A stretch of 64,000 nucleotides of DNA from Bryum argenteum (Eukaryota > Streptophyta > Bryopsida > Bryales > Bryaceae), in assembly GCA_037043015.1 (NCBI GenBank), contig CM073328.1:2839409-2903408 (forward strand), in the 5' to 3' direction. Positions 1-64,000 of this stretch are shown piece after piece (position 1 is the first letter of the stretch; each line of letters opens with the position of its first letter). The translations under genes and the position numbers were made by a program. The notes below the pieces were generated by a model that was not told the origin of the DNA, did not search any database, and saw only the letters and a program-made list of their open reading frames with translations.

Positions 1-984
1 ATCCTCACCGGAAAGTCCACCAAGTTCGCATCTTCACACCTGTGATTGACAAACCTCCCAACATTCCCCACAGAAAAGCCGTCCACACACAAAGCATTTT
101 TGTCAGACACTCCAGCCTCACTTTTCCAAATAAAGATTCAAATCGAGTGTGTAGCGACCACAGAAATTGAATCTCCATGTTTTTTTAAAAGTTCCTCACT
201 ACTACAGATTTCACCCACGTACTCAAACACAAAACCTCCCATCGGGATAGCTTCGAAGGTCCTAACACCCCAACATTTTGGACCAGTCCAAAAAACCCCC
301 ACTTTCAAAGTCATTCCATGCTGAACAACTCTATTTCCACAAGACCGGTGGCAGCCACACGTCATGGTACACTCCCATATCATCTTTCTTGGAATATGCC
401 CATGACAAGCGGCTTGTTTTTCAAAGAATAACACCCGACTCAAGGGTTAGGTGCGCTTCATAACACCCCCTTCTTCGTCACACTGACCATCTCTGGTTCC
501 CCCAGGTGCAATGCAAGAGAATTGAAATATAAAATATCTATAAAATGTATAAAACTAACTCAATTGATTTGATGGTGAAGCTTGGAGAGGGAAAGTCCTC
601 GACGTACCTGACGGAGCATGTGAGCAGCCAATCTTCCATCCGCCGAGTACGCAAACCTCCCCCCATTCTTCACTGCGCATGTACAACCACCTGATTCTAG
701 CAAGCAATTCCGAATAGTACAAGCGCACCTGCTTTCCAGGCCATCATCTAATACTACATGCTCAGAGAAAGCACTTTTAGTGACATATGAAAATTCCATC
801 ATGGGGCAAGGGCCGCCACGGGACGTAATACGGGTATCGCATGTTGTTCCTTCCCCTTAGATATATCAGTCAAATCTAACCATGGAACCTGTAACCATGA
901 AACAAAAGTCATAAACTTAAAATCCACATAAAGCATACAATATCTATATTGATAGTTAAAGCAAGATAGGAATGGCCCTATCAT
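1..984 (-). pseudogene. SUVR-type SET-domain histone methyltransferase fragment, broken
   Basis: Resembles plant SUVR1/2/4 H3K9 methyltransferases, which act in nuclear chromatin silencing. Read on the minus strand: a DISKGKE block like the SUVR 'DITKGEE' segment (about 840-870); a pre-SET cysteine stretch with CTCA and GGRFAYSADG (about 630-700); post-intron CHGHIPRK and CGCHRSCGNRVVQHG (about 330-410); then SET motifs WGVRTFEAIP, FEYVGEI and NVGRFVNHRC. The window edge cuts the C-terminus. Two breaks are visible: a frame change near 800, between the KGKEQ block and the SAFSEHVV block, and an in-frame TGA at 138-140 within SET, after which the same frame continues with NALCVDG and the catalytic NHRC motif. 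No SUVR N-terminal region is seen upstream. The family call is strong; whether this is a pseudogene or has sequence errors is not settled. Confidence 0.78.
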
Positions 985-1077
985 TTACAAAATGCGTATC
1001 TCCCGAAATAAAAACCATGATACTACTGCTGATACGCACACTACAAAACACATTCAAGAAACTAATATTTGGCAAAG

Positions 1078-4000
1078 TCACTGTTTTACCACTTTTTTCT
1101 TGCCCACCGCCTTTGGTTTGACACGCGTGCTTGTAGCTGCAGAGGTGGAGCCTAGTGAATTCATATGCCGAACCTTCTTCTTAGTCCCTTTTGGTCCAGT
1201 ATTGTCAACATCCATGACAAGGGCCTCTGGTGCATCATCTCGACTGCCCAATGATCGCCTAACACCGCTAAGTCGTCGATCTGCTGGGACATCAACATTC
1301 ATTGCCTCGGTAGCAGGAAGAGGCGTTGCAATCCCTTCAATTCCGTGCTCACCCTCATCTGACTTACGATGCCGCGAGCGCGTTTTGGGACGATCAACCA
1401 CTGCAAGGCTTTCATGAGGTGTAGACAACCCTCCCCGATCCAAATGCAGGAGGTTGAGATCAGAAGGGGATTCTTCGTGCTCGACAGTTGGTGGTGTTGA
1501 CTCAGGCAACGCCATTGTTCCCTCACTTTCTTCCAACCCCTCAAACGGCACAGGCTGGGCTTTGTCGGCCTGCACATGTTCAGCAACATGTAGCACAAGG
1601 GTATCTTCGCTCGCACCTTCTTCCAATATGGGCTCGCACACAGATGGCAACTGCAAGTCCTCCGGCGTATCTCCTTCTTCTTTGCTCCCACCATCCTTGT
1701 CCTCTTTTGAAGAATCCAAACCCCTTCTATCCGGTGAACTGGGGTCATCATTGGGAATTGCATTTACAAGGCCTTGCATTACAAAAAAAAAAACCCAAGT
1801 CAAAAATCCAAACAATTAAGATCCTCAAAAAATCAAGCACCTAATTGTAAACGGTTGTCTTACCTTGATATGAGAAAGGAATAGTACTTGTCGATGGGGC
1901 TCCTGTCCCACATGGGCTTCTGGAGAGAGGGTGAGTAGCCCGCGCCGGTCGAGGCAAAGGTGCTACAAATCCCTTCACTTCTGGCTCACGCCTTTCCTCG
2001 TTGGCCCTGCAACCAACATCTGCAACTCGTGCTGAAGTAGGAGTATGCACAACTGAATCCTTTCTCAGAGGAGACATTTTGCTCCCCACTCCAATGCCAC
2101 GTAAATCCAGCTTAAAGTTTGGTGAAAGGTCTGCACATACCACTCATACAGTAAAAAATTAATTATTGTACAACCGACAAGTACAAAATAATTTAGTGCA
2201 TTAACATGACTAAATTATACAACCTGTGCTGCAAATTGTACTCCGAAACTAAATGTACTCCGAAACTAAAGATTTAAGTCACTCTTGTACAATATATACA
2301 TTCAGTGTACTTCAAATACTACAACCTACCCCTCTGTGCAGTAGTATATTTCTAATACTTACACATCCCCTGTTGTACCCTTGTTATTTATTTGAACTAC
2401 CTTGTATACTCATTTCAACCATTGTACTACATTTACAATATGAAAGTTGACCAGTTCTGTACATAGAGTATGTAAACAAAGTACAAATGTACATTTCTTT
2501 CCATACTGTATCTATAGTATTTAGAAACTACAAGCAAGTACTTAAACTATCCAACTACACTATCATGTACAATCACTTCTACACACTTCTACACACGTTC
2601 AAGTTCATTGCTACTATCACTACACATTTTCCCTTGACTGCACTGAATACACAAATTAGTCAGAAAAAGCAGCTTAAAAGGGGTACTACTCGGTGCACAT
2701 CAATTACTTTCCACAGACATTGGCATGGAAGTGAGAAACCATTGTACCTGCATGCACTTTTGGTCGATAACTTGACGGCTCGCCTTCGTTCCGCTCAGGG
2801 GACTCATGGCCGATGACGGTCTCAATTGGCGGGTCCGCAGTGTCTTCAGCTGTCCACCCCCACCCAAAACTCTTCTGCCATTTGGGGTCGGCTATCTCAT
2901 TACATTTTGGTTCCACACACTTAGCTCCTTTGCTGAAGACCACTAGAGCACACCATGGGTGATAAAGGTGTTGACAGCTAGCAATCACTACGTCAAACTG
3001 AGGAAACTCAAATGTACACAAACTACAACGAGTAACCAAAATATATTTCTTATCTAAGAGAGACCCGGACGGTTTTGGATATGATACAGGCCATGGTTGT
3101 ATGGCTAACGGGCGACTTCCACTCTGCAACTTTGATCGCTCTTCATTTGAAAGCGAAAAGTCGACGCCGCTTGCGCGAGCCATCACGAAGTTCTTGAAGT
3201 CGTTCTTCCTTCTTCTCGGCATCACGCTTACAATTCACCAACTTCATCTCCCGCTCGGTCTTCATTGACATCAAAATGGACTCCTTGGTGTCGACACTCC
3301 TCGTTCTTCATCATCGATGAAGACATCTCGCAAGCATCGTAGTTGTCCCTCGAGTCCCAGGAGGAATAACTCTACACTTCGAGCCTCCTGTGTGGCGATG
3401 TCTCGGTCCTTCTGGGTTGAATGCAAGCTGGCCCGTGCTTCTTGCATCTCCGTAGCCAAAGCCTTCATCATGTCGCTCAGTTGAGAAACACGCTCTGAGA
3501 CTCGAGAATCCATGTCGTCCTCAAGCCGCGTTGGAATCCTGGATGCACAAACTTCTGAATCTTGCTACACACGAGGAAAAGAAATGCAATTAGAGATTAA
3601 ACAGGTTACACATTCCCACAAGAAATACAATGTACTATCCTAAACAAAGGGAAGATCTCAAATTTAAGCAAAGGTAAAAGTATCTTACCCGCTTTGAAGA
3701 GCCAGCCCTTCCAATCGGAGCGCATTTCTCAAGTTTTACCTTCTTGAAGGCGCCCTTAGTCATTTCGACACCCTTCTGCTTGCATAACAGCAACTTTGCG
3801 CGTTGAGTATCCCACCTCGTTCGCTGCTTTTGATTGGTCTCTTGGCCGTATGTTGCCCAATTGACCTTCCCTCTTCCCTCTGCATGTTCGACTGCAATGC
3901 CTTGTGCAAAATGTATCTTCAAAAAGCTCGGCATACAATCTTTATCGTGTTGATACACAATGGGATGTAACTGCCTCACTCGGGCTAACACCAACTTGTC

Positions 4001-4326
4001 TGTACAATCTTGCCATTTGTAGCCGGCCCTTCCACCCTTCCCGCGGCGACGTCCGAATAGGCCAGACACCAACTCCTCTGGAACTTCTTTCTTCTTGAAT
4101 CGATGCGGGTTCACACCAGTGCCCTCCAACTTGAAAGTATTCACAAAATCTTCAATGTGGAGAACAGCAGGCGGTTCCCTCAATTTCTCAAGTGCTCCAT
4201 CGACGTCATAGACATCGAGGTCTTCCTCTGAATCAGAGGGAGGCTCGTCCTCCCTCGCCTTCCCAACCGATACAGACTTCTCACCAGACCCTTTAACTTC
4301 ACTATGCTTCATACGACCCATCTTAA
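1078..4326 (-). CDS. Hypothetical nuclear protein with RING-like zinc finger (multi-exon)
   Basis: Not a named family I can identify. Probable exons in transcription order: about 4326-3690 (starts MGRMKHSEV, donor GTAAGAT), about 3566-3225, to 2748, 2130-1864 (donor after TATCAAG) and 1772-1078. The last junction keeps phase (Y-Q-G-L). The first exon has an acidic DSEEDLD region and a conserved-looking block (NPHRFKKKEVPEEL, YKWQDCTDKLV). The second is a coiled coil (SERVSQLSDMMKALATEMQ, EKKEERLQELR). The third holds a zinc finger, CSLC-x18-H-x2-W-C-x11-C-x4-C, followed by WQKSFGWGW. The C-terminus is polar and ends in a basic tail (KPKAVGKKKVVK), probably a nuclear signal. The frame changes twice between 3290 and 3150 without obvious splice sites, so a frameshift, an error or a wrong exon model is possible. 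The finger may bind protein or act as an E3 module; that is inference. Confidence 0.5.
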
Positions 4327-4339
4327 ACACCACCGAGAC

Positions 4340-4500
4340 TGAACTCACAGACACAGTGCAGACCACCAAGGCTAAACTCACAGACACAGTGCAGACCACC
4401 AAGGCTAAACTCACACACCGAGACTGAACTCACACACCGAGACTGAAATCACACACCAACGACACTGAACTTACACACTCTAAACTCACACACTACCGAG
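4340..4500. repeat. Short tandem repeats in the 5' leader of the RING-like gene
   Basis: Two direct copies of about 35 bp (cacagacacagtgcagacca and flanks) are followed by several degenerate copies of a cacaccgagactgaactcac unit. The run lies just upstream of the probable ATG at 4326, so it would fall in the leader or promoter. The reading frame through it gives a repetitive hydrophobic peptide that I do not regard as real protein. Confidence 0.6.
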
Positions 4501-4807
4501 ACTTACACTACCTCGACTGAACTCACAGTTTGACAATGAGATTGGCTCATAATCACCTCGTGAGATCACTATGGTGAGACCAGTAAGCTGTCAAGTTCAC
4601 AACCTAAACCTGTCTACTTCGAAACCGAAAGATTGGGGCACTCAAACAAATCTACTTCAAATCTACTTAATCATGCACAAAATCCAGCAAGCGCAATCAC
4701 AAGATCCAGCAAACATACAAAATCCAGCAAACATACAAAATCCAGCAATGCAAGCACAAACACAAAAACGAGCAAGCATTGAAGAAAGCTTGCGTAAACC
4801 TGGCTCT

Positions 4808-4960
4808 TGTCGAGGCGCCCTCGCGCCGCTCCTGTCGAGGCGCCCTCGCGCCGCTCCTGTCGAGGCGCCCTCGCGCCGCTCCTGTCGAGGCGCCCTCGCG
4901 CCGCTCCTGTCGAGGCGCCCTCGCGCCGCTCCTGTCGAGGCGCCCTCGCGCCGTCGCTCC
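4808..4960. repeat. 25-bp GC-rich minisatellite, six copies
   Basis: The unit tgtcgaggcgccctcgcgcc plus gctcc recurs at 4808, 4833, 4858, 4883, 4908 and 4933; the last copy is slightly altered. The period of 25 is not a multiple of three, so each copy shifts frame and all frames stay open. The open frames here, rich in R/P/A/S, are therefore by-products of the repeat. Confidence 0.93.
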
Positions 4961-5038
4961 GTCGCTACCTTCTACGTGCCTCCTCGCGCCCTCCTGTTCG
5001 GGTCCTTCTGCCCACACGTCGCGCACTTGCGCCGCCCT

Positions 5039-5233
5039 CACTACTAGGATTTGACCCTGTTTGCTACGTTTGGGTTTTCACTAAAGCGACTTCAGGGGTG
5101 TAACGCTAGCTACGTTTTTGCTTAAACGTAGCTTTTGAAACTACGTTTCAGAAGAAACGTAGCTAGCGTTACACCCCTGAAGTCGCTTTAGTGAAAACCC
5201 AAACGTAGCAAACAGGGTCAAATCCTAGTAGTG
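5039..5233. mobile_element. CACTA-type MITE, 195 bp, with TSD
   Basis: The two halves are near-perfect reverse complements (about 80 bp each). The ends read CACTACTAGGATTTGACC and its complement, matching the CACTA rule for En/Spm elements. The 3-bp sequence cct flanks both sides (5036-5038 and 5234-5236), the duplication length expected for CACTA. There is no coding capacity, so this is a hairpin-forming non-autonomous element. Confidence 0.88.
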
Positions 5234-5239
5234 CCTGCG

Positions 5240-5975
5240 CCTCCACCACCTGAAACGGAACCCTCACACCCTCCTCGCGAGACTGGACTCACACACTACC
5301 GAGCTAGCAATGCGACCTTAATCCCTCAGAAAACCTAACACTCGCGTTGCCCTGCCCCCTCCATCACCCTTAAACAAAACCCTCACACCCTCCTCGCGAG
5401 ACTGAACACAGACTACCCTCACACCCTCCTCGCGAGACTGAACACAGACTACCCTCAAACCCTCCTCGCGAGACTGAACACAGCATGAACATGGACCGAT
5501 CTCAGCAACATTGGCGACCTTCAACCTCACAGAGAGGCGAACACGTACTACGAGGCGGCATGAACATGGACCGATCTCAAGAACATTGGCGACCTTCAAC
5601 CTCGTAGAACCCAACACTCGCGCGCCTGCGCCTCCATCACCCTTAAACAAAACCCTCACACCCTCCTCGCGAGATCGAACACGACTACCGAGGCAAAGAA
5701 TGCAAAGATGAACGTGGACCAATTTCGGCGTTAATGCGACCTTCAACCCTCATAGATTCCAACACTCGCGCCGCCCGAGCCCTCTACCACCGTGACCTCA
5801 AAGACTCACACCCGGCGAGATTGAATCGACTACCGAGACCAATGCGTCTAGTGCACAGTAATAAACCCTCGCGACGTGAGCAAACAGGAGCATGCAAACT
5901 CAAACCCTCGCAACGTGAGCAAACAGGAGCATGCAAACCCTCGCGACGTCGTCGCAAATGGGAGCATGCATGCAA
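5240..5975. repeat. Cluster of short tandem and direct repeats
   Basis: A 36-bp unit (accctcacaccctcctcgcg plus agactgaacacagact) is present about three times at roughly 5370-5482. A block with aacatggaccgatctca and ggcgaccttcaacctc occurs twice, near 5486 and 5560. A unit containing acgtgagcaaacaggagcat occurs two to three times at 5872-5970. Minus-strand reading through the first block gives a 12-residue repeat (VQSREEGVRVVC). The wording resembles the repeats at 4340-4500, so these may be copies of one decayed leader. No convincing gene. Confidence 0.7.
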
Positions 5976-6065
5976 AATCAAAAACATCCGAGAAGGGAGG
6001 AATGGCGCGCTCCACACAAAAGCGAGATGAAGGTGATCGTGGTCACCAGATTGCACCACTATCGC

Positions 6066-6214
6066 ACCGGTGATCACCGGTCACCCAATCATGACTCGAC
6101 GCCACCAACCACATCGTGTCAGTGCTTTCCCACCACCTTAAATGCCTTGTCCAATAACGGCATAGTAACCGGTGATCACCAGTTGGGATGATGAGGATAC
6201 CGGTGATCACCGGT
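6066..6214. repeat. Three copies of a 16-bp palindrome
   Basis: The perfect palindrome accggtgatcaccggt occurs at 6066-6081 and 6199-6214, with a one-base variant at 6168-6183. The function is unknown; a dimeric binding site or remains of a repeat are both possible. Confidence 0.75.
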
Positions 6215-7794
6215 TGCCATGTCAGAATATTAATTGCCCCAAAGCAATTGGATAATCTATGTAGTTACTTAGCACTGATTCCCACTCATTCGGGATTAAT
6301 TAGCGCGATTCTCAAAACTGACACCATCTTCTTTAGATTAAAATAGTAATTTTATACCCAAAGTACTTCTGAAATTTGCTTTCTCAGACTTAATTGACTT
6401 TACCACTTTTTGGGTACTATGTGTTGTCCGAAAGTGAGACACCCTAGCATGCTTTCACCCGGTGATATTGATTTATTTTATTGATTTTAGATGGTTCCAC
6501 CTAGATATTTATTCAGTTCTTTAGAAATGCTACAGATTTTAAGAAGGGCTACGTTGATGTTTGAGAAAATCGCAAGGAAGGGCTAAAGGGTGCCTACCCC
6601 TTTAATTAACTTGGTTCCTTTTTAAAGCAAACTGGTTTGCACTAATAATATAGATTGCATTACAAATTGGAATTCAACCATAACAATTGCACAAGGTAGT
6701 ATACTCATTGATTTTACATATTTTTTATATAGCACCATGTACATATGAAAAATAGTTGGATTCTTAAGAAGAAATAAGGTTCAATTTTACATCATTCAAG
6801 CCTTGAGGGTCAATTATCATCCAACCTTTCATAAATTCATTTATTTTATATTCACTTAACTGGCTTAAAGTGAGAGAGTTTTATTTTCTGGTTATGAGCC
6901 CTCATCAATTTAATTTTCTTTGTCTCAAGGAACTTTGGTTTCATTTTCTCTTTACATCGTGTTGCTTCGATTTGTACCTTTCTTCATATACCCTAGAAAG
7001 TATATCGGTGACTTTCTTCTAAGATCTTGTACTTTCGTCTTTAGCATACATCATCATTTACATTTTTCTTCTTCCTTCAAGAATTTGTTTCAAGAATTCA
7101 AGACCTCTAGTGGCACTTCCTTCTTATGGTAATTTTCATGTTGCATAACAAGTTTTAGTGTAAGCAATTTCTAAGGTCAAGTTCTAGTGTAAGCAATTTC
7201 TAAGGTGCACATTTCTATCTGTGTCAATAAGACCATCTTTTATGCGTGAAACACAAGGTCACGAATGAACGCCAACTGCTACGATTTTTTGTCTTGTTTA
7301 TTGAATTTATCACATTTTTGAGTTGTATCACCTACTTTTGTTGTTAATTGAGTATATCACATTTTTGAGTTATATGAGCTACTTTTATTCAGGAACCTTT
7401 GATGCTAATACCATCCTCATCAAATATTGACCACCTTTTATATCACATAAGCCAACAACAAACTTAGACAAAATTCGTTAACAACAAACCTATACAAAGT
7501 TCATATACAAAATTCGTTAACAACAAACCTATACAAAATTTATTTACCAATGTTCTTTTAAGATGGAAAAGCAAGAGTAGAAATGTAGAACATGATTTCT
7601 ATCGGTGGTGCTTTTACAGTTTTACTGAATTTAAGATTCAAGTGCATAATTAATTTGATGATTTGAGGCTTTATACTCTTGCAATTTTATTTCTGTTCTA
7701 CTTTTATGTCCCTAATAAATTCTAAGGCGTAAATATATTTCATAAAATACCAAGTTACTTATAACGTGATGGAAGGAAGCACATCCGAAAATAG
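6215..7794. other. AT-rich intergenic DNA
   Basis: I see no gene. The longest open frames are short and AT-driven. Small direct duplications are present, such as tctagtgtaagcaatttcta near 7150-7200 and aacaacaaacctatacaaa near 7450-7540. Confidence 0.6.
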
Positions 7795-7796
7795 TA

Positions 7797-7898
7797 CTCC
7801 CTCTGTCCCATTATGATTTTCCGGTAGGTTCTCTCAAATCTACCTCCAAAGGTAGATTTGACAGAACCTACCAGAAAATCATAATGGGACAGAGGGAG
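7797..7898. mobile_element. Stowaway MITE, 102 bp, TA target duplication
   Basis: The ends are CTCCCTCTGTCCCATTATGA and its reverse complement, the hallmark of plant Stowaway (Tc1/mariner) MITEs. TA dinucleotides flank both ends (7795-7796 and 7899-7900). The arms pair over almost the whole length. It sits a few bases past the stop codon of the F-box gene that ends at 7905 on the minus strand; the paralogue at 47113 lacks it, so it inserted after the duplication. Confidence 0.93.
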
Positions 7899-7904
7899 TA
7901 CTAC

Positions 7905-9485
7905 TTAAGGCGTCATGTGAAAGCTCGCCCTGTAATCCAGAGCCAGTGCATGCTCATACTGCGGACCACAGAAACTGTTCGGAAGAATCCTCGTTGTCGA
8001 AATACCAGTTACCACATCGTACTCCACCAGATAATCATCCCACAGCAACCATATCACTTGTCCCCTTCCAATGCACCAGTACCGATGTCCAACTTTGTCG
8101 CACGTCTGTCTCGATCTCTTCTCTTCCTCACTCACAGTGGATGGAATTCGTATGAGCAGGCGGCCACAATCCATGTCGGTACCACTTAGCTGTAATACGT
8201 AGAATTGCATCGGCAAGTATCCGTAGGCTCTATAAGTGTGGACCCGGTCGAGGTTAGGTACACCATCAGCAACGCCCACAGTTCTTTCCAAATCAAGATG
8301 TGCGGAAGGATAGCGTACAAGCCATTCCTGCATCCCACAAGTTTAACCTGGAAGCTGATTATTCCGAAACCGTTCCATTCATCTGGCATGGGATGGGGAA
8401 AGTAAGCCCGAAGGGCATACCGTAAAGGCGGTTTCTGCGTCCCCGCCTCATAATCAAATTCAATCAAGCTTATAAAACCCTGGAGTTGAATTACCGAATC
8501 AGACGGATCATATGTAAGCATTACAGTTAGCATGCCGAATCCTTCAACTTTTAGCTGGGCAAGGTAGAGCTTTCCAGCAGCAAGAACATACGGAACCTCC
8601 TTAAAACCTCTGGGATAGACATGCAGTTGAGGTGTGACTCCAAGAGGCGGCTGATATTCGTATGCAACCGCAGAATCCCAGTGTTGCCAGGAGTCGGACG
8701 TGGACGTGTAAATAGACGCAAAATTCAGATACCTGAGGATCACTTTGTACGAATTGGCTTTCTCGTCAACCATCATGTGTGCCTCGAAGCTCCCATGTTG
8801 CCTCAGAAATATTCCAAGTGTATCGAATGCGGGCAGTGGCCTCCATCGTTTAGTCAGCGGGTTTATCACGGCAAGAGAGCCTGAAGTTGTCGAGCTGACC
8901 ATCTCAGCGCCATCATACTGGGTATTCACAAAATATATGGAAGTCATTTGTACGTGTACTTGTGACATATATATACACCCACACTCTTGATACTATTGAG
9001 CTGAGTTGTTTCCAAACACGTCGACCGATCGGATCAAAAAACTCGACCATTAGAAGGATTCAATTAGAAGTGTGTACCTTGTTGGCGACGAGCAAAAGCC
9101 CTCCAGCGCTGGCAACCAGACGGCCAAGACGATGATCGTAGATTCCGGATCTCCACAGCATTCGAGGAACATTGAAAGGTGGAAGAGGAGGCAGGCTGTG
9201 AATCTTTCCTGATGGGTGATGAACGCCTGACCATATGAATGAGTTCGAGCCTTCCGCTCCGTCATTTCTGGAACGGTCAAGCTCAAATCGCAACGGGAAG
9301 TACCAATCCCTGGTGTCATCCTCGCACCGCGATGATGCAATAATGTTGACGCTGTCGGATACCATTTGCGCCCATGATTTGGTGGCACACTTTAGACTCA
9401 CTAGATCTCGAGCGGAGCAATTTCGACCTAGGTGCTTGAATAATGGATCCAAGATGTCTAAATTGATGTTCATGATTGGGATCAA
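7905..9485 (-). pseudogene. F-box protein gene, copy 1, one-base frameshift
   Basis: F-box proteins are substrate adaptors of SCF ubiquitin ligases. Exon 1 is 9485-9078 (136 codons, donor AAG|GTACAC). It begins with an F-box-like helix region (DILDPLFKHLGRNCSARDLV, then LKCATKSWAQMVSD) and continues with FIWSGVHHPSGKIHSLPPL. The probable acceptor is CAATAG| and exon 2 is 8992-7905, encoding a C-terminal domain with VINPLTKRWRPLPAF and SYKVILRYLNF. Compared with the intact paralogue at 47113-48690, one C is missing from a CCC run near 8304 (ILPHI versus ILPALL). This shifts the frame; the correct frame resumes to ALALDYRASFHMTP just before 7905. Either a recent pseudogene or a sequencing indel. 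Confidence 0.8.
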
Positions 9486-9975
9486 CTTTCTGACGATTAA
9501 AAGGCAGTGCTTTTATGATGAATGAATGTCTCCTTAGGTGAAGGTACGTTGTGGTTGTTTATTGCATAACCTTTATATGATTTATATTCATATAACAAAC
9601 TTGAGGAAGTCTAACCGTTTGTAGAGCAAATGAAAATTCATCTTCCATTTCAGCTTCCGATTCCAGTTCCATGTCGTTCCAACACTTTTTAATACAGTGA
9701 GACTTCTAGTATTCTCATTTGGCAAAAAAAATGTGAGCTACGGATAAGTCCACCATCGTCAGACTCCACTAACATTTTGCCTCGGGCAGTGTTGCATGAA
9801 AATATGAACCACAACATTCAGCTGGAGACATTTGACTCATAGCGAATCTGCCGAGGAAGGATTGGTGTTAAAATCCTTGCAATTCCATAAAAACAACTGC
9901 AGTCCAAACCTCTCCTGGAGCAATCAGAGCTTTTTATTACTACTTTCCTGCTAAGTATAGCTAGGTAGTCAGTAC

Positions 9976-10332
9976 GTGAGCTCGGATTTGGGAAAGGATC
10001 GAGCCATAGCCATGAAAGGGTGTCGTGTTCTGTGTGAAGCACAGCCTCTGCATGCCAATGCATTGGCATGTCGAATGTGCGGGAAGTCTCCGACGGATCC
10101 AGTAGCCACCTCGTGCGGTCACATCTCCTGCTGGCAATGCATGTACCACTGCCTCGAGGACGACCGTAATCGGCAGCCATGCCCAGTGTGTGGAACCGTC
10201 TTGAGCAGAGACATGAACATCCTTCGTCTCCATGCCAATGGCGCTACCCGGGCAGTCACAGCAACTCCAGCCTCGATCGCACGGCGCAATGGCCCACCGA
10301 AGCCACCATCATTTTTTATTTCAATGTTATGA
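9976..10332 (+). CDS. Small RING-finger protein, RMA/RNF5-like
   Basis: A 118-residue frame with a C3HC4 RING: CRMC, then 11 residues, CGHISCWQC, then CPVC. The DPVATSCGH...CW.C spacing is that of plant RMA / animal RNF5 E3 ligases, which ubiquitinate membrane proteins. Known RMA proteins end in a C-terminal membrane anchor; none is seen here, so this copy may be truncated or soluble. It starts about 490 bp upstream of the F-box gene start at 9485 in the opposite orientation, implying a shared bidirectional promoter. Similar RING remnants sit beside other F-box copies in this window. I used the first ATG of the frame; a later start is possible because the RING begins about 30 residues in. Confidence 0.6.
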   Translation: MSSDLGKDRAIAMKGCRVLCEAQPLHANALACRMCGKSPTDPVATSCGHISCWQCMYHCLEDDRNRQPCPVCGTVLSRDMNILRLHANGATRAVTATPASIARRNGPPKPPSFFISML

Positions 10333-11325
10333 TTATCAATCTCACCCTCTCAATTTCTAAATGTTACAACTTGAAATTCAAATTTTAAGACAAGTAAATT
10401 TACTCATATTGAACATTTTTACTCATATATCCATAGTTCTTCAAGTGATAACTTAGTGTAAGGAAACTTACTACTTTGCAAAATCATTAGTATTGTTCTT
10501 ATGAAATTAGTGACCTTTTTCTAATTAATCATATAACACTTGATTGTAGCCAATTATATCAAATCACAAATACAAATGATAAAAGAGTGTAATTTCTATT
10601 GATTTCAAAATTTTAGTCCTGTTATTTTGTTAGAGAACAAATAATTATTGTTTTTAGGAATTTAGTTGGTTCGATCTAATCCAAGGAATAAAGTGTGTAT
10701 ATATGTTTCAGAGGATAGTTTTGAAAGAGTTAGGGAACTCACATGTCTTATCACATGTAAGTTTTATACATAGAAGATGTAAAAGTATGATTTACAGATC
10801 AAATTTTTACATCTTATTTGGTTTCATGCCTTTAATTCATACTTTGATTCATGTGTTAATGGTTTTCAATCTTGTTTTGTTTTTGTATCTGACAAATCAC
10901 GTTCAAAGTAACTTCAAGTCAATGTTAGATTAACTTCAAAACTAAAGTCTGAATAAAGAGGTAATGGAATACTTTTTGGAAAATTACAATGACTTTTATC
11001 ACATATGAAATTATGAATTGAATCTAGTATATTAGTTTTTTATGCCATGGTTATAAACTATCTCAATTTTTACTCAAGTCTCTTAGAATCACTCAAGTCT
11101 AAGTTGATACCACTTTACCTTATAGTCATACGGGCAATAAGGAAAATAAACAAAATTAAAACAATTTACTTTCCGGTTTGCGATTATAATGTAAGGGCGA
11201 GAATTTACGCTGAAAAGTGTGATTGCAATTTGCGGACTTGATTTGGACAAGCCGCCCAAGCCGTCCGCTTGCGGAAGCACTAGCTGAGTCGCACGAGGTG
11301 TAGTCCACCCACAAATAAATAGTCG
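10333..11325. other. AT-rich intergenic DNA
   Basis: No gene, RNA or clear repeat recognised. Open frames are AT-rich and hydrophobic by composition. Confidence 0.55.
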
Positions 11326-11327
11326 GG

Positions 11328-11542
11328 AGGGAGCATAATGCGTCTATTTAAAGTTGGAAGTACTAAGGGAGGGAGCATAATGCGTTTATTTAAAGTTGGA
11401 AGGACTAAGCGAGGGAGCATGCGTAATGCATCTATTTAAGGACTAAGGGAGGGAGCATAATGGGAGCATGCGTAATGCATCTATTTAAGGACTAAGGGAG
11501 GGAGCATAATGCGTCTATTCAAAGTTGGAAGGACTAAGGGAT
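11328..11542. repeat. Tandem repeat of about 42 bp, five degenerate copies
   Basis: The unit gagggagcataatgcgtcta followed by tttaaagttggaaggactaa recurs five times, with two copies lacking the aagttgg part and carrying gcatgcgtaatgcat instead. Confidence 0.85.
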
Positions 11543-11929
11543 TGCTTATGCCCACATGCTCATGTGGGAGGCCATGAGTGACATTGCAATCAAGGGCAAG
11601 TACATTTGCTTGATAAGCGGTAGCTTGTTTCATCAATAGATACTTCTATTCACAAGGTAACAATAACTTTTCAAGTTTGCATGTACACTCCATTGATCTT
11701 TAATAAGATCAACATCAAATTCAAGAGAACATAAGAGAACATATTGGAATTGCTTGATTAGAGGTGCCTTTCAACAAACAAATGGTCAAGTCTTACATGA
11801 CTTAATTTCAAGGTTATGAATTCTATGCAATACATATATACTAATCCAAGGTTTCTACTATATAATCTTTACAAAATTAAGCATCATATGTCCTCTCCCT
11901 TCAAGCATCACGTCAAAGGTTGGCCTTCA

Positions 11930-12490
11930 CCAAAAAGCCCATTTCTCTCTCAAATGTTGTTTTGTAAAAAGAATCTAAGTTACCAACTTCCACCCTAGCT
12001 GTGTCATTGGTTTTGATTTTCTCTCTCAATTGTGTTTTGTAAAAAGAATCTAAGTTAGCAACTTCCACCCTGCGTCATTGGTTTTGATTTGGCGCTAAAA
12101 CACGCAAGTCAATTATCAATATGTCCTCCCAACACGCAAGTCAATTATCAATATGTCCTCCCAAGCATCGGGAGATATATACATGGTGGTTGAACCTACT
12201 ATGAGATATATACATGGTGGTTGAACCTACTATGAGTGCTTGGGGGTATGTTAGCACTTGGCTTATGGGGAAGTGTGTGCTATGATGCAATAAAACGTAA
12301 TATTACATTCTTTTGTAATCCAAAGTTAATCGCTCTAAAACCATATGATTAATAGTTAATCGCTCTAAAACCATGTAATCCAAATCCAAAGTTAATCGCT
12401 CTAAAACCATGTCTAAAACCATGTAATTAATAATCGCTCTAAAACCATGTAATTAATAGTTAATCGCTCTAAAACCATGTAATTCAAAGT
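11930..12490. repeat. Series of local direct duplications
   Basis: Four adjacent duplication sets: a ~75 bp block with aaaaagaatctaagtta twice (about 11945-12090); aacacgcaagtcaattatca twice (12100-12165); gagatatatacatggtggtt twice (12170-12235); and taatcgctctaaaaccatg about six times (12328-12490). No gene is seen among them. Confidence 0.8.
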
Positions 12491-12577
12491 TAATCATGAA
12501 TTGCTCATTCATATTAATTTCAACTACTTTCCCTCTATCCCTTCCATCGATTTGCTATTTATCACTCTTTTATATTT

Positions 12578-12860
12578 CCTTCAAACAAATTTCCATGTGT
12601 ACACCATGTGCACCAGTATATTTGCACAAATTTCCATGTGCGCACCAATATATTTTCTTCAAACAAATTTCCATATGTGCACCTGTATATTTGCTTCAAA
12701 CAAATGTCCATGTGTGCACCTGTATATTTGCTTCGAACAAATTTCCATGTGTGCACCTGTATACTTGCTTCGAACAAATTTCCATGTGTGCACCTGTGTG
12801 CACCAGTATATCTGCTTCAAGCAAATTTTTATGTGCACTAGTATATCTGCATCAAACATG
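12578..12860. repeat. 37-bp minisatellite, about seven copies
   Basis: The unit caaatttccatgtgtgcacc plus tgtatatttgcttcgaa repeats with a 37-bp step (for example 12664 to 12701). Because 37 is not a multiple of three, the same peptide (FPCVHLY, SMCAPVYL, HVCTCIF) cycles through frames on both strands. The open frames here are repeat artefacts. Confidence 0.9.
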
Positions 12861-13129
12861 TTCCTAAGCATGACAACATCTGCTTGTGAAAACATCTGTT
12901 TACATTGTGTGAAATTGGTTCCGAATATATGGACCTAGATTATAGTAATACACTAAGATTTAAAGGCAAGCATTCAACGTGGTATGATTTTATGAAAAAT
13001 CGCCTTGCGTTGAGCCCCACACACGCATCTGAGTCACTCACTCACAATTTCAAGGTAGCCCAACATTGTTGCACACTCCTCGGTGGTGCAGGCCTTAGTT
13101 CCATGGAGTGTTGCTCCTCATTCATCCTT

Positions 13130-13515
13130 GACTCGTCTCCGTCCAATTTCATATTGACTCGTCTCCGTAGGCTCCAGTTTCATGTCAGGGCAACTCCAGG
13201 GCGACTCCGTACAGTTTCATATTGACTCGTCTCCGTAGGCTCCAGTTTCATATCAGGGCAACCCTAGGGCGACTCTGTCAGACTCAACTTCGTCGAATCT
13301 TACTACCGAGGAAGCATTACATGACTGCCGAGGACGAGTGGGGGCAGGCTCTGAATCCGAACTCACAACGCTTGGCTTCAGTCCGAGCCTATGCAAGTGA
13401 GCTTGCATTTTGTTTGATCATGTGCGCTACTTTGCTCAGGGCGTGGGGTAAGTTGTTTGCATTTTGTTTGATCATGCATGTGCGCTACTTTCCTCAGGGC
13501 TTGGGGTAAGTTGCA
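13130..13515. repeat. Two local direct duplications
   Basis: A 70-bp unit containing gactcgtctccgtaggctcc occurs twice at about 13155-13290. A 57-bp unit containing gcattttgtttgatcatg and gggtaagttg occurs twice at about 13400-13515. The 13.03-13.40 kb stretch also resembles 46.60-46.85 kb (gagtcactcac, aatttcaagg, gtcgaatct), suggesting an older block duplication. Confidence 0.65.
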
Positions 13516-13628
13516 CGAATCATCACGGAATTTGATTTGGAAACCAGAGCGACCCATGGCCATGCAAGAAGGCTGTGAATGCAAGAAGGCCGTGAAAGTT
13601 CAAGTCTGAGCCTCGGGGTGCCAGCACG

Positions 13629-13770
13629 TTGGAATGCCACATTTGCTGGAAGCCTCCAAGGGATCCAGTGGCCACCTCCTGCGGTCACATCCGTTGCTGT
13701 CCTTGCTTGCACTACAAGATGTATGGGTTTATGCAAAGATTCACATGCCTTACTTTCTTAGTGAGAGGGC
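13629..13770 (+). pseudogene. RING-finger remnant fused to F-box DNA
   Basis: The frame starts MECHICWKPPRDPVATSCGH and continues with RCCPC, the first half of an RMA-like RING close to the gene at 9976. Directly after the second cysteine pair the sequence changes to the left arm of the F-box palindrome (HYKMYGFMQRF), so the second zinc-binding half is lost. A rearrangement junction therefore lies near 13715. Confidence 0.7.
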
Positions 13771-15715
13771 TAAATTACATTGATACAAGTGGTGTATCAA
13801 TTCATCTTTTCTTTTACAACAAAAAGAAGAAAAAATGGGTAAGTGCCTCTAGCGATCAATCTTTGCTATACTTGCACTTTGTAAATGTGTTTCCAAGTAT
13901 GTACATGCTATTAATAACTTTTAAACCTCACTAGTACAACCAAAAATGACGGATTGTTTAAACCTCCCATCGGGATTATTAAGTGATTATCTCAAGTGAG
14001 AGGGTAATCATCTCGTCTCATAACGTTTTGTATGGAAAGATTGATCCAGTACTATCACATCTACATTTTAGTCTATGGGAGGTTTCCCTTTGCAACCTCC
14101 TCATCCACGAATATCTTCCAATATGTACAAAGACTAGTGGAACCCGTGCCGTTGAGCACGTTCAACTTGGAAGTGCCTAAAGCTACCGTGTGGATACAGG
14201 AGGCAAGTCTCCACGACGGATTCCAGCGCGAACCGTCGTGTGAGACAAAGCCTCCTGTATTGTAATATAGATACCAAAGCTTAGATCAAAATTATTTCGT
14301 TGCCTTCAACACATATATTTTTACCATTTGTTCAGCATTGTACACTTTAGACCATAAACTTTTAAACTCTAGGAGTAAGCTCCTTCCTTACATGGTGAGG
14401 ATCCCACTTGTTGTAGAAGGAGCGGCTTTCTCCCATGAGAAGTTCTCGAAATGCCTCTTTTGAAAACGCATTCCTTTGAATTGCAACATCCATCATATTG
14501 TAACTTCTCAATTGATAACCACAGCAACAACTACTTGCCATGGTTAGTAGGTGGGAAGGTCGCATGGAAGATTGATACTTCTAGTTGCGATTCGAGCGGA
14601 GGGCGGTTGTGGTTGAGCTGGTACGCATGGATTTTGGATTTGGTCTGGCTTTCATCACACATCTGGGGAGCTTGGGGAGGTCTTTTGCTTGCCGTCTCTT
14701 CCAACATTCCATTCCAGTATTCCCGGGTGTGAATATCTGACGGTCGTGGGAAGAACATTGGCATGCTGGATCCGTCAAATTCGAGCTCCGCATAGTAAAC
14801 CTTTCCGCCAACAAGAGAAGTCGGAACATCACTAGTAATGTATGATTGGAACCGAAGTACTGGAATGGAATGTTGGAAGAGACGGCAAGCGAAGAAGCTC
14901 CCCAAGCTCCCCAGATGTGTGATGAAAGCCAGACCAAATCCATGCGTTCCAGCTCAACCACGATCGCCCTCCGTCAGCTGCTAGGAGAAGGTGTAGCTCG
15001 AATCGCAACGGAAAGTACCAATCTTCAATGCGACATTCCCACCTACAGAACATGGCAAGTTGTTGTTGCTCTGGTTAATATTGAGAAGTTACAACATGAT
15101 GGATGTTGCAATGTAGAGGAATGCGCTTTCAAAAGATGTATTTCAAGAACTTCTCATGGAATAAAGCCGCTCTTCCTACAACAAGTGGGATCCCTCACTG
15201 TGTATGGAGCCTACTCCTAAAGTTTTGAAGTTTATGGTCTGAAGTGTATAATGCTGAACAAATGGTAAAAATGTATGTGTTGCAAGGAGCGGAATGATTT
15301 TGATTTGAGCTTTGGATATCTTAGTCATGTTGGAAGATATTCGTGGATGAGGAGGCTGCAAAGGAAACCTCCCATAGTCGGAAATGAAAATGTGATAGTA
15401 CTCAATCAATCTTTTCCATATAAGACGTTATGAGATTAGATGGTTACCCTTTCAAAGTAATCCGATGGGAAGTCGAAGCAATCCGCAAGCTCTACTAGTG
15501 AGTTTGAAAGTTCTTAGTAGCATACATACCTTGAAAGTTGAAACACATTTACAAAGAGCAAGCATAGCAAAGATTGAATGATTGCTAGAGGCACTTACCC
15601 ATTTTCTTCTTTTTGTTGTAAAAGAAAGGTGAATTGATACACCACTTGTATCAATGTAATTAGCCCTTTCACCGAGAAGTAGACTTGTGAATCTTTGAAT
15701 GAACCCATACATCAT
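13715..15715. repeat. ~2 kb imperfect palindrome made of F-box gene pieces
   Basis: 13715-14730 and 14856-15715 are inverted copies of each other. Matching landmarks: atgtatgggtttatgcaaag at 13724 against its complement near 15700; agttctcgaaatgcctcttt at 14442 against 15145; and ggaggtcttttgcttgccgt at 14673 against 14880. The arms differ by substitutions and indels, so the event is not recent. Minus-strand reading of the spacer and right arm gives F-box pieces (LVGGKVYYAELEFDGSSMP, DWYFPLRFEL, SGFHHTSGELGELLRLP). A transcript across it could form a long hairpin. Confidence 0.8.
14194..14260. repeat. 67-bp hairpin, possibly a very short MITE
   Basis: Ends atacaggaggc and gcctcctgtat are inverted, with inner arms cacgacgg and ccgtcgtg. 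It lies inside the left palindrome arm and I do not see it in the right arm, so it may be a later insertion. Confidence 0.55.
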
Positions 15716-16214
15716 AGATGTGTTTGGAAGAATCTTCGTTGTCAAAATACCTGTCACCACATCACCACGAGAAATGAAAGAGAAATGTACCTTGTTGGCG
15801 AAGAGCAAAAGCCATCCAGCGCGGGCAATCAGACAGCCAAGACGATGGTCGCAGTATTGGACTCCCAATGGCATTTGCGGAGAACGCAGAATGGACCTCC
15901 AATTGAAAGGTGGAAGGGTAGGTAGGCGCTGAATCTCTCCTGATGCGTGGTGAACGCCTGACCATGTGTAAGAGTTTCAGAATTCCCCTTCGATTTCTTT
16001 GGAAGGATCGAGCTCAAATCGCAACTCGCAACGGGAAGTTCTTGGTGTCATCCTCCGACCGGGATATTGCAACAATCATGCTATTCTCGGATACTAACTG
16101 TGTCCATGTTTTGCAGAAACATTTTAGTTGCACTATCTCTCGAGCCAAGCAGGTGCGACCTAGATGCTGGAATATTGAATCGGGGACCCTAGCAAGCACT
16201 TCGCCTATGTCCAT
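15452..16214 (-). pseudogene. F-box gene remnant, copy 2
   Basis: Exon-1 material begins at 16214 with an F-box-like segment (DSIFQHLGRTCLAREIVQLK, then FCKTWTQLVSE) and changes frame at least twice before ending in YCDHRLGCLIARAGWLLLFA at about 15850-15785, matching the exon-1 end of the intact gene at 47113-48690. Sequence below 15780 carries TGILTTKILPN, the homologue of the C-terminal TGISTTRILPN block, so most of exon 2 is missing between them. It cannot encode a full F-box protein. Confidence 0.72.
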
Positions 16215-16879
16215 GTTTCAAAAAATCCGAAATTAGTACTCTGACTGCTGGATCGAGGCTCTGACAATTTAAAGGCGATGTTGCATGAACTCCATTTCAC
16301 GTCATTAGCAAGCTTGGTGTAGATATTTAAAGGGTAAGCTCTAGATGGTTGATATTCATACAACAAACCTGAACTCCATGTGGAAGTCCAACTGTACGTA
16401 GTCGGTCCATTTCAAATTCGAATTCACCTTCCGATTCGGCTTCCATTTCATCCTCCGTTTCATCTTCTCGTTCATCTTCCAATTTGTCTTCGAATTCACC
16501 TTCCACATGTTTCCAATATTTTCTATTACCATGAGACTTCTAGTATTTTCCATTTAGCAAAAAATTGTGGATGGTAAATCCTCCATGATGAGACTCCAGA
16601 CTGAACGATTTAGCCTCAGGCATCGTCACATGACATTGTAAAATTAAAACAGTCAGCTTGACACAATTGACAATTGACCCCTGGCGGATCTACCGAGCCG
16701 TCTCAAGGACCGCCAAGGACGGACAGTTGGGGGCCGCTGGACAAACCGTTGTCGGAATATCAGATTGAAGCTTCATAGCATCTTTTAGCCACGCATGATG
16801 CCACAAACGAACCTTTCCTCGAGCTTTTTTTCTTTCCACTTTCTTGATCTACGTTGTTACGTTGTTAGTACATCAACTC
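16215..16879. other. F-box upstream region, left flank of the copia insertion
   Basis: No gene. A ttcc/ttcg-rich tract at about 16400-16510 (for example ttccatttcatcctccgttt) resembles tracts upstream of the other F-box copies (9630-9680, 48850-48890), so it may be conserved promoter or leader sequence. The stretch ends at the retrotransposon target aactc (16875-16879). Confidence 0.5.
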
Positions 16880-17145
16880 TGTTGGAGTAACCAGCCCAAT
16901 GCGATCTGTGTGTCAGAAGATCTAGTGGGCACAACTACCTCTAGTTAAACAGAGCTATTGTTAAACAGAGCTATTAACAATAGTTATATTGATAGTATCA
17001 GTGAGGTGGGTGCAACCCCACATAGCTTTTAGTTCGACCAGTAGTAATGGGCTAACCACCCCACCGTGTAAAAGGAGCCAAGGCCCTTCTTTGCAAAACT
17101 ATCTCTATCAATTTGCTTTACCTTATTGTGACTCGATTCTCATCA
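16880..17145 (+). repeat. 5' LTR of the copia element
   Basis: Begins tgttggagtaaccagccc and ends ttctcatca, directly followed by the primer site. It contains a duplicated agagctattgttaaac-like motif and should hold the promoter and polyadenylation signals. Same length as the 3' LTR. Confidence 0.95.
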
Positions 17146-17157
17146 TGGTATCAGAGC
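17146..17157 (+). promoter_or_regulatory. Primer-binding site, initiator tRNA-Met 3' end
   Basis: tggtatcagagc, immediately after the 5' LTR, is complementary to the 3' end of plant initiator tRNA-Met, the usual primer of plant copia elements. Confidence 0.93.
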
Positions 17158-17334
17158 GTGAGTCTTAGAAGTCACTAACTTTTGCTTACTTCTTACTGAC
17201 GAGTGCAGACTCTTGCAGGATAGTTCTCACTATCGTAGAACGAGTACTCACTGTAGTAGATTAGTACAGAAAAGGAAGGATTAAGATTTTGATTAGACAT
17301 ATCAGTTAGAGAGAATTTCTCAAGGTAGGCTATC

Positions 17335-18348
17335 ATGGCAATGAGCAGCAATTCTCTGGGCGATACTTCTAAATTAGAGGGCAACCCAAATTATAGCGTA
17401 TGGAGCTTTAAGCTCAAAAGTGTGTTAACTCGAGAAGACACGTGGAAACTGATAGAAATTCCTCCTGGAACCGTAGTTTCAACTACCCCTGCGGAAATAG
17501 ATGCCTTACAGCTTCAGAAAAACAAAGCGTACTCCATGATTGCATTGTCTGTTAAGGATAACGTTATTCCGTACATAGCCCACATCACTGAGCCTGATGA
17601 ATGCTGGAAAACTCTGAAGAACCTCTACGCTAGCAAATCTCATAGTAGAAAGCTCATGTTGAAAAAGAAACTTGCAAATCTAAAAATGGAGGAAGGTTCA
17701 TCTATGTCATTGTTTCTGCAGGGTGTGAAGGAACTTTTGAACGAATTCGCTTGCATAGGAGAGATCCTTTCTGATGCTGAAGTGGTTGAACAGGTTCTCA
17801 TGGCACTTCCAGAGAGCTTCGAGGTCTTGGTGAACACCATCACGTACCGGCAAACTCTCCCAAGCGTTTCAGAGTTAACCGTTATACTCATGCAGGACGA
17901 TCAACGCAGAGAAATTCGAGGAAAGAAAAATGAAGGAGAGATTCTGATGGTTCGAGGCGGTACGAGGAGACCGTCATCACAACGCAAAGATGGAACCTCA
18001 AGGTCAACAAAGAAGGTCGGAGGCGAATGTCACTACTGTGGAAGCAGGGAACACTGGATGAGAACGTGCCCGGAACTAGCAGCAGAAGTGAAGCGGAGGA
18101 AGGACGATCGACAGGAGCGCTTAGCTGGACGTCAAACGATAAACTTGATCAACAACTTCAACGAAGAACCAGGCTCCAGCTCTGACATCGACTCTGAAGG
18201 CGAAACAGGCGACGCCTCCGACGTAGCAGCAAACGTGATAGAACTCAATCTAGCTGATCACCAGAAGTACTCGTCCACTACTGACGGTACATTGACAGTG
18301 GTGCTACAAAGCATGTCACCGGTCAGAGAGAGTCACTTTGCGAGATAG
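17335..18348 (+). CDS. copia gag polyprotein part
   Basis: A 337-residue frame starting MAMSSNSLGDTSKLEG. It contains the UBN2-type capsid region (NYSVWSFKLKSVL, then LYASKSHSRKLMLKKKLANL and ALPESFEVLVNTI) and a CCHC zinc knuckle (CHYCGSREHWMRTC) near residue 235, which binds RNA in the virus-like particle. After the knuckle the frame is acidic and polar and ends at 18348. The protease motif is in another frame, so gag and pol are separated here by an indel near 18285 rather than joined as in typical copia. Confidence 0.92.
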   Translation: MAMSSNSLGDTSKLEGNPNYSVWSFKLKSVLTREDTWKLIEIPPGTVVSTTPAEIDALQLQKNKAYSMIALSVKDNVIPYIAHITEPDECWKTLKNLYASKSHSRKLMLKKKLANLKMEEGSSMSLFLQGVKELLNEFACIGEILSDAEVVEQVLMALPESFEVLVNTITYRQTLPSVSELTVILMQDDQRREIRGKKNEGEILMVRGGTRRPSSQRKDGTSRSTKKVGGECHYCGSREHWMRTCPELAAEVKRRKDDRQERLAGRQTINLINNFNEEPGSSSDIDSEGETGDASDVAANVIELNLADHQKYSSTTDGTLTVVLQSMSPVRESHFAR

Positions 18349-21300
18349 GACCAGGAAATAGATCGAAAGTAAGTACAGCAGGAGGAGAAACTCTGCATGT
18401 TGAAGGAAGAGGCTCTGTGAACATTCCAACAGCCTTAGGAAAAATAAAATTTGAGAGTGTTCTTTACGTCCCAGGGATCACTAAGAACTTATTGTCCGTA
18501 GGCTCCATCACGGATAGCGCACCAAATAGCATGGTTCTATTTGACTCCAATCACGTATGGATACTTCGAGATTTCAGTGTACCCCATTCCCAGCACATCC
18601 TAGCTGTAGGCGACAGAAATAGGAAAAACGGTCTATACCGATTTAGGCCTCCCGAAACCACCGTGAACGTAGTTAAAGTTACACCAAAGGCGCATCAGGA
18701 ATTACTAATTTGGCACAAGCGATTAGGCCATCCCAGCTTTCGAGTGCTAGTCACCATGCAGCAACAAGTTCGTGTGATTGGACTACCTCGCATGAGCTAC
18801 TCGCTCCTACCTGCGCCAGACTGTTCCGCTTGCCATTTTGGCAAACAGTGCCGCGTACGGCGCCATTCCAAGCTACTTACTCCACGACAGGAGCCAATCT
18901 CGACAACAACAACGGCTCTATTGAGTAGTACAGGCAACAATGGATTCAATGGTGCTCCACGAGCCACCATGCTTCTCCAGCTTGTCCACACCGATATATG
19001 CGGGCCACTTCCCAAGCCGTCCCCTTCAGGCTCCAGGTACATCTTGACAGTAACAGATGACTTTAGTCGCTTCACGTGGGTATATTTCTTGAAAAAGAAA
19101 AGTGATACCTTGAAATTCTTCCAAGCTTTCAAAGCAATGGTTGAATTACAGACATCGTGCAAGATCAAGGCTATCCGATCTGACAGGGGAGGCGAGTACA
19201 TTGCTCACAACTTCATCAAATTCTGTGAAGAATCAGGAATAGTAAGTCAATTCTCCCAAGCCTACACGCCTCACCAAAATGGCGTGGCGGAACGCAAAAA
19301 TAGAAGCTTACTGGAGAAGGCACGAAGCTTGGCATACAAAGCGAATGTTCCAGCTCATTTGTGGACAGAGGTTTCCACCGCCAACTACCTGATAAATCGT
19401 ACCTCCACACGAGCCAACAACGGCATTACACCGTATGAGAAACTCACAGGTTCAAAACCTTCCATCTCTCATCTTCGCATTTTTGGCTGCCAATCATTCG
19501 TTTTAGACACCACTCCTTCCAGAAAAAAGTGGTCCTCCAAGGCCATTGCCTGCATCTTTGTTGGTTATGATAGTGAGTCGAAGGGGTTTCGAAACTACAA
19601 CAATGAGCAGTGCTCCCCATTGGCCTCTCCCGCTCTTGACCCACTTGTGCACCCAAACTCCGACGACTGGCTTGTCTTCACACACTCTGACTCTTCGTCC
19701 ACCACGACTCCAGCACTACTGCCAGCTTCACCTTTAACGATCCCACCAACGCCACATTCAACCGTGCCTTTTCAAGTGGAGATTGATCAAAGAAATGCAG
19801 GCTTCAAGAGTTGCAACCGGGTACCTTCTCACCGCAACTCACTAGAGCTCACCGCTTCTCCAAGCTTGCATGATGAGATCCCAGAGCAAGAATTCACTCC
19901 CATCCCTGATGGCGAGTTTTCAGTGCACTTGCCGCTTCTCCCAGAATCTCACCTCAGTGGGACCACACACTTCACTGACTGAACCGGAGCGCACTCATGA
20001 CAGACACTCGAACACCGCTTCATCTTCATCTTTTGCCACCACTCGGAGTGGGAGAGTCAGTCAGGTTCCTTCCCGTCTTCGGGAATACGAACTTCACAGT
20101 GCTGCCGTCATTCTAGTCACTGGATTACCGACCACCGTGCATGACGCTCTAGAGCATCCGGGCTGGCGAGCAGCTATGAATCACGAACTTGAGTCGATTT
20201 ACAGAAATCGCACCTGGGATGTTGTGCCGCTACCTGGAGACCGCAAAGCCATTTCCACGAAATGGATATTCAGAGTCAAGACCAACGCGGACGGAACACC
20301 TGCCAAACTCAAAGCCAGGTTAGTAGCGAAGGGCTTCCAACAGAAGCCTGGAATTGACTATGGTGAAACGTTTGCGCCTGTGGTCAAATGGAATACTCTC
20401 AGGAGTCTCGTCTCTCTTGCTGGTCATCGCAGATGGAACGTCTATCATTTAGACGTGAAACTGCCTTTCTCAATGGCATTATTGAAGAAGAACTGTACGT
20501 TCTTCCACCCCCAGGATTCGAGTCCTCTACTCCTCCCAATCATGCGTGCAGGCTGCGAAAAGCTCTCTATGGCTTGAAACAGGCCCCGCGGGCCTGGCAT
20601 CAGAAGGTGGACCAGTACCTGACCGCCCAAGGCTTGCAGATCTCAACGGCAGATTTGAATCTTTACTACATCAACCACAACGGCCGCCTTACCCTCCTTT
20701 GTTTGTACGTTGACGACGTCTACTTAACCGGCGATGACAATGAACGCATCCAGCACATTCGAACCGCAATAAAAGGCGAGTTCGAAATGTCAGATCTTGG
20801 TGTGTTATCTCATTCACTTGGTATGGAATTTCAATTCCTCCCTGAAGGAATAGCGATCACCCAACGTACATATGTTCGAGAAATGCTAGCTGAGTTCAGC
20901 TTGAGTGAGTGTCGTCCACTCCATACTCCGATGGCAGAGAAGGAACATCTAGACCCAGATATGGAAGCCGAAGCAGCTGACCCCGCTCTATACCAGCGTA
21001 TGGTCGGTAAGCTTATATTTCTCACCCACACTCGTCCGGATATTGCCTATGTTGTGAGCATCGTCAGCAGATTCATGACTCACCCACAGGAGCCCCACGC
21101 CCGTGCCGTGAAGCACATTTATCGGTACTTACGCGGCACTGATGATTTTGCATTACTGTATCGGCGAGGGGAGGAAATGAACCTCTATGGATTCACAGAC
21201 GCCGATTGGGCGGGGGACACATACGACAGGAGATCCACGACTGGATACATCTTCATGCTTGGAAGCTCTCCGATCACATGGAACAGCAAGAAGCAGCCAA

Positions 21301-21640
21301 CTGTGGCGCTCTCATCAACGGAATCCGAATACATGGCAGTTACAGAAGGGACCAAAGAAGCATTATGGCTCCGCAGGCTATTCAAAGAACTCAGCTTACA
21401 GGATCCCAAGAAACCCACAACCATTTACGGTGACAACCAAGGTAGTATAAAACTTGCTCATAACCCCGTGTACCATGGTTGTACCAAGCACATAGAAGTG
21501 AAGCATCATTTCATTAGAGAAAAGGTATCCACAGGAGAAATCCGATTAGAGTATACCCCAACCAAATGAACAACTAGCGGACACATTATGACCAAAGCTC
21601 TCGGCAGATCGCCTTTGAGAGACTTAGATGCCAACCGGGA
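18285..21640 (+). pseudogene. copia pol: protease, integrase, RT, RNase H, frameshifted
   Basis: Protease: DSGATKHVTG at about 18294-18323. Pre-integrase: WHKRLGHPSF. Integrase: HTDICGP, RSDRGGEYI and NGVAERKNR supply the D, D and E catalytic residues. RT: WIFRVKTNADG, LKARLVAKGFQQKPGIDYGE and the active site LYVDDVYLTGDD. RNase H: DADWAGD, SSTESEYMA and DNQGSIKLAHNP. The frame breaks at about 18285 (relative to gag), 19960 (before RT), 20455 (right after LDVK, which holds the first RT aspartate) and 21565 (extra A in AAA before the conserved C-terminal tail, which itself has another indel). All domains are otherwise well preserved, so the breaks are young or artefactual. Confidence 0.9.
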
Positions 21641-21875
21641 CTAGTGAGACTAGATCACCAAAAGACATGATCACTATCACCCAATGATTCCAGAACTAGC
21701 CTCGAAAACTGGCAAATTTCCTCACCAAGACACTCAAGGTCCAGAGGAAGAGCAAAAATGTTTGCCATTATGACAGATTATGTTCTATTTGTGCACAGAA
21801 GGCACTCACCGACTCATCACTAAGAAACAACGTCCTGTTTAAATTAGGAACGCACCACAAATTAGTTTGAGGTGC

Positions 21876-21884
21876 GAGAGGGGG
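21876..21884 (+). promoter_or_regulatory. Polypurine tract
   Basis: gagaggggg directly precedes the 3' LTR, the expected plus-strand priming site. Confidence 0.88.
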
Positions 21885-22150
21885 TGTTGGAGTAACCAGC
21901 CCAATGCGATCTGTGTGTCAGAAGATCTAGTGGGCACAACTACCTCTAGTTAAACAGAGCTATTGTTAAACAGAGCTATTAACAATAGTTATATTGATAG
22001 TATCAGTGAGGTGGGTGCAACCCCACATAGCTTTTAGTTCGACCAGTAGTAATGGGCTAACCACCCCACCGTGTAAAAGGAGCCAAGGCCCTTCTTTGCA
22101 AAACTATCTCTATCAATTTGTTTTACCTTATTGTGACTCGATTCTCATCA
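21885..22150 (+). repeat. 3' LTR of the copia element
   Basis: 266 bp, identical to the 5' LTR apart from one c/t difference that I can see. Followed by the target duplication aactc. Confidence 0.95.
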
Positions 22151-22164
22151 AACTCACCATGTGA

Positions 22165-22450
22165 GTAAGCAGCTGGAGGCTGAGTAGCAAAAGGATCGAG
22201 CCATAGCCAAGGAGACAGATCGTACTCGCACTGAAGCACCGCCTTCGCGTATCAATGCATTGGACTGTCGCAAGTGGGCATGAAGGCTCCCTGGGATTCC
22301 GTGCCTCCATGTACGTACCATTGCCATAAACACATGTATTGATGTTGAACGGAGACATAAACATCTCTTCGTCTCTATGCCAAAGCCTCCAAGGCCGCCG
22401 GCACTGCATGTGCAGCTTCTTCTGACGCCGTCCGTCAACATCTCTCACTG
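22165..22450 (+). pseudogene. RING-finger gene remnant
   Basis: Aligns by eye with the RING gene at 9976: aaaggatcgagccatagcca, then cattggactgtcgcaagtg, atgtacgtaccattgcc and a tail with gagacataaacatctcttcg. The DPVATSCGH half and the CPVC pair are deleted and the frame is lost. Removing the copia insertion puts it head-to-head with the F-box remnant at 16214. Confidence 0.65.
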
Positions 22451-22579
22451 AAGCAGCGACATTCCTTACCCAGATTCTAAATTGGCTGCTGACGCTCAAG
22501 CTGCTGGGAGGGTGCTTTGAGTGTCCGAGCTGGACATCAGCAAGGACCTGCACTCCTTGCACTATGCTTTGCACTATGT

Positions 22580-23017
22580 AATCACTATAAAATTATTTTT
22601 TCTTTTGCGTTGAATAAGAAACGTACAAAACTTGAAGGATTCACAAAAGATTGAAAGTAACACCTAGGAAGAGACACCACTTTTTTTTCAAGCTATTTAG
22701 GCATTCTCTAAGGTGTCATTTGGAACGTAGGTTTATACTCAAAAGTCGGTTCGCCTTCAAGTCCACGTCTCACCCTGTGTTTGGAAGAATTGTAGCATAT
22801 TAAGTAAGTTGACCTTATGAGCCTTATCATGCGTCCGCTTGCACTGCAGTCATACCAACTTCCACCACTGCAATCATACCAACTTCCACCCAGTGACTTG
22901 CTAGGATACGGTTATATGACCCTTGGGCTTGTATAGAATATTGTATTATGGTTGAATACATGCAGCCATTCATGTTGCCTTAACTTCATCTCCTCCCTTC
23001 CCCAAAGTACTCGGAAG
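22580..23017. other. Intergenic, no gene seen
   Basis: Contains a short direct duplication (cataccaacttccacc near 22850-22890). Nothing else recognised. Confidence 0.5.
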
Positions 23018-23712
23018 TTAAGTTAGCACTTTCCCAAAGGCCAAGCCGGAGCCATGTAGCTGTAAAACACAAAATTGCATGGGCACATATTTGTGGGCTT
23101 TGTAAGTCTCACTCGATACTCTCGCATACTTTGTGGTATTATCTTCCCACATGGCGGTGTTGTCCATGGCCATTTCTATGTCCAAAATAGCTGGAAGAAT
23201 GGCGTATGTCCCGGCCTCGCATTCCACAATATTCATCCAGAAACTGCTCCTTCCCAAACCGAACTCCCCATCACCTTCGGGAAAATAGGTTCGAAGCGCG
23301 TACCGAACAGGTGATTTCCAAGTACCACTTTCTTCGTCGATTTCAAACATCTTCATATATCCTCGGGTACGAACATCAATATCGGGTTTTTGAGATCGGA
23401 ACACTGCCATGCTGCTTCCAACCACTTCCCACTCCACATGAAACACCTTTCCACCAAGAACTTCATTTGAACCATTAGAGGAGTTCGTCCTCTTAGAGTC
23501 TGTCAACCTGTACAACAGAATGAATCCAATTGGGATTCAGATGCACCCTCAAGTCCAAATGGACTTCCCTCCGAAAATACCCGGACTTTCCAGCTGTTGG
23601 AGGTAGAGCTGTAAACACACACATAGCACTTGCTTGTGAGTAGCACTTTGTATGCATTCGCATTCACGTCCACCATCAAGTGCACACCGGCGTTGTTACG
23701 TTTGACTGACAA
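23018..23712 (-). pseudogene. F-box protein C-terminal domain remnant, copy 3
   Basis: Two overlapping minus-strand frames carry the C-terminal domain of the F-box family: VHLMVDVNANAYKVLL and YSSTSNSWKV (23712-23550), then VLGGKVFHVEWEVVGSSM, FEIDEESGTWKSPVRYALR, TYAILPAILDIE and MQFCVLQLHGSGLAFGKVL. These match SYKVILRY, SDSW, RYALRTYF, YAILPALLDLE and LQFYVLQLSGTILACGRLL in the intact paralogue at 47113-48690. The F-box exon is missing, a frame change lies near 23510, and the 3' end stops before the final ~90 residues. Confidence 0.75.
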
Positions 23713-23820
23713 ATTGGCAAAGACACCTTTGTCAATATGTATATGATATATGTATTCATCTGCAATAAAGACTACTAGATCTTCATTGATAAATGTGTAT
23801 AATTGTATTGGAGGATAAAG

Positions 23821-24389
23821 ACTACTAGATCTTCAATACAATTATACACATTTATCAATGAAAAGAATATACACAATTACAAATACTTCACACGTTGTGC
23901 ACAAACAAGTGTTACCATTCTTTGCTTCAATTTGAATGTTCATTCTAGCTTGCTAATTTGAAATGAGCTTGAGAATTTGTTCTTTAGGTACTATAGCTCA
24001 GTCTTAATGCATGATTTGTATCTCTTCCGCTTGTATTGTGGTGTAGAAAACTTTTAAAAAGATACTGCACAGTATCTACTACAGCAGTGTAAAGGTGCGA
24101 GGAGGGCTTAACCAAGCTTTGATAGAAATTCTTCAAATATCGAAACTATTTAGAACTTGTTCAAGATTGTAGCATGAAGTGAAAGTGGTACAAATCATGT
24201 ATCAAGAATGAGCTATAGTATCTAAAGAACAAATTCTCAAACTCATTTCAAATTTGCAAGCTAGAATGAACATTCAAATTGAAGCAAAGCTTGATAATAC
24301 TTATTTGTGCATAGTGTGTGAATTATTTGTAATCTTTTCTATTCCTTTCATTGATGAATGTGTATAGTTGTATTAAAGATCTAGTAGAC
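23821..24389. mobile_element. Foldback-type element, ~570 bp
   Basis: Left arm from 23822 (ctactagatcttcaatacaa, then tatacac) is inverted at the right end (tgtatagttgtattaaagat ctagtag, 24360-24387). Inner sequence pairs too: gaatgttcattctagcttgc near 23933 against gcaagctagaatgaacattc near 24257. The central ~150 bp is unpaired. A smaller nested inverted repeat precedes it (23785-23870). No coding capacity and no clear target duplication found. Confidence 0.7.
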
Positions 24390-24478
24390 TTGAGTGTGGA
24401 TGTGACGCACTTTACGATTTTGAAATTGGATCATTTTCAAGTGCAGAGGCAATGTTCAAAGATGATGGGAAAACTGTC

Positions 24479-24912
24479 AACCTCAATTCCGTTAAAATGG
24501 CACAATTCCTTGTGCCATATTGCCAAAACCATGTTGTGCCAATTTGGTCGCGTTTCTGAAACGTGCCATTTTACCGTCATATTTTTGAACTCAAAATCTC
24601 AAATATTTATGCTTGCAAAATGGCACGTTTTTTTATATCACCCACATCTTCCATTATATCAACAAATTTCTGTAATATCATCAAAAATTCCATAATATCA
24701 CACTATTTGATGAATTTTGACCTTCAAATTCTGTCGAAGGGCAGTTTTTTCTCAACGGCCGCTCAGAAATATCTCTGGTTTTGAGTGGCCGCTCAGAAAA
24801 ATTTGCTCTATTATGTCAAAAAATGACAAAAATGAGTGTTGTTTTTTTCATTTTTTCCACCTTAAATCGTGCCATTTTACCAGAATATTGCCAAATTAAT
24901 GGAATTGAGGTT
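24479..24912. mobile_element. MITE-like element with TIR AACCTCAATTCC
   Basis: aacctcaattcc at the left and ggaattgaggtt at the right are inverted; the next blocks (taaaatggca and tgccatttta) also pair. The centre has runs such as tgtaatatcatcaaaaattc. A ~100 bp stretch of this centre recurs inverted at 45056-45165. It interrupts F-box-like sequence read on the minus strand on its right side. Confidence 0.65.
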
Positions 24913-25500
24913 TGTCCCTCATTGCTGAATTCGTAAATCATCTGGAGGGTATTGTACACTCCAAGAGGTCTCCTCCAACGCTCATCAGTCTGCATCATGG
25001 TCCACCACACCTGATCGAGTACCACATGACACTCAATCAGGATGTTGTTCGAACATGCCATTGAGAAAGTCTGAAAAACTTGTCACATAGGTGTGCTTTG
25101 AACTCAAAATTCTACACATTTCAGATTTGGAAAAAAAATGGGATGTAATTACCATGTCCGTGATGAGCAGAATCCCTCCAGCGCTCTCTTGTGCATACAT
25201 ACGCTGCAGGGCCCAATCCTATTCCAATGGAGGTACCGGTAGGGCCACCAGCGACCACCGTCCGGATTCCGAATACAGTACAATCCGGGTTAGTCATGGC
25301 GGAGGAGGTAGTTTCGGTAGCCCCCGACGGAGAGAAGTTAGACCCCATGCCATCACGCTTGTGGACGGGTAGCAACGACCGATATGGCGATCACAAAGGA
25401 GTCCGGCGCATTGTCCAACTCAATCAGGAAGTCGTCGGAGTTACTCCGCTCGATGGTTCTCCTATTTGTGTTGCACAATGACGGATTCCAGAAGTGGTTC
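24913..25500 (-). pseudogene. F-box-like fragment, copy 4 (weak)
   Basis: Minus-strand reading gives QESAGGILLITDM before a donor-like ATG|GTAATT at about 25160, the counterpart of ASAGGLLLFANK|GTACAC in the F-box genes. After a possible intron comes NNILIECHV and DERWRRPLGVYN, resembling TKRWRPLPAL in the family. Frames are broken and no F-box start is seen. The MITE at 24479-24912 cuts off the rest. Confidence 0.4.
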
Positions 25501-25826
25501 CAGAAGTGGCGACGCAGGATTGCCCGCGTCTAAGAAGGCTCAGACGAACAATATCCCTACAATATCACTGATAGTTAGAAAGTTGGATGAGTAGTCAGGG
25601 CTTGCTCTAGATTAGTATTATAGTAGTAGAAGATGTTGTGAATTGTCCGGATCAGGGAGATAGTTTGGACTCTCCGGATTAGAGTGATATCCCGGATTTT
25701 CCGGATGACGCAAAATGCGTATCTGAGGAAAACCCGGATGGTTTTGGGTATTTCACGGGAGAATGCGTTTCTCCTGATGTCTTTCTCAGTCACTCACTTT
25801 CATGCGAGGAATCCATATCTCTGTAT

Positions 25827-26156
25827 AAGGTTGTCAAACCAGGCAGGCACGCCGCCCGCCCGATTTGCCCGCCCGACTTGCCCGCCCGATTGAGCTCTCG
25901 CTCGCTTGATAGAGTCAAACGGCTGTTGACTTTTAGTTTAGGTAAAAAAACGACAACGTGGCAAGGGTTTAGGTGAAAAGTAAGCCACTTGGCTGCCACA
26001 TACAGGCCACGTGGAATGCTACACAGGCTTTTTACTTCAAAGTTTGTTACCTACGAAAAAGTATTCACCTCCTACAATTAAGGTGGGCAAGCACACCTGC
26101 GTGTCCGGGACAACTAGTCCGCCCGGTCACCTAAACGCGTGTGGTTTGACAACCTT
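25827..26156. mobile_element. MITE, family A copy 1 (330 bp)
   Basis: Terminal inverted repeats aaggttgtcaaacc / ggtttgacaacctt. The interior has a cccgcccgatt-rich start, a ggtaaaaaaacg block and gtccgggacaactagtccgc near the end, all shared with the second copy at 26549-26870. I could not identify a convincing target duplication, so the superfamily is open. Confidence 0.85.
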
Positions 26157-26548
26157 GTTTCTGTGTTGACATTTCTAGGATTTGGACATGTCTTTGTGTA
26201 TTGTTGAATCAATCCCTCGTTGTCCGGGAAGTTATGCTTTGTCCGTAACTGGACTTAGTAAGGAGAAGAAGGTACAAGTGTAGCTTGAGAAGCCCGTATT
26301 GCAGGACATCCAGATTGTAGAGTTCACCAAGATCCAAGAAGAGAGAGTACTCTTCCGAGTTGGAAACATCGGGACGGCCGGACAGGTAGACTGGATTGGG
26401 TCAGATCTCTTGGTAGGTAACTCTCTACTCTCACGAATAGCCATCCGGAAAGTTGTGAGCATACTCCAAGTTCTAGTCCTCGAGTGTAGTAATCCGGATA
26501 GTGTGTTAGTTTTTGTTCTTAGAAGGTGACCCAAGTAACCCCTTTACC

Positions 26549-26870
26549 AAGGTTGTCAAACCGAGAAGGCACGTCGCCCGCCCGATTGAGCTCTCGCTCG
26601 CCCGATAGGGTCAAACGGATGTTGTTTTTTAATTTAGGTAAAAAAACGGCGATGTGGCAAGGGTGTAGGTGAAAACTAAGCCACTTGGCCGCTATGTAGT
26701 ACGGGCCAAGTGTTACGCCATGTGCACAGGCTTTTTACTTCGAAGTTTGTTACCCACGAAATATTACTTAGTCCTACAATCAAGGTGGGCAGGCACGCTA
26801 CCTGTCCGGGACAACTAGTCCGCCTGGTTTACTCGCCCGATCATCTAGACGCGCCTGGTTTAACAACCTT
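26549..26870. mobile_element. MITE, family A copy 2 (322 bp)
   Basis: Same ends (aaggttgtcaaacc ... ggtttaacaacctt) and the same internal blocks as the copy 400 bp to the left, in the same orientation, with many substitutions. Two clearly diverged copies indicate an established family. Confidence 0.85.
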
Positions 26871-27720
26871 GCCCTATACTAACGTGTTGTCCAGATGGGA
26901 GGTCCAATAGTTGAGGGTGTTGCAAGGAAATAGCCAAGTTAGAGTAAGTGGAGTGTGTTTTGTAAATCTTCTTATTACGTAAATCAAATGGAAGGAGTGT
27001 ATTAATTTCCTACTCGTTGAACACGGGAAAGATCCCTCCGAAGGACAATAGAGGTTAAAAACAAACACGATTAGATGGAAGAGAAGTAATCCAGTCACAG
27101 GTTCTTATTGTAACTACTCCAGCTTGGATACTTCCGACGCTTAACACAAGTAGAATCCCCGTGGAACGATAACCCCGATCAAACTCTTAAAGCACTTGTT
27201 TTAACTTGGGAAGTGTAATCTTGGTATTTCGACAATCCATCAATTGTATATTAGATTTGCATGTACCTTTAGCATTGCTTCGAACGAGATTGCTTCAAAC
27301 GAGAGTTGTCATAGCCAGCCATTGAAATAGCTTATCAAATGTTCTTCGAGTCCAAAACCCTCTTGCCTCAAACACAATTATGTTGATTCACGCTACTCGA
27401 CTTGTTGAGAAACATGCAACAAGCAAAAAAATAAAAAACATATAACAAACAAGATTAAATAAAAGCAAAAGAGTTTAGTAATAAGAATATGTGCTTTACA
27501 CACTTTGCTGTCAGTCAACCGAGCATCTGAGAAACTAAAATTTGAGTGTCCAACTCTTGAGAAAGGATTTCTTGCACAAAAACTTGATATTAACTTCAAG
27601 TAATTAAGTAATTAGTCAATCACGCAACTAAAATTTGAGTGTGTAACACTTTAGGAAGGCTTTGGTGCTCAAGGACTTGATATTAGCTTCACGAAATCGC
27701 AAACACAAAGTAGCACACCA
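26871..27720. other. Intergenic, no gene seen
   Basis: AT-rich. A phrase (ctaaaatttgagtgtccaac / taaaatttgagtgtgtaaca) is duplicated around 27540 and 27630. Nothing else recognised. Confidence 0.5.
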
Positions 27721-27721
27721 C

Positions 27722-27983
27722 GGAGTAGTGTCACCACGACCACAAAGTAGTAGTGTCACCACGAACAAGTAGCACACCACGACCACAAAGTAGTAGTGTC
27801 ACCACGAACAAGTAGCACACCACGAACAAGTAGCACACCACGAACAAGTAGCACACCACGAACAAGTAGCACACCACGAACAAGTAGCACACCACGAACA
27901 AGTAGCACACCACGAACAAGTAGCACACCACGAACAAGTAGCACACCACGAAGCAGCACACCACGAAGCAGCACACCACGAAG
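27722..27983. repeat. 18-bp minisatellite, target of the large transposon
   Basis: The unit aacaagtagcacaccacg repeats about nine times at 27809-27955, preceded by variants with ccacaaagtagtagtgtca and followed by shortened aagcagcacaccacg units. The period is a multiple of three, so one frame gives (TSSTPR)n and the opposite strand (LVRGVL)n; neither looks like a gene. A related piece, accacgaagtagcacatcac, lies at 46002 on the far side of the 18 kb element, so the transposon inserted into this array. Confidence 0.9.
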
Positions 27984-28024
27984 GGAACGTAGCTACCGTG
28001 TGAGCGGAGAGCGGTGAGCGGTGA
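27984..28024 (+). repeat. Left terminal inverted repeat of the 18 kb element
   Basis: ggaacgtagctacc followed by the conserved 27-bp core at 27998-28024, which has a gagcggtgagcggtga-like internal direct repeat. Such subterminal direct repeats could be transposase-binding sites. Confidence 0.8.
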
Positions 28025-28463
28025 GCGTTGAGCCATCAAGTTTCAGAAATTTGAGCGGTGAATTGGTATTTTTAGCAAAAAAATTTCTAAAAATAATATT
28101 TTACTATTTTTCTGGAATATTCTCAAGAATATTCGAATATTCTTGACTTATAACCGTGGTTTTGAGTTCCTAAACCCGTGGAGATAAGGCTAAAATTTCT
28201 GAAATTTGGTAGAGTTAAACCACGTTTTCAAACGTTAAGAGACATTTACAAATTTAACAGAGTAGGCTAGTATATCATAACTTTGAAATCGGAAGTCGAA
28301 GTTGTATAGCAGTTCATAAATTTTTGTAAATAGGGATACATTTATTGACTTTTGTAAAACGCTGAAATCAAAATAAATAACGTGTGAAACACACGATTAC
28401 AGGGATAACATGTAGAATGGGTAGATGTGGATGTTGGTTTACGTAATGTGACCTTGAGGTAGT

Positions 28464-31400
28464 CTACTCGCTAACTTGGTCTAGGATTCCCCGCTCTAGA
28501 ATGGTTTTCACCTCGTTGAAACTGAGGGTGGGCGCGTGGATGAAGAGGTCTCTATCAATATCAAATTTGCATACCAATACCAACACGAAGTATAGGTGCT
28601 TGCAATGTCTATACGGTTCGCCTTTTCGTCCTAACTTAGTCATCGTTTTTTTGAACACTGGGCAAGAACACTCAGGGTTCTCACTTAGAGATAGTTTATA
28701 GATAGACTCTGAATCCGACTCCAAAGCAACGATACATCCAAAACCAGGTTGTGGTATCATAGTCACCTCGAGTATTTTTGCCTCCATGGCACGAGCTGAG
28801 TCAATGTTCTTCATGTGCTTCGAAGTCACACCTTGATGCGTCGAAGAACTTTAGACTTGCGTGATTTGGGGGTGTCTGATCGGCCTTGTCCGGAACAGGG
28901 AATATGTGACAAGTCTCTCGGTGGCGCGAAGTATTGAATGTGCGGTTGAGAGGAAGGCGTTCCTTTTGTGGGAGCCGAAAACCCGCATTCTCCAACGCCT
29001 CAATTTCATCCAGTGTGAGATTAGTCCCAATCTTCACGGGCCAAACTGAGGGAATAGGCGGTCGACCTTGTTTCCGAGAGAACGGCTCAATCCATTTACG
29101 ACGACTGCCCTTCACACAACGCTCAATGTCGTCTGGACAAACGAAAAACTGATCAGTTTTTTTTGGACCCTCTTGAGGACGCTGCCATACTCCGGTGTAA
29201 GTTGGAGCTGCGGTCGCCTTTCCGTTTTGGACAATGCGGGATTCGCATTTCTTCCTGGTCTTAGCCATAATACCCCAACAAGCCTTGGATGAGGATTCAA
29301 CTCGATATTCGTTATTTTGGGAGATTTTCAATCTCCCGATTTAATGCAGTTTAGTTCGAGTCGAGCTAAACTGCATTTTCTCAAAATCATGGAATTTTCC
29401 TGATATAATGAATATCGTGTTATTCCTTCAAACGAGCAATGTGCCATAGACGCTCATTCACCCTCGTCTCTTGGATAGCAATGACGCGCTGAATACTAGG
29501 TCCAGGAGAAGAGGACGGCTCCAGCGGTTGCTCTTGAACTTCATCTTCTTCGTGGATAGGACTGAGATTCTCGGCAAGAGCCCGTGTGACTCTTCTCCCT
29601 ATTCGAGGACGTGAGTAGCTCACGGTGTCAGGTCGATGAGTTTCATCTTCAAAGACCAATGGGAACATCGACCTTACGTTTCCTGGAACCAAAGATTTCG
29701 GCCCCCTCCAGTGGGGGCGTCACGCGTCTGATAAGCTTCGCTTGGGAAGTCCATAATGACCTTGTTGAGGCAAGATGGATTGCCGGATCGATTAGCACGA
29801 CGTTGAGCGGTATAGAGACGTTGACGAAGTTCTTCTACGGATGGTCCAGAACCACTTGCACCGTCCTTGTTAAACTGATGGTAGCCGACGACTTGGAGGA
29901 AGGCTCGAACGTAATCGTCAACTGTTGCGACGTAGAGATCTCTACCCTTATTGCCAGACGCTTGCAGTCACTTGTTATGAATTGACTCCGCAAGATTACA
30001 AGAAGGCATCTCTGCGAGTTCTTCTGCCGAATATTTTTTTTCCTGGAATGTACAAACGTATTAGGCCTTTATCCATAACTTAAAATTGTATTTAATTCAT
30101 ATTCACAGTATATAAATCCACATAAAAATTAACTAATACTATATAAAAAAGAACTGCTAATTTCTTTGGTTCTCTCAGAACATTACAAAAGCAACAGTAG
30201 AGCATTAAAACAGCAAAACTATGGCACAGAAAGTGTACACTTACTAATTCCATAAATCCACCCCATTGTCTGTATCTGAAGTGCCAGTACGCAAGCCAAT
30301 GACCCAAGTGTTCTAACCCAACTTCGGAGGTGGCCTTCGAAGATGCCCACCACGCTCTAATAGCCCAATATCGGGTCTCAGCTTCTTCCATGGTGCGCGC
30401 ATCCTTGTACTGCTTACAGAGAATCCGGTGTTGGCCTTGCAATTCGGGCACAATGTATTGTTTTGTATGTTTCTCAAGAGACTGCGTCCAATGGAAATAA
30501 CATGTGCGTTCGCGGCCTTCCATGGGGACAACAAGGTTTCCAAAGCCGTAGATGATGCGCACTGCGTTCCAGTTGGCTTGAGCACTATCAGCCATAAATC
30601 CTTGGAACTGCGGCATGGGTACTCCGTTCCTGGCCATCACATGATTAAGGTTCTTCCAGAAGACGAGTTGAGCATCTTTGTGCTCTGACTGAAAATCACA
30701 GCATGCAATGGTTAGAATGCGTTGGTAACGTGAGTCGTACACGTGGCGGGCCATAGTGGTCCAATCATGCTTAACGTTTGACATGGTCAAACATCATCCA
30801 GGCGTGGGCGAGATTTCCTCCAGTCGCATACGGCGAACTGATCAACACCGCTACGGGACCGACCTCCGACATTTTGAATATGAAGACTTTCTCGGATTCG
30901 TCGCCTTGGCCAGGGAACATGTTGCGTTGCACATATGCCCAGTTGCTGAGACCCCTGAGCTTTGTGATCCCATCGAGAATGCCATATCTACGCAAGTACT
31001 TGAAAGTGTAGATACGATTGCGCATCTTTGGAGAGTTTAACTCTTTGCATTGTTCAAAGACTCGTTTCTAGTCAAGAGAAAGATTGCCGGTTTCGGGGTC
31101 ACCTTCACACGGAGAAGTAAGTTACCTAACAGTCTTTTGCTTTGGTTTCCATAACTATTTTGGAAACGGTTGCTTGAGGGTTACGGTCAACATGCTCTTC
31201 TAGTAACTCATCTATTTGTTTTCTTACACATCTATAATCTCCAACTTTGACAGGGTGTTCGTGCGTTCCTATATGGACACATGCACGCTCTTGACAGTCT
31301 TCTCCAAGTACGTAAAAGATTTTCGCAGAACAAGGCGCAACACAAACAGGAGGTTGTTTGCAAAGCTTACAGACCAACGTCGAGGTGGGCGGGGGCGATC

Positions 31401-31620
31401 CGCCTACTGGGAAGGGGTCTTTCGTAATGCCTTCAAACTCCACATCGTTCACTCCAGCGACTCGGTCAGGTCGTTGCAAGAAGTCGCAGTTTGGGTTGTG
31501 GCACTGTAGATGTCCTACACAGTTCGAGTATCGGAAAGACAAGCCTTGCGTATTGCTGATGTTGGTGGTCATCGTCCTAGTCCACACATGACCGTCATAC
31601 CGTTTATCCATCCCCTCCAT
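28464..31620 (-). pseudogene. MULE transposase with SWIM zinc finger, multiply broken
   Basis: In transcription order: a cysteine-rich N-terminus (CVGHLQCHNPNCDFLQR, CKLCKQPPVC, then ACVHIGTHEHPV; 31620-31126); after a probable intron KRVFEQCKELNSPK and MRNRIYTFKYLRRYG; the MULE core with TIACCDFQSEHKDAQ, GFMADSAQANWNAV and CYFHWTQSLEKH; NLAESIHNK and LYVATVDDYVRAF (about 29990-29920); DETHRPDTVSYSRP; and a SWIM finger CSCPVF...HCKHLYFVL (about 28680-28590). MULE transposases cut and paste DNA in the nucleus. Breaks: frame change near 30780, in-frame TGA at 29968-29970, frame changes near 29700 and 28830. The family call is firm; this copy looks inactive. A basic RKRKVD near 29690 may be a nuclear signal. 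Confidence 0.82.
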
Positions 31621-32270
31621 TGTGAACCCGCGAAACGGTTCACTCTAGCGGGAATACGTTCCTCGCAAAGTTTAGCGCGTATTTATCAAGTTTCCATGGT
31701 TTAATTAGACTTTTTAGCTCATTTCGTAGATTCACGGAATACCCATGGTCTCATAGGAGGTTTTGGCACAAGCGGCCGCTCTTGCTCTAATTGATACCAA
31801 ATTAGTACTTTTGATAAACGCCAATATATTAAACGGCGAGTTTTTAGTATGTTTTAGCGATTACGTATTCCTAAGTAGAGGTCGGTTTGCCCCATTTTTT
31901 CCCTTACCTTCTACAAAACCCCTATACGAGGTGGGGTGCCTTTATCTAGCCCAATGGGTTAGGAAAAACTATGGATGGAAGTCCGTCCAACTGGACGGAT
32001 GAAATCCGCCCAATTGGACGGATGAAGCTTTTTGCTTCAACCTCCCTGGATCAGCCAGGGAGGAGGGAGAGTGAGGAGAGAAGCCGTTAGGCTAGTTTTG
32101 TGTGTGTGTGCATTTTTTGGTGGGAGTTTTTTTTGTGTGGAGATTCAAGGTTTTTGAGTGGGAGAGTGTGTGAAGAGATTATGCGTGGGAAGTGAGATCT
32201 AGAATGTTGGGTGGTGGCATTCTCTGGGAAAGATCGTTGTGTGTAGGGTTTGTGTGAGAAGAAGCAATCG
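31621..32270. other. Spacer within the 18 kb element
   Basis: No gene. Notable is ccaactggacggatgaaat followed by gcccaattggacggatgaag at about 31986-32026, a short direct duplication of ggacggatgaa with an inverted character. A gt-rich stretch lies at 32095-32180. Confidence 0.5.
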
Positions 32271-33265
32271 TGAGCAAGGAGTGCCAACAGATCCGCAGCG
32301 GGAAGGAAGCCAGCTACGGCAACCCAGCCCCGACGGCGACGGCCAGCTCCATTCCAGCCTCGAACTTGCTTGCATTTCGATTTTAGTCGGTTGCTTGCGC
32401 ATTTTCGCTTGCGTATTCTTTTGATCGGTTCATTCTAGCTGATTTCTTACTGTATCACGCCACCTTTCCATTAGCTGATTGTTCTATTCGCATTCCGGGT
32501 TTACTGGACCAGTTAAGAAAAGCTCGATCGGTGGCATCGTCACCGACATCGAAGCGGATCCAACCCAGAAGATCCGGTTGGAGCGGACCGCCCGGCATCG
32601 ACAACACCGACAATGGTCGGAACCGGCGGCGTGCGTGCGGACTGCGGGGCGATTCTGGGCCAGGCAGACGACGCGACATCGCGACGGATCTCTGGCGAGC
32701 AGCGGCACTAGATCGAAGCAAGCAAAGCGCCATCGAGAGAGCTGGCAGATCGGTGGAATCGGCGAAGTGCCGTTGACAGAGCCGGCGGTCGGCCGGAGCA
32801 CCAGATCGACATCGACGAGCAGGGAGTGGCGGAGTCAGCGACGAACAGAGTCACGGCGACGGAGCTCGGAGGGCGAGCAGGAGCGCTGAACGGCGGACCA
32901 GCATCATCGACTGGAGCGCGCCGACAGGATTGGTGGCGGCGAGGGCGCGGACACGGCCACGAGCAGAGGACGCCGGAGGCCACCGCCACCGCTCCGCTCC
33001 ACGGATCATCACCACAAAGAACGTGATCATCAATAGCGCCCGACCCGCCAAAGCCCGGCAGCGGCAATGGGAGGAGACGACCACGGCGGTATCGGAGACG
33101 CAGTCAATCGACACGGCCGCGGAGGATCCAGCGCCGGCGATGAGTACGTGAGCACGAAGACGGGGGAAGATCCCGCACCACGTGGGTTCGGAGCAGCCCC
33201 GACGGCGCAGTAGCGACAGCCCGGCGAAGGAGAGCCGCGGCAGCAACAGCAGCCATGTCCCCTCC
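32270..33265. other. GC-rich island inside the transposon
   Basis: About 1 kb of clearly higher GC than its surroundings, open in several frames on both strands (plus-strand 32479-32889, minus-strand 32851-33246 among others). None of the translations resembles a known domain; they are rich in R, S, A and G as expected from GC-rich DNA. It could be captured host sequence, a CpG-rich promoter, or an untranslated exon. At 33245-33320 it changes abruptly back to ordinary composition. Confidence 0.55.
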
Positions 33266-33995
33266 CCGTGATATTACGGAGGGTAGACAGGGTGCTAATA
33301 TAGAGGGAGCCCCCCTCCTCCTTCATTGTTTGTGTTGCTTTATGGTTGGTTGTAGAATGCTTTGATAGGAATGTGTGGACCTCTATTTTGAAAAAAAAAT
33401 GGCAAAACTAATTGCCAAAAAATTGATTGTTTGTTGTTGTTTGTGATTCATGTTATCTTATGTGTGTAATGGTTGTCTAGTTGAATGAATAAGCTTGCTG
33501 GAATGTTAGGTGTGTAATTAGGGTGCTCCGTGTGTAAAGGGTAGTGCGGAAGCTGCGCCAAATTTGGGCTGAAATTATAAAAGATAGGTTAAAAATTCGG
33601 GGATTTGTAATCGGTGCGGAAGCGCTGCCCAATATTTCCCAATTAAACCTAAATTGTGTTAGGAGTGGTGAATTGCATATTTAATGGATTGTTAGCACTC
33701 ATATGTCAATTAGGGTGCTTAGGATTGAGGTAGAAGGTGTTTAGATGTGAATTGCAACCTCTTCCAACCCTAATTTGTGTGCTGGACCTCTTGGTCCATA
33801 TGCGTTTTGGAGGCCTTAAGTGTTCATTTTGGTCGTTTTTGTGCCCACAATTGAGCCCTAGGCCCTTGGTGGTCAAATGAGGGCTATTTGAACCTCCTAG
33901 GTATGCTTTGGGAGACTCACTTCACTACTGGAGTTACATGTTTGGGATTAAATTGGGGCTTGATTGAATGATTGTGCTTCTATGTTAAAGTCAAA
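33266..33995. other. Spacer within the 18 kb element
   Basis: No gene recognised. Repeated phrases such as gtgcggaag.gctgcc and aattagggtgct suggest old local duplication. Confidence 0.45.
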
Positions 33996-34862
33996 TTAGT
34001 CATTGCATGCATGTATGAAGTTTAGTGTCCATTGCTTGGAAGGATTGTTTTGTGTGCGCCCATCCCCACGGCCCACTTGTGAGTTAGAAACCGGAACACC
34101 GGGATTTGACCTCACATCCATGGACTTCGCAACCTTGTGAGTTGCAGACGGAAGAGTGGGCGGAAAGATGAAGAGTACATCGCCATTGAATGACGGAGGC
34201 AAGAAAGATACGTTGACAGTGCGGATGGTTTTGAAATCAATTTTTTTGAGGAGAGTCTTACTACTGGGCATTCTAGCGAGATTGTAGAGGGATGGAAGGA
34301 TTTTTTTGGGTTTTACAATTTGCGACGAAACTAAAGGAAGGGTGGCTCTTAAATTGTTATCCCTAACAGGAGGTTGCAATGGAATATCAGTGGACAGACG
34401 ACATGGTTGCAGAGGAGACTTCTTCTCGTCTTCTGATGAATCCGATATGTGAATGGTGACTTCCAGACCAGGTTCAACTTTGACACGAGCAAGAGTTGGA
34501 GCAACCGTGGAAATAGTAGAAGAACTACGTGGGGTTAGGAGAACTGTTGAGGCGTTCATGACGGACTCTGTCAAGCCGTAGAGGCGATACTTTCCAGCTC
34601 TAAGCTTCCAGATTGTAGTATTATTCTCTAGGATGATTGGATCTACGACCATGGAGTACTGAACAAGATTAGTATTAGGTTCTAGAACTTCTCTCTCTAA
34701 CCACAGTGAAGATGCATCGTAGCCGAATCGAATTCCAAGCCACGATGCAGTTATCTCTACGACACCTTCAAGCCCTACGGACATGCAAATGGGAACAAGT
34801 GCTCCCTGTCACACAATTTCAACGATGTCTGCGGGAGTGGGTTCAATGGAGGAGGAAGCCAT
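33996..34862 (-). pseudogene. Unrecognised protein with SUMO-interaction-like motif, in-frame stop
   Basis: The best start is ATG at about 34862 (MASSSIEPTPADIVEIV). The frame hits TGA at 34811-34813, then continues unbroken to 33996 for another 275 residues (GLEGVVEITASWLGIRFGYD, LYGLTESV). The codon could be a mutated CGA. An alternative is that translation starts at the downstream ATG (34784), giving 262 residues. Near the middle, VTIHISDSSEDE has a hydrophobic core followed by acidic serines, the form of a SUMO-interaction motif or CK2 site cluster. The C-terminal half is basic and proline/serine rich. No known fold recognised. It is transcribed opposite to the methyltransferase-like gene. 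Confidence 0.5.
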
Positions 34863-35373
34863 GATGTGCGAGAGGACCAACGAGCATCGACAGTGGATGT
34901 GAGAAAAGGATACAAACTAGGTATGATGCAGTTTATAAGTGGAATTTGGTAGTAGGAAGACGTAATAAAGTAAATAATGTTAGGAGAGTGAATAATTCAG
35001 AAAATTACCATAATGAAGAGTAAATATTGTATACCATTAGGCAATTGTAATTAGTGTCATTAATGTGCAAGTGTTGACAGTCTCAAAATTGGAAAAGTGA
35101 CGGCGGCCGTCACTGTCAGAGCATTTGTATGCAAATTCAAAAAATAGATTAGCATCTCATGTCAGAGACTGTCACATTTGGCAAACCATGAGCCGTCATA
35201 GTTTTTGCGATAATTTATGATGATCTGCGGAAATTAGGTTAGTGGGCGGCTTGTAAACTTTGTTTAAATAGGAGTAGGACGACGAGATAGTCCTTTTCTT
35301 TGTTCGCTTACTTGGTGTTGGTAACGTATTGAGACGGTACAATTTGTGAGCTTTTGTTTAGAGTCTGGACGTT
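34863..35373. promoter_or_regulatory. Intergenic space between divergent cargo genes
   Basis: About 510 bp between the minus-strand frame starting at 34862 and the plus-strand frame starting at 35374. It holds gtgacggcggccgtcact near 35097, a perfect 18-bp palindrome, and repeated cagagactgtcac / tcactgtcagag phrases. A shared bidirectional promoter is plausible. Confidence 0.4.
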
Positions 35374-36271
35374 ATGGACGCGGTGAGCTTGGGGTTTGAG
35401 AGATGCAATGAGAGTGTGCCTAAGAGGAAGAAAAAGAGAGGGGGTATTCGTTTTAGTAATACCAAAGCGCGCAAACGAAGTGTATTGCGAAAGGTGGGTG
35501 CGTCTAGGTCGAGTGGAGATGAGGGAGGCCCTGCTGGTTTTGATCTGAACGATGATGAAGTCGGGCCCCAGTATAGGCGGAATCTGAAGATGCGGTTGAT
35601 CAATCTTGACACAGTGATCGAGGTTAACGAGAAAGACAGTTTTGATGAAGAGAACGAGTTCAAGAGTTTTATAGAAGAGCAGGAGCGCGGTAGAAGTGAA
35701 TCGACATCTAGCGAATCTCTAAGTTATTACATAGGAGGTGATGAGGTTGCACAGATTCCGAGAACTGTGTGCGGTAGTATTCTTGACTTTTTGCCTTTAA
35801 GTCAATAGAATTTTTGTTTAACGAATTGAATGTTTGCATAATAGGGTGATGGCGAGGAAGGTCCGAAGGGGCGATGACATAGATGATATAGGTTATGACG
35901 ATACGGAGAAAGAATTGAAAACCGCTTCCCAAAACATGGAGCGGATGGACCGGAAGAAGAAGTTGGTAGATGATGAGGAAGATGATATTACAAGTGATCG
36001 CATTTTAGAGGAGGAGGTAAATGACATGACGTTTTTCTTAAATATCATGAAGGAGTCTGGACACATATTAGCATTCACCTATATAGGATAAATATTGGAT
36101 TATGATTTTTAGGCACGCAAGTGTAGATTTGGGTCTAGAATTGGTGATGAAGCACAACTACAGAGTTCACGTTTGTTTTGTTGTAACTCGTATAAATCAC
36201 AGAAATGTGGCCAGCAGCGACTAAGTACGGTGTTGAGGATAACCGCAAATAACAATATAGTGTGTGGGTGA
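35374..36271 (+). CDS. Unrecognised charged nuclear-type protein (spliced, tentative)
   Basis: Exon 1 begins MDAVSLGFERC, has a strong basic cluster (KRKKKRGG, KARKRSVLRK) and then an acidic region (NEKDSFDEENEFKSFIEE). A second exon around 35845-36019 reads VMARKVRRGDDIDDIGYDD and DDEEDDITSDRILEEE, ending at a donor GAG|GTAAAT. A third, after ttttag at about 36112, reads ARKCRFGSRIGDEAQ and ends at a stop near 36271. The first intron boundaries are not resolved. The mix of basic and acidic tracts suggests a nuclear protein; I recognise no domain. It belongs to the plus-strand cargo of the 18 kb element. Confidence 0.42.
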
Positions 36272-36289
36272 AGTTATCATGGAGTGTAT

Positions 36290-36948
36290 AATATACGAGT
36301 CATTTATACAATATGTCTAGTCACCCCTTTCGATGACATGTACTCGGGCGCCTTCTTTATACCGCTTTCGCCAGAAGAATACTCGGTACCCTCCTATATT
36401 ATTCTTTGCTCCACTACCACGGATACCCCAACCCACTTATCGTGTACCGCTCCCCCTACAACAATACCAAGTATCCCTATATATTATGCATAACGCCATC
36501 GCACTCAAGTATCCCAAATCGCTTTACTAGGATACACCTTATCCCCTTCTAATACTATGTCCCCATATTATCATTCTCGCTTCTACACCTAGGATACCAT
36601 GTACCACCCGAATTAACCAAATCCAACATGTACCTTCGTTACCCTTTACCCCTACCCCGATACCACTCGTCTCTCTACTCTGATATCCTATTCTGTCCAT
36701 TAGAAACTTGCCTCGCCTACATTATTCTACGCTCGATGACGCCACTACCTCTGATACCCGGTTCCCATGTTGGATACCCTGGTGCATGCCCTCGATACCC
36801 TGGTACATGCCTTCGATACCCGCTTCCACATGCGCTGCGATACCTGATTCCATATGCGCTGCAATACCCGTTAATCGAAGGCGCTGCGATACCCGTTAGA
36901 AACATGCGTTGCGATACCCGTTCCAATGTAGTGATACCCGGTTATCAA
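36290..36948. repeat. Low-complexity gatacccg-rich repeat tract
   Basis: Degenerate repeats of gataccc/gatacccg with intervening gctgcgatacc and ggtacatgcc units, densest at 36765-36945. Open frames over it (rich in Y, P, R) are compositional. Confidence 0.75.
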
Positions 36949-39249
36949 CAATGATAAACCGACGCTGGCTCAAGCATCCAGCCCTTTCCATCGGCGCTGT
37001 TCGACGCGGCTCTGAAGTCCAGTCACCTCCGAGATTGTCGAAGATGCTTGACTCCTTCGAGAAGAGCCTGCGGCGCGGCAGGGCCCCGAAATCCAAGCAT
37101 CCAACTGCCGTCGAAACCCTAGCCGAATCTAGCAGCTTTCCGCCGCCGAGCCACGTAGAAGAATATGGATGTCCTGAATGTCAAGGATTGCGATGGTCCT
37201 GGAGGAGTGAGCTTGTTTTCTAAACCGTGGTAACTAATTCGATGTTCAGTTTCGTGGGAGCGAAGGAGCTTCAGTTGTAGAAGCCAACGAAGTCATGGCG
37301 AGCCTTAAGCAGATGGAGGAGACAGTGGTCCAAAGAGAAGAGATCAGGGAGATGAATCCAGAGAATGTGAGTGCCGATTCACAGTCAAGCATCTTTTCTG
37401 AGTTCTATAGGGAATACGCTCTCTGTTATGCTCCAGAAATGTTGGTGAAGACTCGTGAAGAAAAGGAGGCGTGGTTTGCGAGGGGCTTCAAGGTAAGATT
37501 CAGTCCTTCATCATGTACTCGATTTGGAAGTTCAGTTGTTAGAGATTCGACGAATTTGCATGTGATTCCGCTTCCAGAACAGAATAGGTCGGTGGCGTCG
37601 TTTTGACAGAGAGGTCTCTTTCAGAGGTCTGTGCCGATGAAGGCTCGGCGACTCGAACAAATTAATGTGTCGGTGCCGTCGTTTTAACTGAGGATCCGGT
37701 TTCAGAGGTCTGTGCCGATGAAGGCTCATGGGCGGCCTGAGGCACACAATCTACTGCTGGTTCAAGCTATGCACTCCCTCAGGGCCCTCTCCTGGTTGCA
37801 TCTGCACTCCCAACATGAAGCCGATGACGGCTCAGTTCCATCGTGGGCGGGCCTGAGGCTCGGGAAGGACGTGTTTTGGTTTTTTTTTAAATTTTATTCT
37901 TTTGATTCATCCTTGGGGTCGTTTGCATTGATACAAAAATGTGATCTACGTCGGTGCCGTCGTTTTGACTGAGGATCCGGTTTCAGAGGTCTGTGCCGAT
38001 GAAGGCTCGTGGGCGGCCTGAGGCACACAATTGCTGCTGGGTCAAGCTGTGCACTCCCTCAGGGCCCTCTCCTCGGTGCATCTGCACTCCCAACATGAAG
38101 CCGATGACGGCTCAGTTCCATCGTGGGCGGGCCTGAGGCTCACTCTGCATTGCAGCTGGATGCAGATAGAAGAAGGAGAAGTGACGGGAGAGGCTCGCTT
38201 GCATGTCCTCGGTGATGGGGTGGCCTCTGCCTTTGCTCGGATTGCTGGAAACCTCCCCAGACTTGCGTCAACGCAAGTCTGGGAGGTGAAGGACGTGTTT
38301 TGGTTTTTTCTTAAATTTTAATCTTTTGATTCTTACCCGGGGTCGTTTGCATTGATACAAAAATGAAATATACGTCGGTGCCGTCGTTTTGACTTAGGAT
38401 CCGGTTTCAGAGGTCTGTGCCGATGAAGGCTCGTGGGCGGCCTGAGGCACACAATTGCTGCTGGGTCAAGCTGTGCACTCCCTCAGGGCCCTCTCCTTGG
38501 TGCATCTGCACTCCCAACATGAAGCCGATGACGGCTCAGTTCCATCGTGGGCGGGCCTGAGGCTCTCTCTGCATTGCAGCTGGATGCAGATAGAAGAAGG
38601 AGAAGTGACGGGAGGGGGTCGCTTGCATGTCCTCGGTGATGGGGTGGCCTCTGCCTTTGCTCGGATTGCTGGAAACCTCCCCAGACTTGCGTCGACGCAA
38701 GTCTGGGAGGTGAAGGACGTGTTTTGGTTTTTTCTTAAATTTTATTCTTTTGATTCTTCCGCGGGGTCGTTTGCATTGATACGTTTGCTTTAATGCGTCG
38801 GACTTCCTGGAAATGCAATTTTGTGCTAAAAGACTGGGGCTCCCGGAGTTCTTGTATGCTTAGATTTGCATTATCCTTTTTTATATGTTTTACGAGAATT
38901 TATGTAGCTAAATGTTTTGTTGGTATGGCAGAATCATTGGAAGCATGCAAGACTTGTCGAAGAAGAAGAATCGGATGCGGATAGCGATCTATCCACATTG
39001 AGAGACCATGTGTTGGCTATAGTGGAGTCCCGTCGATTAGCCATAGCATTGTCTTCGATTCCGGAAACTCCACCTCTTGCCTCACCTGTCCGTCACACAT
39101 CACGTGGTGACGTAGATCGGGTTGCACGAGAGGTCAACATGCGAATTAAGAAGAATGAGGCCAAAGCACTACGTATTCAAGTGAAAGAATTAGCTAGACT
39201 TGCACCCAGACGTTCTCCGCAACTTGCCGCAAAGTTGCATACTCCTTAG
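36949..39249 (+). CDS. Unrecognised cargo protein, three exons, long repeat-filled intron
   Basis: Probable start MINRRWLKHPALSIG. Exon 1 holds MLDSFEKSLRRGRAPKSKHP and EEYGCPECQGLRW. Exon 2 (about 37250-37491) reads MASLKQMEETVVQREEIREM, then SEFYREYALCYAPEM, ending ARGFK at a good donor AAG|GTAAGA. Exon 3 starts after gtatggcag at 38931 (NHWKHARLVEEEESDADSD) and runs to 39249 (VNMRIKKNEAKALRIQVKEL). The join GFK-NHWKHARLVEEEE is in phase. The ~1.4 kb intron is filled by the 424-bp tandem array. The exon 1/2 junction is uncertain. A helical, charged protein with a basic nuclear signal; no family recognised. The next gene starts 140 bp downstream on the same strand. Confidence 0.5.
37580..38790. 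repeat. 424-bp tandem repeat array in an intron
   Basis: Units start at tcggtgccgtcgttttgact: 37951 and 38375 (424 bp apart), with an internally deleted copy from about 37669 and a fragment at 37588. Each complete unit contains a short hairpin (cccagacttgcgt ... acgcaagtctggg) and a ccatcgtgggcgggcctgag block. Copies differ by only a few bases, so the array is young. The open frames of about 100 codons within it are shared by all copies and are not supported as genes. Confidence 0.88.
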
Positions 39250-39388
39250 TTGTATCGTCACATTATATGATATGTATATCATATACTTATTTGCAAAAGG
39301 AACATGTATTACTTTCTATATATTATTGTTTATTTTACACTATTTTATTCTGTTCTGTTGTGTTGTATTTGGTTTCGTGCATTGCCAG

Positions 39389-42300
39389 ATGATCATAGCT
39401 GAAGCCCATCTCATTCAAGATGAAGATGCCAACTCGCTTCTTTGAAATCGTGCACAATCTGTACCTTCCAACGGAGATGAACTCATACTTGATGGTGTGA
39501 GAAGTATTGAAGACCTCGGAACTAGAGATCTGCAAGAGAGTCCTTCGGAAAGTGATCGCCAACCTCTGGAAGGCGATTGCAATGCAGTTTCATGTGAAAA
39601 TCCTCTCGAAGCTGCAGATATTCCATTACCGTCCCAGGACAATGACGTCCAACAATCCCTCTCAGATGATGAAGAAACTACACTGCCAGAAGGTGTCAAT
39701 GTTGGAATCATTCACATGCCTCAACATCTTTAGAACAAAGACCCCGATTGGAGTGCGAACGAGATGCGAATGCTCCACAAGAGTGATTCGATTGCGATCA
39801 TCAACAGGTTACGCTTCAAACCTGTTAAGAAGTCTCGTATGCTAATTCCACTCTGCCGTCTCGTTTGTTATTCGAAGGTTCGCCTGATCTTTGAATAAGA
39901 CGTCAGGAAACTTGAGAATGAGTTCAACAAAGGATACCGCGAAGGCGATCGGGTAATGTACGTGTCGCCCTTTGATAGGAAAGGCCGAGAAAAAATTGTT
40001 GACACTCAAGATGAATTGTGGATGAACCCTCTTTGGAAAGCCGCAAACGAGGAGTTTGAGAGTACGCTGCGGTCCGATCCAGATCTTCATGACCTCAGCG
40101 ACAAATACTTTTATGTTTACGAAGGCAACCACCGTGTTACGGCGTGGATGCGTCATATCGAGAGGTACCACAAGAATGATCCCTTGTGGTACATTTCGGT
40201 TGACTGCATCGTTCTCGATGCCCGAGGAGAAAGCAATCTCCTTCTCGATGCTATGAACAACATTAACTGGTAAGTAAACGTTTCATTTCCAAATTTTATT
40301 TCATTTTATGGTTTTCTCATATTCAATTCTTCTTATCTTTTGTTCTTTTTTGTAGGTCCACTGAACATGATCATGTCGAGGACAGTTTATGTGCCAAACT
40401 GCAACGCATGAGGAAGTTTGGGAAATTAAAACTCGAAGATTTCAAGGACCTAATTTCTCCAGAGGATTACAGGATCTGTAAGAACGCGAAAGCAAAAAAG
40501 GAGACATGGTATCGTGTCACTATAGACGTTTTTATAAAATTTCTATACGCGGTACGTTCTCTATATATGTGCTTGACTCTGTTCCTTCATTTTTATTTAC
40601 AACAACTTCTGACTTGTGTTCTCATTTGGTATTCAGAGGAGGTTAGCGAAAGCATCAGACGATGCTGAAGCTACATATTACGCCACGGTTCCAAAAGACA
40701 AGCAAACAGGACCGGGCGTATGGAGTGCTATGGATAACGCCATCAAGGCTGAGATCAAGTCAATTCGTGGGAAGAATTTTGACAAGATGGTCGCTGTGGC
40801 GAATAACAAGCTTGGGAAAGTTTTTGCGAAAGAGGTAAATGTGGCTACTTGCTTCGATTTCATATCATTGTTTCCCACTTTGTATTCTATTGCTCTAACC
40901 AAAATTGTGATTCTCATGAGCAGATTTATTCGCATTACAGCCAAAACTTGAAGCCCGATATGACAATCGATCGCTTACACATGGTAGCCACCACTAATGT
41001 TCACTTTGATTTCAAAGCAAAGTGGCTGCAATGGTCGAACTCACCAAACGAAGTTCGGCGAACGGTTCGTTTTCCAGAAGAACGCCCGATGAAAGATAGA
41101 GCTTTGGTTGCATTTCTCCATCGGGCTTCATTTTGGGCACAGGTGATTTGAAATTTCGTTCCATGATTACAATAGTTGAGTTTCTCTGTTCCTTTACATT
41201 CTAACATGTTTCTTGTATTTTCAGCTAGAGCAATCACTTGAAAGTGAAATGCAGTATCTCGTTGAAAACGAGAACCTCAACATTGAGTGGTCTAGTGTTG
41301 TCCTAAAGCCATCCGCGTACATCGAGAAGTGGAGGTTGCTCTTATGGGACAAGGCATTCAACAACTATCTTGGTCCTAATGCAAGCCCAAAGTTCATCAA
41401 AGGCTCAGATCTTCAAAAGATTACCGGAGGCAAAGCCACAATTAAGCGACTTTTATTCCGGTATGTTTCTAATTTACTCTTTAATATTAATAAAATTGGT
41501 ACAACTTGTTTAATCTTCAGTATTTGATTTGTTCACATTTTTGTAGGTACTTAAAACAAGAGCTCGTTGCGAAGGGAGCATTAGCTTCGTTCTCCATTCC
41601 AATGGAGTTCGAGGACATTACAGTCACGAATGATCCCCGCAGGTTTTTCTCCACAGCCCAACAAGAGCGGTTTACCAACTCACAATTGACGACTGGTGGA
41701 TGGTTTCTGGAGTGCGACAACAACTACGTGCACAAGGAGGAGAAGCATCTTCTTCAGGGTCTCGCTTCCAACCCAGCTGACTCTGCACCAATGGACATTG
41801 ACGACGATGACGATGAGGACCTCTCCATTTTACCAGTCGCACCTGATCCATTGTCTTCTCCGTCTTCACCAATTGCAGTGCCCAAGTCCCGTGCAAATAG
41901 GAAGCGACGGAACGCTGTTGCAGAGCCTGTTGTAGATCTTGAGCAAGAATCCGAAGAAAATGTTCCCCTCTCAGAAGACATTGCTGCACCTGAAGATGCT
42001 GATCTGACTCAGGCTTCAGCGGGAGCCGCAATCAATACTATTCGTCGCGGTGGAAGATTGACTCAACTTTCTACAGGTGGACTTACGAATGCTGGGTCCC
42101 CACCTCAATCATTCACCGTCGACCACAACTCTCAGCAGTCCCCACGTCGCCACAGCCAGGCAATATTCGCCAGACGCCCACTTCCTAAACCCAATCACAT
42201 TGGTAGCAGCTCGTCGTCGAAAATATCTGTCACACTGCCAATGTATCTGGAGAAGGGGAACATTGGAGATTTGGTTCACCAGTCCTCGAAGACTGCAAAA

Positions 42301-43737
42301 TGGGATTCGCAAATCCTAGATATCGTCGAGCACATCAAGAAGGTATTATTTTATACATTTGTCATTCATAATCTCTTATATTATGTTTTGTACTTGTAAA
42401 TATATTAGCCACAATCTAATTTTTAATTTGTATCTCAGATTGGAAAAGATCGTAAGTACCCGTGTTCGGCGATGGAGTTTGAACCCAAGCATCCAGGCAT
42501 TGATCTCATTTTTGTAGATGCTCCCGAGAACCTGCCTGTACCGGGTGTGTCTCCTACAGAAATTCCGTCCTGGAACCGGCGTGACAAAACCTACTTTGAG
42601 AGCCTCTTCGTGTTTGCCGCGTATCATTTGACGGACGTTGGAGCCATTCTTCTGATGCATCCAAAATGTCGTAGAATCGAGCGTACTCTCGATGCTGAGT
42701 CCCATACATATAGTTTTCGTCTTGTTCGAGACTGGTGGAGATATAATCCCCTCCCTATGGCGTCCACCGTACCCAAACCGAAAGAGGTACGAATCAGATT
42801 CTGTGTTTCAATTTCACAATTCCTAGTAATTGCGTTCTATGCATCTATATTAATGTATCTATACTTGTGTTTTGCAGACTCACTGCTTCCATATCAAAGT
42901 GTATGTTCGCAAAGAGTATGTTTCGAAGTTCCAAACTCGGCAAGTGGCGCATGCATACGCGGGTGTGGCAATCGTACCTGATGACGAAGACCACCTCTGT
43001 AACTTTGCAGAGAAGGAAACATTGCGTTATCGTCCGGACGGTACGCCATGGCGAGGCTCACGAGAGAAGGATCCCTCCTTCATTCAATGTTTCGTCGATT
43101 GTCTCACGGACGAGGGGGGTATAGTCTTTGACTGGAGCGCAAGTACAGGTATTGTTTCCGTAAACTCTACATTTGAATTTGTTTATACATTTTGCATTTC
43201 TAACGTGGGCTTCTGAATTTTTAGGTGCATCTGTGATAGCTTGCGCGCGCTCCAACCGACACCTCATTGCTATGGAGTCAGACGAAGAAATCTTTGATGT
43301 TGTTCTAGCGGATTACAAGAATGGTCCTCCCGGTGATGAAGAAAGTGGAGAATCGGCCCCACCCGCAGATTATGACTCTGACGAACCAGTCGTGAAGAAG
43401 CCACGAAAATTCATTGGTGCGTAATTTCATCTTGTATTCTCTTCATCGATTTAAAAAAACACACTTACATATCGGTAGGACTGACTTTCTTTGCAATTTT
43501 AGGATCGCAGGTCTAAAAGAGCGATTGACTCGCAACGCTCATCTCTACAAGAGCCCTCCATCCAAATTCACTCTACCATCGTACGCCGAGCGTCTTGCTC
43601 AAGAGTTTGTTCAAGCTCCATCTCCCATTTTGTCTGACACTCCACGTCGACGTTATAGCAAGAGTGTGCTTAAGTTTATAGACTTTGAGGCAGATCAATG
43701 TGATCAGCACTTTAATGGTACTACACCGTCTGCGTAG
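39389..43737 (+). CDS. ParB-like plus N6/N4-DNA-methyltransferase-like protein (ten exons)
   Basis: Exons by GT-AG signals: 39389-40269, 40356-40551, 40637-40834, 40924-41142, 41225-41460, 41547-42342, 42439-42786, 42878-43148, 43225-43420, 43503-43737. They sum to 3576 bp, an exact multiple of three. The first exon has a ParB-type box (YVYEGNHRVTAWM, about 40110-40150). The middle is a long helical region, then an acidic linker (PMDIDDDDDEDLS) and a basic SRANRKRR. Near the end comes DLIFVDAPEN, in the position of the DPPY motif, then YHLTDVGAILLMHPK; then DWSASTGASVIACARSNRHL and MESDEEIFD, matching the motif I region of beta-class DNA methyltransferases (motif IV before motif I). Exon 1 carries in-frame TGA 39443, TAG 39731 and TAA 39896. 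Translation may begin downstream of these, or the copy is dead. Substrate and activity are unknown. Confidence 0.72.
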
Positions 43738-43958
43738 TTTGTGATTTGTTTTCCGATAGGTACTAGACATGGTAGCGCCATACATTTGTAGTTTTCCATG
43801 ATCTATTACTTATATACTATCTATATGTGTTTTTCAATATACACGGTTTTATATTTTTATAAGTCGGTAATATGTATTAAAAAAATTTCAGCACATTCAA
43901 GCCAACTCTCAATCCAAGTGTGAGTCCTGGCCAAACAACTACTATAACTAGCAATCAA
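43738..43958. terminator. Convergent 3' ends of the methyltransferase-like and ADD genes
   Basis: About 220 bp of AT-rich DNA between two stop codons of converging genes. It must hold both polyadenylation regions; aataaa-like signals are not clear-cut. Confidence 0.4.
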
Positions 43959-44531
43959 CTAGTCGTAGTTGGAATCACTCGCAGAATCACTACTGCTGCG
44001 ATCACCAGCTTCTGAAGTGAATTCCACGAAATCCTCCCAAATGGTCTGCAGAGGCACAATCTCGTACTTGTTGCAGCTGAAGCACCCCCAATTTTTGACC
44101 GTCATGTCCTTCAGGTAGTCGTCTCCCTTGTTCCGTGCGATACACGCTGCACACCACGCCTTGTTACAATAATCACACGGGATCACAAACTGATTTCCCC
44201 CACACCAATTGCATTACTCATCATCGTACTGGGCGTTCTTCGTGAATACAACGTCGTCCAACACAAGTTTGCACGAAATGCATATGCCAACACCGAGACG
44301 AGGATGCTCCAACAAACAAGCACGGATTTTTTTAGCTCCACAAGCGGTGCAGGAATACAAGTACAAAGGATCAAAATCGCCCGAATGCCCCGCCATTTGT
44401 TCCACAACAGTGCAAGAGTGAGAAGTTTCAAAAAAGAGATGGCCAACACAATGCATTGAGATGCTGGCTTCCTCCTCCTCCGTTTTTGTATGCAAGGAGA
44501 GAACTCTGGATTTCCCATCCAACCTCACCAA
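43959..44531 (-). pseudogene. ADD-domain (ATRX/DNMT3-type) histone-reader gene, in-frame stop
   Basis: ADD domains read the unmodified histone H3 tail and recruit DNA-methylation or remodelling enzymes. The frame has a GATA-like finger, CTAC...CISC (SCTACGAKKIRACLLEHP, then GVGICISC). After an in-frame TAA at 44214-44216 it continues with the PHD part: CNWCGG, PCDYCNKAWCAACIARN, WGCFSCNK. Known ADD proteins have Asp-Glu-Gln-Cys where this has Asp-Glu-stop-Cys, so the stop probably replaced a CAA Gln codon. The tail is acidic and serine rich (DRSSSDSASDSNYD). About 190 codons in all; the first Met is uncertain and an upstream exon is possible. It is convergent with the methyltransferase-like gene, inside the right end of the element. 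Confidence 0.75.
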
Positions 44532-44539
44532 TATGATTA

Positions 44540-45055
44540 CCCAAAACCGGCAGTGCAGTCAGATTGGCACACCGGCACTGCCGTCAGAATCGGCACACCG
44601 ACACGGACATTTTTGGACATTTTTTTTCAATTTTTGTCAGCTTCTGAACTCTACACCGGCACCGACATTCCAACGAATTAGAAATCGACACAAAAATGAC
44701 AATGGACGTGAGTTCTCATGAACACCATCATGCTCGGTGCTCATGCTCATGCTCAATGTCCGTGCTCAATGTCGGTGCTCATGCACATGCTCATGCTCAA
44801 TGTCGGTGCTCATGCTCATGCTCAATCACGGCACTTTTCTGACATTCTCGTGAGTAATCAAATCACTACAGCATCCTTTTCTCCCATCTCTACTAGCACA
44901 TCACAATGAGCACCGACAATTCATAGCTTCATGGAATGTATTCACCCCTTAACCGACACTCCATATGACACAACCCATCCAATCTCATGACGTCCAACAT
45001 CATAATACATAAGCACCGACATTGAGCATGAGCATGAGCACCGACATCTGAAGGT
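44540..45055. repeat. Minisatellite region with direct and inverted copies
   Basis: tgctcatgctcaatgtcggt-type units repeat at 44728-44826. The inverse (agcaccgacattgagcatga) lies at 45013-45050. A cggcacaccgacac / caccggcactgccgtca unit repeats at 44555-44610. The inverted copies could fold back on each other. Confidence 0.75.
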
Positions 45056-45165
45056 CAAAATATTTCTAATAGTGTGATATTATGGAATTTTTGATGATAT
45101 TACAGAAATTTGTTGATATAATGGAAGATGTGGATGATATTACAAAACATGCCATTTAAGTATCT
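45056..45165. mobile_element. Fragment related to the 24.5 kb MITE
   Basis: gaaggtcaaaat followed by atagtgtgatattatggaat and gatgatattacagaaatttg matches the reverse complement of about 24610-24725 with few differences. The terminal repeats of that element are not evident here. Confidence 0.7.
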
Positions 45166-45960
45166 CAAAACGGTGTAATGTAAGCCATGCATGCCTTTAA
45201 CGGTGACGTCAGCCCTAATTTTTATGTAACTCCTTCAACTCCAATATCAATGCATCGATGTATGTAAATACTAAACTCATTGTACACTAAAAGTTTTTTG
45301 TTTCCATGGGAGTGATTGAAGCTTGCCAATGTTGGTTGGGGCTATAGTCCAGTAATTGTATAGCTCAGGATAGCTGCTATAGGACGCGGTGCAACGCTCA
45401 AACGAGGCCGAGGAGAATCGAACTCGGACCACTACAATACCACGTGAATGTCTTTCTGTACACCTTACAAGGTGACACAGGAAGACGACCTGTAGTTCTA
45501 AATTTCAGATTATATGAACTGAAGCATCTACCTGTAATTCTGACAGGTTTAATAGGAAATTGATGACGTCAGCCCTAATTAGTCTCTAAATCTTAATATT
45601 GATAAAGTAAACTTATTGATTACCTAAAGGGTCATCCCAAATTATGGTTTAGATTTTGTATATGATTATAATTGTATTGGTTACACATGATGATGCCAGC
45701 CCATATTTTAATTAACTTTTATTTAAACTTGCAAATGTGGATAATTTATGAAATATTGTATAACCTCAATACCATAAAAATAAATGGATAAAGGACCTAT
45801 ACCCACGGTGTTGGGTTTTTTTTTTGCCTAAAAACGACCATGTCAAAAATTCAGAACCACCCATTCCATGGTTATAGGGCTATTAACTTTTAATTTTTTT
45901 TTCAATGAGTGGTAATAGGGTCTTAATCTTTCATGAAAAAAAAAAAAAAAATTCTGTCAA
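45166..45960. other. Right subterminal region of the 18 kb element
   Basis: No gene. The phrase gacgtcagccctaatt occurs at 45206 and 45564 with a weaker third copy near 45690 (gatgccagcccatattttaa), so old ~350 and ~130 bp repeats are likely. On the minus strand around 45380-45435, ggtccgagttcgattctcct resembles a tRNA B box and may mark a SINE; a full tRNA fold is not seen. A run of about 16 A lies at 45937-45953. Confidence 0.45.
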
Positions 45961-46001
45961 TCACCGCTCACCGCTCTCCGCTCACACCCGTGCATTCCCC
46001 C
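45961..46001 (-). repeat. Right terminal inverted repeat of the 18 kb element
   Basis: 45961-45987 is the exact reverse complement of 27998-28024. The outer 14 bp (cccgtgcattcccc) pair only loosely with the left end. Followed by accacgaag at 46002-46010. Confidence 0.8.
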
Positions 46002-46010
46002 ACCACGAAG

Positions 46011-47112
46011 TAGCACATCACACGAATCAATCTTTATTTCTCAAGAGGCACCAAAATGCAACAATTAACTCCTAAGCACATCCTACAAGTCGTAGGAGCG
46101 GGGAGGGAAGACAACACTGACTCTATCCAATAAGCAGGAAAGATGACAGGGCCTACGTTCCAGTGGAAAGCATGTTGTACGTTCTACATACAACAATTAG
46201 TACAACTTCAATACTACGACTAGTACTTCAATACTTTCAGGCTCTGTTCAAGCATTATTGCTGATGAACGTAGAGCAACACTAAATTTTATGACATCGAT
46301 CTCCCATGATGTACCTTACTTAAAACGCTCAAAGCAGTACGCAGTTTGGCTTTCATCCTAGTCTTTTTTCTAAAGAGTGACTCTTCATGTTCAAGACAGT
46401 GTAGTAGAAAGTCTGAAGATCATGAAATTTTCAGAGCATTCACTCCGCAAGCGGCCCTTACAAGAATAATTTGACAAGTGGACATGGTTCCTGGATACGA
46501 GTCATTCACATATTCATTTGCCTCACATATTCATTTGCCCCAGAAATGCATCTGGGTTCCCAAGATTAAGCTCAACGAGGCCCAAACTGGAGCTCTCATC
46601 TGAGTCACTCACAATTTCAAGGCTGTTGCACAGCCCTTAGTAGTGTCGACCTCAATTTTAACTTGTGTTGGTCTTCGGCAGGCCCAACCATATCGAGACG
46701 TCGCGCCAGGGACTGAACTAGGGTCGAATCTCACCACCATCCTGAGGATGCACCATTTGGTTTTCCATAAGCAGAGTCGGAGCTCGTCCTAAAGCCACAA
46801 TGCTTGAACAAAGACTGGAATCGAGCCTCTGCAAGTGTGATACAGCGTGGTTTTGTGCTCTACACTGATCAGCGCGTACGTGTGCGGTTCAATTGCATTT
46901 ACTACTATGTAATCTGAAAACATTAGATTAACTTATAGCCATGGGAGGAGACCGTAATACTTCGACCGAGACCGAAGCATACACCAGTAGAAGCCAAATC
47001 CTCCAAATCGTACAAAACATTAGGTGTTTTTTGAATCAATGATAAAAAATAATAATGAATCAGTTTATTTGAGGGATGAAAATAGAAATAGAAAGACGTC
47101 ATGTGAAAGAAA
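46011..47112. other. Intergenic, no gene seen
   Basis: Begins with a remnant of the minisatellite that the transposon entered. Around 46600-46850 it resembles 13.03-13.40 kb. A short duplication, gcgtcatgtgaaag, lies at 47096-47130 next to the F-box stop codon. Confidence 0.5.
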
Positions 47113-48690
47113 CTAAGGCGTCATGTGAAAGCTCGCCCTGTAATCCAGAGCCAGTGCATGCTCATACTGCGGACCAAAGGATCTGTTCGGAAGAATCCTC
47201 GTTGTCGAAATACCAGTTACCACATCGTACTCCACCAGATAATCATCCCACAGCAACCATATCACTCGTCCCCTTCCAATGCACCAGTACCAACGTCCAA
47301 TTATGCCGCACTTCTGTCTCAATCTCTTCTCTTCCTCACTGATTGTGGATGGAATTCGAATGAGAAGGCGACCACAAGCCAAGATGGTACCACTTAGCTG
47401 TAAAACGTAGAATTGCAAGGTCAAGCATCCATAAGCTCCATAAGTCTGGCCCCGATCGAGGTCAGGTACACCATCGGCAACGCCAACAGTTCTTTCCAAG
47501 TCAAGCAGTGCGGGAAGGATAGCGTACAAGCCATCCATGCATCCCACAATTTTAACCTGGAAGCTGAATATTCCGAAACCGTACCATTTATCTGGCATGT
47601 CTTGGAGAAAGTAAGTCCGAAGGGCATACCGAACAGGCCGTTTCTGCATCCCGGCTTCATAATCGAATTCAATCAAGCTTATAGAACCCTGGAGTCGAAT
47701 TACCGTGTCAGACGGATCATATGTACGCATTACTTTTAGCATGCCGAATCCTTCGACGTCTAACATGGCAATGTAAAGCTTTTCAGCAGCAAGCACACAC
47801 GGAACCTCCCTGAAGCCTCTGAAATTGATATGCTTTTGAGCTGTGACTCCGAGAGACGGTTGATAGGACTCAAATGCAATCATCTCCAGAGAAAGGTGGC
47901 GCCAGGAGTCGGACTTGGATGTGTAAACAGACGCGAAATCCGTATACCTGAGGATCACTTTGTATGAATTGGCTTTCTCATCTACAATCATGTGTGCCTC
48001 GATGTTACTACTTTCTGTCAGATATAATTCAAGTTTACATAATGCGGGCAGTGGCCTCCATCGTTTAGTCAGCGGGTTCACCACCACAAAAGAACCTCGA
48101 GGTATCGAGCTGACCATCAGAGCGCCATTATAGGAAGACTGGGTACATTCAAGAAGTATGGTAGTCATTTGTACGTGTACTTGTGATATATATATGCACC
48201 CACACTCTTGATACTATTGAGCTGAGTTGTTTCCGAACACGTCGATCGAATCAAAAAACTCGACCATTAGAAGGATTCAATGAGAAGTGTGTACCTTGTT
48301 GGCGAAGAGCAAAAGCCCTCCAGCGCTGGCAACCAGACGGCCAAGACGATGATCGTAGTATTGGGATCTCAACAGCATTCGAGTAGCATTGAAAGGTGGA
48401 AGAGGAGGCAGGCTGTGAATCTTTCCCGATGGATGATGAACGCCTGACCATATGAATGAGTTCGAGCCTTCCGCTCCGGCACTTTTGGATCGGTCACGCT
48501 CAAAGCTCAACGGGAAGTACCAATCTCTGGTGTCATCCTCCCACCGCGATGATGCAATAATCTCGATGCTGTCAGATACCATTTGCGCACATGATTTGGT
48601 GGCACACTTTAGACTCACTAGATCTCGAGCGGAGCAATTGCGACCTAGATACCGGAATAATGGATCCCAGAGGTCTGGATTGGTGTCCAT
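47113..48690 (-). CDS. F-box protein gene, intact copy
   Basis: Exon 1 is 48690-48295 (132 codons, donor AAG|GTACAC). An 81-nt intron is followed by exon 2, 48213-47113 (probable acceptor CAATAG|), giving 498 residues with no frame break. The N-terminus (DLWDPLFRYLGRNCSARDLV, then LKCATKSCAQMVSDS) is an F-box-like helical bundle for SKP1 binding. FIWSGVHHPSGKIHSLPPLP follows, and the C-terminal part (VVNPLTKRWRPLPAL, SYKVILRYTDF, YWCIGRGRVIWLLWDDYLVE) looks like the beta-propeller-type substrate domain of plant F-box families. It would act as an SCF ubiquitin-ligase adaptor; the substrate is unknown. It is the intact paralogue of the frameshifted gene at 7905-9485. Confidence 0.8.
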
Positions 48691-48899
48691 GATTTAAAAT
48701 TCAAGTTTAAAGATTGAAGCGGTGTCTTTATGATCATTGTCTCCTCAGGTGAAGACTCATTGTGGGTATTTAAATGGGGAAGCCTCTGGATGATTGATAT
48801 TCATGTGACAAACTTTGAACTCCAAGAGGAAGTCCAACCATTTGGTTTGCAATTCATTTTCCGAATCAACTTCCAAGTCTTTCCATTACTTTTCAATAC

Positions 48900-49062
48900 T
48901 ATGAGCCGCCCAGGGATTGTGCTGCCATCTCGTGCGGCCACTTCCTCTGCTGGCCTTGCATGTGCCAATGCCTCCGGGACGACCCAAATCGGAAGCCCTG
49001 CCCAGTTTGTAAGACGATCTTGTACAGAGACATGAGCATCCTTTGTCAATGTACTAAAAACG
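48900..49062 (+). pseudogene. RING-finger remnant beside the intact F-box gene
   Basis: Read in the right frame: DCAAISCGHFLCWPCMCQCL, then RDDPNRKPCPVCKTILYRDM, which is the second half of the RMA-like RING with all its ligands from the CGH motif on. The first CxxC pair and an in-frame start are missing (the preceding sequence is a ttcc-rich F-box upstream tract). Head-to-head with the F-box gene at 48690. Confidence 0.75.
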
Positions 49063-49538
49063 ATCTACACAACAACATTGATTTTGCTCAAAGTTCTAAT
49101 ACATGAAGTTCTCTGACATTGTATATTCTTGATACAAGACAAAGAAAATTGGAATGTCATATTTCCACCTCTGGCACTTTTAACTAATTCTAAATCCACT
49201 ATTGTCTTTCTTCTATTATATTCATGATGTAATTACATTCAACTCTACAATACACAATGCACAGTGTAGACTTACAAATTTGGATTCATCAATTGTATAT
49301 GAGATTGGCATGTACCTTGTGCCATTGCATCAAAACAAGATCACCCAAGTAACGGTTCAAAACTATGTCCAATTGTAGGAATGCACTTCAAGTAACTGTT
49401 TAAACAATGCTTAAACCCTCTTGACATGGGTCGAAATGCTCTTGTTGCAATTCACAATGTCAATCCACATTGAGTGATTTGCTCACAAAAATAGAAACAA
49501 AACATCCAACAAGGTTGATTGAAAGTACATGAGCTCAC
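49063..49538. other. Intergenic, no gene seen
   Basis: AT-rich; includes a phrase (tcatcaattgtatatgagattggcatgtacctt) that also occurs near 27236, suggesting a dispersed repeat. Ends at the target site ctcac (49534-49538). Confidence 0.5.
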
Positions 49539-49849
49539 TGTTAGAGATTAGGTTGCTCGTAGTTTATAAGAGCAACTAATAGGTTTTAGAGTATGTTAGA
49601 GTAAGTAATAGAGGCTAGGTCTTAGTCCTCTAGGGTGTTTGAAGAGGGCTGGTCCTAAAAGCCTTAGAGAGACAAGAGAGGACTTAGCCTCTCGGTTATC
49701 CCATATTATTTGTAGCACCATGTGCCTACCTATGGATACATAAGCAAGGGCTTGGAATGAGTATGTATCTCATTCAAGCATTCATTGCTCTACCTTGTGT
49801 GTAAGCTTTGATGTTTGTATTCTCTCTCACCCTCTATTGAGCTTCAATA
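49539..49849 (+). repeat. 5' LTR of the gag-only copia element
   Basis: Begins tgttagagattaggttgctc and ends gagcttcaata. The TSD fixes the end as ...ata, so the terminal dinucleotides are TG...TA instead of the canonical TG...CA. Confidence 0.92.
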
Positions 49850-49863
49850 GGTTATGGGCCCAC
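49850..49863 (+). promoter_or_regulatory. Primer-binding site for a half initiator tRNA-Met
   Basis: ggttatgggcccac directly follows the LTR. It is the exact complement of the anticodon stem-loop of plant initiator tRNA-Met (gtgggcccataacc), not of its 3' end. Drosophila copia is primed by such a 5' half-tRNA fragment. The full-length element at 16880 uses the ordinary 3'-end site, so the two copia lineages here differ in priming. Confidence 0.8.
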
Positions 49864-49899
49864 TACTCTTGTGGTGAGGTTGAGTTTGAATACATTTGG

Positions 49900-50900
49900 A
49901 GGCTTGGAGAGGTCAAGGAGGTGTTGCACACACTTAGAGGGCTGATTTGCACTCCTTGGAGCTTTGGAGGAGCATTTGGAGCCATTTGGAGGTGTTTGCA
50001 ACCATTTGGAGGTGATTTGAGGCATTTGGAGGCAATTGGAGCATTTTGGAGGTGTTTGGAGGTCTCTTGAAGGCATTGGAGGATTGTGAGCTTCCCTTGT
50101 CTTGGTTAGAGTGTTTCTAACACAAGAAGGTGCTGATTTGCATTGATGGCTATCAAATCCTTTTGTTGAGAGTGGTTTTGAGCTTAGGAGTGTTCTTTGT
50201 GATCTACTTGAGTGCACTTGCGGAATTGAGGGCTGAATCTAGCTTTTAGGGTGCATGTGTGCACACAAGGGGCTGATTTGAGCATTTGTGGTGCAAGAGA
50301 GGTGTCTTGAGGCTCCTAAGTTGAGATTTGAGTGATTTGAGGTTCATGAAGCTTATTTGACATTGATTGAGGGCTAATCTAGTGTAGGGATTGCACAAGT
50401 GCTCATTTGGAAGCATTGTGGGCTGATTTGAGTGCTTAGAGGTGCAAATTGACCTTGTGTGTGTAGTAGACATCTATATCTAGTATTTGGAGGTCAAATA
50501 GCTTGAGTTTGATCCAATTTGAGAGGGAGCAAGTGGATCTTGCTTGTTTTAGTGTAAGAGCAAGTGGATCTTGCTTGTTTGAGTAATTTGTTGATCTAGA
50601 AGCTTCTTTGACATAGATTGAGGGCTGATCTAGTGTAGGGAGTGCACAAGTGCTCATTTGGAGGCATTGAGGGCTGATTTGAGTGCTTTGAGGTGCATAT
50701 ACACCTTGTGGGTGTGGGGGAAGCCTAGATCTAGCATTTGGAGGTCAAAGAGCTTGAGTGTGATCTGATTTGAGTGGGAGCAAGTGGATCTTGCTTTTTT
50801 GAGTGTTGGAGTGGCTTATTGTGCATTGTTGTGTGCACAAGTGTGTTTGCACACTCCTAAGGGGCTGATTTGAGTGTTTAGGTGGTAGATTTGGGTTGTT
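49900..50900. repeat. Repeat-rich leader of the gag-only element
   Basis: ggaggcatttggaggtg-type units at 49975-50085. Two ~245-bp-spaced copies of a block with cattgagggctgatttgagt and gagcttgagt..gatc.aattt (about 50370-50535 and 50610-50780). ggagcaagtggatcttgctt occurs at about 50524, 50558 and 50774. The leader lacks long open frames. Such leaders may carry packaging signals; that is inference. Confidence 0.75.
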
Positions 50901-50931
50901 GGTGTTGTAAGGGCAGCGCTTGTGTTTAGCC

Positions 50932-52398
50932 ATGGCTTCTTTTGAGGTTGAGAGTGTAAGGGTGCTTGAAAAGTTCAATGGCAACAACTTCCACCTTTGG
51001 AAGTTTAAGATGAACTTGGCGCTCTCCGGGATGGACTTGTGGGAGATTGTTGAAGGCACGGAGGAGGCACCACCTTCTCATGCAAGTGACAAGGACAAGA
51101 AGGACTATCAAAGGAGGGTGAGGAAGGCCATGTCCATGATTGGGCTCAATTTGGTGGATGCCCAACTTGCTCACATCAAGAGTTGCAAAGGACCAGCGGA
51201 AGCATGGAGGGTACTTTGCAACTTGCATGAGACAAGAAGCTTGGCCAACATCCTCTTCTTGAGGCGCAAGTTCTTCACAATCAAGATGGAGGAAGGGGCT
51301 GACTTGTTGGAGCACATCAACAACATCAAGGCACTTGCGGATCAACTTGCCTGCTTGGATGTGCCCATGAAGGAGGAGGATCTTGTTATGACCTTGCTTG
51401 ATAGTCTCCCATCTTCATTTGAGCACTTGATAACGGCTTTAGAGACCTTGACCCTTGCTGACCTTAAGATGGAGTTTGTGGTGTCAAGGTTGATGCATGA
51501 AGTGTCCAAGAGGAAAGAGAGGGGTGCTCAAAGTGGTGAAGAAGCGTTGGTGGCGGCTCAAAACAAAGGGAGGATGCAAAATGGGCCAAGGTTGTGCTTC
51601 AATTGTGGCAAACCGAGCCACATTGCTAGGTATTGCTTCCAAGACAAGAAGGAGAAAGAGAGTGCCAATGTTGCAAGAAACAAAGACAATGAGGAGGAGT
51701 ATGCGTTTGTAAGCGCCGTTGTTGCAAGCAAAGAGGAGATGTGGGAAGAGCATGCCTTTGCAAATGGAGATGGAGATGACAACACCATTGACAAGTGGAT
51801 CATGGATTCGGGAGCCACCAAGCACATGTCACCTCATAGGGCAGCATTTCAAACATATGAGGTAATATCACCACCACGAAATGTGCACTTGGGAGATGGT
51901 AGTATTGTGCATGCGGTCGGAGTTGGCACTATTGTTGAGGAGGTGAAGGTGATGGGAGTAAAGCACAAAATCAATATAAAGGAGGTTCTCCACATCCCAA
52001 AGTTAAAGAGAAATTTGTTATCCATAGCAAAGCTTGCTCTTAATGGCTTAAATGTGGAGTTTGATGATGATGCATGCATTGTGAGGGCTGCAAATAGGAA
52101 GGTGATTGCTAGATTGCCAAGAGAAGAGAGTTTATATCAAATGCCGTTCTCTATGTATGATATGGCCAATGTGGCACACCAAATGCCACAATCAGCGCCT
52201 TTGGAGCTACGCCATACGCGCCTTGGGCATTTGAATGTGAAGAATTTGAAGGTCCTTGAAAGGATGGTAAATGGCATGCAAATCAAGAATAGTACATCAA
52301 ATTCAGCGGCTCGTGATGTGGTGATTGCGGAGGAGGCCACTTGTCGAGATGCGAATGTGGAGATGCATCCAAGTGGGAGTTTGGAGCCACTATGGTGA
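50932..52398 (+). CDS. copia gag-protease frame, intact
   Basis: About 488 residues from MASFEVESVRVLEKFNG, the first ATG after the leader. UBN2-type capsid domain: NNFHLWKFKMNLALSG, ILFLRRKFFTIKMEEG, LLDSLPSSFEHLI. Zinc knuckle CFNCGKPSHIARYC near residue 221. Protease active-site motif WIMDSGATKHMS near 290, then a GAG pre-integrase block LELRHTRLGHLNVKNLKVL near 425. The integrase that normally follows is absent and the frame ends in unrelated-looking sequence after a deletion junction. Unlike the element at 16880, gag and protease share one frame here with no break, consistent with selection or very recent origin. Confidence 0.9.
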   Translation: MASFEVESVRVLEKFNGNNFHLWKFKMNLALSGMDLWEIVEGTEEAPPSHASDKDKKDYQRRVRKAMSMIGLNLVDAQLAHIKSCKGPAEAWRVLCNLHETRSLANILFLRRKFFTIKMEEGADLLEHINNIKALADQLACLDVPMKEEDLVMTLLDSLPSSFEHLITALETLTLADLKMEFVVSRLMHEVSKRKERGAQSGEEALVAAQNKGRMQNGPRLCFNCGKPSHIARYCFQDKKEKESANVARNKDNEEEYAFVSAVVASKEEMWEEHAFANGDGDDNTIDKWIMDSGATKHMSPHRAAFQTYEVISPPRNVHLGDGSIVHAVGVGTIVEEVKVMGVKHKINIKEVLHIPKLKRNLLSIAKLALNGLNVEFDDDACIVRAANRKVIARLPREESLYQMPFSMYDMANVAHQMPQSAPLELRHTRLGHLNVKNLKVLERMVNGMQIKNSTSNSAARDVVIAEEATCRDANVEMHPSGSLEPLW

Positions 52399-52932
52399 TT
52401 GGGGTGGATGCAACTCCAATTTCAGCGTGCGTTGTACAAGAGGCTCAAGTTGGAGAAAAGCCTAAAGGAGTGCAAGAGCCGAAAGAGACACAAGAGGAGG
52501 ATGTGGAGGTTGAATCACATGAAGAAGATTGAAGAGGGGCAGCGTGCACAAGGCCCATGGTATCCAATAAGGGAGAGGTGGTCACTTGGTGAGTGGTGGT
52601 TAAACCATATTCTTCCACCATCTATTGAGGTTGAACGTGCAAATCTTATTTGTTTTTTGATGATACTTTGAGTTTGGGTGATGCTTTGCAAAGTGTGCAT
52701 GCAAGCAAGTGGGAGTTGACCAAACAAGACAAGTAGACATCTAGTATGGCCAATGGCACATGGGAATTGGCTTTGTTGCCAAAAACGCAAGCGGAAAGTT
52801 AGAAGATGGAGAGGAGAGCTTGAGGTATTAGCAAATGGAGGACATGGTGGGAAATATGTGGACCAAGGCGTTTGCCAAGGTGAGGCACAAGGAGATGGGA
52901 TTGCGAGGAGAAAACTACTCGCAAAGTGGGAG
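52399..52932 (+). pseudogene. Remnants of copia RT start and pol C-terminus
   Basis: Pieces in different frames: WYPIRERWSLGEWWLNHILP; LSLGDALQSVHASKWEL with MANGTWELALLPK (pre-RT and RT N-terminus of copia, about 52660-52800); then MWTKAFAKVRHKEMGLRGEN (the pol tail, about 52855-52915). Everything between is deleted. A purine-rich gcaaagtgggag just before the 3' LTR may be the polypurine tract. Confidence 0.75.
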
Positions 52933-53243
52933 TGTTAGAGATTAGGTTGCTCGTAGTTTATAAGAGCAACTAATAGGTTTTAGAGTATGTTAGAGTAAGT
53001 AATAGAGGCTAGGTCTTAGTCCTCTAGGGTGTTTGAAGAGGGCTGGTCCTAAAAGCCTTAGAGAGACAAGAGAGGACTTAGCCTCTCGGTTATCCCATAT
53101 TGTTTGTAGCACCATGTGCCTACCTATGGATACATAAGCAAGGGCTTGGAATGAGTATGTATCTCATTCAAGCATTCATTGCTCTACCTTGTGTGTAAGC
53201 TTTGATGTTTGTATTCTCTCTCACCCTCTATTGAGCTTCAATA
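52933..53243 (+). repeat. 3' LTR of the gag-only copia element
   Basis: 311 bp, one apparent difference from the 5' LTR, followed by the target duplication ctcac. Confidence 0.92.
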
Positions 53244-53248
53244 CTCAC

Positions 53249-53787
53249 AACGAGAAAAATAGGTAATTAACACCCTACGTACATCACTACGCCTCATGAG
53301 CAAAGCAATTGAGAGGGATGTTATAACGTACCTCGAGAGAAGACCTCTTACTACAATTGATATTGATAATTAGATTTATCCACATTGTACGGCTTCCTAA
53401 GAAGAAATAGAAATAAAAAAACTCAACACAATTGATTGAAAGCACTATAATTTAGCAACAAGAAAATTAAAGTGAAATAGAATCCACGCACTTCACCACT
53501 CCTAGTGAACAAAACAATTGGGTAGACTTTCATTGCGTACCTACAAAGAAGACCATTTGCTCCAATTAATGATTATGTGGATCTACGTTGGGCGATTTAA
53601 TTGCTGAAAAGAAAGAACAAGCAAGAAACAAAAACTCCAACAAACACAATATATTAAAAGCACAAGAGCTGAACAACAAGCAAAGAGATTTAAAAAGACC
53701 CTGCGCATTTCACCACGCTTAGTGAGGAGGGCAATGGAAAGGGAGAGGATCTTATAGCACAAAGGCACAAAAGGCCTATCTACATGG
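53249..53787. repeat. Three degenerate ~220-bp repeats
   Basis: A block with cgcacttcaccactcctagtgaacaaa-like sequence, a caattg tract, a cgtacct..agaagacc phrase and a gtggatctacgttg end recurs around 53270-53400, 53480-53590 and 53700-53760 with much divergence. No gene seen. Confidence 0.5.
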
Positions 53788-53800
53788 TGTTGACCACCCA

Positions 53801-54171
53801 GATAGATAGATAGAAACTCCGGTCCCTTTCTAAGGGGTGAGCGTGAATGAGGTGTCCATTCGTAATGCTCATATCTTAATGGCCACCGGACAAGGGGAAA
53901 TTGGAACAATAGTACAATACCACTTCCCCCTCTCGAGGGTGGACACTATAACTACATTAATTTCTAGCTAGTTACTAGTGCCTTGAAGATACTTGGCATA
54001 GTATTTCCTCAAAGGGCTTTGAGTTACCCATACAACAAGGTTCAAGGACCCTCACAATAGTTGGGTGGACTATAGTGGTGAGCACCACGCCCGGCATGGG
54101 GAGTAGAACCCACGACCTTCGTGTTAGAGGCCATGAGCCCCAACCATCAAGCCAACGCTTGTGGTGCCTTT
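53801..54171 (-). mobile_element. tRNA-derived SINE with 13-bp target duplication
   Basis: On the minus strand the 5' end reads gttggcttgatggttggggc (A-box-like), then ggtcgtgggttctactccc (B-box-like), the internal promoter of RNA polymerase III. The 3' end is a (tcta)n tail (53801-53814 on the plus strand as gatagatagataga). tgttgaccaccca flanks both sides (53788-53800 and about 54171-54184). Length of about 370 bp fits plant SINEs, which depend on LINE enzymes to move. Confidence 0.78.
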
Positions 54172-54184
54172 GTTGACCACCCAA

Positions 54185-54712
54185 ATGAAGTCTCAGTGCT
54201 TCTACAAGTACTTCTTCAAAAAGTTGGTCCAAAAGAATCTCTTACAAGAATTAATTGTGGAATTTCATATGAATAAATTTTTATTTTCCCATGAAACTTT
54301 GTTTTCGTACCTTCTTTTAGAAAGAAAGAAACCCAAAAAAATTATATTTAAAAAATAAATAAATCAATCAATCAATTTTTTATAAAAATGAAGGTTCAAA
54401 ATGCAAAATCTTGTCTCCAAAAAAATTCATGGGCATTTTCAACTTGGTTATTTCTATGGAAAAAAATATGAGCAAAATGTTTGGGGCAACAATCATCTAG
54501 CCTCCCTTTGCTTAAATTAAACAATTTCTCCCCCCACAATGCTCCAAAAAAGTTTTGCATCAATGTTGAATGTTATGATCTCACAATTGGTGAAATGATC
54601 TCAAAATTTTGAATGTTATGATATGCACCATTTGGACCTACACAAGCAGGGTCGAGCTCACCCTGAAGCCATAGCCATAACTGGTGCACTCTAGGAGGTT
54701 GCTCCTGATTGA
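54185..54712. other. AT-rich intergenic DNA
   Basis: No gene. tgaatgttatgatctcacaa and ttgaatgttatgatatgcac are short duplications near 54565-54620. Confidence 0.5.
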
Positions 54713-55120
54713 ACTACACTAAAAATTATATTTAGTGTTGGATGACAATTAGTGTAGTACCCACCATCATGCTCCAACACTATTAGTCAACTTGTGGACA
54801 ATTAGTGTATTGGGGGGCCACCCCTTTTTAATGGCAACCTCCCTTTTATAGTCAACTTGTAGACAATAGTGTATTGGGGGGCCACCATATCTTAATGGGA
54901 GCCTCCCTTTTAGTCACCAAAGTTGCAAGTTGGCTAACACCAAACCAAAATCTAACACTAAATGTCAACTTCTTCATTTTTCAATTCTTTAATTCTTACT
55001 ATTGTTCACAGTTGGTGTTGGAATTGACAATTAGAGTTGCTACAATTCTACCCTTGTTGACAATTGGTGTTGTTGTTCGTATTTAGTGTTGCCAACACTA
55101 AATATAATTTTTAGTGTAGT
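54713..55120. mobile_element. MITE with ~30-bp TIR, 408 bp
   Basis: actacactaaaaattatatt at the left and aatataatttttagtgtagt at the right are inverted and continue into tagtgttgg / ccaacacta. Inside, an ~80-bp block with gtcaacttgt.gacaat.agtg and tattggggggccacca is duplicated in direct orientation (54786-54912). I see no unambiguous target duplication. Confidence 0.82.
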
Positions 55121-56131
55121 GCTCACTCATTGACTCCGTTTATAGTTTATTGTAATAATCCTTAATTCTTGTAGGCCTCCCCTTGTGAATTCATCAAAGC
55201 TTTAATTTGGCTCACTTGGCAACTTGAGGAAGGTTTTAGCTGACAAAAATATTTTACCAAGTAAATTTCTGAAATTTTGAAATTTCAAATTTACCCTGGC
55301 GCCAAGTTTTGTAGATGGTACATAAAGAGTTTGCAACTTGCTTCATGATTATTCCAAGAGTTGTAGATAGTACATATATAATACGAAACTTGCTTCATGA
55401 TATTCGAAACAGAAACAGTGTTGTTATGTTGCAAAAAAACCTCGTGTTTGTTAAGACATTGTCGTATTACAGCACATAAAAGTTTTCACATTTTTATCAT
55501 TTCCGAGTACACGGAAATTTCGAAGTTTTGAAAAATGACTGAGTCGAGAAAAATTCGACGTGTCGATACACTGCGAAATTATCGTTAATATCATCGACTG
55601 TCATGTTGGCTAATCTTGCAATCAGACAACATGATCAGTAGATGTAGAAGATTTACCACATTCAAACAACTGTACCAAGCTATCCACACTCAAAATAATG
55701 TTAAGACAAAATGCTACGAATCAAAACAGGATACCGAGTGCAGTCCTGATCAAAAGTCATGATGGTAACAGAATAAAGCAGTCTTCCCAGCAAGCAACTC
55801 GCATGCAGTCTTACTTGCAGTAGTTGGATTGGCAATAGTCAGTTGCAGTTTCTGGGGAAGATAAAATCAGGAGTGAGTACAGTTCTTGAAAAAGGATAAA
55901 AAATTGGTTGCACAACACGATCGAAATTCCAGTAGAAAAGAATTTTTCAAAAAGGCAAGGAAACGAGATCCTGAAAGGAAAGGACTGCAAGTAGTACTTG
56001 AGAGTGTTCCCTTCAAGCGATTGCCATGTGGTGAGAGGATCCAGCATTTCCATGCCTTACAAAGTCGGAAGGAGGGTCAGCAGACAGCAACGAAAAGGGG
56101 CAGGGCAGGGCAGCAGCAGGAATTCGTTTTT
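55121..56131. other. AT-rich intergenic DNA and probable 3' UTR of the RRM gene
   Basis: No gene. The part near 55800-56131 follows the RRM gene stop codon and probably includes its 3' untranslated region. gatagtacatata / tagatggtacataaag and ttgcttcatgat phrases are duplicated near 55310-55400. Confidence 0.5.
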
Positions 56132-57773
56132 TTATGAGGCGGCTTCAGTTTCTTTAGTAGCTTCGGCCTCAGCCTCAGCAGCAGCCATGGGATCTGCAGG
56201 TTCGTCTGCTTCAGTCTCGCCCTCTCGTACCTCCAAGAGTTTCTTTCTATCTGCATCTTCCGCTGCACTCACGGTCGCTTGATGCTCCGCGTTCAAACGC
56301 TTCAGCTCCTCCTCTTGTTGTTGTCTCTCGAACCACGTATCGGCATCCGCCCACACTGCAATGCACCGCCGAGTACGTGAATCATGTGTGCATTTCCATC
56401 ATACCATACTCGTGTGCACAGCATTCAGGGCAGATAAAAGTGCAATCATTCTAAAGGCCGATAGCATTCGATCACAGGAATAATGCTTCGATACAAGGAC
56501 TCAAACGCATCACTGACCAGACCGAGGGTCAAAACGGCCATTTGATTCTATGAAGAACTTTCAAATCACTAGCCATTCAGAATGAAACAAGTACAGATTT
56601 CGGTAAAAGAACAAGATTTCGGTGAATGTTTCCGAAAGAAGAACATTGGACTTTTTTGATATGAACCAGGGTCTACAATACTTGCGGTGCGGAATATATT
56701 CTTTCCCATGCCACTCATCGACCTTTGTATGCTATGATTGCTTGACATGAGGTAGAGACAAGTTCCAGTACCCTTTTATTTTGATAGCTACACGAGAGTC
56801 TCCAACGCCATTCATGCCCTAGAGAACGGCACATCGAGTGCGGGAGTTTTATACTGCTTCCTTTTATGCATTGCATTCCTATCATACGATACTCGTGTGC
56901 ATTTGCCTTCACATATGCTTATGCTTATGGAGTCACATCAAGTCAAATTCTTATAGAGAACGGCACATCGAGTGCGGGAGTTTTACACTGCTTCCTTTTA
57001 TGCATTGCATTCCTATCATACGATACTCGTGTGCATTTGCCTTAACATATGCTTATTCTTATTGAGTCCAGGAGTTTACAAACATAAGCAAGAAAGAAGA
57101 AAAAAAAGCTCTGTAAAGCTTGAACAGACACCAGCCCTAGTGCCATACCTGCTTGAGAAGCCCATCCCTGTTCGCCTCCCTTGATTTTTTGAGGTTGTGC
57201 GAAATTCACAGTGAGAACACGACCATAGAGTTCACCATTGTGCATATTGTCCATGGCCGCCGCAGCATCTTCTTTCTCAAAGTACGTGATGAAACAAAAA
57301 CCTCGGTGCTTCTGAGTCGCCTGATCTAACGGCATGGAAATATCCTTGACATCGCCAAACGGGATGAAAGCTGCATGCACCACTTGCTCCGTCACATTCT
57401 CCTCCAAACCACCTGCTCCACACACACCGTACCACTCCCTTATCACAAAGTGCGTCACAAGGGCATTAGGGTTTAGGGTTTTAGGGTTTCCAATCAACTC
57501 TTCTCCGATTCTCGAATTGGATTGGCATTACCTGCAGAATTTTCTGCTGCGATTCAATCCGTGGATTGCGACAACTGCGCGACACTATTCCTGTATCCCT
57601 ACTACCATAGACGGGACACCAAAACGGATTTTTTTGGTACACCGACACCGATCAAGCTCAGATTCCTTTTGTAAGGATTTGCCAGAAAACGGCGACACTA
57701 GAGTGGAGTGATAGCACGAACGAGCGAGCGAGGGCTTACCAACGTAGAGTGTCGTCTTCGGGTTGGTAGTCAT
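56132..57773 (-). CDS. RRM RNA-binding protein, PPIE/CYP33-like without cyclophilin domain
   Basis: Three exons: 57773-57740 (MTTNPKTTLYVG), 57412-57149 and 56355-56132, all GT-AG; together 522 bp or 173 residues. The RRM has RNP2 in TLYVGGL, split by intron 1, and RNP1 as HRGFCFITY; FIPFGDVKDISMPLDQATQK and GELYGRVLTVNFAQPQKIKG complete it. The last exon begins VWADADTWFERQQQEEELKR, a helical tail that becomes acidic. This is the layout of a small conserved plant protein whose RRM matches the N-terminus of cyclophilin E of the spliceosome; the plant protein lacks the isomerase. A role in splicing or RNA handling in the nucleus is inferred. The frame is clean. Confidence 0.87.
56821..57075. 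repeat. 134-bp tandem duplication in intron 2 of the RRM gene
   Basis: agagaacggcacatcgagtg starts at 56821 and again at 56955; copies are nearly identical across ~115 bp. A shorter related piece (ccatactcgtgtgcac) lies near 56402. The duplication lengthens the intron only. Confidence 0.9.
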
Positions 57774-58320
57774 ATTTGCAGCCTGTAATGCAATGCTCGC
57801 CTTACTAAGTCATGAGCGGATCGCCTGTATTTCTCAATCTGGCCGTTCTTCAATCTTCTCCCTGAAACATGATACCTAAACAAATTATCACGATCGTGTT
57901 AAAAATGCCGACGTCAATCTCTCGGACAAAAGTACGACGTCGAAGGTGACAGGCCGAAGCCACAATCACCTTCGTGGATGATAAACGTTCGTTCGCTTAG
58001 TGATAAATGAAATTCATCCGTCCATATTATTTAACTACCGTATGTTAAGCTCGGATTCTACCATAATCTCATATTCGTACGTAAACTTCATATTCTTACG
58101 TAACACACTGTCCGGTTTCGGGCCCCTTCATTTCCTCTCCCGTAATGCCCTCTGCCTTTTCCAGAGAGGGCATTACGACATAACGCCCTCTCCAATTCTC
58201 ACCTTACAGAAAAATACCCGGGCAACACCAAAAAAAAAAAAATCATAAAAATTGTATGATGAACATTATATCACATATGCAACTCAAATACAAAGGAACT
58301 TGACAAATAGCAGCCGAAAC
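57774..58320. promoter_or_regulatory. Upstream region of the RRM gene
   Basis: Probable promoter and leader. At 58141-58177 a perfect 13-bp stem (cgtaatgccctct / agagggcattacg) with an 11-nt loop is present. An A run lies at about 58231-58241. No TATA box that I would defend. Confidence 0.45.
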
Positions 58321-61300
58321 CCGGGCAAAGGGTATCTCCCCCGGCGGAATACCCTCCCGTCGGGGGCTCCTGCTATACATATCGTACTTAATTGCATGTC
58401 CGGGATTTTTTAATATTATTGGGCCAAAGATTTTTTAAAATATTAATAAAATAAAAATGAATATGGTAATCCTAAATTTCACTTTGTAATAAAACATTTT
58501 CCTTTTCAAAATTAAATCATTCGGCACTAAGGTGTTGAATATGAGGTTCAAGTAGAATATTGTGAGGGCTATTTTCTGCATCTAAATTAATTCCTGAAAT
58601 TTCTAACTTTTATTTTAGAGAATTACCTCTAAACAATCCATGTGTACTTGGATATCCAAGCACTTTAACCCCTAACCGTTCTTGAAACCCGAAACGGGTT
58701 TTTGCAATTTCAGGCAACCTAGATGAAGGTGTTGAAAGTACTATTTTTCCTAAATTTTTATTGAGTGTTCCTTATACTCCAAAAAGTATTTTGCAAAGCC
58801 AAAATCTCAATTTTAAAACCTTTAGAAATTTTAGGTTTGAAGTCCAAAAAGGGTAGTTTACATTCAGTCTTTTTTTTATTTTCTTATTTTTAAAAAAAAA
58901 ATATGTTCATAATAAACAAATCACTACCTGATTTCCAAAGTGACATAAGTCAAAATGTTTACCAATTTTACAAGGGCAGCCTCCAAAAATTCCAAAAACA
59001 ATCTTCAAAATGCCCAAAAAAACTTGGGAGACAAACTTTGAATGTTATGATCTCTGAAATGGTAAACATTCAACGGTCAATTTTTGAAACATTAACCAAA
59101 AATAGTCTTCGTTACAAGATCTTACGGTTGGAAGTTTTAAAAAGCGGGAAAGAATTGGTTCACACCCCTAGGAGTACATGGAGGTAGAAAATCGCAGTTT
59201 TGAGGTTTTGAGCTCCCAAAACCACACAAGGACAATTAGGGGTTAACTATGTTCACATTAAACATTTTTTACAATATTGTTGTTTGTTTTATTTTATTTT
59301 TCTTACAAAATTGCATGAGGATAAAAGGTCTATTGTCTCTGAAGTTTGTTTGTCTTTACTCAACTTAGTATACCCATTATAAAAAATGTTAGCAAGATGT
59401 TTGGGTTAACAATTGCATATCCCCCTTTGCACAAAGTAGACCATATATCCAAACCAATGACAAAATTAAGTATAGTAAGGATTTTAGAAGGTGTTCCCAA
59501 ACATCTAAAAATGGAACAAATGACAGCATAGACTAAGTAGCTTTTGACATGTATCACTTTAGGTACAATGTTACATATTTTGTAAGACAACTTGACAAGA
59601 AATACTATATACTTTATCACCAAGCAAGAAGAAATTGCTCCAATAATAAATATATTTCTCAAAATATTTGTTGCAATTTGTGGTTTAAAATAAAAGTACA
59701 TTGACATCAATAGAATATACTAAACAAACGATACCTCAAAAATAAACAAGCGACAAAGTTTCTTTTTTTCTTTTTATCTTCTTCCTATATTGACGCAAAC
59801 GAACCAAGGTTACCGAAGTACATGAATATCCCTCTATTTTGAAATTTTACCTGCGTACTTAAGGCTGAATTTGTACATACTTACAGCTTATTTTTCATAC
59901 TGGTAAATATCCAATTTCAGAAGACTCTAAATACTCTAGAAATACAAAAAAAATGTATGTATGTGAAAGATTCTTGGAACAAATACAGCATATTCCCCGA
60001 TAACAAATAGGACACATAGTGTTGTTACACATATATGAAAAAAGGTACAAGCCCTGCACCCTAATAAAATGGACGACATCAGTATAAGAAAGTCCATCAC
60101 CTGGACCAGTATTTCTGCAGCAAAATGCAGAATGTGGGGCGGGGCGGGGGTACTGGTTGCGATAAGGATACATGGACACTGAACGCAACAGTAGAATAGT
60201 TGACTCGCCTCTGTACATCATTTACAAAGGCCGGTGGGCTTGCTTTAATGGATCAGGACTCTGATTGGCAATCCCGGGGTCCGACCGACCCCCTGCAGCC
60301 CGAAAGTGGGGTCCAACCCCCTGCAACGAATGCACCATGGAAATAATCCCGGGGTCCGACCCCCTGCAGTGGGGATGTGGGGGTCCGGCCCCCTGCAGCG
60401 GATGCACCATGGAAACAATGCACCAATAGCAAACAATGGCTATGCTAAAAACCCGGCAGGGGGGGGGGGGTGTCTGCCCCCGCTAGAACCTTCACCCCCC
60501 CCCCCTCAGGGGGCCTGGCTATTAAGGATAAAGCAGCAGGGGGAGCACGGACTCCTGGCACCCAATTTTTCTGGAGCTTCTTGCATACTGTTGTTTTGCT
60601 TGTTATTATTATTATCCTCCACCACCATGCCTGCCTTCAATTATTGAGGGGGGTATGATGTGGTAGATGCCTCCGTCACTTTTTGAGAGTTCTTTCTCCG
60701 TTTTGATTTTTTCAAATTCCCTGTTGTCCGATGATGGGATGTAAAGTTGAAGCGCACCATCTTGCCATGCCCTCGTGCCCTCACCTCAAGAGCATGAGTA
60801 GTGAGAGTCACTCTTGAATTGATTGTGCGCCACCGAAAATCATACATTGAAGGTATCTTCCATATGCATGAATAATAATTTCTATCATGGAGGACGAAGA
60901 GTGTAGTGAAATTCGTTCTTTCTAGTTTTTTGTCTCAAATGTGGGACCAATAGGATATGGTGGGTGTCGATGTTGTGTAAAGAAGGGTACAATTGGGTTG
61001 AAACAAAATTTGAAGTTTGAGATGAAGGTGTTAGTCCAATAACGGCTTAAATTGACGATGAGCACCATTTTAGTCTTGAGGAAAGACTGTAAATATTCAT
61101 CCTAACACTTGGTGTTTTGGAGACTTGGGCAAATATCAAGGTCCTCGCCATATTCCATCTCCCTCCCTTCTTTTTTTAGGTATTAATTAGAAAAAAAAAA
61201 GAAAAAAAAAGAAAAAAAAAGAAAAAAAAAAAACTCTCGCCGGATATGGGAGAAGCTATTTTCAATTCCTTTTGCGAGTAGATGCAAAAAATCAAAGGTG

Positions 61301-62740
61301 AACTCTATTTACCCTTTATTTTTTCTCAATGTGTGAAGGACATTTTTACGAATATGACTAGAGATGTAGGTACCTTCATTTTTTATCTCCTAAGTGTGAA
61401 CAAGATGGTTTTTAGTCATTGATGGAATCTCTTACCTTAACCCTAAAGGTGGGTGAGGCCCAAATCGGGTCAATCTCACATTTGCAGCTCAAGAATATAC
61501 TATTTTTAGATCGCATGAAGTTGAAACCTTTTGGAGGTTGTAGATTTTTTCCACACCTTTCCTACAAATCATCTCATGCTTCAAATTTTCTTATACTTTA
61601 GGAGATATTTGAGGTCAAAGTTTGAAAACACTATTCAAAATCTCCTTGAAATGCAATATATACTCATTTATTCTCAAAATCTACCAAAAATTGATTAAAA
61701 CGCATAACTTCAAAAATCACCAAAACTGCCAAGTGTCAAATTTTACTTTTTTTCAAGTTTTGTTTTAGGTACACGTAGAAACGATAGTAAAGGTGTGTTA
61801 TCATTGTTCTCATTTTCAATCCATAAATTTTTACTTGCCTTTTTCATTCTTGAAAACGGGCCTTGGTATTTGAATTTCAGCATACCTCCATGTGCATAAT
61901 CAAGCATTTTTATAGGTCGTATGAGGGTGAAAATTGCATAGACATGTTCCTTCCTCACCTAGGAACAAGAATGTGAAGAGCCTCATACCAAATTTACAAC
62001 GAGAAATGGTTTTTTCAGCCCCCAAAACATCATTTTGCCATATTACAACATGGAAAAAAATTATATTTTAAAATTTGAACATAACAATCTCACAAATGAT
62101 AAGAAATTTGAATCTAAGATTCAATATACAAGTACATGTACAAGCTAGATACTAGATCCTATGATTACATATTCCGAAACCCATAAAAATTCAGAAATAT
62201 GCATCTTGCATCCAAAAAGGCCAATTTCGAGGATTTTTGATTGTTATGAGGTTGCTCACCGTTAGGGGTTAGAAAAAGGCCCAGATAAGTTAGGCCTTGC
62301 GGAAAACTTCAAGTTGCAATGTCACTGTATGATTTTGAAACAAACAAAAGAGCGGGCCTGTCCGCACAACCTCCAAATCGTTCATGACCGCTACATGCAT
62401 TGATGGTATCCACGTCAATAGAATTGAGAGTGGAACATTTATAGTTGGCCTTCATCTCCACCATTCCACTTTATCCATTCAATTGAAACGACTCTGGCGT
62501 GGTGAGATGGTGACATCTCGGACAACACTTGTAATGAATGTCCATGTTACCAATGGGTTGCTAAAAAAGACAAAACCAAAACCAACATAACGGAATCTTT
62601 TTTCCGGAAAACTTTTTTTTCATAAGTGATTGGCGAATTGGGTGGTGACGCTTGAAGGATACGAGCAAATCTCGTAGTAAGAGCAGCGCCACCCATGCGT
62701 AGATTTTGTGGGTATTTCGAAGGCAACGCCCTAAAAATAA
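58321..62740. other. AT-rich intergenic DNA with short repeats
   Basis: No convincing gene. 60264-60420 has three copies of a cccggggtccgaccccctgcag-like unit with inverted symmetry plus atgcaccatggaaa.aat phrases. 60463-60476 is a long G run and 60494-60508 a C run. 61189-61232 is a (gaaaaaaaaa)n microsatellite. A minus-strand frame at 59895-60221 of 108 codons has eight cysteines but resembles nothing I know. Confidence 0.5.
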
Positions 62741-62741
62741 G

Positions 62742-63034
62742 GGGGAATTTCATATAAGGGAACACTATTTTCAAATAGGGGAACAATCTTATAATATTTG
62801 CAAAGAGGGGAATGTAGAACGTTTTATTGTCGCTTCGTGAGCAAGTAGAAGAAGCTCTATACTAACTTCGATTTAGTGAGATGCCAATCTTCTTCATATT
62901 AATTTCAGTTTGTTTACATGTGACAAAAAAAATGAAACAACATTTAACAACTTGTTCCCCTCTTTTCAAATATTTTACATTTGTTCCCTTATTTGGAATT
63001 AATTTACGGAAGTGTTCCCTTATATGAAATTTCC
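62742..63034. mobile_element. MITE with TIR GGGGAATTTCATATAAGGGA
   Basis: ggggaatttcatataaggga followed by acact at the left is inverted at the right (agtgttcccttatatgaaat then ttcc). The interior has further paired phrases (caaataggggaacaa / ttgttcccttatttg). No coding capacity and no certain target duplication. Confidence 0.8.
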
Positions 63035-64000
63035 TCTAAATACAATTACCACCCCACCCATACCCGTAATGCATGTGTTCTCATCGTGTGTTCCCTGCGC
63101 CATGTCTATTGAGGCGCTTGTGAATCCTTTGTGGTATCGACAACGTCTTTAGTTGGGATGTCCGAAATGGATTGTGGAGGGGTATTGCCTCACACCACTG
63201 GAGAGCAGGCAACAACCAATTTAAGAAACCCCAAAAGGTGAATAATGTTTCGTGCTTGAACGGTGACCCTCCTTCATGAAGCCAAACCTCCAATAATTGC
63301 ATCTCATGTTGTTTTCACTTAACCGGCGGCTATGCTCTAAGATCTCCAAAATAATGCATCAAATAAGTAGCCAAGTACAAGATATATCTAACACTTATCA
63401 AGACTACCCAAAAGGGTCACTGCAAACCTGAAACCCTAAATTTTCCCATTCAAATTTAGCCTTCAATTTGATGAGAACCTCACATAAGAATCAGAGACCA
63501 AACTGCAGCTCAGCTGACCCTGCCCCCAATAAAGATGGACTGCTCTAATTCGACCAGGAGAAACCGCAGCCATTATCTTCAAATATTCAATTAACCCAAA
63601 CAGATAGAGTGGGGTCCATAAAGTAACAGTAATTTCCCGTACACACTAATTATATCATATTTTAAGAGTGATTCCTTCTCTCTACACGAATTATGGGATA
63701 GTTTTAGTTTAAATGGATGGATGAAAAATAATGGAGAAGACGGGGTCTATAGGGGGGACATTCTCATTTGATCCTCTATCTTATATGGTGTTGTATAAGA
63801 TAAGCAATTAGTTTGGTGGTATTTTATGATCATGGCTTGGGTGAAGAGTTGGGTTATTAGCAGCTGCTGATAGGCTAAGTCCCAATGATTCCTATGGATA
63901 GTTTTTTATTTCTTAAAAGATAAAATGAGGTCAACAAGTTTTAGGAATGTGTGCATGAAATCCAAGTACATTCTAAAGCTCTATTCTTTTTATCTTGCAA
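63035..64000. other. Intergenic, no gene seen
   Basis: No gene, RNA or repeat that I can support. Confidence 0.45.

Follow-up and report, generated by a model that had tools for sequence, protein, structure and literature searches.

The element at 27983-46000 of the window, by which we mean the whole 64,000-nucleotide stretch analysed, belongs to a family of giant Mutator-like DNA transposons, of which it is a decayed copy. The original prediction is supported in part: a lineage of such giants with a conserved DNA-binding and chromatin-reading gene set of its own is borne out by multiple colinear copies. The position of this cargo next to a set of palindromes suggests that the element may recognise itself. 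The host of the family is a plant, most likely a moss; the relatives found in named records are Ceratodon purpureus proteins. As a separate observation on the genome, plant-type telomere repeats gave 953 pattern matches against none for the control.

A family that inserts as a unit

Searching the genome with the 27-nucleotide terminal inverted repeat (TIR), with up to three mismatches, returned 1083 matches against 0 for the reversed control, which rules out a chance repeat. Among the first 100 perfect TIR matches listed, 24 facing pairs were found, spaced 13-62 kb; the spacing was 13-26 kb in 18 of them and 62 kb in the largest. The cargo was colinear in all eight copies fetched by their TIRs, including the spliced gene that is both ParB-like and methyltransferase-like. 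From left to right, the order is transposase (ADD in copy Y), gene 2, palindromes, ParB/methyltransferase-like gene, sometimes ADD, and right TIR. Copy Y, which was picked for its cargo, has both TIRs together with the ADD gene and the ParB/methyltransferase-like gene, its transposase being a remnant only. The proposed check for further copies found TIRs, gene order and cargo common to copies at different sites. Paralogous empty sites are present for two family copies; for one copy of 22.7 kb, the two flanks joined together match 32 empty sites that run without interruption. The family inserts as one unit.

Ends and target-site duplications

The perfect 27-bp inverted repeat that had been claimed is present in the window. 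The left TIR region (27983-28031) holds one arm at 27998-28024 and the right TIR region (45961-46000) the other at 45961-45987, the 27 nucleotides being 100% complementary. A second tract of repeats and inverted repeats lies close to the right end (44717-45047). The claimed 9-bp direct repeat at the outer edges was likewise recovered, as CACCACGAA at 27974-27982 and at 46001-46009, and 10 bp are identical when the next G is included. Since the left copy lies inside an 18-bp minisatellite that contains the same word, the duplication of the window copy alone is weak evidence. At the family level the evidence is strong: among 19 copies with both ends read, target duplications are perfect over 9-10 bp in 14, imperfect (8/9) in one and absent in four. 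Mutator-like elements (MULEs) generate target-site duplications of 8-11 bp, typically 9 bp, and most MULE groups have TIRs.

Transposase and gene 2

The predicted MULE/SWIM transposase was found on the minus strand at 28464-34862, as a SWIM-like Mutator-type gene of two exons, of which exon 2 spans about 28464-30042 and exon 1 about 30245-31620 together with 34117-34862. In the window copy it is broken by inserts, frameshifts and one stop. One insert is a short MITE-like hairpin with a 61-nt inverted repeat (29299-29421), the other a 2.5-kb solo-LTR-like sequence (31621-34116) with TG..CA ends and a 5-bp duplication, TCCAT; both are missing in the eight copies fetched first. An intact element is thus not supported: the inserts, frameshifts and stops in its genes mark the window copy as decayed.

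MULEs have a MULE-type DDE transposase domain and frequently, though not universally, a SWIM zinc finger. The end of the transposase has a SWIM-like CxC...CxH pattern, and there are conserved D and RTCxFHW motifs, all read by eye; the Pfam SWIM profile, at 12.4-12.5 bits, stayed below its cut-off of 19.6. Transposase_mut was matched by one of 23 relatives (E 0.034), the Pfam MULE profile by none of the 23 nor by copies D, G and X, and a PDB search with the transposase alignment gave no match. A viral origin was rejected, three scans of viral contigs having yielded no relative of the transposase or of the ParB part described below; the methyltransferase part had a single weak match there, with 33% over 52 residues, to an ordinary DPPY enzyme.

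Gene 2 (35374-39249, plus strand) has exons at about 35374-35754, 37268-37495 and 38932-39249, which we infer to form one gene. With tblastn, exons 1 and 3 were recovered in 11 of 11 carriers and exon 2, at the cut-off, in seven of the 11. With the ParB/methyltransferase-like and ADD genes, it makes three other genes, where at least five spliced ones had been claimed.

The ParB/methyltransferase-like and ADD genes

The announced ParB/DNA-methyltransferase-like protein corresponds to a single spliced gene on the plus strand (39389-43737) with at least ten exons: 39389-40269, 40356-40551, 40637-40834, 40924-41142, 41225-41460, 41547-42342, 42439-42786, 42878-43148, 43225-43416 and 43511-43737, the last including the stop codon. 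The window copy carries three stops; in copy A the gene is open for 1077 codons and all borders are GT-AG. Its product combines a ParB-like EGNHR motif with an N4/N6-methyltransferase-like domain. Five of five variants matched the PHROG ParB-like family (best E 0.003), and the ParB part had no match among Pfam ParB, NCBIfam ParB or PDB entries; its assignment as ParB-like is therefore weak by sequence.

For the methyltransferase part, a DNA methyltransferase profile reached E 2.5e-5 with the Ceratodon protein P0001. In NCBIfam, the CcrM model (0.087) and a DNA methyltransferase model (0.042) stayed far below cut-off. In a PDB search with the methyltransferase alignment, DNA methyltransferases appeared at E 0.2 or worse, and the top match, a dynein light chain (E 0.008), was taken as chance. 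The predicted structure of P0001 was uninformative (pLDDT 28, pTM 0.18).

The histone reader of the original prediction is a stand-alone ATRX-type ADD protein of 145 codons in one exon (43959-44396, minus strand), with one in-frame stop in the window copy. The ADD of copy D matches ATRX in the PDB (2lbm) at E 5.3e-14 over about 108 residues, with a cysteine pattern of the ATRX type; Pfam ADD_ATRX gave 0.00062 and 0.00097, neither of which reaches the curated cut-off of the profile. The gene occurs in five of the eight TIR-fetched copies and is missing in A, C and H, three of the first nine copies.

Palindromes beside the cargo

Upstream of the ParB-like gene, in non-coding DNA, all 11 carriers scanned have between one and ten copies of a palindrome of 24 bp whose arms co-vary. 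The window has two of these parS-like palindromes, CCCAGACTTGCGTCAACGCAAGTCTGGG (38256-38283) and CCCAGACTTGCGTCGACGCAAGTCTGGG (38680-38707), within a tandem array of 424-bp period on the plus strand (37864-38782). The 11 carriers together have 46 sites, whereas each of ten shuffles gave 0-1. Nine carriers have several, mostly 230-550 bp apart, and copies D and E have one each. The genome as a whole gave 700 forward and 688 reverse matches, with none for the control, so that it holds some 700 sites or more. In the first 13.27 Mb of C1, 15 palindrome clusters were found, eight of which were matched to a listed cargo word or opened; the cargo gene lay downstream in both of the clusters opened.

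Co-variation of the arms was assessed by five measures. The co-variation score and the number of doubly changed cells were equalled by none of 500 shuffles; two measures were not exceptional, since 135 of 500 shuffles did as well on each: there were 3 pairs with changes on both sides (2.0 in shuffles) and 5 further pair types (4.0 in shuffles). The centre of the palindrome is a constant 2 bp, and the stretch around the palindromes is mostly unalignable between copies. To our knowledge, the sequence matches no parS.

A candidate self-recognition module

By analogy with VANC, whose targets are tandem repeats in the VANDAL elements of Arabidopsis, the giant element may carry a self-recognition, anti-silencing chromatin module, a proposal to which we give an even chance. 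The ParB/methyltransferase-like protein would bind the palindrome as a dimer and would then mark or open the element's own chromatin, while the ADD protein would read the state of histone H3. Evasion or use of host silencing is the best-fitting guess as to the benefit. A more specific version is held tentatively, at somewhat under even: a pair resembling ParB and parS would have been taken over by a eukaryotic transposon, the ParB/pseudo-methyltransferase recognising the element's palindromes as a mark of self and non-self and, with the ATRX-type ADD reader, controlling chromatin and perhaps pairing. Palindrome variants and ParB blocks would then form specificity groups, swapped between subfamilies as modules. 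Any tracking of the ParB block by palindrome class could also be explained by linkage alone.

Linkage also enters the alternative that ranks next, although this is unlikely: the palindrome may be a mere neighbour of the cargo and serve as a host factor site, a small-RNA hairpin or a replication origin. Linkage would account for shared ancestry, and co-varying arms are also compatible with a hairpin. Against this, the palindrome is kept in every carrier scanned amid surroundings that mostly cannot be aligned, and its constant centre is more in keeping with a dimer site than with a loop. Ranked just behind it, and also improbable, is a role in partition or synapsis, with the ParB-like protein and palindromes bridging or clustering copies, or holding the distant ends for the cutting and inserting of so long an element. 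The ParB-like profile match and the several spaced palindromes in nine of the 11 carriers speak for such a role; the palindromes are, however, internal and far from both ends, no ParA-like gene was noticed among the genes described, and a histone reader would be unnecessary.

That the fused methyltransferase is an active enzyme that modifies the element's DNA on adenine or cytosine is rather less probable still. The profile match of P0001 and the presence of methyltransferase motifs, in permuted order, favour activity, but the catalytic DPPY is replaced: by DAPE in copies W, A, D, E, F, G and X and in three Ceratodon proteins, by DASE in Y, and by DAPE, DAPS, DAPD or DVPE in the four metagenomic relatives covering the site (the frameshifted copies B, C and H were left out of this reading). 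Motif I reads FDWSASTG, against FDPFxGSG in a phage enzyme. Because DPPY is lost in every homologue read, DNA modification is doubtful, the domain probably has a non-catalytic or altered role, and the claim that the element brings its own DNA-modification system is not supported.

Hitchhiking of captured host sequence, as in Pack-MULEs, is very improbable. Gene-fragment capture is described as frequent in MULEs (PMC6431247, PMC13317346), but the cargo gene of copy A is whole and multi-exonic, with its 1077 codons open and GT-AG borders throughout. Across six copies its mean dN/dS is 0.13 (ParB part 0.049, middle 0.064, methyltransferase part 0.116), with dS between copies reaching about 1. For the transposase dN/dS is 0.17-0.27, the end of exon 1 being left out so that 199 further exon 1 codons were counted, and for ADD the mean is 0.24. 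Hitchhiking was rejected on these three sets of values: the cargo is under purifying selection. The ParB/methyltransferase-like gene is moreover kept in copy Y, despite its transposase remnant, and probably in L052 likewise. Finally, other inserts do occur in copies, but a composite of unrelated nested elements sharing TIRs by chance is contradicted by the gene order common to all eight copies, the flanking duplications and the uninterrupted empty sites, and retains next to no probability.

If true, the proposed self-recognition module would mean that Mutator-like elements outside flowering plants can reach tens of kilobases and carry chromatin genes that are dedicated to them and strongly conserved. 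Sequence-specific recognition by an element-coded protein, so far represented by VANC, would gain a second, independent case. Thanks to the palindrome the idea lends itself to a direct test, with one protein, one 24-bp site and natural variants of each. Two further questions are by what route a histone reader became the companion of a ParB-like protein, and what keeps the cargo in a copy that has lost its transposase. No earlier description of the giant element was found in the openly licensed literature, which is no proof of novelty.

Comparison with known systems

In size and cargo, the family resembles Starships, large CACTA elements and Polintons. All three have other classes of transposase, as a review describes for the large CACTA elements (PMC6431247). 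Closer by class, Pack-MULEs and KIU-type MULEs are Mutator-like elements with non-transposase sequence. According to that review, the Pack-MULEs described by Jiang et al. 2004 all stay within the length of the 7-kb full-length element, and the captured pieces are mostly fragments, whereas the giant element has whole conserved genes. The Abermu MULEs of barley are Mutator elements with three ORFs, one of them antisense and divergent; the abstract mentions neither ParB, ADD nor palindromes (PMC9168764).

The cargo itself recalls more distant systems. Palindromes near a ParB-like gene, as in all 11 carriers scanned, are reminiscent of prokaryotic ParB-parS, and the union of a ParB-like EGNHR motif with a methyltransferase-like domain recalls the ParB-methyltransferase fusions of prokaryotes. 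Unlike those systems, the gene here is eukaryotic, spliced and borne on a transposon, with a changed catalytic motif and no ParA noticed. The ADD resembles that of ATRX and DNMT3, as seen in the match to the ATRX domain, and differs in standing alone as a 145-aa protein without helicase or methyltransferase.

The nearest parallel is offered by VANC, which the element itself encodes and which binds its repeats and clears away silent marks. Both systems have an extra element-coded protein, and a survey lists 9-bp duplications and SWIM for the VANDAL group of Mutator-like elements. VANC is named with DUF1985 and DUF287, neither of which had a Pfam match in the cargo protein; the cargo here is ParB/methyltransferase-like and ADD, and what is seen of the candidate system is its repeats and a conserved gene. 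According to one study, the tandem repeats targeted by VANC lie in introns and upstream regions of VANDAL elements (PMC5735166); the site here is by contrast a clear palindrome, in elements of 13-62 kb.

Element ends, family size and insertion sites

The giant Mutator-like element of the window spans 27983–46000, limits set by comparing ends across copies, and is flanked on both sides by CACCACGAA. An inverted-repeat comparison within the window gave perfect 27-bp TIR arms at 27998–28024 and 45961–45987. At the insertion site lies an 18-bp minisatellite (CACCACGAACAAGTAGCA, 27757–27982); because the left element end sits inside it, the target duplication was judged on other copies.

A search of the source genome (258.8 Mb, 25 contigs) returned at least 40 scored matches to the left end (92–99% identity) and at least 41 to the right end (89–96%, plus one 37-base piece), the identity ranges leaving out each query's match to itself. 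With up to three mismatches, the TIR 27-mer occurs 1083 times against 0 for the control, counts by pattern taking in decayed copies. Among the first 100 perfect TIR matches listed, pairing facing neighbours less than 70 kb apart gave 24 pairs spaced 13.2–62.3 kb (median 19.5 kb; 26.1 kb or less in 18 of them), and 52 of the 100 ends had no partner. Fifty of these 100 matches fall on contig C1, which represents 17% of the genome; the share is approximate because the matches listed extend as far as contig C10. C1 is possibly a repeat-rich or a sex chromosome.

Eighteen copies were paired by eye from end matches, eight whole (A–H) and ten read at their ends only, making 19 with the window copy (W). 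A perfect 9-bp duplication borders 12 of the 19 (W, F and C5b have one base of end ambiguity), a 9–10-bp duplication two (C5a, C7b) and an imperfect one a single copy (C9b); B, C1a, C9c and H, with both ends read, have no target duplication. Copies H, C9b and C9c have flanks common to all three (contig C9, 6.1–6.3 Mb), explained by either a segmental duplication or several insertions into a single repeat.

The element moves as a unit. The joined flanks of copy G (22.7 kb) gave 35 matches, namely its own two flanks, one partial match and 32 uninterrupted places at 88–99% identity. Those of copy E matched nine places of about 180–200 bases spanning the junction (91–94%), plus shorter or weaker ones. 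These matches are paralogous empty sites and show that entire giant elements were inserted precisely.

Gene content and a second subfamily

Transposase, gene 2 (a further element gene) and the spliced ParB/methyltransferase (MTase)-like cargo gene follow one another in this order in all eight copies A–H, which are not a random sample because they were picked for having both ends close to those of the window copy. The cargo gene, modelled on copy G, consists of nine exons joining in frame with GT–AG borders, followed by a terminal exon. Copy A keeps the nine open across 1077 codons, with every border intact. All other copies contain stops (W 3, B 41, C 15, D 5, E 3, F 2, G 1, H 30); frameshifts produce many of them, and a few exon borders are lost.

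The ATRX-type ADD protein (E 5.3e-14 against ATRX) is encoded by one exon of 145 codons. It is present in W, B, D, E, F and G, with in-frame stops in W and E, and absent from A, C and H, three of the nine copies W and A–H. The window-copy transposase is broken; in X, a carrier picked by cargo, the first transposase exon lies inside a 751-codon open frame. Two inserts were observed in the window-copy transposase gene: a solo-LTR-like one at 31621–34116 (TG..CA ends, 5-bp duplication TCCAT) and a short MITE-like one at 29299–29421 with a 61-nt imperfect inverted repeat.

Allowing three mismatches, a cargo 34-mer occurs 237 times in the genome and a transposase 40-mer 107 times (controls 0), counts that do not give a gene ratio because the two words differ in conservation. 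Opening two cargo places revealed a subfamily with a different right end, itself present 258 times in the genome (control 0). Carriers X and Y were both picked for cargo. The X transposase shares about 77% identity with its copy-H counterpart; the X cargo gene has no stops and one lost acceptor (AA), in a fetched stretch that excludes the left element end. Y possesses both TIRs, ADD at the left end, gene 2 and a cargo gene with one stop; its transposase is a remnant only, and its target duplication (GATATTTGT/GATATTCGT) agrees at 8/9 positions. The opened palindrome cluster L052 has the order of Y (ADD, transposase remnant, palindromes, cargo), in a fetched stretch excluding the element ends and the methyltransferase part. 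ADD is thus also present in Y and L052, and was not seen in the fetched, partial stretches of X and L053, a second opened cluster.

Identity of the encoded proteins

All five variants of the ParB-like part match the PHROG ParB-like partition family in the EGNHR region (best E 0.003), and no ParB-type match was found in Pfam, NCBIfam or PDB. The C-terminal part matches the PHROG DNA methyltransferases at 2.5e-5 (P0001, from Ceratodon purpureus) and 2e-4 (copy X), and Pfam N6_N4_Mtase under cut-off (0.0024–0.045). In place of the catalytic DPPY, seven copies and the three Ceratodon proteins have DAPE, and Y has DASE; among the metagenomic relatives read, the four that span the motif have DAPE, DAPS, DAPD or DVPE.

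With the 8000 best candidates scored, the cargo protein had three matches, all from Ceratodon purpureus (51–53% over 70% of the query). The methyltransferase part had 15 further matches, nearly all on short contigs, and the transposase 170, of which the best 120 were listed. The contigs carrying a transposase relative (P0062) and a methyltransferase-like fragment (P0137) are each 257,896 bases long and presumably one and the same.

Selection and module exchange

The cargo is conserved. Across six copies (W, A, D, E, F, G), the overall dN/dS of the cargo gene is 0.133, with 0.446 in the variable N-terminus, 0.049 in the ParB part (a rough value because mean dS is 1.56, near saturation), 0.064 in the middle, 0.200 in the low-complexity part and 0.116 in the MTase part; the introns of the same copies differ by 15–45%. 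Pairwise cargo values range from 0.07 to 0.24 across all nine copies. The transposase gave 0.17–0.27 (seven copies) and ADD a mean of 0.24, with single pairs at 0.07–0.98 (seven sequences).

In 500-base bins, identity to the window copy is 87–99% at 28–31.5 kb, 71–89% at 39–41.5 kb and 87–98% at 43.5–46 kb, and 36–39 kb is mostly not alignable to other copies. The ends and transposase are homogeneous, whereas the ParB region has diverged. Since the block trees conflict, the ParB block placing X with W and G and the MTase block placing X with Y, W with A and B with G, the element copies seem to have exchanged modules.

A palindrome adjoining the cargo gene

In an inverted-repeat search, nine carriers (W, A, B, C, E, F, G, H and X) had a palindrome built on one plan, and none was detected in D and Y at the threshold used. 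The motif CAGMCTTKCGT-N2-ACGMAAGKCTG, with up to four mismatches of 22, has 46 sites covering 11/11 carriers, including one in D and three in Y, against 0–1 in each of ten first-order shuffles; only D and Y test it independently, because it was drawn from the nine other carriers. Several sites occur in nine carriers, and one each in D and E. The conserved palindrome adjoins the cargo: of its 46 sites, 44 fall between gene 2 exon 1 (or exon 2, in carriers where that one was found) and exon 3, a short way ahead of the ParB-like gene; the other two are in the B flank and in the transposase intron region of carrier X. In the left flank of copy B (L012), the element start is the centre of an X-like palindrome, a single case.

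Co-variation was assessed on ten distinct palindrome sequences. Pairing holds in 95.5% of cells against 24–42% in slid controls, a percentage biased by the choice of a palindrome. Cells with both sides changed number 8 against 2.9 (sd 1.2) in shuffles, and the co-variation score is 0.253 against 0.106, each reached by 0/500 shuffles. The three pairs changed on both sides and five further pair types were reached by 135/500.

Genome-wide, with up to one mismatch, the palindrome has 700 forward and 688 reverse matches (control 0), corresponding to about 700 sites or somewhat more because most are read on both strands. In C1:1–13.27 Mb, the perfect sites listed form 15 clusters. Among the matches listed, the cargo 34-mer lies within 12 kb on the expected side and strand in six of them (expected 0.33) and on the other side in none; two of the nine other clusters were opened, and both have the cargo gene downstream.

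The palindrome falls into classes, AGACTTGC in W, G and X, AGCCTTGC in B and F, and AGACTTTC-like in A, C, D, E and Y, with D and E deviating and H mixed. Comparison of site classes with block trees indicates that class goes with ParB block, a match that linkage may explain. L052 has the palindrome class of X, to which its cargo is also the nearer of two compared.

Comparison with known systems

Putative membership of the MULE superfamily rests on the duplications, the TIRs and the SWIM-like end. According to a review (PMC6431247), the Pack-MULEs of one 2004 study were all no longer than the 7-kb full-length element, and a survey of Mutator elements contains none of the moss terms looked for in it.

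We propose that the cargo protein binds the palindrome and that this binding would alter chromatin. The ADD protein could take part in this change, and transposition would profit from the module. The nearest tested precedent for such a mechanism is VANC, whose targets, according to PMC5735166, are non-coding tandem repeats, some of them in introns.
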